IMG/VR virus record: IMGVR_UViG_3300048587_000624
Span: 1 to 20,050 of that record
Strand: one strand, 5' to 3'
Source of the DNA: a virus
DNA: 20,050 nucleotides
Each line of letters begins with the position of its first letter. Position 1 is the first letter of the stretch. The translations under genes were made by a program, and so were the position numbers. The notes under the pieces were generated by a model, which was given only the letters and a program-made list of their open reading frames with translations, was not told where the DNA came from and searched no databases. Below, one piece after another: positions 1 through 20,050 of the stretch.

Positions 1-72
1 GATCTCGAGCGCACTTGGTGATGCGTCGATCCTAGTGATGGGAGGTAAGGGTGGGGCGGTCGCCCCGAGGTG
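1..72. other. Left flank, no gene recognised
   Basis: These bases lie beyond the stop codon of the serine recombinase. I see no coding region that can be supported. There is a short inverted repeat, GGGGCG-GT-CGCCCC, at 53-66, but no T tract follows it on either strand, so it is not a convincing terminator. Because integrase genes usually sit next to the attachment site, the prophage/host junction could be here or just outside the window. No second copy is available for comparison. Confidence 0.3.
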
Positions 73-1692
73 CTACCTGAGCCTGATGCGGTGGTGCTCT
101 GGAATCGAAATCGAGTCCCCGCAACCAATTTCAGAAACGCCGATCGCTTTCAAGAGCAGGCGCCCGGGATCCACGGAGAAGGTGGCCCAGGCGCCTTCGT
201 CGTTTTGGGAGATGGAGATCTCGCCGAAGAAGGCGCGCAGCGCCGGCCTGGCCTGCTCGATGTCACCGTTGAGGGCGGTCTCGATGGCGAGCAGCTGGCG
301 ACGGTAGCGGGCCATGAGGTCATCGATCTTCAGCTCGGCGCCGGGCTTCCTGGGCGCCAGGCGGCTGGCCAGCTCCATCCTGTTGGCTTCAGCGGCCTTC
401 AGGCGCGCCGTCAGAGCTTCGGAATGGCCCATGGCTGCAATGGCATCCACCAGGCGGGCGATCTCCTTGTCCAGGCCTGCTAGGGCAGCCTTGGCGGCGC
501 AGGAGGCCTCCGCGGCGGTTCTTTGGCGCCTGGCCAGCACCACCCCCACCTCTTTCCGCAGCTTGACCACCGCGGCCGGGGCGAGCAGCTCGGCCCGGAC
601 CACCGCCATCAGGCGCCGCTCGGTGGCCGTGCGGCCCACACTGACCCCGGTGCAGACAGATGCCCCCCGGTCCTTGTGGATGCCGCAGCCGTATTTATGG
701 CTGTTGATGGCGATCACGGCACCGCCGCAGATCCCGCACTTCATCAGACCGCCCAGGAGGGTCCGCGGCCGCGGGCCGCTGCCCTTGCCACCGTTGCCCA
801 TCCGGCCGCCGTCCATGCGCGCCCTGGCTGCCGCCCAGAGATCGTCCGGCAGGATTCGCAGCTCCGGGCGCTCCTCGACCATCCATTCATGTCGCGGCCG
901 GTCCAGGCGCGTGCGCTTCTTCGTTTCCGGGTGGATCACCCACTTCGATCGATTCCAGATGTACCGGCCGACGTAGAGCTCATTGTTCAGGACGCCGCTG
1001 CCCTTGAGCGGGCTGCCGTAGAGCGCCGAGACCGCCCAGGTGCCGCCGCGGCCGGTCTGGACGCCGAGGCGGTTGAGCTCGGCCGCGATGCGCTGGCAGC
1101 TCCAGCCGTCGGCGTACCGTTCGAAGATCCAGCGCACCCAGCCGGCCTGATCCTCGACCACCTCGAGCTTGCGCACCTGGCACGCCTCGATCGACCGATA
1201 TCCGTAGGACATCCCGCCGGCGTGGCCGCCGCGGCACACCTGGCCGGTGAGGCCGCGGTGAGTCTTCTTTGCCAGGGCACGGAGGTATTCCTGGTTCACG
1301 GCGCCGTAGACCACCCGTGGCAGTTCGCGCCCCTCGTGCAGCGTGTCGTAGCCGTCCGAGATGCCGATGATGCGGATGCCGGCGAACTCCAGCCCGCGGA
1401 TCACCTGCTCCTGGTCGATGATGTCGCGCCAGCAGCGGTCCAGGCACTCGATGATCAGCACGTCGAACTCGCCGCGATGGGCCGCCTCGAGCATGGCGCG
1501 GCCGCCCGGGCGCTGGATGGTCGGCACCGATGCCGAGATCTCGCGGTCGGAGAAGCGCAAGCCTATCTCGATGCCCAGCGCCGCCGCCCGCTGGTCCTGC
1601 AGACGTTCCTGGTCGTCGATCGAGGTGTCGCGCTGGTTATCCGAGCTGTACCGGCTGTAGCTGGCCGCGCGTTGAGTGTGCGAGGTTGTCAT
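73..1692 (-). CDS. Large serine recombinase (phage integrase/excisionase type)
   Basis: This 539-aa protein has the architecture of a large serine recombinase. The N-terminal resolvase fold has Y12-S-R-Y-S16-S-D-N-Q20, where S16 aligns with the catalytic serine of the usual YxRxS motif, and the ECLDRCWRD segment carries active-site arginines R86 and R89. A Recombinase domain follows (GYRSI and onward), then a zinc beta-ribbon (MKCGICGG, later GCGIHK and a further Cys), a charged helical region likely to form a coiled coil, and a C-terminal tail. Large serine recombinases cut and rejoin attP and attB through a phosphoserine link. I chose ATG at 1692 because the resolvase motif follows at once and an AGGAT lies about 11 nt upstream. 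The upstream in-frame extension is arginine-rich and lies in a neighbouring ORF. It is the last gene of the leftward operon, so it may be expressed on induction. Confidence 0.93.
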   Translation of the reverse strand: MTTSHTQRAASYSRYSSDNQRDTSIDDQERLQDQRAAALGIEIGLRFSDREISASVPTIQRPGGRAMLEAAHRGEFDVLIIECLDRCWRDIIDQEQVIRGLEFAGIRIIGISDGYDTLHEGRELPRVVYGAVNQEYLRALAKKTHRGLTGQVCRGGHAGGMSYGYRSIEACQVRKLEVVEDQAGWVRWIFERYADGWSCQRIAAELNRLGVQTGRGGTWAVSALYGSPLKGSGVLNNELYVGRYIWNRSKWVIHPETKKRTRLDRPRHEWMVEERPELRILPDDLWAAARARMDGGRMGNGGKGSGPRPRTLLGGLMKCGICGGAVIAINSHKYGCGIHKDRGASVCTGVSVGRTATERRLMAVVRAELLAPAAVVKLRKEVGVVLARRQRTAAEASCAAKAALAGLDKEIARLVDAIAAMGHSEALTARLKAAEANRMELASRLAPRKPGAELKIDDLMARYRRQLLAIETALNGDIEQARPALRAFFGEISISQNDEGAWATFSVDPGRLLLKAIGVSEIGCGDSISIPEHHRIRLR

Positions 1693-1813
1693 GTGTAACA
1701 GTATCCTGCGCCGGCGCCGGGGACTCAAGGGCCGCCAGCTCGTCAAGATATTCCGCCACGATCCGCTCGGCGAGGATCTCGATGAGGCGATCGACGGCGT
1801 CGGCGCGGGTCAT
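1637..1813 (-). CDS. Small protein overlapping the recombinase start
   Basis: A 58-aa ORF starts 4 nt after the methylase stop (TGACTCAATG) and overlaps the first 56 nt of the recombinase gene in another frame. The first 30 residues (MTRADAVDRLIEILAERIVA and onward) look like a real amphipathic helical protein. The C-terminal half lies in the overlap and is low in complexity. There is no strong ribosome binding site, so translation would rely on coupling to the upstream methylase. I do not recognise the family. Its position suggests a cofactor of the recombinase, such as a directionality factor, or a coupling peptide that helps translate it, but no motif shows this. Confidence 0.55.
   Translation of the reverse strand: MTRADAVDRLIEILAERIVAEYLDELAALESPAPAQDTVTHDNLAHSTRGQLQPVQLG
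1692..1702 (-). promoter_or_regulatory. ACTGTTACACA site at recombinase start codon
   Basis: Read on the minus strand this 11-mer is ACTGTTACACA. It matches the AGTGTTACACA site in the switch region (13768-13778) at 10 of 11 positions and shares TGTTACAC with the site at 14177-14187. It ends on the A of the recombinase ATG. It may be an operator, or a DNA site shared by the regulatory circuit. Binding is not shown. Confidence 0.4.
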
Positions 1814-1817
1814 TGAG

Positions 1818-2690
1818 TCAGAGCGCTGCAGCAAAGAGACCGTGCCGGCCATGCAGGGCGTGCTGGCAGGCTGGATTGAGCCACAGCACCTCCCGCCGCA
1901 AGGAGGTGCCTCTTCCTGCCGAGATCCGCGCTGTGGTGGTTCGCTTCTCCCACCCAGGGAGGGCTCGGTCGTAAAGCTCGGATGCGTATCCGGACAGCAC
2001 CACCATCCCCTTTACCCCCCCCCGCAGCGCATCGAGCAGCGCCAAATGGTCCTCGTCTGTCATCTCGTGCCGGTAGCCGCGGTTGGCGTTCTTCGGATTT
2101 ACCCGGCAGCGCGTCTCGTGCAGGTAGGGCGGGTCGATGTAGTGCAGCGTCTCAGGCGTATCGTGAGCCAGGATCACCTCGATCGCCGGCCTGTTCTCGA
2201 TCAGCACCCCCGTGAGGCGCTGGCCAACCGCCGCAAGGTTGGACGGATACATCGCCCAGGTATGCTGCGCCGTCTCGTACTCTCGCTTCGTGTCGATGCG
2301 AAAGCCCGTCGATCCCTTCGTCGCGCCGGCAGAGCCGAAGCCCATCATGGCGCGCACCACAAGGCGACGGGCGCGCTCGACAGGATCCTCAGCCGGCTCC
2401 CACGCAAGGTCGAACTCCGCCCGGGCGTAGGGCGTGAAGACCAGCAGCTCGGCCAGCCGGCGTCGGGTCTGCTCGCCCTGCAGCACCCGGAACAGATTGA
2501 CGACGTCGCCATCGAGATCGTTGTACACCTCCGCATAAGCGCGCGGCTTCTGCACCAGCACGCCGGCCGCCCCGCCGAAGGCCTCCACGTAGCTCCGGTG
2601 TGGCGGGAAATGGCCGATGATCCACGGGGCCAGGCGGAACTTGCCTCCGTGGTATCGGATGACGGGACGGGTAACGGTCATTTCAGCCAT
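1818..2690 (-). CDS. D12-class adenine-specific DNA methyltransferase (Dam-like)
   Basis: This is a class D12 N6-adenine DNA methyltransferase of about 290 aa. Near the N terminus is IRYHGGKFRLAPWI, matching the (K/R)YxGGK-type motif that starts the AdoMet fold. EAFGGAAGVLVQKP follows as the FxGxG AdoMet-binding motif, then NDLDGDVVNLFRVL. YIDPPYL is the DPPY catalytic motif. Length and order fit the Dam/D12 family. In phages such enzymes often protect DNA from host restriction or affect replication and packaging timing. The start could be ATG at 2696, 2690 or 2681. I used 2690, which overlaps the end of the DUF4031 gene by 8 nt and has a G-rich GGTGG upstream. No partner endonuclease is adjacent, so it is probably an orphan methylase. 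Confidence 0.9.
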   Translation of the reverse strand: MAEMTVTRPVIRYHGGKFRLAPWIIGHFPPHRSYVEAFGGAAGVLVQKPRAYAEVYNDLDGDVVNLFRVLQGEQTRRRLAELLVFTPYARAEFDLAWEPAEDPVERARRLVVRAMMGFGSAGATKGSTGFRIDTKREYETAQHTWAMYPSNLAAVGQRLTGVLIENRPAIEVILAHDTPETLHYIDPPYLHETRCRVNPKNANRGYRHEMTDEDHLALLDALRGGVKGMVVLSGYASELYDRALPGWEKRTTTARISAGRGTSLRREVLWLNPACQHALHGRHGLFAAAL

Positions 2691-3036
2691 GCCCATCCAC
2701 CAAGTGCGCCATGGCTGTTTTTCCGGCGCGGCGCGGGTGGCCGACGAACGTGTTGCGAACCCACTCAATCGCCTCGTCCGGCGATCCCAGCCGGCCCGTT
2801 GCCCGGCGCCGCATTGCCATGCAGCCGATCTGGCGCATGGTCACCTCGACGGCGCCGTGCTGCACGGCCAGGGCGCGCTTGGCCAGGCAGATGTCGTAAT
2901 GGTCGCCCTGGTACCAGCGGCGCCGGATGCCGATGCGACTGGCCATCGCGTGCAGCTCATCCTCGGTGTCGGCGATCATGTGGCACATCACCAACCGGCC
3001 GAAGCGGGCGCGCATGTCGTCGACGTAGACGGTCAT
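2683..3036 (-). CDS. DUF4031 domain protein
   Basis: The 117-aa product begins MTVYVDDMRARFGRLVMCHM, the typical start of DUF4031 proteins common in phages and actinobacteria. Other family-like segments are IADTEDELHAMASRIG, the HYDICLAKRALAV stretch and VTMRQIGCM. The biochemical role of DUF4031 is not established. ATG at 3036 was chosen because the conserved family N terminus begins there and because it forms a 4-nt ATGA overlap with the upstream 66-aa gene. The open frame extends upstream, but that part is a shadow of other genes. It precedes the D12 methylase, so it sits in a cluster with ASCH, DUF5131 and methylase genes. Confidence 0.85.
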   Translation of the reverse strand: MTVYVDDMRARFGRLVMCHMIADTEDELHAMASRIGIRRRWYQGDHYDICLAKRALAVQHGAVEVTMRQIGCMAMRRRATGRLGSPDEAIEWVRNTFVGHPRRAGKTAMAHLVDGHG

Positions 3037-3233
3037 TGCTCCGGGCTCCAACAAAAAACGTCGTTGTCCGTCCACGCCGGCCCCAGCTCGTTGAACGTGT
3101 TCCCCGCGATGCCGAACGCCGGCTTGACCGCCTGCCACTTCTTCGCGTGCTGCCAGCGGTAGTAACAGCCGGCCAGCGGCGCGTTCCTGGCCGGATGCTC
3201 CGGCGGCAATGTGTGCAGCAGGGCGGCGATCAC
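3033..3233 (-). CDS. Conserved-looking small phage protein, function unknown
   Basis: This 66-aa ORF is rich in aromatic residues, with the stretches AGCYYRWQHAKKWQAVKPAF and NELGPAWTDNDVFCWSPEQ. It has ATGA-type 4-nt overlaps with genes on both sides (upstream gene ending 3230, DUF4031 start 3036), which strongly supports it as a translated member of the operon. I recognise no domain. There is no signal peptide or membrane segment. The WxxxKxAFGI-like segment suggests a small helical fold, but no role can be assigned. Confidence 0.75.
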   Translation of the reverse strand: MIAALLHTLPPEHPARNAPLAGCYYRWQHAKKWQAVKPAFGIAGNTFNELGPAWTDNDVFCWSPEQ

Positions 3234-3649
3234 GATTCACCCTGCCCATCGCGCATGCGATCGAGCTCCGCGTTCGCCGCGCGGAACAGCTCGCCGCTCT
3301 GGCGTTTCCAGAAGTCCTCGGAGACGTCGGCCAGGGTGCGCAGGGCCCGCAGCTCGTCGCCGGTGGCGCCGAGGCGGCCGCGGTCCTTGTAACGGTCGCG
3401 GATGTTCTCCAGGGCGATGCCGGCGAGGTCGCACACGGCGAGCGTGGCCTGGTCGCCCTTGTGGTTCGCGGCCACGGTGAGCAGATCCCGGCAGTCGGCC
3501 AGCACGTCGAACTGGCGGGGCTTGGCCCAGCCGCCGGCCAGGCCCTCGATGGCCAGGCGCTCGGTGAGGCCCACCTCTGGCGCCAGGTGCATGGCCACCA
3601 GGGTGGGGCAGCGGGCAGGGCGCGGCCGGCGCTTGTGCGGGCGGCTCAT
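3230..3649 (-). CDS. Hypothetical phage protein, basic N terminus
   Basis: A 139-aa protein. The N terminus MSRPHKRRPRPARCP is strongly basic and proline-rich. A mostly helical remainder follows, including a charged segment from about residue 75 (NIRDRYKDRGRLG) and an acidic/helical C terminus (ELFRAANAELDRMRDGQ). The ATG at 3649 forms an ATGA overlap with the stop of the upstream ASCH-type gene, which fixes the start. The frame stays open further upstream, but that part lies over the ASCH-type gene and is compositionally a shadow. Short basic/helical proteins of this layout occur in early regions of proteobacterial prophages, but I cannot name a Pfam domain. The basic tail could contact nucleic acid; this is inference. 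Confidence 0.75.
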   Translation of the reverse strand: MSRPHKRRPRPARCPTLVAMHLAPEVGLTERLAIEGLAGGWAKPRQFDVLADCRDLLTVAANHKGDQATLAVCDLAGIALENIRDRYKDRGRLGATGDELRALRTLADVSEDFWKRQSGELFRAANAELDRMRDGQGES

Positions 3650-4248
3650 GGCGTCACCCGCTTGAATGAGATCACCCAGACCCACGGATTCGCGGTCCAT
3701 GATTCCGTGCCGTTGATCTGTTCCCATAGCGAGCGGAAGCTGTCTTTGGCGTTTGTGCAGTAGGCCAGCGGCTCGGTGTAGTGTTTCCACGCCCCATTCT
3801 TGTGGCGCTCTATCCCTTCTGCGATGGCATCCTCCTCGCTGATGTCGTTCAACCGCTCGACGCGGACGGCGACGATCTCCAGCGTGATGCGGGAGAGCCT
3901 GCGCGGCATGTGAATCGACGGCCGCCAGGTGACGTTGTGCCAGTAATCCGAATCGTCGCTCTCTGCCTTGTACCAGCAGACCATTCCGTTGAGTGTGTCG
4001 AACTCGCTGAACGTCTCGCGCACCCAAAGCCGGTCGCCTGGCTGGCCGTAGGGGCTCCACGGCGAGAGGCATTCTCCTGGTGTGCTGCAGACGAGGGCGA
4101 ATCTGCCACCCCAGGCTGCGTCGTATCGCCCGTCGTCAAGGGGTGTGATGGTCGGCTGCGGCTTCACGATCCGCCGCGTCTTCGCCTTGCGGTCTTCCAG
4201 GATTGCGCGGACCATGCCGCCAGAGAATAGAATTGGCCGTTCAATCAT
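3646..4248 (-). CDS. ASCH-type phage protein (often labelled morphogenetic protein)
   Basis: A 200-aa protein with the hallmark start RPILFSGGMVRAILEDRKAK followed by TRRIVKPQP, then PGDRLWVRETF, then RPSIHMPRRLSRITLE with the RVERLNDISEEDAIAEGI motif, and a C-terminal ANPWVWVISFKRV. These are features of the ASCH-like family frequently seen in phages and sometimes annotated as phage morphogenetic protein, although no morphogenetic role is established. ASCH domains are PUA-like folds proposed to bind RNA or modified nucleobases. The ATG at 4248 is 11 bp from the ATG of a divergent small gene at 4260. It is followed by an ATGA overlap with the next gene. Neighbouring DUF5131 and methylase genes make a nucleic-acid modification context plausible but unproven. 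Confidence 0.85.
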   Translation of the reverse strand: MIERPILFSGGMVRAILEDRKAKTRRIVKPQPTITPLDDGRYDAAWGGRFALVCSTPGECLSPWSPYGQPGDRLWVRETFSEFDTLNGMVCWYKAESDDSDYWHNVTWRPSIHMPRRLSRITLEIVAVRVERLNDISEEDAIAEGIERHKNGAWKHYTEPLAYCTNAKDSFRSLWEQINGTESWTANPWVWVISFKRVTP

Positions 4249-4259
4249 CGGAGGGCTCC

Positions 4260-4460
4260 ATGGGAACTTACAACCGTGAATACAAGGGGGTCGCCTACAC
4301 CATCGACACTCACGAGAGTCGTGGGCGCTGGCGTTGGTCCTGCACGCTCGGAGACGAATTCTTTGAAATCCAAGACAAGGCGCTTCCTTCTGAAGCCATT
4401 GCCATCAATGAGGCAGATGCTGACGCTCGCTACCGGATTGATAACGGAGCAGGGAACTAG
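4260..4460 (+). CDS. Small protein on the opposite strand within the operon
   Basis: A 66-aa ORF starting MGTYNREYKGVAYTIDTHES, with a consensus-like GGAGGG 5 nt before the ATG. The protein looks like a small beta-rich fold (alternating Tyr/Val/Ile, then RWRWSCTLGDEFFEIQ) with an acidic helical tail. It resembles short unannotated prophage proteins, but I cannot name a family. It is the only rightward gene inside about 13.7 kb of leftward genes. Its ATG lies 11 bp from that of the ASCH gene and its stop lies 2 bp from the DUF5131 stop. Any promoter would sit within the start of the ASCH gene. GC content is visibly lower than its neighbours, which suggests separate acquisition. An overlapping antisense ORF (4245-4466) is a competing reading. 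Confidence 0.65.
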   Translation: MGTYNREYKGVAYTIDTHESRGRWRWSCTLGDEFFEIQDKALPSEAIAINEADADARYRIDNGAGN

Positions 4461-4462
4461 CG

Positions 4463-5371
4463 TCACGGCAGAACCTCCGGATATTCATCGTGCAGCACGC
4501 CGTCGAGCAGGCGGCCGGCGGTGCGTTTGCCGACCTTTCTAGCGAGGATCCGGCTTGAGAAATCGTTGTGCCAGCCTTTACAGTCGTCGCCAGACTCAAA
4601 ATCCGGAAGGCCGTGCGCATCGAAGAAATCGCCATGCTGTGAGAACAGGAACGGCGGCTGGGCATCATGCTCGTATGGCACCCATTCACCCCATTGTTTG
4701 AATAGGAACGGCACGCCGGCGGTCGCGCATTGATCGCGCAGCGAACGTGCCCAGGCCGGATGCATCGGCCGCGCCTTCGGGCCGGATTCGCCGCCGACTA
4801 TGACCCAGTCCAAAGACGGGACGCTATCGAACGCCTCCATCAGATCGACCGGCCCGAGCAGCGGCTCCGCGCTTATCCACCGCACCGCCGCCGGCGTCTG
4901 CAGCAGCAGCGGGATCCGCTCGTCGGCGGCAGCCTGGTCCTCGACGCTGACGCCGAGCCAGACGTGCGGCAGCGGCTGCCAATCGAACTCCGACCACAGC
5001 AGGAACTGCATGCGGGCAGCGCGCTTGGTGAGAACCTGGAAGGTGTGCTGCGGGCAGGCCGCCATGACGTCGAAGACGGCGCGGATGAAATCGGCCGGCA
5101 CCTTATCGTGGAACAGGTCCGCCCGCGGGCAGACGAAGATCCGGCGCGGGCGCTTCCAGGCGAGCGGGCTGCGGGCGCCGGCCAGCTTCTCCGGGTGGCA
5201 GCGCACGTCGTTGAAGGGGCGGCCGAACCACTCGCTCTTCGGGTTCTTCGACCAGCGGGTCTCCACCTCCCGCTTCGCGTAGCAGTGCTTGCAGCCGGCC
5301 GAGATCGGGTCGCAGCCGGTGACCGGCGACCAGGTCGCGTCGGTCCATTCGATGGCGCTTTTATCGGTCAT
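4463..5371 (-). CDS. Phage Gp37/Gp68 family protein (DUF5131), radical-SAM-like Cys motif
   Basis: A 302-aa protein of the phage Gp37/Gp68 (DUF5131) family. The N terminus SAIEWTDATWSPVTGCDPIS is the family signature, with cysteines C20, C27 and C30 (CX6CX2C) in GCDPISAGCKHCYAKR. This arrangement recalls a radical SAM iron-sulfur site, though the spacing differs from the classical CX3CX2C. Other typical blocks are RRIFVCPRADLFHD, QVLTKRAARM, WLGVSVEDQ, ISAEPLLGP, WVIVGGESGPKARPM and FLFKQWGEW. Length is normal for the family and no frameshift is seen. The reaction it catalyses is not known to me. The start ATG at 5371 lies inside the last 11 nt of the upstream 88-aa gene. Confidence 0.92.
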   Translation of the reverse strand: MTDKSAIEWTDATWSPVTGCDPISAGCKHCYAKREVETRWSKNPKSEWFGRPFNDVRCHPEKLAGARSPLAWKRPRRIFVCPRADLFHDKVPADFIRAVFDVMAACPQHTFQVLTKRAARMQFLLWSEFDWQPLPHVWLGVSVEDQAAADERIPLLLQTPAAVRWISAEPLLGPVDLMEAFDSVPSLDWVIVGGESGPKARPMHPAWARSLRDQCATAGVPFLFKQWGEWVPYEHDAQPPFLFSQHGDFFDAHGLPDFESGDDCKGWHNDFSSRILARKVGKRTAGRLLDGVLHDEYPEVLP

Positions 5372-5627
5372 AAACGTCCTCCATGCCCAGGCGAGAGAGG
5401 TGCACCTTGATCATCTTCCGTGCCTTCTCTTCGTCCATGGCCGCGAAGGCCGCATCGGCTTTGTTCCAACCGTCGTCGGTGTCCGGGAACTGCAGGGCGG
5501 TCGAACAGACGCCGAGGCCTTCCGGCTGGAAATGCACGCGCACCTCCGGCCGATTGTCGGCGGCGCCGACGTCGATCGTCACGAGAACCTGGTCATCGTC
5601 AGGTCCGTAGAGTTTTGCAAAAGACAT
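5361..5627 (-). CDS. Small acidic phage protein, function unknown
   Basis: An 88-aa protein beginning MSFAKLYGPDDDQVLVTIDV, with a beta-rich first half (VRVHFQPEGLGVC) and a helical second half (WNKADAAFAAMDEEKARKMI). AAAGGAT followed by an A tract lies directly before the ATG, a good ribosome binding site for a new translational start after the helicase. It overlaps the DUF5131 gene by 11 nt. No known domain is recognised, and there is no signal peptide or TM segment. Confidence 0.8.
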   Translation of the reverse strand: MSFAKLYGPDDDQVLVTIDVGAADNRPEVRVHFQPEGLGVCSTALQFPDTDDGWNKADAAFAAMDEEKARKMIKVHLSRLGMEDVYDR

Positions 5628-5651
5628 TTTTTTATCCTTTCGGTTGATCCG

Positions 5652-7835
5652 TCATGCCGCCGCCCTCGCCCCTGTCCGCTCCTCGATCCTGCGCATCACC
5701 CGGGCGCGCTTGTCGGCATTGCTCTCGATCGGCGCGCCGCGCGCCGGCGACGGCTTCACGCCGAGAATCTGCGCCCACACGCTCACCGGCTTCTCCGCCG
5801 GCGGCCGGCCGCGCGGCGGGCGGTCGCGGTGCATCTCGATGCGGATGCGGAAGCCCTTCACCTCCAGCGCCGACAGGCGCTTGTGGTAGAGGCCGAATTC
5901 CTTCACGGTCATCAGCACGGTGTGGCGGAAGGGCTTCCTCGAATGCAGCAGCCGGCCAAGCCGCTGCAGGGACTGCGCCCGGCTGCCGTGGTGGAAGTTG
6001 AACTCGATCACCTCCTCCAGATCCTGCACGTCCAGGCCGCAGTCGCCCACCCGCGACATAGCAACGGCGCGGTGGCCGGCTAGCACGTCGAGGCGGCGCT
6101 TCGTGTCGGCGTGGATGAAGGGGATGCCCAGCTCGTCGGAAATGCGCTTGCCGTCGGCGATCGCATCGGAGAACACGATCGTCTTGCGCCGGCTCGGGGT
6201 GCGGCCGAGGGCGCGGAACTTCTCCTCGAGATCGCGCACGATCAGCACCCGCACCGGGACGTCCGGGATCATCCCGGCGTCGCGGAACTCCTGCCAGTCC
6301 TCGCCCAGCGCCAGGCCAGTCATCATCTGGATCAGGTCGGCGCGCCCGTCTTCTCTGAACGGCGTCGCCGAGAGGCCGACCCGATATTCCGAGCCGATGG
6401 TCGACAGCCGGCTGGCGTTGTTCCCGGGCAGGAACTGCGCCTCGTCGAAGCCGGCCACCGTGAAGCGGTCGCGGTCGAAGCGGTGCCGGGTCGCATAGCC
6501 GAAGATCCGCACCTGGCTGCGCACCGCGCCGCAGGCGTCGAGGATGTCGACCCGGTGGTGGTAGGGCGTCTTCACCTCCGCCACGCGCATCCGGCCGTGC
6601 TCGCGGAAGAAGGCGATCCACTGGTCGCGGATCGTGCGGGTGTGCACGAACAGCACGTGCTCCCCGGCAATGCGCGAGAAGACCTGGCCCAGGAAGTACA
6701 TCTTGCCCTGCCCGGGCGGCCAATAGATGCCGACGTTGCCGCTGGCCAGAAAGGCCTCGAAGGCCCGCCGCTGGCCCTCGCGCAAGGCGTAGCCCAGCAC
6801 CGCCGGCAGCACCCGCCCGGCCGGCACCGGGTTGGGCGGCGCCACCGTCATGCCCGCCTCCAGCAGCTTGCGGAAGGACAGGAAGGCGCGCCCGGCGTTG
6901 CGCTTCGTGCTGAAGACGTAGCGCAGCAGGTCCTCCTCGCCCACCGGCGCGCCGGCCTGCGTCCAGAAGCGCCCGTCGCGCCACGCCAGGCCAAGCTTGC
7001 CGGCGATCGCCGCCAGGGTGTCCGCCTCGCCGGGATCCTCGTCGGCGAAGAGCGCCTTCTCGCTGAAGCGCGAGACGATGCAGCCGCAGCGCGGGCAGGT
7101 GGCGTTGGCGTAAAGCGGCGCCCAGAAGTCCGTGCCGCCGACGGCGGCGCAGCTCTCCAGGCTGTAGCGGTGCTCGCGCTCGACCAGTTCGACCTCGCCG
7201 TGATGGATACGGAACCCTGTCGGCGTCGGCCGGGCGCCGTCCTTCCAGTTGTCCGAGCGGCAGGTCAGGCGCATGAACTTCGGGGGAGGCGGCAGGCGGT
7301 CCAGCTCGAGCACGCCGCGCGTGTACTTGTCGGCGGCGCGGTAGTCGAATATCTCCGGGTGCTTGCGCAGGAAGGCCGACAGCCACTCCACCTTCACCCG
7401 CCGCGACCACAGCTTGCCGTTGCGGCCGTATTCCGGGTAGCTCTTCAGCCAGCCGTCGTCGATGAAGCGCCGCCACAGGCGATGATCGAGCCGCGTGAGG
7501 TGCTCCAGGTCGTAGATCGTGAAGTCCTCGTTGTCCCGGGTCGAATGGCCGATGCGCTTGAGGCGGTTGGCCAGCGCCGAGATACCGCAGCCCAGGTGCG
7601 CCTGGATCTCCGCGGGCGGCACCTTGCCCCAGTTGTCGCGCAGATACTGGTCCTTCTCCGGCGTCCACTCGATGCGCACCCGTTTCGTACGGTAGCCGCC
7701 GCGCTTCGCCGCCTTGATGATGTTGTGGCGGCGGACGCGGTATTTCGTCATCAGCGCCTCGATCGTCTCCGTGGTGCCGTCGTATGCCTGCGCGATCTCG
7801 CGCACTTGGTCTTCGGTAAGCAGAGGCGCATTCAT
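5652..7835 (-). CDS. SF2 DNA helicase with N-terminal helix-turn-helix regions
   Basis: A 727-aa superfamily 2 helicase. Residues about 8-50 look like a helix-turn-helix (KYRVRRHNIIKAAKRGGY), and 55-98 look like a Myb/homeodomain-like unit (IEWTPEKDQYLRDNW). A CPRC pair lies at 247-250. The helicase core starts with a Q-motif-like LREGQRRAFEAF (351-362), motif I WPPGQGKM (372-379), motif Ia VHTRTIRDQW, motif II DEAQ (464-467), motif III SAT (489-491), and motif VI QRLGRLLH (624-631). Motif I has Met379 where Thr or Ser is usual. ATG at 7835 was chosen because it gives an ATGA overlap with the upstream gene; the open frame upstream is a shadow. In phages such helicases support replication, recombination or fork remodelling (UvsW/XPB-like group). 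Confidence 0.9.
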   Translation of the reverse strand: MNAPLLTEDQVREIAQAYDGTTETIEALMTKYRVRRHNIIKAAKRGGYRTKRVRIEWTPEKDQYLRDNWGKVPPAEIQAHLGCGISALANRLKRIGHSTRDNEDFTIYDLEHLTRLDHRLWRRFIDDGWLKSYPEYGRNGKLWSRRVKVEWLSAFLRKHPEIFDYRAADKYTRGVLELDRLPPPPKFMRLTCRSDNWKDGARPTPTGFRIHHGEVELVEREHRYSLESCAAVGGTDFWAPLYANATCPRCGCIVSRFSEKALFADEDPGEADTLAAIAGKLGLAWRDGRFWTQAGAPVGEEDLLRYVFSTKRNAGRAFLSFRKLLEAGMTVAPPNPVPAGRVLPAVLGYALREGQRRAFEAFLASGNVGIYWPPGQGKMYFLGQVFSRIAGEHVLFVHTRTIRDQWIAFFREHGRMRVAEVKTPYHHRVDILDACGAVRSQVRIFGYATRHRFDRDRFTVAGFDEAQFLPGNNASRLSTIGSEYRVGLSATPFREDGRADLIQMMTGLALGEDWQEFRDAGMIPDVPVRVLIVRDLEEKFRALGRTPSRRKTIVFSDAIADGKRISDELGIPFIHADTKRRLDVLAGHRAVAMSRVGDCGLDVQDLEEVIEFNFHHGSRAQSLQRLGRLLHSRKPFRHTVLMTVKEFGLYHKRLSALEVKGFRIRIEMHRDRPPRGRPPAEKPVSVWAQILGVKPSPARGAPIESNADKRARVMRRIEERTGARAAA

Positions 7836-8317
7836 GGCCTGGCCTCCGCCGCCCACTCCCGCTGCAGCTCCTCGAGCTCGTCGGCGGTCAATGGCTCCAG
7901 GTCGGCGAAGGTGCGGCCGGTGAGCTCTTTCCCGCAGCGTGTGCAGAAATACAGGGCCTTGCTGTGGAAGCAGTGAGTGCCGTAGTGGCAGCCCTTGACG
8001 CGGCACACCGTCCAGCCGGCGAGCCGCTCGCGGATGCGCCGGCCGAGGTCGCGCCAGCCGCCGGTGAAGTGCACCAGCATGGCCACGTAGATGGCGTTGG
8101 CGAGGGTGATGAAGACGCCGCCGGCGAAGCTGTAGAACTGGTCGAGGTGCGGGTAGTAGAAGAGGTTCCAGACACCCCAGGCGGCGAAGAAGGCCACGCT
8201 GGCCACCGACAGCCCGCGCACCTCCTTGTCGCGCCAGAGGGCGAAGCAGTGGTTCAGGACGGCGATGCCGGCGGCCGCCTCGAAGCCGCCATTGACGATG
8301 TCGGGCCAGGCGGTCAT
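7832..8317 (-). CDS. Phage membrane protein with C-terminal zinc-ribbon-like domain
   Basis: A 161-aa protein. Residues 1-85 match a common prophage membrane family: WPDIVNGGFEAAAGIAVLNH, then RDKEVRGLSVASVAFFAAWG, then WNLFYYPHL, then a third hydrophobic segment at about 63-84. About three membrane helices are predicted by eye. The usual family members are about 90 aa and stop after this. Here the protein continues into a soluble domain with C105, C110, H111, C116, C125 and C128, which looks like a zinc ribbon, and then an acidic helix (LTADELEELQREWAAE). Both ends have ATGA overlaps with neighbours. The role is unknown; the first part resembles a PQ-loop/SWEET-like small membrane protein. 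Confidence 0.82.
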   Translation of the reverse strand: MTAWPDIVNGGFEAAAGIAVLNHCFALWRDKEVRGLSVASVAFFAAWGVWNLFYYPHLDQFYSFAGGVFITLANAIYVAMLVHFTGGWRDLGRRIRERLAGWTVCRVKGCHYGTHCFHSKALYFCTRCGKELTGRTFADLEPLTADELEELQREWAAEARP

Positions 8318-8805
8318 GGCCGCACCTCGCCGGCAGCCATGTCCACACCGATCACCTGCACAGGGGTGGCGTCCTCCTCGCAGTAGATCAGCTGAAAGTC
8401 AGTCCCCAGGGCACGGCGGATGATGGCGTGGCACTGGGTGACCCGCTGCTTGTCCTCCGGCAGGGTGGCCGCGTCGAGGGCGCAGATCGCGTCGGCCAGG
8501 ATACGCAAATCCTCCAGCGGGATGTGGTAGCCGTGACGCTTCAGCCCCGGGTGATCGTCGATTCGCATCAGCCACTGCGGCGGGTGGAACAACTGGTCCA
8601 GCTCCAGCTCGGTCAGGTTGAGCCAGGTGCCGGCATCCGTGACGATGGCGGCAAACGTCTTGCCGTGGATATCGCGCGCGCCGACCGTGACGGCGTTGCC
8701 GATGCGCCGGCCGTCGCGGGTGCGCAGCTGGGCGCCCACCTGCATGTGGCTCGCGGCCGCGCCGGTGGCCCAGCCCGGCATCGGTTCGGTGTGTTCAGTT
8801 TCCAT
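8314..8805 (-). CDS. Hypothetical early phage protein
   Basis: A 163-aa protein. Residues about 20-65 contain VGAQLRTRDGRRIGNAVTVG followed by a beta-rich stretch ending TDAGTWLNLTELELDQLF, as seen in small early-region proteins of proteobacterial phages. The second half is helical with DLRILADAICALDAATLPED and QCHAIIRRALGTDF. No TM segment or signal is present. The start at 8805 overlaps the previous gene by 11 nt, and its stop overlaps the membrane protein ATG by 4 nt. I cannot name a domain. Confidence 0.75.
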   Translation of the reverse strand: METEHTEPMPGWATGAAASHMQVGAQLRTRDGRRIGNAVTVGARDIHGKTFAAIVTDAGTWLNLTELELDQLFHPPQWLMRIDDHPGLKRHGYHIPLEDLRILADAICALDAATLPEDKQRVTQCHAIIRRALGTDFQLIYCEEDATPVQVIGVDMAAGEVRP

Positions 8806-9115
8806 CGCTCACCTCCTGGGTGTCCTTGACCTTGACGATCACCGGCCGCCAGCCGGGCGGGCAGACCGGCGAGACGACGATGTCGCGGCCGTTGTGGATG
8901 ATCTGCATGCCGGCCTCGCGGGCCTGCCTGGCGATGGCCAGCACCTGGGCGTTGTCCGGGATGGCGGCGGCGTTGCCGAGTGTTGCCTCCATGGTTCTCT
9001 CCTTGTTTGCGTCCCCGTGGATCTCGGCTGCCGGCGCGGGGTCGCAGAGCGCCAGCAGCAGGAAATAAATGGCCAGGCCCAGCAGGGCGTCGCGCCAGTC
9101 CTTGAGGGTCGGCAT
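8795..9115 (-). CDS. Small protein with two possible starts: long form has a signal-like N terminus
   Basis: The long reading frame (106 aa) starts at ATG 9115, 1 nt after the stop of the upstream gene. It opens with a hydrophobic stretch (LLGLAIYFLLLALC, about residues 11-24) followed by PAPAAE, resembling a signal peptide or membrane anchor. In the same frame, ATG at 8992 has a strong AAGGAGAG at proper spacing and would give a 65-aa cytoplasmic form starting MEATLGNAAAIPDNAQVLAI. The C-terminal part (REAGMQIIHNGRDIVVSPVC, then PPGWRPVIVKV) is probably the conserved core. The gene could make both an anchored and a free form, or the short form alone could be real. Confidence 0.7.
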   Translation of the reverse strand: MPTLKDWRDALLGLAIYFLLLALCDPAPAAEIHGDANKERTMEATLGNAAAIPDNAQVLAIARQAREAGMQIIHNGRDIVVSPVCPPGWRPVIVKVKDTQEVSDGN

Positions 9116-9116
9116 G

Positions 9117-9311
9117 TCAGCGTGACCCGGCCGAGTGGCGGACGAGGCCGAGCAGATCCTTGTCCGTGCCGCGCGTGCCGATCAGCACGTTGCGGTTCGG
9201 CATGCGGCGGTAGAGCAGGAAGCGCCCGCCTTTCACGGCCACGAACATGTTGTGGCTGCGGGCGATGCGCTTGGCTTCGTCGAGCGGCGTCAGGATCGTC
9301 TGCTGGCCCAT
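9117..9311 (-). CDS. Short early phage protein
   Basis: A 64-aa basic protein with LDEAKRIARSHNMFVAVKGG, then RFLLYRRMPNRNVLIGTR and KDLLGLVRHSA. This pattern of a helix, beta hairpin and helix is common among short unannotated proteins in replication regions of proteobacterial prophages. GGAGG lies 7 nt before the ATG. It overlaps nothing upstream (13 nt from the 149-aa gene) and leaves 1 nt before the next ATG. Function unknown. Confidence 0.78.
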   Translation of the reverse strand: MGQQTILTPLDEAKRIARSHNMFVAVKGGRFLLYRRMPNRNVLIGTRGTDKDLLGLVRHSAGSR

Positions 9312-9324
9312 GGCGCGCCTCCGC

Positions 9325-9774
9325 TCAGGCCGCCTGCTGCCGCTCGGCGTCGCGCAGATCGAGGATCTCGCGCGCCAGGCGCATGAAGTGCGGGTCGCGC
9401 TCGCCGTTGTGGGCGTAGCCGGCGATGCACTCGAGCGCGATGCGCAGGTTTTCCTCGTCGGCGTTGCGCAGCAGGCTGCCCAGACGCACCGGGTGGCCCT
9501 CGTTGAAGAGGTGCAGCGTCAGGTCTGCCAGCTTGCGCGCCGTGCCGCCGCCGCCGAGGATGGTCTTGCGGTGAGCGAGGAAGGGGCTCTCGTGCACCTG
9601 CAGGGCGGGGCGCAGGCGCTCGACGGCCGCCTGCAGGCGGTCGGCCACGCTGGTGGCCTTGGCCAGGTGCTCGGGGGCGTCGGAGGCGATCTCGCCGGAC
9701 TGGACCAGGTCCAGCATGGCGATCGCCGCCTCCATGATGCGGAAGATGTCCTTGGTGTCCTGAATCGACTGCAT
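9325..9774 (-). CDS. Helical hypothetical protein downstream of the primase
   Basis: A 149-aa, almost entirely helical protein starting MQSIQDTKDIFRIMEAAIAM. GGAG lies 8 nt before this ATG (9774), which I preferred over the farther in-frame start at 9837 because that extension lies inside the 3' end of the primase gene. Segments such as LAKATSVADRLQAAVERLRP and ILGGGGTARKLADLTLHLFN suggest a helical bundle. It has no Cys-rich motif, signal or TM. Position right after the primase-helicase suggests a role in replication, but no family is recognised. Confidence 0.8.
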   Translation of the reverse strand: MQSIQDTKDIFRIMEAAIAMLDLVQSGEIASDAPEHLAKATSVADRLQAAVERLRPALQVHESPFLAHRKTILGGGGTARKLADLTLHLFNEGHPVRLGSLLRNADEENLRIALECIAGYAHNGERDPHFMRLAREILDLRDAERQQAA

Positions 9775-9794
9775 GGTGGATCTCCTTTCGTGGG

Positions 9795-12497
9795 TTAGCG
9801 GGAGGGCTCCCGCGGGGTGTTTTCGAAGACCCAGCACTTGACGGTGTCTTTCTTGGCCTGGGCATCGTTGTCCTTGCGGGTGTTGTAGCGGGCGTTGATG
9901 ACGCTGTTCACCGGACGGATGTCGATGAACTTGCGTACACGGCTGGTCTTCAAGAGCTTCTTCAGGTCGCGCAGATCCGGCAGCTGCTGGCGGCGCTCGC
10001 TGGCTACCTGGATGAAGTGTGGGAAGTTGATGGCAATGAGTTCGGAGCTCTTTCGATGATGGTTGAGTATCCCCACCTCGTCGTCGCCGTTGATGTAGTC
10101 GTAGGCGTCCCAGAACTCCTGCACCACAGGATGATCGTCGTTGATTGACTCCTGGCGCTCCAGTGCCATGTCTTCGATGAACGTCTGTGTCTGCCGCAGT
10201 TCCGAGGCACCGATGGGAACTAGCTGCGCCAGCGCGTCAACAAGGGCGGCGAGCTGGGCGTGGTTCTTGACAATGCGGTCGTTCTTGACGCCATTGACGG
10301 CGGCCAGGCGGCGCTCGTGGTGGGGGATGCGCTCGGTCATGGTGGCGAGAATCGCCGCCTCGGAGAGCGTCGCCTTGAGGATGAAGCCGGAGACGGCCTC
10401 GATGTCCATCGCCTTCAGGGCTTCGCCGGCGGCCTTGCCCTCCGCGCTGTGGGAGGCGAGATCGAAGTCCACGTGCAGAAGGCGCTGCATGATCGCCTCG
10501 TGGGCCTGGACGCGGGCGTTCTGTGCTATGACGATGGCGCCGCGGAACGGCGGCTCGTAGGTGTCATTGCCGGTGTTCTTGACGCCGCGGCTGTAGATGC
10601 TTCCGCCGTCGTAGAGGTTTTTCAGTTCCTCCCAGTCGAAGCTTTTCTGCTTGACGCGGTCGCGCTCCTCGCTCCCGCGGTCTGACTCGATCAGGACGAC
10701 GGGGAGGTTGGAGACCTGGCTGAAATTGCGCGCCCGGGCGGCGATGGACGAACGTGCCGGATCGAATCCCTCGTAACTGCGACGCCCACACAACTTCCAC
10801 AAGAACTCGATCAGCGTCGTCTTGCCGGCGCCAGGCTCGCCCACCAACTCTAAAAATGGGTAGGATGCCTGCTTGTCGCGGATCTGTTCGGCGAAGAGCG
10901 ATCCGAGCCAGAAGGCCAGCGCGACGACACCTTTGTATTGGTAGCACTGCCACAGGAGCGGCATCCAGGCTGTGCTGAATTCCTTGAGGTCGGCATTGAT
11001 GCGCAGCTTCAGGGACCGGCTCAGGCTCTTCACCGAGAGGCGGCCGATGTCGAAGTAGTCCTCATCGTTGATGGCGTGCAGCTTGCCCGCCTTCACGGCA
11101 ACGTCGTTGAACACCCAGCATTGGTGTTCCGCGCTGTAGCCGATGAAATCCACTGTCTCCACCGTCTTGATGCGGCCGAGCCAGCGCTTGAGCATGGCAT
11201 CGAGTTGCCCGGCCGTGCCGGTGAACACCGCCCCAGGGGCGATGGAAAGCATTCGCTTCTTGAACTCTGAGGGAGATGCGAGCTGCCCGCCGGTGAAGGT
11301 GTTGTTGACGGACGGCCCGTCGTGCGGGAAGTCGACTCTGAAGTAGTACCAGCTCTCGTCGGTGATCAGATTCGCCTGGTAGTACAGCGCCGTCGGGTAG
11401 CAGTTGGCGATCTCGCTGACGGTGCCGGATTCGGTGAGCGCGAGGTCGCGCCGCTTCTCGTCGCTGAGGGACTTGTCGTCCTGGTACTGCTCCATCACCT
11501 TGTGGTAGCGGTCCAGGTCGAGCTTGAACCAGTGCAGCCGGTTGTCGAACTCGAAGCTGAAGGCGTTCCAGCCGTTGCGCCGATACATCAGCAGCGCCTT
11601 TTCCTGCGCGCTCTCGGCCAGCAGCAGCGCGCCGTGGTAGCGGTAGCGCTCGATGTCCTTCGACCCGAGGCGGCCGCGCTGGTGCATGTCGTTCCAGTCG
11701 AGCTTCGCCTTGCCCTCGAAGGGGATCGTCGCGGCGGAGGCCTCCCAGCCTTCCTCGCGGCTCTTCTTCGCCCACTGGCGGGCGAACTTGCGGCCGGCCT
11801 TGTCGCCGTCGAGCGCCCACACCAGGCGCGGCCGGTCCTTCTCCGCCGCCTTGCAGCGCTCGGCCAGCGCCGCCAGCGCCGTGCCCGGGTAGTTGTTGCA
11901 GCTCATCGCCGCCACCGCCGCCACGTCGTGGTGCAGCCAGGCGATGGCGTCGAAGATGCCCTCGACGATCCACAGCTCCTCCGGGATATCCGTCAGCGAG
12001 GGCGGCGCCCACCAGGTGCCGGCGTACTGGCCGTGGAAGGTCGCCTTGCGGCTGCCGAAGCGGCCCGGCTGATCGATGATGCGTTCCCACCAGGCGCCGC
12101 CGGCGAGGGCGAAGCGCACCGTGGCCGAGCCGATCTTCTTCTCCGCGTCGTAGTAGCTCTCCTGCGCGTACCAGCCGGCGATCCGGGCCAGGTCGAAGCC
12201 GCGCGCGTCGCGCAGGTAGGCGTCGGCGGCCGCGTTGGGCGCCTCGGGGGTTTTCCTGTGGCGCTCCGACCAGGACTCGAATAGATCCGGGTAGAGCTCC
12301 TTGACGTGGTATTCCGCACCGCATTTGCTCGCCCGGCCGCAGCGCAGCACCCAGGGGCGCTCGGCGCTGGCGTACATCTCCTTTTTCCCGCAGGACGGGC
12401 ACTTCCCCTTCTGCAGGAAGTTGCTGCTCTGCTTCTTCTCGAAGCCGAAGTCCCTGTCCAGGCGGGCGCGGATGTCGTTGTGGAGCTGTTCGTTCAT
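9795..12497 (-). CDS. Phage primase-helicase: zinc finger, Toprim and P-loop ATPase
   Basis: A 900-aa replication protein. The N-terminal zinc-binding motif has C33, C36, C53 and C59 (CPSC ... RCGRASKC). A Toprim domain spans about 172-275: catalytic glutamate E179 in IVEGIFDA, acidic D230/D232 in ALDGDKAG, and DWNDMHQRG at 268-276. After a middle region, a P-loop ATPase/helicase core carries Walker A GEPGAGKTT at 553-561 and a Walker-B-like LPVVLIESD at 598-606. Proteins with this order prime and unwind DNA at the phage fork. The start at 12497 has no Shine-Dalgarno, only an A7 tract and an inverted repeat just upstream, so initiation may be structured or regulated. The C-terminal region from about 700 shows no motif I can name. 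Confidence 0.92.
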   Translation of the reverse strand: MNEQLHNDIRARLDRDFGFEKKQSSNFLQKGKCPSCGKKEMYASAERPWVLRCGRASKCGAEYHVKELYPDLFESWSERHRKTPEAPNAAADAYLRDARGFDLARIAGWYAQESYYDAEKKIGSATVRFALAGGAWWERIIDQPGRFGSRKATFHGQYAGTWWAPPSLTDIPEELWIVEGIFDAIAWLHHDVAAVAAMSCNNYPGTALAALAERCKAAEKDRPRLVWALDGDKAGRKFARQWAKKSREEGWEASAATIPFEGKAKLDWNDMHQRGRLGSKDIERYRYHGALLLAESAQEKALLMYRRNGWNAFSFEFDNRLHWFKLDLDRYHKVMEQYQDDKSLSDEKRRDLALTESGTVSEIANCYPTALYYQANLITDESWYYFRVDFPHDGPSVNNTFTGGQLASPSEFKKRMLSIAPGAVFTGTAGQLDAMLKRWLGRIKTVETVDFIGYSAEHQCWVFNDVAVKAGKLHAINDEDYFDIGRLSVKSLSRSLKLRINADLKEFSTAWMPLLWQCYQYKGVVALAFWLGSLFAEQIRDKQASYPFLELVGEPGAGKTTLIEFLWKLCGRRSYEGFDPARSSIAARARNFSQVSNLPVVLIESDRGSEERDRVKQKSFDWEELKNLYDGGSIYSRGVKNTGNDTYEPPFRGAIVIAQNARVQAHEAIMQRLLHVDFDLASHSAEGKAAGEALKAMDIEAVSGFILKATLSEAAILATMTERIPHHERRLAAVNGVKNDRIVKNHAQLAALVDALAQLVPIGASELRQTQTFIEDMALERQESINDDHPVVQEFWDAYDYINGDDEVGILNHHRKSSELIAINFPHFIQVASERRQQLPDLRDLKKLLKTSRVRKFIDIRPVNSVINARYNTRKDNDAQAKKDTVKCWVFENTPREPSR

Positions 12498-12579
12498 CGT
12501 TTTTTTGGCAAAAAAAGTCCCTGCACGCCGGAAACCGGCATGTCACATGCATGCTTCAGAGTGGGAGCGCGGTGGCGGT
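12498..12579 (-). promoter_or_regulatory. Primase leader with hairpins and T7-GCC-A7
   Basis: On the minus strand this leader contains a hairpin CATGCCGG-TTT-CCGGCGTG (plus 12524-12542), then 7 nt and a run of seven T (12516-12510), GCC, and seven A (12506-12500), ending 2 nt from the primase ATG. A second inverted repeat, GCATG-TGA-CATGC (plus 12550-12538), shares the CATGC arm with the first, so the two hairpins exclude each other. This layout looks like a terminator/attenuator controlling read-through from the ogr-like gene to the primase. No Shine-Dalgarno is seen. Confidence 0.5.
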
Positions 12580-12870
12580 CTAGCCGGTGTTGAGAGCCAT
12601 GGCGCGCGGGTGGAGGGATTCCATGGGCAACTCCAACTGGTTCTTCTCGGCCGCCTTCACCGCCGGCGAGCGCGGCGAGAGCGGGATGAAGACCTTAGGA
12701 TTCGGCGTCATCGACGGCGCGATGGTGCGCACCGCCGCGGTGTGCGCCACCCAGGTGTGGGCGCACTCGATGTTCTGGCACTGCAGGTGGTGCTCCACCA
12801 CGGACTCGCTCATGGCCCGGCTGGTGCGGATCTTCGCCGTCTGGCCGCAGTGGGGGCACTTGATCCTCAT
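12580..12870 (-). CDS. Ogr/Delta-like zinc-finger late transcription activator
   Basis: A 96-aa protein with cysteines C5, C8, C31 and C36, giving C-X2-C-X22-C-X4-C, the exact spacing of the P2 Ogr and P4 Delta activators. CPHCGQTAKIRTSR and LQCQNIECAHTWVAHTAAVR match the family pattern closely. Ogr/Delta proteins bind one zinc and activate phage late promoters by contacting the RNA polymerase alpha subunit. It would be expected to turn on the tail operon whose end is at 16411-20050. In P2 the ogr gene follows gene D; here it is in the early operon. The C-terminal extension (PNPKVFIPLSPRSPAVKAAE and onward) is longer than in P2. The ATG at 12870 overlaps the stop of the 30-aa peptide. Confidence 0.92.
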   Translation of the reverse strand: MRIKCPHCGQTAKIRTSRAMSESVVEHHLQCQNIECAHTWVAHTAAVRTIAPSMTPNPKVFIPLSPRSPAVKAAEKNQLELPMESLHPRAMALNTG

Positions 12871-12959
12871 GCGAGCGCCACCAGCAGGCCTACGAGGAGG
12901 GCCGCGATCGCCAGCGCGGCGAGGCCGGCTGCGAGCCCTGACAGGATGGCCCTGATCAC
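12867..12959 (-). CDS. 30-residue hydrophobic membrane peptide
   Basis: A GTG-initiated ORF of 30 codons encodes a peptide beginning MIRAILSGLAAGLAALAIAA, then LLVGLLVALA: one arginine near the N terminus and an unbroken hydrophobic helix. It starts in a GTGA overlap with the stop of the YdaT-like gene and ends in an ATGA overlap with the Ogr-like ATG. A GGGAG lies about 7 nt before the GTG. The exact fit between two genes and the helix-forming composition support it as a real small membrane protein. Possible roles are a toxin-like, holin-like or regulatory peptide; none can be chosen from sequence. Confidence 0.62.
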   Translation of the reverse strand: MIRAILSGLAAGLAALAIAALLVGLLVALA

Positions 12960-13531
12960 GGCTTTGCTCCCGCTGCGAGCGCGGACTCGACAGCCTCCAG
13001 CATGCGGTTGCGCGCGGCGATGTCCTCGGCGATCTCGCGCTGCGCGATGCGCAGTTCCTCGGGCGACGCCCCGTCGAGCAGATCCGCCGCCGCCACCTCA
13101 GCCTGGGCGCCCTCCGTCAGCATGGAGCGGAAGAGCGGGCCGATGGCCTCGATGGAAGCCTCGCCGCCGACCGTGCGGCAGGCGATGCCGAAGGGCCGCA
13201 GCATCTCGTCCAGGGCGTGCAGGCGCAGCCCGTCCGGCAGCGCCGCCAGGATCGAGGGGATGAAGTTCGCCGGCAGGTGGTTGCGGTCCTTGGTGACGTC
13301 GTCCAGCCAGCGGAAGATGCGGTCGGCGTTGACCCGCATGCGCTCGAAGGTGTCGCGCGTCGGCGGGTCGAAGGCGATGCCGGTGGCGCGCGGGCCGCCG
13401 ATGCGCTCATGCGCCTGCACGATCATGCCGGCCACCGACTCCCGGCTCCAGCCGTTGTCGCGCCGCCACTCCTCGACGGCGCCGCGCAGCGTGGCGATCC
13501 AGGTGGCGGGAATGTGCGTGCGATGCTGCAT
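12956..13531 (-). CDS. YdaT/CII-like phage regulator
   Basis: A 191-aa protein. The first two thirds resemble the YdaT family from lambdoid prophages: a helical start with AVEEWRRDNGWSRESVAGMI, then ERMRVNADRIFRWLDDVTKD, then LPANFIPSILAALPDGLRLH. A charged helical C terminus follows. YdaT was named as a toxin but in E. coli prophage CP-933P it acts as a CII-type transcription regulator. Its position as second gene of the leftward operon, after a small DNA-binding protein next to the repressor, matches the ydaS-ydaT arrangement. The start at 13531 has a GGGAG upstream but with longer than usual spacing. The family match is by eye and moderately sure. Confidence 0.7.
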   Translation of the reverse strand: MQHRTHIPATWIATLRGAVEEWRRDNGWSRESVAGMIVQAHERIGGPRATGIAFDPPTRDTFERMRVNADRIFRWLDDVTKDRNHLPANFIPSILAALPDGLRLHALDEMLRPFGIACRTVGGEASIEAIGPLFRSMLTEGAQAEVAAADLLDGASPEELRIAQREIAEDIAARNRMLEAVESALAAGAKP

Positions 13532-13551
13532 GACCTGTCGGCTCCCGGTGT

Positions 13552-13752
13552 CTAGGCTTTGGAAGGTGCGACGTCGGCCGCGACGAGCGGCAGGCCGGCC
13601 AGGTAGGCCTCGCGAGCGAGGGATGACCTCGAGCAGTGCTTCGCCTTGGCAATGCGTTTTGCATCGTCCAATTCGCCTGGCATGAGGCGGAGGGCGATGG
13701 GCTTTGTGGTGACAACGCCCTTCGGGTTGCGAGAGGTTGTGCGCTTAGGCAT
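13552..13752 (-). CDS. Ribbon-helix-helix DNA-binding protein (probable Cro-like role)
   Basis: A 66-aa protein with the pattern of an Arc/MetJ-type ribbon-helix-helix fold: beta strand KPIALRLM (17-24), helix GELDDAKRIAKAKH, turn at CSRSS, and helix LAREAYLAG. It has a basic N terminus (MPKRTTSRNPKG). It is the first gene of the leftward operon, directly after the sigma70-like promoter and opposite the CI-like repressor. That is where a Cro-type early repressor sits in lambdoid switches. The start at 13752 was selected because upstream in-frame sequence runs through the promoter. It may bind one of the operator sites in 13753-13834. Confidence 0.78.
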   Translation of the reverse strand: MPKRTTSRNPKGVVTTKPIALRLMPGELDDAKRIAKAKHCSRSSLAREAYLAGLPLVAADVAPSKA

Positions 13753-13767
13753 AGTGCATTCCGTATC

Positions 13768-13778
13768 AGTGTTACACA
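13768..13778. promoter_or_regulatory. AGTGTTACACA site at the leftward transcription start
   Basis: An imperfect palindrome (GTGT-T-ACAC core) that covers the expected start of leftward transcription, just past the -10. It recurs as AGTGTTACACT at 14177-14187 and as ACTGTTACACA at the recombinase start (1692-1702). It likely belongs to a second DNA-binding protein distinct from the one recognising GGG-N6-CCC. Confidence 0.55.
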
Positions 13779-13780
13779 AC

Positions 13781-13809
13781 AGAATAGGGGGAAATTTCCC
13801 GGATGTCAA
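13781..13809 (-). promoter_or_regulatory. Leftward early promoter, sigma70 type
   Basis: On the minus strand a perfect -35 TTGACA (plus 13809-13804) is followed by a 17-nt spacer and a -10 TATTCT (plus 13786-13781). Transcription should start near 13774, about 22 nt before the ribbon-helix-helix gene ATG. The palindrome GGGAAATTTCCC fills the spacer, so a bound dimer would block polymerase directly. This is the best promoter match I can see in the window. Confidence 0.82.
13789..13800. promoter_or_regulatory. Operator candidate GGGAAATTTCCC
   Basis: A perfect 12-bp palindrome lying exactly between the -35 and -10 of the leftward promoter. It has the size and symmetry of a dimeric repressor site. 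A related GGG-N6-CCC site lies 31 bp away, centre to centre, which is close to three helical turns. Confidence 0.7.
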
Positions 13810-13819
13810 CCAATGATGG

Positions 13820-13831
13820 GGGTTTTTTCCC
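13820..13831. promoter_or_regulatory. Second operator candidate GGG-T6-CCC
   Basis: The 12-mer GGGTTTTTTCCC repeats the GGG-N6-CCC plan of the palindrome at 13789-13800. It sits upstream of the leftward -35 and ends 3 bp before the CI-like repressor ATG, so binding could control repressor synthesis as well as the leftward promoter. It is only half as symmetric in its centre, as expected for a weaker site. Confidence 0.55.
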
Positions 13832-13834
13832 GAA

Positions 13835-14176
13835 ATGGGCGCAAGGCTTAAATCCGAGCGGAAGCGGCTCGGGTTTTCGCAGGAGGCGCTCTGCAAGCTG
13901 ATCGGCGTCAAGGACCCGAAAACGCTGCGCAGTTGGGAAAGCGGGGCGACGGCTCCCACATTGTTCGACCTGGCCGAGTTCGTCTCGGCGGGCGCGGATC
14001 TGATCTATATCGTCTCTGGAGACCGCGCCGTACCGGCGGTGACCATGGAGCGCACCGCCTACGAAAGGCCGGCCTATCGCGTGGCCGCGGCCGTCGCGGA
14101 AATGGCGCTGTCGCAGGAGGATGCCGAACTGCTGCTGGCCATGGCGCGGCGGCTAGCCAAGCCTGGGCACGAATGA
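13835..14176 (+). CDS. CI-like XRE-family repressor, short form
   Basis: A 113-aa protein whose N-terminal 60 residues form an XRE-type helix-turn-helix: MGARLKSERKRLGFSQEALC, then KLIGVKDPKTLRSWESGATA, then LFDLAEFVSAGADLIYIVSG. These are usual features of phage CI/Cro-type repressors. The C terminus is a short helical tail (VAAAVAEMALSQEDAELLLA), probably for dimerisation. There is no S24 LexA-like peptidase domain, so RecA-stimulated self-cleavage is not expected and induction must use another route, such as an antirepressor. The ATG is the only start in this frame downstream of a stop at 13814. There is no clear Shine-Dalgarno, and an operator candidate lies 3 bp upstream. Confidence 0.88.
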   Translation: MGARLKSERKRLGFSQEALCKLIGVKDPKTLRSWESGATAPTLFDLAEFVSAGADLIYIVSGDRAVPAVTMERTAYERPAYRVAAAVAEMALSQEDAELLLAMARRLAKPGHE

Positions 14177-14187
14177 AGTGTTACACT
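14177..14187. promoter_or_regulatory. AGTGTTACACT palindrome after the repressor gene
   Basis: An 11-bp palindrome around a central T starts directly after the repressor stop codon and lies 33 bp before the BRCT-protein ATG. It shares 10 of 11 bases with the site at 13768-13778. AT-rich sequence follows (TAAATAAATA), so an operator-controlled promoter for the accessory genes is possible. Confidence 0.5.
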
Positions 14188-14219
14188 AAATAAATACGCC
14201 AAAGGCATAGGGAGTTGTC

Positions 14220-14840
14220 ATGGTCGATTTAGGCGGTGAACGTACCAATTTCAATGCCAAGCGCCGTTTGGCCAGGGCGGTCGATCAACTCATCGGCATT
14301 TGTGCCGGCATCGCGGCGGATGGTGTGTGTAACGACGTCGAAGTTTTATTTCTTTCGACGTGGCTTGCTGAGAATATTGAGGTTTCCAATCAATTCCCAG
14401 GAGATCAGGTAGCCCGCCGCGTGCGGGCGATTCTCTCCGATGGGGTCGTGTCTGAGGAGGAACGCACAGACCTGCTGGAAACCCTGCAGCAGATCTCCGG
14501 CAACAGGTTCAATGAAACCGGCGCAGCTGCGGCCGAGGCGGCTGCAGTCCCGGCCGATGATGTGGACAGCATTCACTTTGTCGAGCGGCGATTTTGCTTC
14601 ACCGGAAAATTCGCCTACGGCCCGCGCAAGAAATGCCAGGATGCGGTCATGGCCAGGGGCGCGATTATCGATGACGACGTGACGAAGCAGACGCATTACC
14701 TCGTGCTCGGTGCCTTCGTTTCTCCGGATTGGAAGCATGAGAGCTACGGCAGAAAAATCGAGCGGGCCCATGCGTTGCGCGGGCAGGGGGGTGGGCCCCT
14801 CATTATTACAGAAGAAGTCTGGCTTTCCGCTCTCTCATAG
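14220..14840 (+). CDS. BRCT-domain protein with TerB-like N-terminal helices
   Basis: A 206-aa protein. Residues about 15-95 are helical with the pattern VDQLIGICAGIAADGVCNDV, then LFLSTWLAENIEVS and SDGVVSEEERTDLLETL, resembling TerB-like acidic helical domains with paired DG-type loops. An Ala-rich linker follows (100-112). Residues 120-205 are a BRCT domain like that of bacterial DNA ligase: FCFTGKFAYGPRKKCQDAVM, then GAIIDDDVTKQTHYLVLGAF, and the conserved Trp in EEVWLSAL (W201). GGGAG lies 5 nt before the ATG. BRCT domains bind DNA ends or phosphorylated partners. Related proteins occur as accessory genes beside prophage repressors. No ligase domain is present, and any DNA-sensing or defence role is inference. 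Confidence 0.85.
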   Translation: MVDLGGERTNFNAKRRLARAVDQLIGICAGIAADGVCNDVEVLFLSTWLAENIEVSNQFPGDQVARRVRAILSDGVVSEEERTDLLETLQQISGNRFNETGAAAAEAAAVPADDVDSIHFVERRFCFTGKFAYGPRKKCQDAVMARGAIIDDDVTKQTHYLVLGAFVSPDWKHESYGRKIERAHALRGQGGGPLIITEEVWLSALS

Positions 14841-14849
14841 TGGTGAAAG

Positions 14850-15227
14850 ATGAAGACGACGACAGCCGTCATTTTTACACTGTTCTCGGTGACGGTCATG
14901 GCCGGAGATGTCGGACGCGCGCTTGGAACAGAAACCTATCGCTTCCTCGAGCGTAGTGAGTCGCTGCTTGGGCGAGCCGCCGCCCAGATGGATCGTGATG
15001 CCTATGCAAGAGAGGTGCAGCGACCGGCCTCAGCCATGGCTCAGAAATGGCCACCGATGGGCGACGAATCAATCGACCGCTACCGGCGCTGCCAGATGGC
15101 GGTAAATGCATTCATGAACTACGCTGATGATCAGTTCAAGGCAGGCGGAAAGCTGCCTAAAACGACTCTGGCAGCAAAGGATTATTTTGAGCAGAAGCGA
15201 CAATGCAAGGCGTCCCTTGGACGTTGA
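14850..15227 (+). CDS. Predicted secreted small protein
   Basis: A 125-aa protein with a short signal peptide: MKTTTAVIFTLFSVTVMAGD, with likely cleavage after VMA (about residue 18). The mature part is helical and charged, with two cysteines (RRCQMAVNAFMNYADD and KRQCKASLG) that could pair in the periplasm. GGTGAAAG just before the ATG can serve as binding site, and the gene starts 9 nt after the BRCT gene stop, so both are probably in one transcript. No family is recognised. The region is less GC-rich than the replication genes, as often seen for cargo genes in prophages. Confidence 0.78.
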   Translation: MKTTTAVIFTLFSVTVMAGDVGRALGTETYRFLERSESLLGRAAAQMDRDAYAREVQRPASAMAQKWPPMGDESIDRYRRCQMAVNAFMNYADDQFKAGGKLPKTTLAAKDYFEQKRQCKASLGR

Positions 15228-15246
15228 AACCTAAAGGGGGTAGATT

Positions 15247-15423
15247 ATGTCTGGAGACAAAAAGCGGGCGCCAACGCCTGCACCGAAACCGCAACCGGCC
15301 CAGCCGCAACGGGAGCAAAGATCTGGGGTATTCCCGGGGCGCGATGTTGGCGGTTCGCAGACTGTAAGGCCAGTAGATCCGACCCCGCCGGCAAGCACCC
15401 GTCCACCGACCAAGGACAAATGA
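15247..15423 (+). CDS. Proline-rich 58-aa protein coupled to the 2TM gene
   Basis: A 58-codon ORF starting MSGDKKRAPTPAPKPQPAQP. It has a basic, proline-rich, probably disordered sequence to the end (VDPTPPASTRPPTKDK). AAGGGGG sits 7 nt upstream of the ATG. Its stop overlaps the next gene's start as ATGA, a sign of coupled translation with the two-TM protein. No hydrophobic or Cys residues stand out and no family is recognised. It may act as a partner or chaperone-like partner for the membrane protein. Confidence 0.7.
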   Translation: MSGDKKRAPTPAPKPQPAQPQREQRSGVFPGRDVGGSQTVRPVDPTPPASTRPPTKDK

Positions 15424-15956
15424 GCGAAGAACTGGATTACCTCTGGGACAAGCGGCACTCGGTGATATATCGCATCGAGCTGTCCGTGCTCTACCATCAG
15501 AAACGGTCGCGCTTTTTTGATGTGCTGGACAAGTCCGCCAAGGCCATCGCCGTGATCGGCGGCTCCGCTGCATTCTGGAAAATCGGCGGCGAGCCGAACA
15601 TGATGTACGTGGCCGCGCTGATCACGGTGAGCTCCACGTTCGCCCTGGTGTTCAGTTTCTCGGACCGTGCCAGGCGCCATTCAGAACTGGCCCGCGACTT
15701 CATCCAGCTTGAGGCGCAGATTGTCGGGAAAGGCGAGCGCGAATTCACCGAGGCGGATCTCGCCGGCTGGTCTGCGCAGTTGCACAGCCTCGAGGCCTCG
15801 GAGCCGGCGGCTTTGTCCGGTCTGGTGCGCCTGTGCCAGAACGAGCTCGCCGCAGCGTATGACCACCCTGAGCTTATCAAGCCACTCGGCCCCTTTCAGC
15901 GGCTCGTTGCCCATCTTTGGAATGTTGACCTGAAACAGCCAGCGGCACAGCGCTAG
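15420..15956 (+). CDS. Two-TM membrane protein, SLATT-like layout
   Basis: A 178-aa protein. An N-terminal helix (about 1-35; MSEELDYLWDKRHSVIYRIE) precedes two membrane segments (about 38-55, KSAKAIAVIGGSAAFWKIG; and 61-81, MMYVAALITVSSTFALVFSF). A cytoplasmic helical region follows: SDRARRHSELARDFIQLEAQ, then WSAQLHSLEASEPAAL and LVRLCQNELAAA. The order helix, TM pair, long helix resembles SLATT-type effector proteins linked to conflict systems, but I cannot verify homology. Similar proteins occur as cargo beside prophage repressors. Translation is coupled to the proline-rich gene. A role in superinfection exclusion or anti-phage defence is a hypothesis. It converges on the gene ending at 15966. 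Confidence 0.8.
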   Translation: MSEELDYLWDKRHSVIYRIELSVLYHQKRSRFFDVLDKSAKAIAVIGGSAAFWKIGGEPNMMYVAALITVSSTFALVFSFSDRARRHSELARDFIQLEAQIVGKGEREFTEADLAGWSAQLHSLEASEPAALSGLVRLCQNELAAAYDHPELIKPLGPFQRLVAHLWNVDLKQPAAQR

Positions 15957-15965
15957 GCTGCTGAC

Positions 15966-16334
15966 CTACTCTTTCACCGGCGTCCACTCGCCGCAGTGCT
16001 CTGATTTCCTGCCCTTTATTTTCGAGCAGGTGCGCTCGACCTCGACGCCGTCTGGTCGCGTGGTGCGCATCTTGATGTACACGCCGCCTTCGGCGATGAA
16101 GGTGTCGATGGCCTGGCGTGTGGCGATCTTGGCTCTGGCGATGCGCTTTTCTTCGTCGCCCTTGCGGGCATGCACCCTGATTAACAGCGTGCTGCCGAGC
16201 CCGTCGATATTGCTCACGCGGCAACGAATGCCGTCATGGTCTGCATTCATCGCGTCGCACAAGGCAGCGGTGGAGCCGGCGGCAGACGCCGGCGCCGCAA
16301 CAAGGACCGCGCAAGCCAGAATGAGCCTCTTCAT
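15966..16334 (-). CDS. Predicted periplasmic protein downstream of gpD
   Basis: A 122-aa protein with a clear signal peptide: MKRLILACAVLVAAPASAAG, cleavage likely after ASA (about residue 19). The mature part has four cysteines (LCDAMNADHDGIRCRVSN; RTCSKIKGRKSEHC) that may form two disulfides, and a beta-rich middle (LLIRVHARKG, VYIKMRTTRP). GGAGGGG precedes the ATG at 16334; the farther TTG at 16346 is less likely. It is the last leftward gene after the tail genes and meets the lysogeny cassette tail to tail. It could be late-expressed or a cargo gene. No family is recognised; it does not look like a spanin because no TM or lipobox is present. Confidence 0.8.
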   Translation of the reverse strand: MKRLILACAVLVAAPASAAGSTAALCDAMNADHDGIRCRVSNIDGLGSTLLIRVHARKGDEEKRIARAKIATRQAIDTFIAEGGVYIKMRTTRPDGVEVERTCSKIKGRKSEHCGEWTPVKE

Positions 16335-16410
16335 GATCCCCTCCAAACAGATCGCGACATTTCCGGATGATCTCGGCGCGCGCTGCCATGACGATCCGAT
16401 GCCCGGAATT

Positions 16411-17748
16411 TTACCCCGGGATCTCCGTCGCCCGGATCTCCAGCTCGAGTGTGGTGGTGTAGCCGCTGTCGTTGAGGTTGTGCGTCACGCGGACGATGAG
16501 CCAGTCGGTATTGTCGATCGAGGGCTTCCAGCCGGTGACGGTGGCCGGCACTTCCGGGGACAGGTCTGCCCGGCCGCGCGCCAGGGTGATGCTGAAGGCG
16601 GCCATGCCGCGCTGCAGCCGGCGCCACTCGGCGCGCGCGGCGCGCATGGCGTTGGTCTTGTTCGCGTAAACGTGGCGCAGCGTCTTGATGTTGTCGGCAC
16701 TGTGGTCGAAGGCGGATTCGGGCCGCGCGCCGGCGAGCCGCTCGGCGTCTCGCCGGGCCTGCCTGGCGGCGTTCTGCTTCGCCTTCTCCATGTCCGCTGC
16801 GCCGTAGGTGACCTCGCCCTGGGTGCCCAGCACCCTGTCGTCGTAGGCGACGCGCACGCCGGCGTACTGCGCCCGGAAGGCGGCCGACTTCGACAGCCGC
16901 TTCCATTCCTTAACAGCCAGCCGGTGGGCCCTGGCGCGGCTCTTCTGGGTCGTGCCCACGCTGCGGTACTGCGCGGCGCCGGCGGACGGCTGCGGCGCCG
17001 GCCGGCGGTTGCGCTCGACCTCGTCTTCCTCCTTGCCCCAGATCACCTCGCCCTTCGTGGCGTGCTCGGTGTCGTGCCAGTTGGCCCGGACGGCGGTGTA
17101 GGTCTCGCGGTCGGCGAGGCTGAAGCGGTGGCTGTCGCCGTCTTGCCGGGTGATGACGACGCGCTCGAGCGGCGTGCCGCTGGCACTCGCCGCGCTGCCC
17201 GTGGCCAGGAAGAGCAGCCGGCCGGCCTTGACCGTGGCGATGGCGTCGAACATGCCGGCCATGCGGGTGAGCAGGTTGGCGCTCGATTCATTGGTCTGGT
17301 CGATGTGCTCGATCACCTGCGCCGCCAGGCGCGCGTCGACCACCGGCACCAGGTCGTTTTCGGCGGCGACGGTGCGCACGATGTCGCCCACCGTCTTGCC
17401 GTGGAAAGAGCGCTCCATCTGGGTGGACAGGCCGCCGCGCAGGTCCGCGCTGCGGGCGCGGATGGTGAGGAGATCCGGCGCGCCGCTGTGCTCGATCTCG
17501 TCGACCGTGTAGCTGCCCTTGTCCTCGAGGCCGGTGTCCTCCCAGCCGATGGCGGCGCGGATCTCCGCGCCGCGCGGCGGCAGGTCCAGGCGGCCGTCGG
17601 TGTCGTCCAGCACGATGTCGAGCTGGTCGGCCTCGAAGCCGCGGTTGTCGGTGAGGGTGAGGCTGCCCAGGCGGCCTTTGAGGGTGGCGGTGACGTTTCG
17701 GCCGTCCACCGAGAGGTCGTAGATGGGGTGCGGGTGCGGCCTGATCAC
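16411..17748 (-). CDS. D: P2 gpD-like tail protein
   Basis: A 445-aa homologue of the P2 gene D tail protein (late control gene D family), baseplate hub-related and similar in fold to VgrG. After MIRPHPHPIYDLSVDGRNVT there are typical segments: LGSLTLTDNRGFEADQLDIV, DGRLDLPPRGAEIRAAIGW, and a conserved YTVDEIEHSGAPDLLTIRAR. Further typical blocks are FHGKTVGDIVRTVAAENDL, NESSANLLTRMAGMFDAIAT and the C-terminal WLIVRVTHNLNDSGYTTTLE. It begins with GTG at 17748 in a GTGA overlap with the gpU stop, a very common arrangement in P2-like phages. Length is near normal, with an expanded charged middle (about residues 255-345). In P2-like phages gpD joins the gpU/tube region and tail base. Confidence 0.93.
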   Translation of the reverse strand: MIRPHPHPIYDLSVDGRNVTATLKGRLGSLTLTDNRGFEADQLDIVLDDTDGRLDLPPRGAEIRAAIGWEDTGLEDKGSYTVDEIEHSGAPDLLTIRARSADLRGGLSTQMERSFHGKTVGDIVRTVAAENDLVPVVDARLAAQVIEHIDQTNESSANLLTRMAGMFDAIATVKAGRLLFLATGSAASASGTPLERVVITRQDGDSHRFSLADRETYTAVRANWHDTEHATKGEVIWGKEEDEVERNRRPAPQPSAGAAQYRSVGTTQKSRARAHRLAVKEWKRLSKSAAFRAQYAGVRVAYDDRVLGTQGEVTYGAADMEKAKQNAARQARRDAERLAGARPESAFDHSADNIKTLRHVYANKTNAMRAARAEWRRLQRGMAAFSITLARGRADLSPEVPATVTGWKPSIDNTDWLIVRVTHNLNDSGYTTTLELEIRATEIPG

Positions 17749-18338
17749 AGCAGCGCCATCAGGCTCTCGGTCATGGCGCCGAGGAGATCGACCTCTTCGT
17801 CGTCGACGCGCGTGAGCTTGATGCCGAAGTCGATCTTGCGCGCCGCGCCGTCCGGGAAGAACACGCTGCCGGTCTCGGTGATGTTCTCGATGATGAAGAG
17901 GCCGTAGAAGGTGCCGTCGCCCTGGATCAGCGGCCAGGCCTTGCCGGTGTCGGCCATCTCGCGCAGCAGCGCCAGCGAGATGCGGCCGCCGGTGAGCTCC
18001 GGGTAGAGCGTGCCGGAGAGGTCGATGGTGTCGTCGCCGGGGCCGATGTACTGCCTGGCCGGCCGCCGGCCGACGCGCGATGCCGACGGGTGGCGCCACT
18101 GCGTCTGCCGCGCGAGCTGCTGGTAGGGCACGGTGTAGAGGCCGAAAACGAACAAGCCCAGCGTCATCATCATCTGCGGCATCAGGCCGGCATAGCCGGG
18201 CAGGCTGGCCAGGCCGGGCAGGTTTGGCATTCCCGGCAGGTTGCCCAGCCCGGGGATGCTGGGCAGGCTTGGCAGGCTGGGCAGGCTGGGCAAGCCGCCC
18301 AGTCCGGCGAAGTTCGGGAGGTCCAGATCGTCGAGCAT
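17745..18338 (-). CDS. U: P2 gpU-like tail protein with proline-rich N-terminal extension
   Basis: A 197-aa protein. From about residue 56 it matches gpU: MMMTLGLFVFGLYTVPYQQL, then WRHPSASRVGRRPARQYIGP, and GDDTIDLSGTLYPELTGGRI, then EMADTGKAWPLIQGDGTFYG. P2 gpU starts directly at the MMM-LG segment, so residues 1-55 are extra: LDDLDLPNFAGLGGLP followed by triplets of the form xLP (SLP SLP SLP SIP). The start at 18338 has GGAG about 9 nt upstream, while the inner ATGs have no obvious binding site, so the extension is probably translated. gpU is a tail completion protein. The added stretch is encoded by 9-bp DNA repeats. Confidence 0.9.
   Translation of the reverse strand: MLDDLDLPNFAGLGGLPSLPSLPSLPSIPGLGNLPGMPNLPGLASLPGYAGLMPQMMMTLGLFVFGLYTVPYQQLARQTQWRHPSASRVGRRPARQYIGPGDDTIDLSGTLYPELTGGRISLALLREMADTGKAWPLIQGDGTFYGLFIIENITETGSVFFPDGAARKIDFGIKLTRVDDEEVDLLGAMTESLMALL
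18198..18296. repeat. Eleven imperfect 9-bp tandem units coding (x-L-P)n in gpU
   Basis: Eleven consecutive 9-bp units in one register, close to GGGCAGGCT on the plus strand. Units at 18261-18296 are the most regular: GGGCAGGCT, TGGCAGGCT, GGGCAGGCT, GGGCAAGCC. They code the tripeptides GLP, SLP, SLP, SLP, SIP, GLG, NLP, GMP, NLP, GLA, SLP on the minus strand. Such a tract can change length by slipped-strand replication without frameshift, because the unit is a multiple of three. Confidence 0.85.
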
Positions 18339-18344
18339 GGCCGC

Positions 18345-20050
18345 TTACTCCGAGTCGCGCAGACGGCTGCGGCCGCGGGCGGCGCGGCCGGCCTCGATCT
18401 GCATGAGCTTCTGCTCCACCAGGCGCGCCAGGGCGGCTTCGTCCATGCCCGGCGCCGCCTGGATGATGAGCGTGCCAACCAGCGGCCCGCCCTGGCCGCC
18501 GCCGGAGATCCCGGCCCGGATGCTGATCGGCGGCCGGCTGTCGATGCGCGGCAGCTCGCCGGCCATGGCGGCGCCGCCGATCATCACGCCGGCGCCGGCG
18601 GCGGCCATGCGCCTGGCCATGTCGCGCATCGCGCCGAGGGGGCCGCCCTGGCCGCCCAGCAGGCCCTGTTCCAGGCCTTCCATGGTGAAGCCGCCGATCT
18701 CGGCGAAGACGCGCGAGGGGCTCTTGATGCCGAGCTTCTCCTTGGCCGCATTCACCATGCCCTGCAGCAGCCCCTTCACCTTCGAATACAGGCCGGCGGT
18801 GAGCATGTCGATGCCGGCCTCGATGCCGCGCACGATGTAGCCGCCGATGGCCGCCCAGTCGCCGGTCTTGAACATCTGGATCACGTCGAACACGAAGCCG
18901 CCAAGCGTCGTCTTGTAGCCGGCAATACGTGAGACCAGGCTATCGATCCCCGCCGCGAGCCACTCGCCGGCCTTCCAGGCGGCGTAGAAGACGCCGGCGA
19001 TCAGCGCCGCCTTGAGGACGAACAGGCCGAGCGCGCCGGCGGCAGCGCCACCGGTCAGGCCGATGCCGGCCAGGCCGAACTTGAGCAGGGCGAGCGGCGC
19101 CAGCACGCCAGCGGCGACGATCGCCAGGCCGCCGAGGGCGGAGATGCCGATGGCCAGCCACTTCACCACCGACATGATGCCGCCGGCGAGTGCGGGGTTT
19201 TCCCGCGCCCAGGCGCGCACGGCCTGAACAATGGCCAGCGTCTTCTCCATGGTGGCGACGAGGGCCGGCTTGAGGGTTTCACCCAGGTCGGAACTCAAGT
19301 TGAAGAAGGCGTTCTTTGCCATCAGCAGGCGGGCGTTGATGGTGTCCTTGCGCGCATCGCCCTCGCGCTGCATGGAGCCGCGCGCCCGCTCGTCGTTCAC
19401 CAGCTTCAGCTGCCGGCGGTATTCGTCGAGGTTGCCCGCCAGCTTCGCGGCATCGTCGCCGAACTCCTTGCCGAACATGCGCGTCGCCGCCTCGAGCTGC
19501 TTCTCCTGCGGCAGCGCCTTGATCGCCTCGAGGACCTTGAGGATGGTGCCGGTGGCGTTCTTGGTCATGCCGAGCTGGATCGATTTCGCGTCGAGCTTGA
19601 GCATCTCCAGGCCGCCGCGGAATCGCTTGGTCTGCATGGTGGCTATCGACAGCTCGCGGATCATCGCGTTCGACGCCGAGGCCGCCACTTCCGGTACGGC
19701 GCCGAGGCTGAGGAAAGTGCTGCCCAGCGCCGCCGCCTCCTTGAAATTCATGTTCACCATGGCGGCGGTGCCGCCGATGCGCTTCATCACCTCGATGATG
19801 TCGCCGCCCTTGGCCAGGGCGTTGTCGTCCAGGTAGTTGATCGCGTCGCCGAGGGCGCCGATCTCCCTGATGGGGACCTTGAACAGCTGCGCGACCTTCG
19901 CCATGTCCTCGCCGAGCTTGTCCACCGGCAGGTCGAAGGCATGGGCCATCACCGCAGCAGTCTCGGCATAAATGAGCAGGTTCTCCTTGCCCTGGATGCC
20001 CATGCGCGCGCCGGCAGCGACGATCTGGGCGATCTCGGTGGTGGCCATGG
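18345..20050 (-). CDS. T: Tail tape measure protein, P2 gpT-like, 5' end outside window
   Basis: The visible 567 or so residues cover most of the C-terminal side of a tail tape measure protein; the true start lies to the right of the window. The N-terminal visible part has MATTEIAQIVAAGARMGIQG and the helical TMP region (ALGDAINYLDDNALAKGGDI, ATRMFGKEFGDDAAKLAGNL). The hydrophobic middle (roughly 290-370; LAIGISALGGLAIVAAGVL, AGIGLTGGAAAGALGLFVLK) is typical. The C-terminal part has the family's KLGIKSPSRVFAEIGGFTME motif, then a Gly/Ala-rich tail. Tape measure protein sets tail length and is ejected with the DNA. It is followed 6 nt later by gpU, the P2 order T-U-D. Confidence 0.93.
   Translation of the reverse strand, partial: MATTEIAQIVAAGARMGIQGKENLLIYAETAAVMAHAFDLPVDKLGEDMAKVAQLFKVPIREIGALGDAINYLDDNALAKGGDIIEVMKRIGGTAAMVNMNFKEAAALGSTFLSLGAVPEVAASASNAMIRELSIATMQTKRFRGGLEMLKLDAKSIQLGMTKNATGTILKVLEAIKALPQEKQLEAATRMFGKEFGDDAAKLAGNLDEYRRQLKLVNDERARGSMQREGDARKDTINARLLMAKNAFFNLSSDLGETLKPALVATMEKTLAIVQAVRAWARENPALAGGIMSVVKWLAIGISALGGLAIVAAGVLAPLALLKFGLAGIGLTGGAAAGALGLFVLKAALIAGVFYAAWKAGEWLAAGIDSLVSRIAGYKTTLGGFVFDVIQMFKTGDWAAIGGYIVRGIEAGIDMLTAGLYSKVKGLLQGMVNAAKEKLGIKSPSRVFAEIGGFTMEGLEQGLLGGQGGPLGAMRDMARRMAAAGAGVMIGGAAMAGELPRIDSRPPISIRAGISGGGQGGPLVGTLIIQAAPGMDEAALARLVEQKLMQIEAGRAARGRSRLRDSE

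Follow-up and report, generated by a model that had tools for sequence, protein, structure and literature searches.

The locus described here is probably a lysis-lysogeny switch from a temperate phage. An XRE-type repressor acting at two candidate operators, O1 and O2, would shut the early promoter PL, and a small Arc-like ribbon-helix-helix (RHH) protein would act as its antagonist from a box at the start site. It lies in a virus record of 20,050 bases, which was analysed whole and is referred to below as the window. The layout of the switch is conserved in many related phages, whereas the recognition sequence differs from phage to phage. The initial annotation had spoken of a compact genetic switch, a description that the comparison of about 40 loci supports, and all the elements that it named were found where it had put them or at most one base away; the RHH start codon, which it placed at 13753, is at 13752.

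Promoter, operators and genes in the window

The gene driven by PL, on the minus strand, is that of the RHH protein, which heads the early operon and faces away from the repressor gene (Table 1). A 900-aa primase comes next in this leftward operon after the three genes listed, and genes for a DNA methyltransferase and for a serine integrase lie further left. The RHH protein has a single weak Pfam match. Its structural model places helices at residues 25-38 and 42-52 behind an extended stretch, which is the order of the RHH fold, and a Foldseek search with this model returned weak hits including Arc, CopG, and AmrZ, with RHH proteins appearing only at E values above 0.9 and none of them significant. 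As for the repressor, only helix-turn-helix (HTH) families match it, with no peptidase domain and, in particular, no C-terminal S24 autocleavage domain. When solved structures were searched with its family profile, the P22 C2 and 434 repressors matched, and the HTH part of its model has a pLDDT of about 90. Used as a query against viral contigs, the repressor protein matched a single, near-identical contig.

Table 1. Positions of the switch elements, candidate boxes, and early genes in the window
Feature	Position	Strand	Remarks
PL -35 hexamer	13804..13809	minus	TTGACA; early (lytic) promoter; sequence match
PL spacer, 17 bases	13803-13787	minus	TCCGGGAAATTTCCCCC; between -35 and -10
PL -10 hexamer	13781..13786	minus	TATTCT; sequence match
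O1, candidate primary repressor operator	13787..13802	none	GGGAAATTTCCC core 13789-13800; inside PL spacer
O2, candidate second repressor operator	13818..13833	none	GGGTTTTTTCCC core 13820-13831; directly ahead of repressor start codon
RHH box	13768..13778	none	AGTGTTACACA; overlies predicted PL transcription start
Second RHH box	14177..14187	none	AGTGTTACACT, perfect; directly after repressor stop codon, ahead of BRCT-like gene at 14220
Possible third RHH box	1692..1702	none	TGTGTAACAGT, looser, weaker match; abuts serine integrase start codon
Arc-like RHH protein, 66 aa	13552..13752	minus	phrog_3431, E=4.7e-14; first early-operon gene
CII-like protein	12956..13531	minus	phrog_163, E=1.1e-18; second early-operon gene
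Ogr/Delta-like zinc-finger late activator	12580..12870	minus	PF04606, E=2.9e-16; third early-operon gene
XRE/HTH_3 repressor, 113 aa	13835..14176	plus	PF01381, E=3.4e-8; 33.8 bits vs curated cut-off 23

The leftward TTGACA-N17-TATTCT promoter with a palindromic spacer, as originally described, was recovered to the base. It is the sole promoter-like match between 13500 and 14300 and the only promoter in the whole window that scores at least 10 of 12, and its spacer holds a perfect 12-bp palindrome. In 60 Markov windows, promoters reaching this score occurred at 0.22 per window, and none of them had a 12-bp palindrome in the spacer. Transcription from PL is predicted to start at about 13774, 7 nt beyond the -10.

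The palindrome in the spacer forms the core of O1. The GGG-N6-CCC partner that had been noticed 31 bp away beside the repressor start is indeed present there as the core of O2, and the offset between the two cores corresponds to about three helical turns. The closest second match to O1 sits at exactly this distance (p=0.006), and both candidate operators flank the -35 box of PL. GGG-N6-CCC was rejected as a rare motif, being present 12 times in the window versus 12.8 expected. Since the motif by itself occurs at chance frequency, the case for the operators rests on palindromic symmetry, on where the palindrome sits, and on the spacing, a signal that the sequences of the relatives confirm.

The other type of site is an RHH box, and matches to its pattern WSTGTNACASW occur three times in the window against 0.05 expected. 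The first covers the predicted start of PL, in agreement with the earlier reading of a site over the probable start of transcription, which had missed the two further copies. The presence of several boxes hints at a small RHH regulon, and the position of the one at the integrase start suggests that the RHH protein may also govern integration. Among 18 representative loci, GTGTNACAC is kept in seven and comes after the -10 in the window and in the loci more closely related to it, GTGAAGCAC is the box of a second group of four, and the KS5-like phages have no clear palindromic RHH box. The record of L026 (L097) has two box matches, the second of which is a perfect TGTGTTACACA at 774-784, on the start codon of a DNA adenine methyltransferase; it has no box at the place corresponding to 14177, so that site is not a conserved element. 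The sequence GTGTTACAC is also found directly ahead of the -35 of a different switch in L017, L018, and L020, where the first gene does not encode an RHH protein, which means that this palindrome is not limited to phages of the RHH kind.

What the sequences show is the sites, where they lie, how far they are conserved, and which protein each type of site follows in evolution. From this we infer how the switch would work, including binding by the two proteins, any cooperativity, the direction in which each effect acts, and where the repressor promoter lies. Dimers of the XRE repressor would occupy O1 in the PL spacer and O2 beyond the -35, and these two dimers, lying on one face of the DNA, would bracket the -35 and exclude RNA polymerase from PL. 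The early operon, from the RHH, CII-like, and Ogr-like genes to the primase and onward, would then be silent in the lysogen. Once PL fires, the small RHH protein would be made first and, binding to its box over the PL start, would curb its own operon and block expression of the repressor, as Cox or Cro does in other phages. The promoter of the repressor probably lies to the left and is aimed at PL, as in P2-type switches.

Conservation of the layout and expression of the repressor

A scan with RHH proteins yielded 41 viral loci, to which genome collections added two, and about 40 related phage and prophage loci were compared. In each locus, the best promoter ahead of the RHH gene was picked without use of the operator. 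The spacers of these promoters share little sequence, as seen in GTGGTCAAATGACCAC, ACACACCGATCGGTGTG, TTGATCAATCGATCAA, GTGAAGTTTTCTTCAC, and GTACCCAAATGGGTAC. Of 16 operator clusters, 12 nevertheless have a dyad near the middle of the spacer (each P<0.05; Fisher P ~1e-12, an optimistic value because the range for the dyad centre was set after some loci had been seen). The Mana-like subgroup (L029-L031, L036, L043, L049, L054) has no spacer dyad.

The spacing of 31 bp was taken from the window, and the other loci thus serve as a test of it. In 25 of 37 loci, the best upstream second match to the locus's own O1 falls at 30, 31, or 32 bp, as it does in 16 of the 23 less redundant representatives (nominal P ~4e-17). 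When the place of O2 is scored with the O1 of the same phage, the value is 5.7, against a mean of 1.3 with the O1 of other phages, which indicates that O2 is not a sequence common to all of them. O2 is weak or was not found in several loci (L044, L048, L063). The identical script was applied to prophages drawn later from the bacterial family and class of L072. The five among them with a strong RHH match that had not been used earlier (L074, L080, L081, L082, and L083, of which L080 is already counted among the 37) all have O2 at 31-32 bp, and two, L080 and L083, also have a significant spacer dyad. The remaining weak phrog_3431 matches are other proteins, several of them antitoxin-like (L077-L079, L092).

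Besides these relatives, scanning DNA for the operator pattern brought up two unrelated, divergent genes at about 8900-8950 of L066, where CGGGAAACTTCCCG lies behind TTGACA and a second copy, CGGGCTATTTCCCG, lies 31 bp off. The -10 is poor there, which makes this locus a lead only, possibly reflecting convergence on the same layout.

No obvious Shine-Dalgarno sequence precedes the repressor ATG at 13835, and on the plus strand of 13500-14300 no good repressor promoter was recognised, with no tidy -35 and -10 whether the two promoters are laid back to back or face to face. In L026, L027, and L071, the only ATG of the repressor frame lies inside the -35 of PL (TTGACAT, read backwards, is ATGTCAA), and the repressor mRNA must therefore begin to the left of it. 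In the window, between 13803 and 13835, this embedded ATG is offset from the repressor frame by one base, and the ATG at 13835 stands where L026 has ATC; the start codon has shifted in the window and is fluid across the family. In addition, a [GT]TATA element is found near the RHH start in 13 of 18 loci versus 0.9 expected. Together, the embedded ATGs and the conserved TATA element favour face-to-face promoters.

The main rival to this reading is a back-to-back layout as in lambda, in which a leaderless repressor mRNA would begin at the ATG at 13835, O1 would activate its transcription like OR2, and O2 would shut it off like OR3. The missing Shine-Dalgarno sequence would agree with this, the centre of O1 lies 40.5 bp upstream (-40.5), the usual position of a class II activator, and O2 is centred where the -10 of the repressor promoter would be. 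However, no -35 or -10 is recognisable there, and the start codon does not keep a constant distance from O1 among the loci (+8 in L026, L027, and L071, and mostly +31 elsewhere), so that one fixed activator geometry does not fit. The back-to-back layout is for these reasons considered unlikely, and the face-to-face arrangement is preferred.

The initial annotation correctly reported that the repressor lacks both a Shine-Dalgarno sequence and a peptidase domain; its view that expression and inactivation are unusual is not supported, both traits being ordinary. Lambda, too, makes a leaderless cI mRNA from PRM, and repressors without an autocleavage or peptidase domain, such as P2 C, are typical of P2-type switches. 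Lambda CI was the wrong yardstick for what is odd in this locus, the layout of which resembles P2-type switches (PMC7498355).

Regulators tracked by the two types of site

Each type of site tracks a different protein in evolution. Across 34 loci, the similarity of the spacer operators follows that of the repressor HTH after correction for the RHH protein (partial Mantel r=0.20, P=0.006), but not that of the RHH protein once the repressor is allowed for (r=-0.05, P=0.73). The reverse applies to the start-site box, which follows the RHH protein (r=0.48, P=0.0005) and not the repressor (r=-0.01, P=0.55), and part of either covariation may come from the linkage of adjacent sequences in mosaic phages. 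A natural swap is offered by L035, whose RHH protein is 94% like that of L032 and whose repressor is of the AP3 type, 84% like that of L056; its operator is 88% like that of L056 versus 50% like that of L032. Within the group of operators reading GTGGTC or GTGGGC, the recognition helix has KDA mostly with GTGGTC and KDT with GTGGGC, L061 being mixed. This covariation supports the earlier suggestion that the two classes of operator serve two regulators, an XRE/CI-like protein and an RHH protein.

It also makes it very improbable that both motif types are bound by a single regulator, whether RHH protein or repressor, with the second class being incidental. Such sharing could be imagined from the presence of both motif types within one stretch of 82 bp and from the fact that short palindromes can be shared, yet the two types evolve with different proteins, and near-identical RHH proteins go with very different spacer operators (L035/L032, L040/L036). 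Least probable of all is an autoregulated module of the toxin-antitoxin or plasmid type, for although RHH and XRE proteins are common as antitoxins and some of the weak phrog_3431 matches listed above are antitoxin-like, the locus stands at the head of an early operon of a phage, together with genes for CII-like and Ogr-like proteins and a primase, a serine integrase is encoded in the window, and the XRE gene carries the annotation of immunity repressor in named P2-like phages.

Comparison with known phage switches

In P2-type switches, the repressor operators lie over the lytic promoter, the operators of the antagonist are separate and near the start sites or the lysogenic promoter, and the lytic and lysogenic promoters stand face to face (PMC7498355). 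The two-regulator switch proposed here resembles those of P2 and 186 (Peduoviridae) in that its candidate repressor operator O1 lies over the lytic promoter, in the PL spacer, in that the candidate antagonist site at the predicted PL start is distinct from the repressor operators, and in the lack of a peptidase domain in the repressor. Unlike in P2-type phages, the putative antagonist is an Arc-like RHH protein (phrog_3431) and not a winged-helix recombination directionality factor such as Cox or Apl, and the operator is a dyad within the spacer with a partner 31 bp off. P2-type promoters are 40-60 bp apart, an arrangement that the embedded ATGs and the TATA element fit, but no repressor promoter was recognised.

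Named phages with this gene order are the Burkholderia P2-like phages AP3 and Mana (Aptresvirus) and KS5 and Carl1 (Kisquinquevirus). In each of them, the genes of an XRE repressor and of an Arc-like RHH protein diverge, and behind the RHH gene come at least one small gene and then an Ogr-like activator. Spacer operators are carried by loci of the AP3, KS5, and Carl1 types, the one in Carl1 itself being weak. The window differs from these phages in its operator sequences, its RHH box, and its serine integrase, and its second gene is CII-like (phrog_163) instead of the phrog_20051 of KS5. The AP3 paper gives promoter predictions, and no operators turned up when its text was searched by term (PMC5247547).

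With lambda, P22, and 434 the locus shares a repressor HTH that matches P22 C2 and the 434 repressor, symmetric half-sites around an A/T centre, and plausibly cooperative operator pairs. Different from them are the number of operators, two instead of three, and the repressor without a C-terminal peptidase domain. Moreover, CI and Cro of lambda-type phages share their operators, whereas the window has two unrelated motif classes and an antagonist with a site of its own. The Arc and Mnt proteins of P22, which act in the secondary immunity region (immI), are likewise small RHH regulators in a phage early region; the RHH gene of the window comes first, opposite the main repressor, and the likeness to them is at the profile level only.

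In sum, the switch would work like the P2 type, but its antagonist is not Cox or Apl and two lambda features are not found in it, and it is therefore filed as a variant rather than a member. The switch is real but fairly conventional, and the features that set it apart from the P2 type are the Arc-like RHH protein in place of Cox and the fixed 31-bp operator pair. In searches of the open-access literature, no earlier account of this pair came up. The broader proposal, in which we place slightly less than even confidence, is that of a distinct switch class, widespread in phages of Betaproteobacteria, with an operator in the early-promoter spacer, a partner three turns off, and an RHH protein replacing Cox or Cro.

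Because the position of the operator is fixed and only its letters vary, the operator specificity of new repressors could be read from sequence. The fixed geometry would make the immunity operator readable in each genome and the homo- and hetero-immunity groups predictable without experiments. The family also offers a natural series of matched pairs of helix-turn-helix and operator for the study of recognition rules, as in KDA/GTGGTC versus KDT/GTGGGC, and a case of an Arc-like protein seemingly doing the job of Cox.
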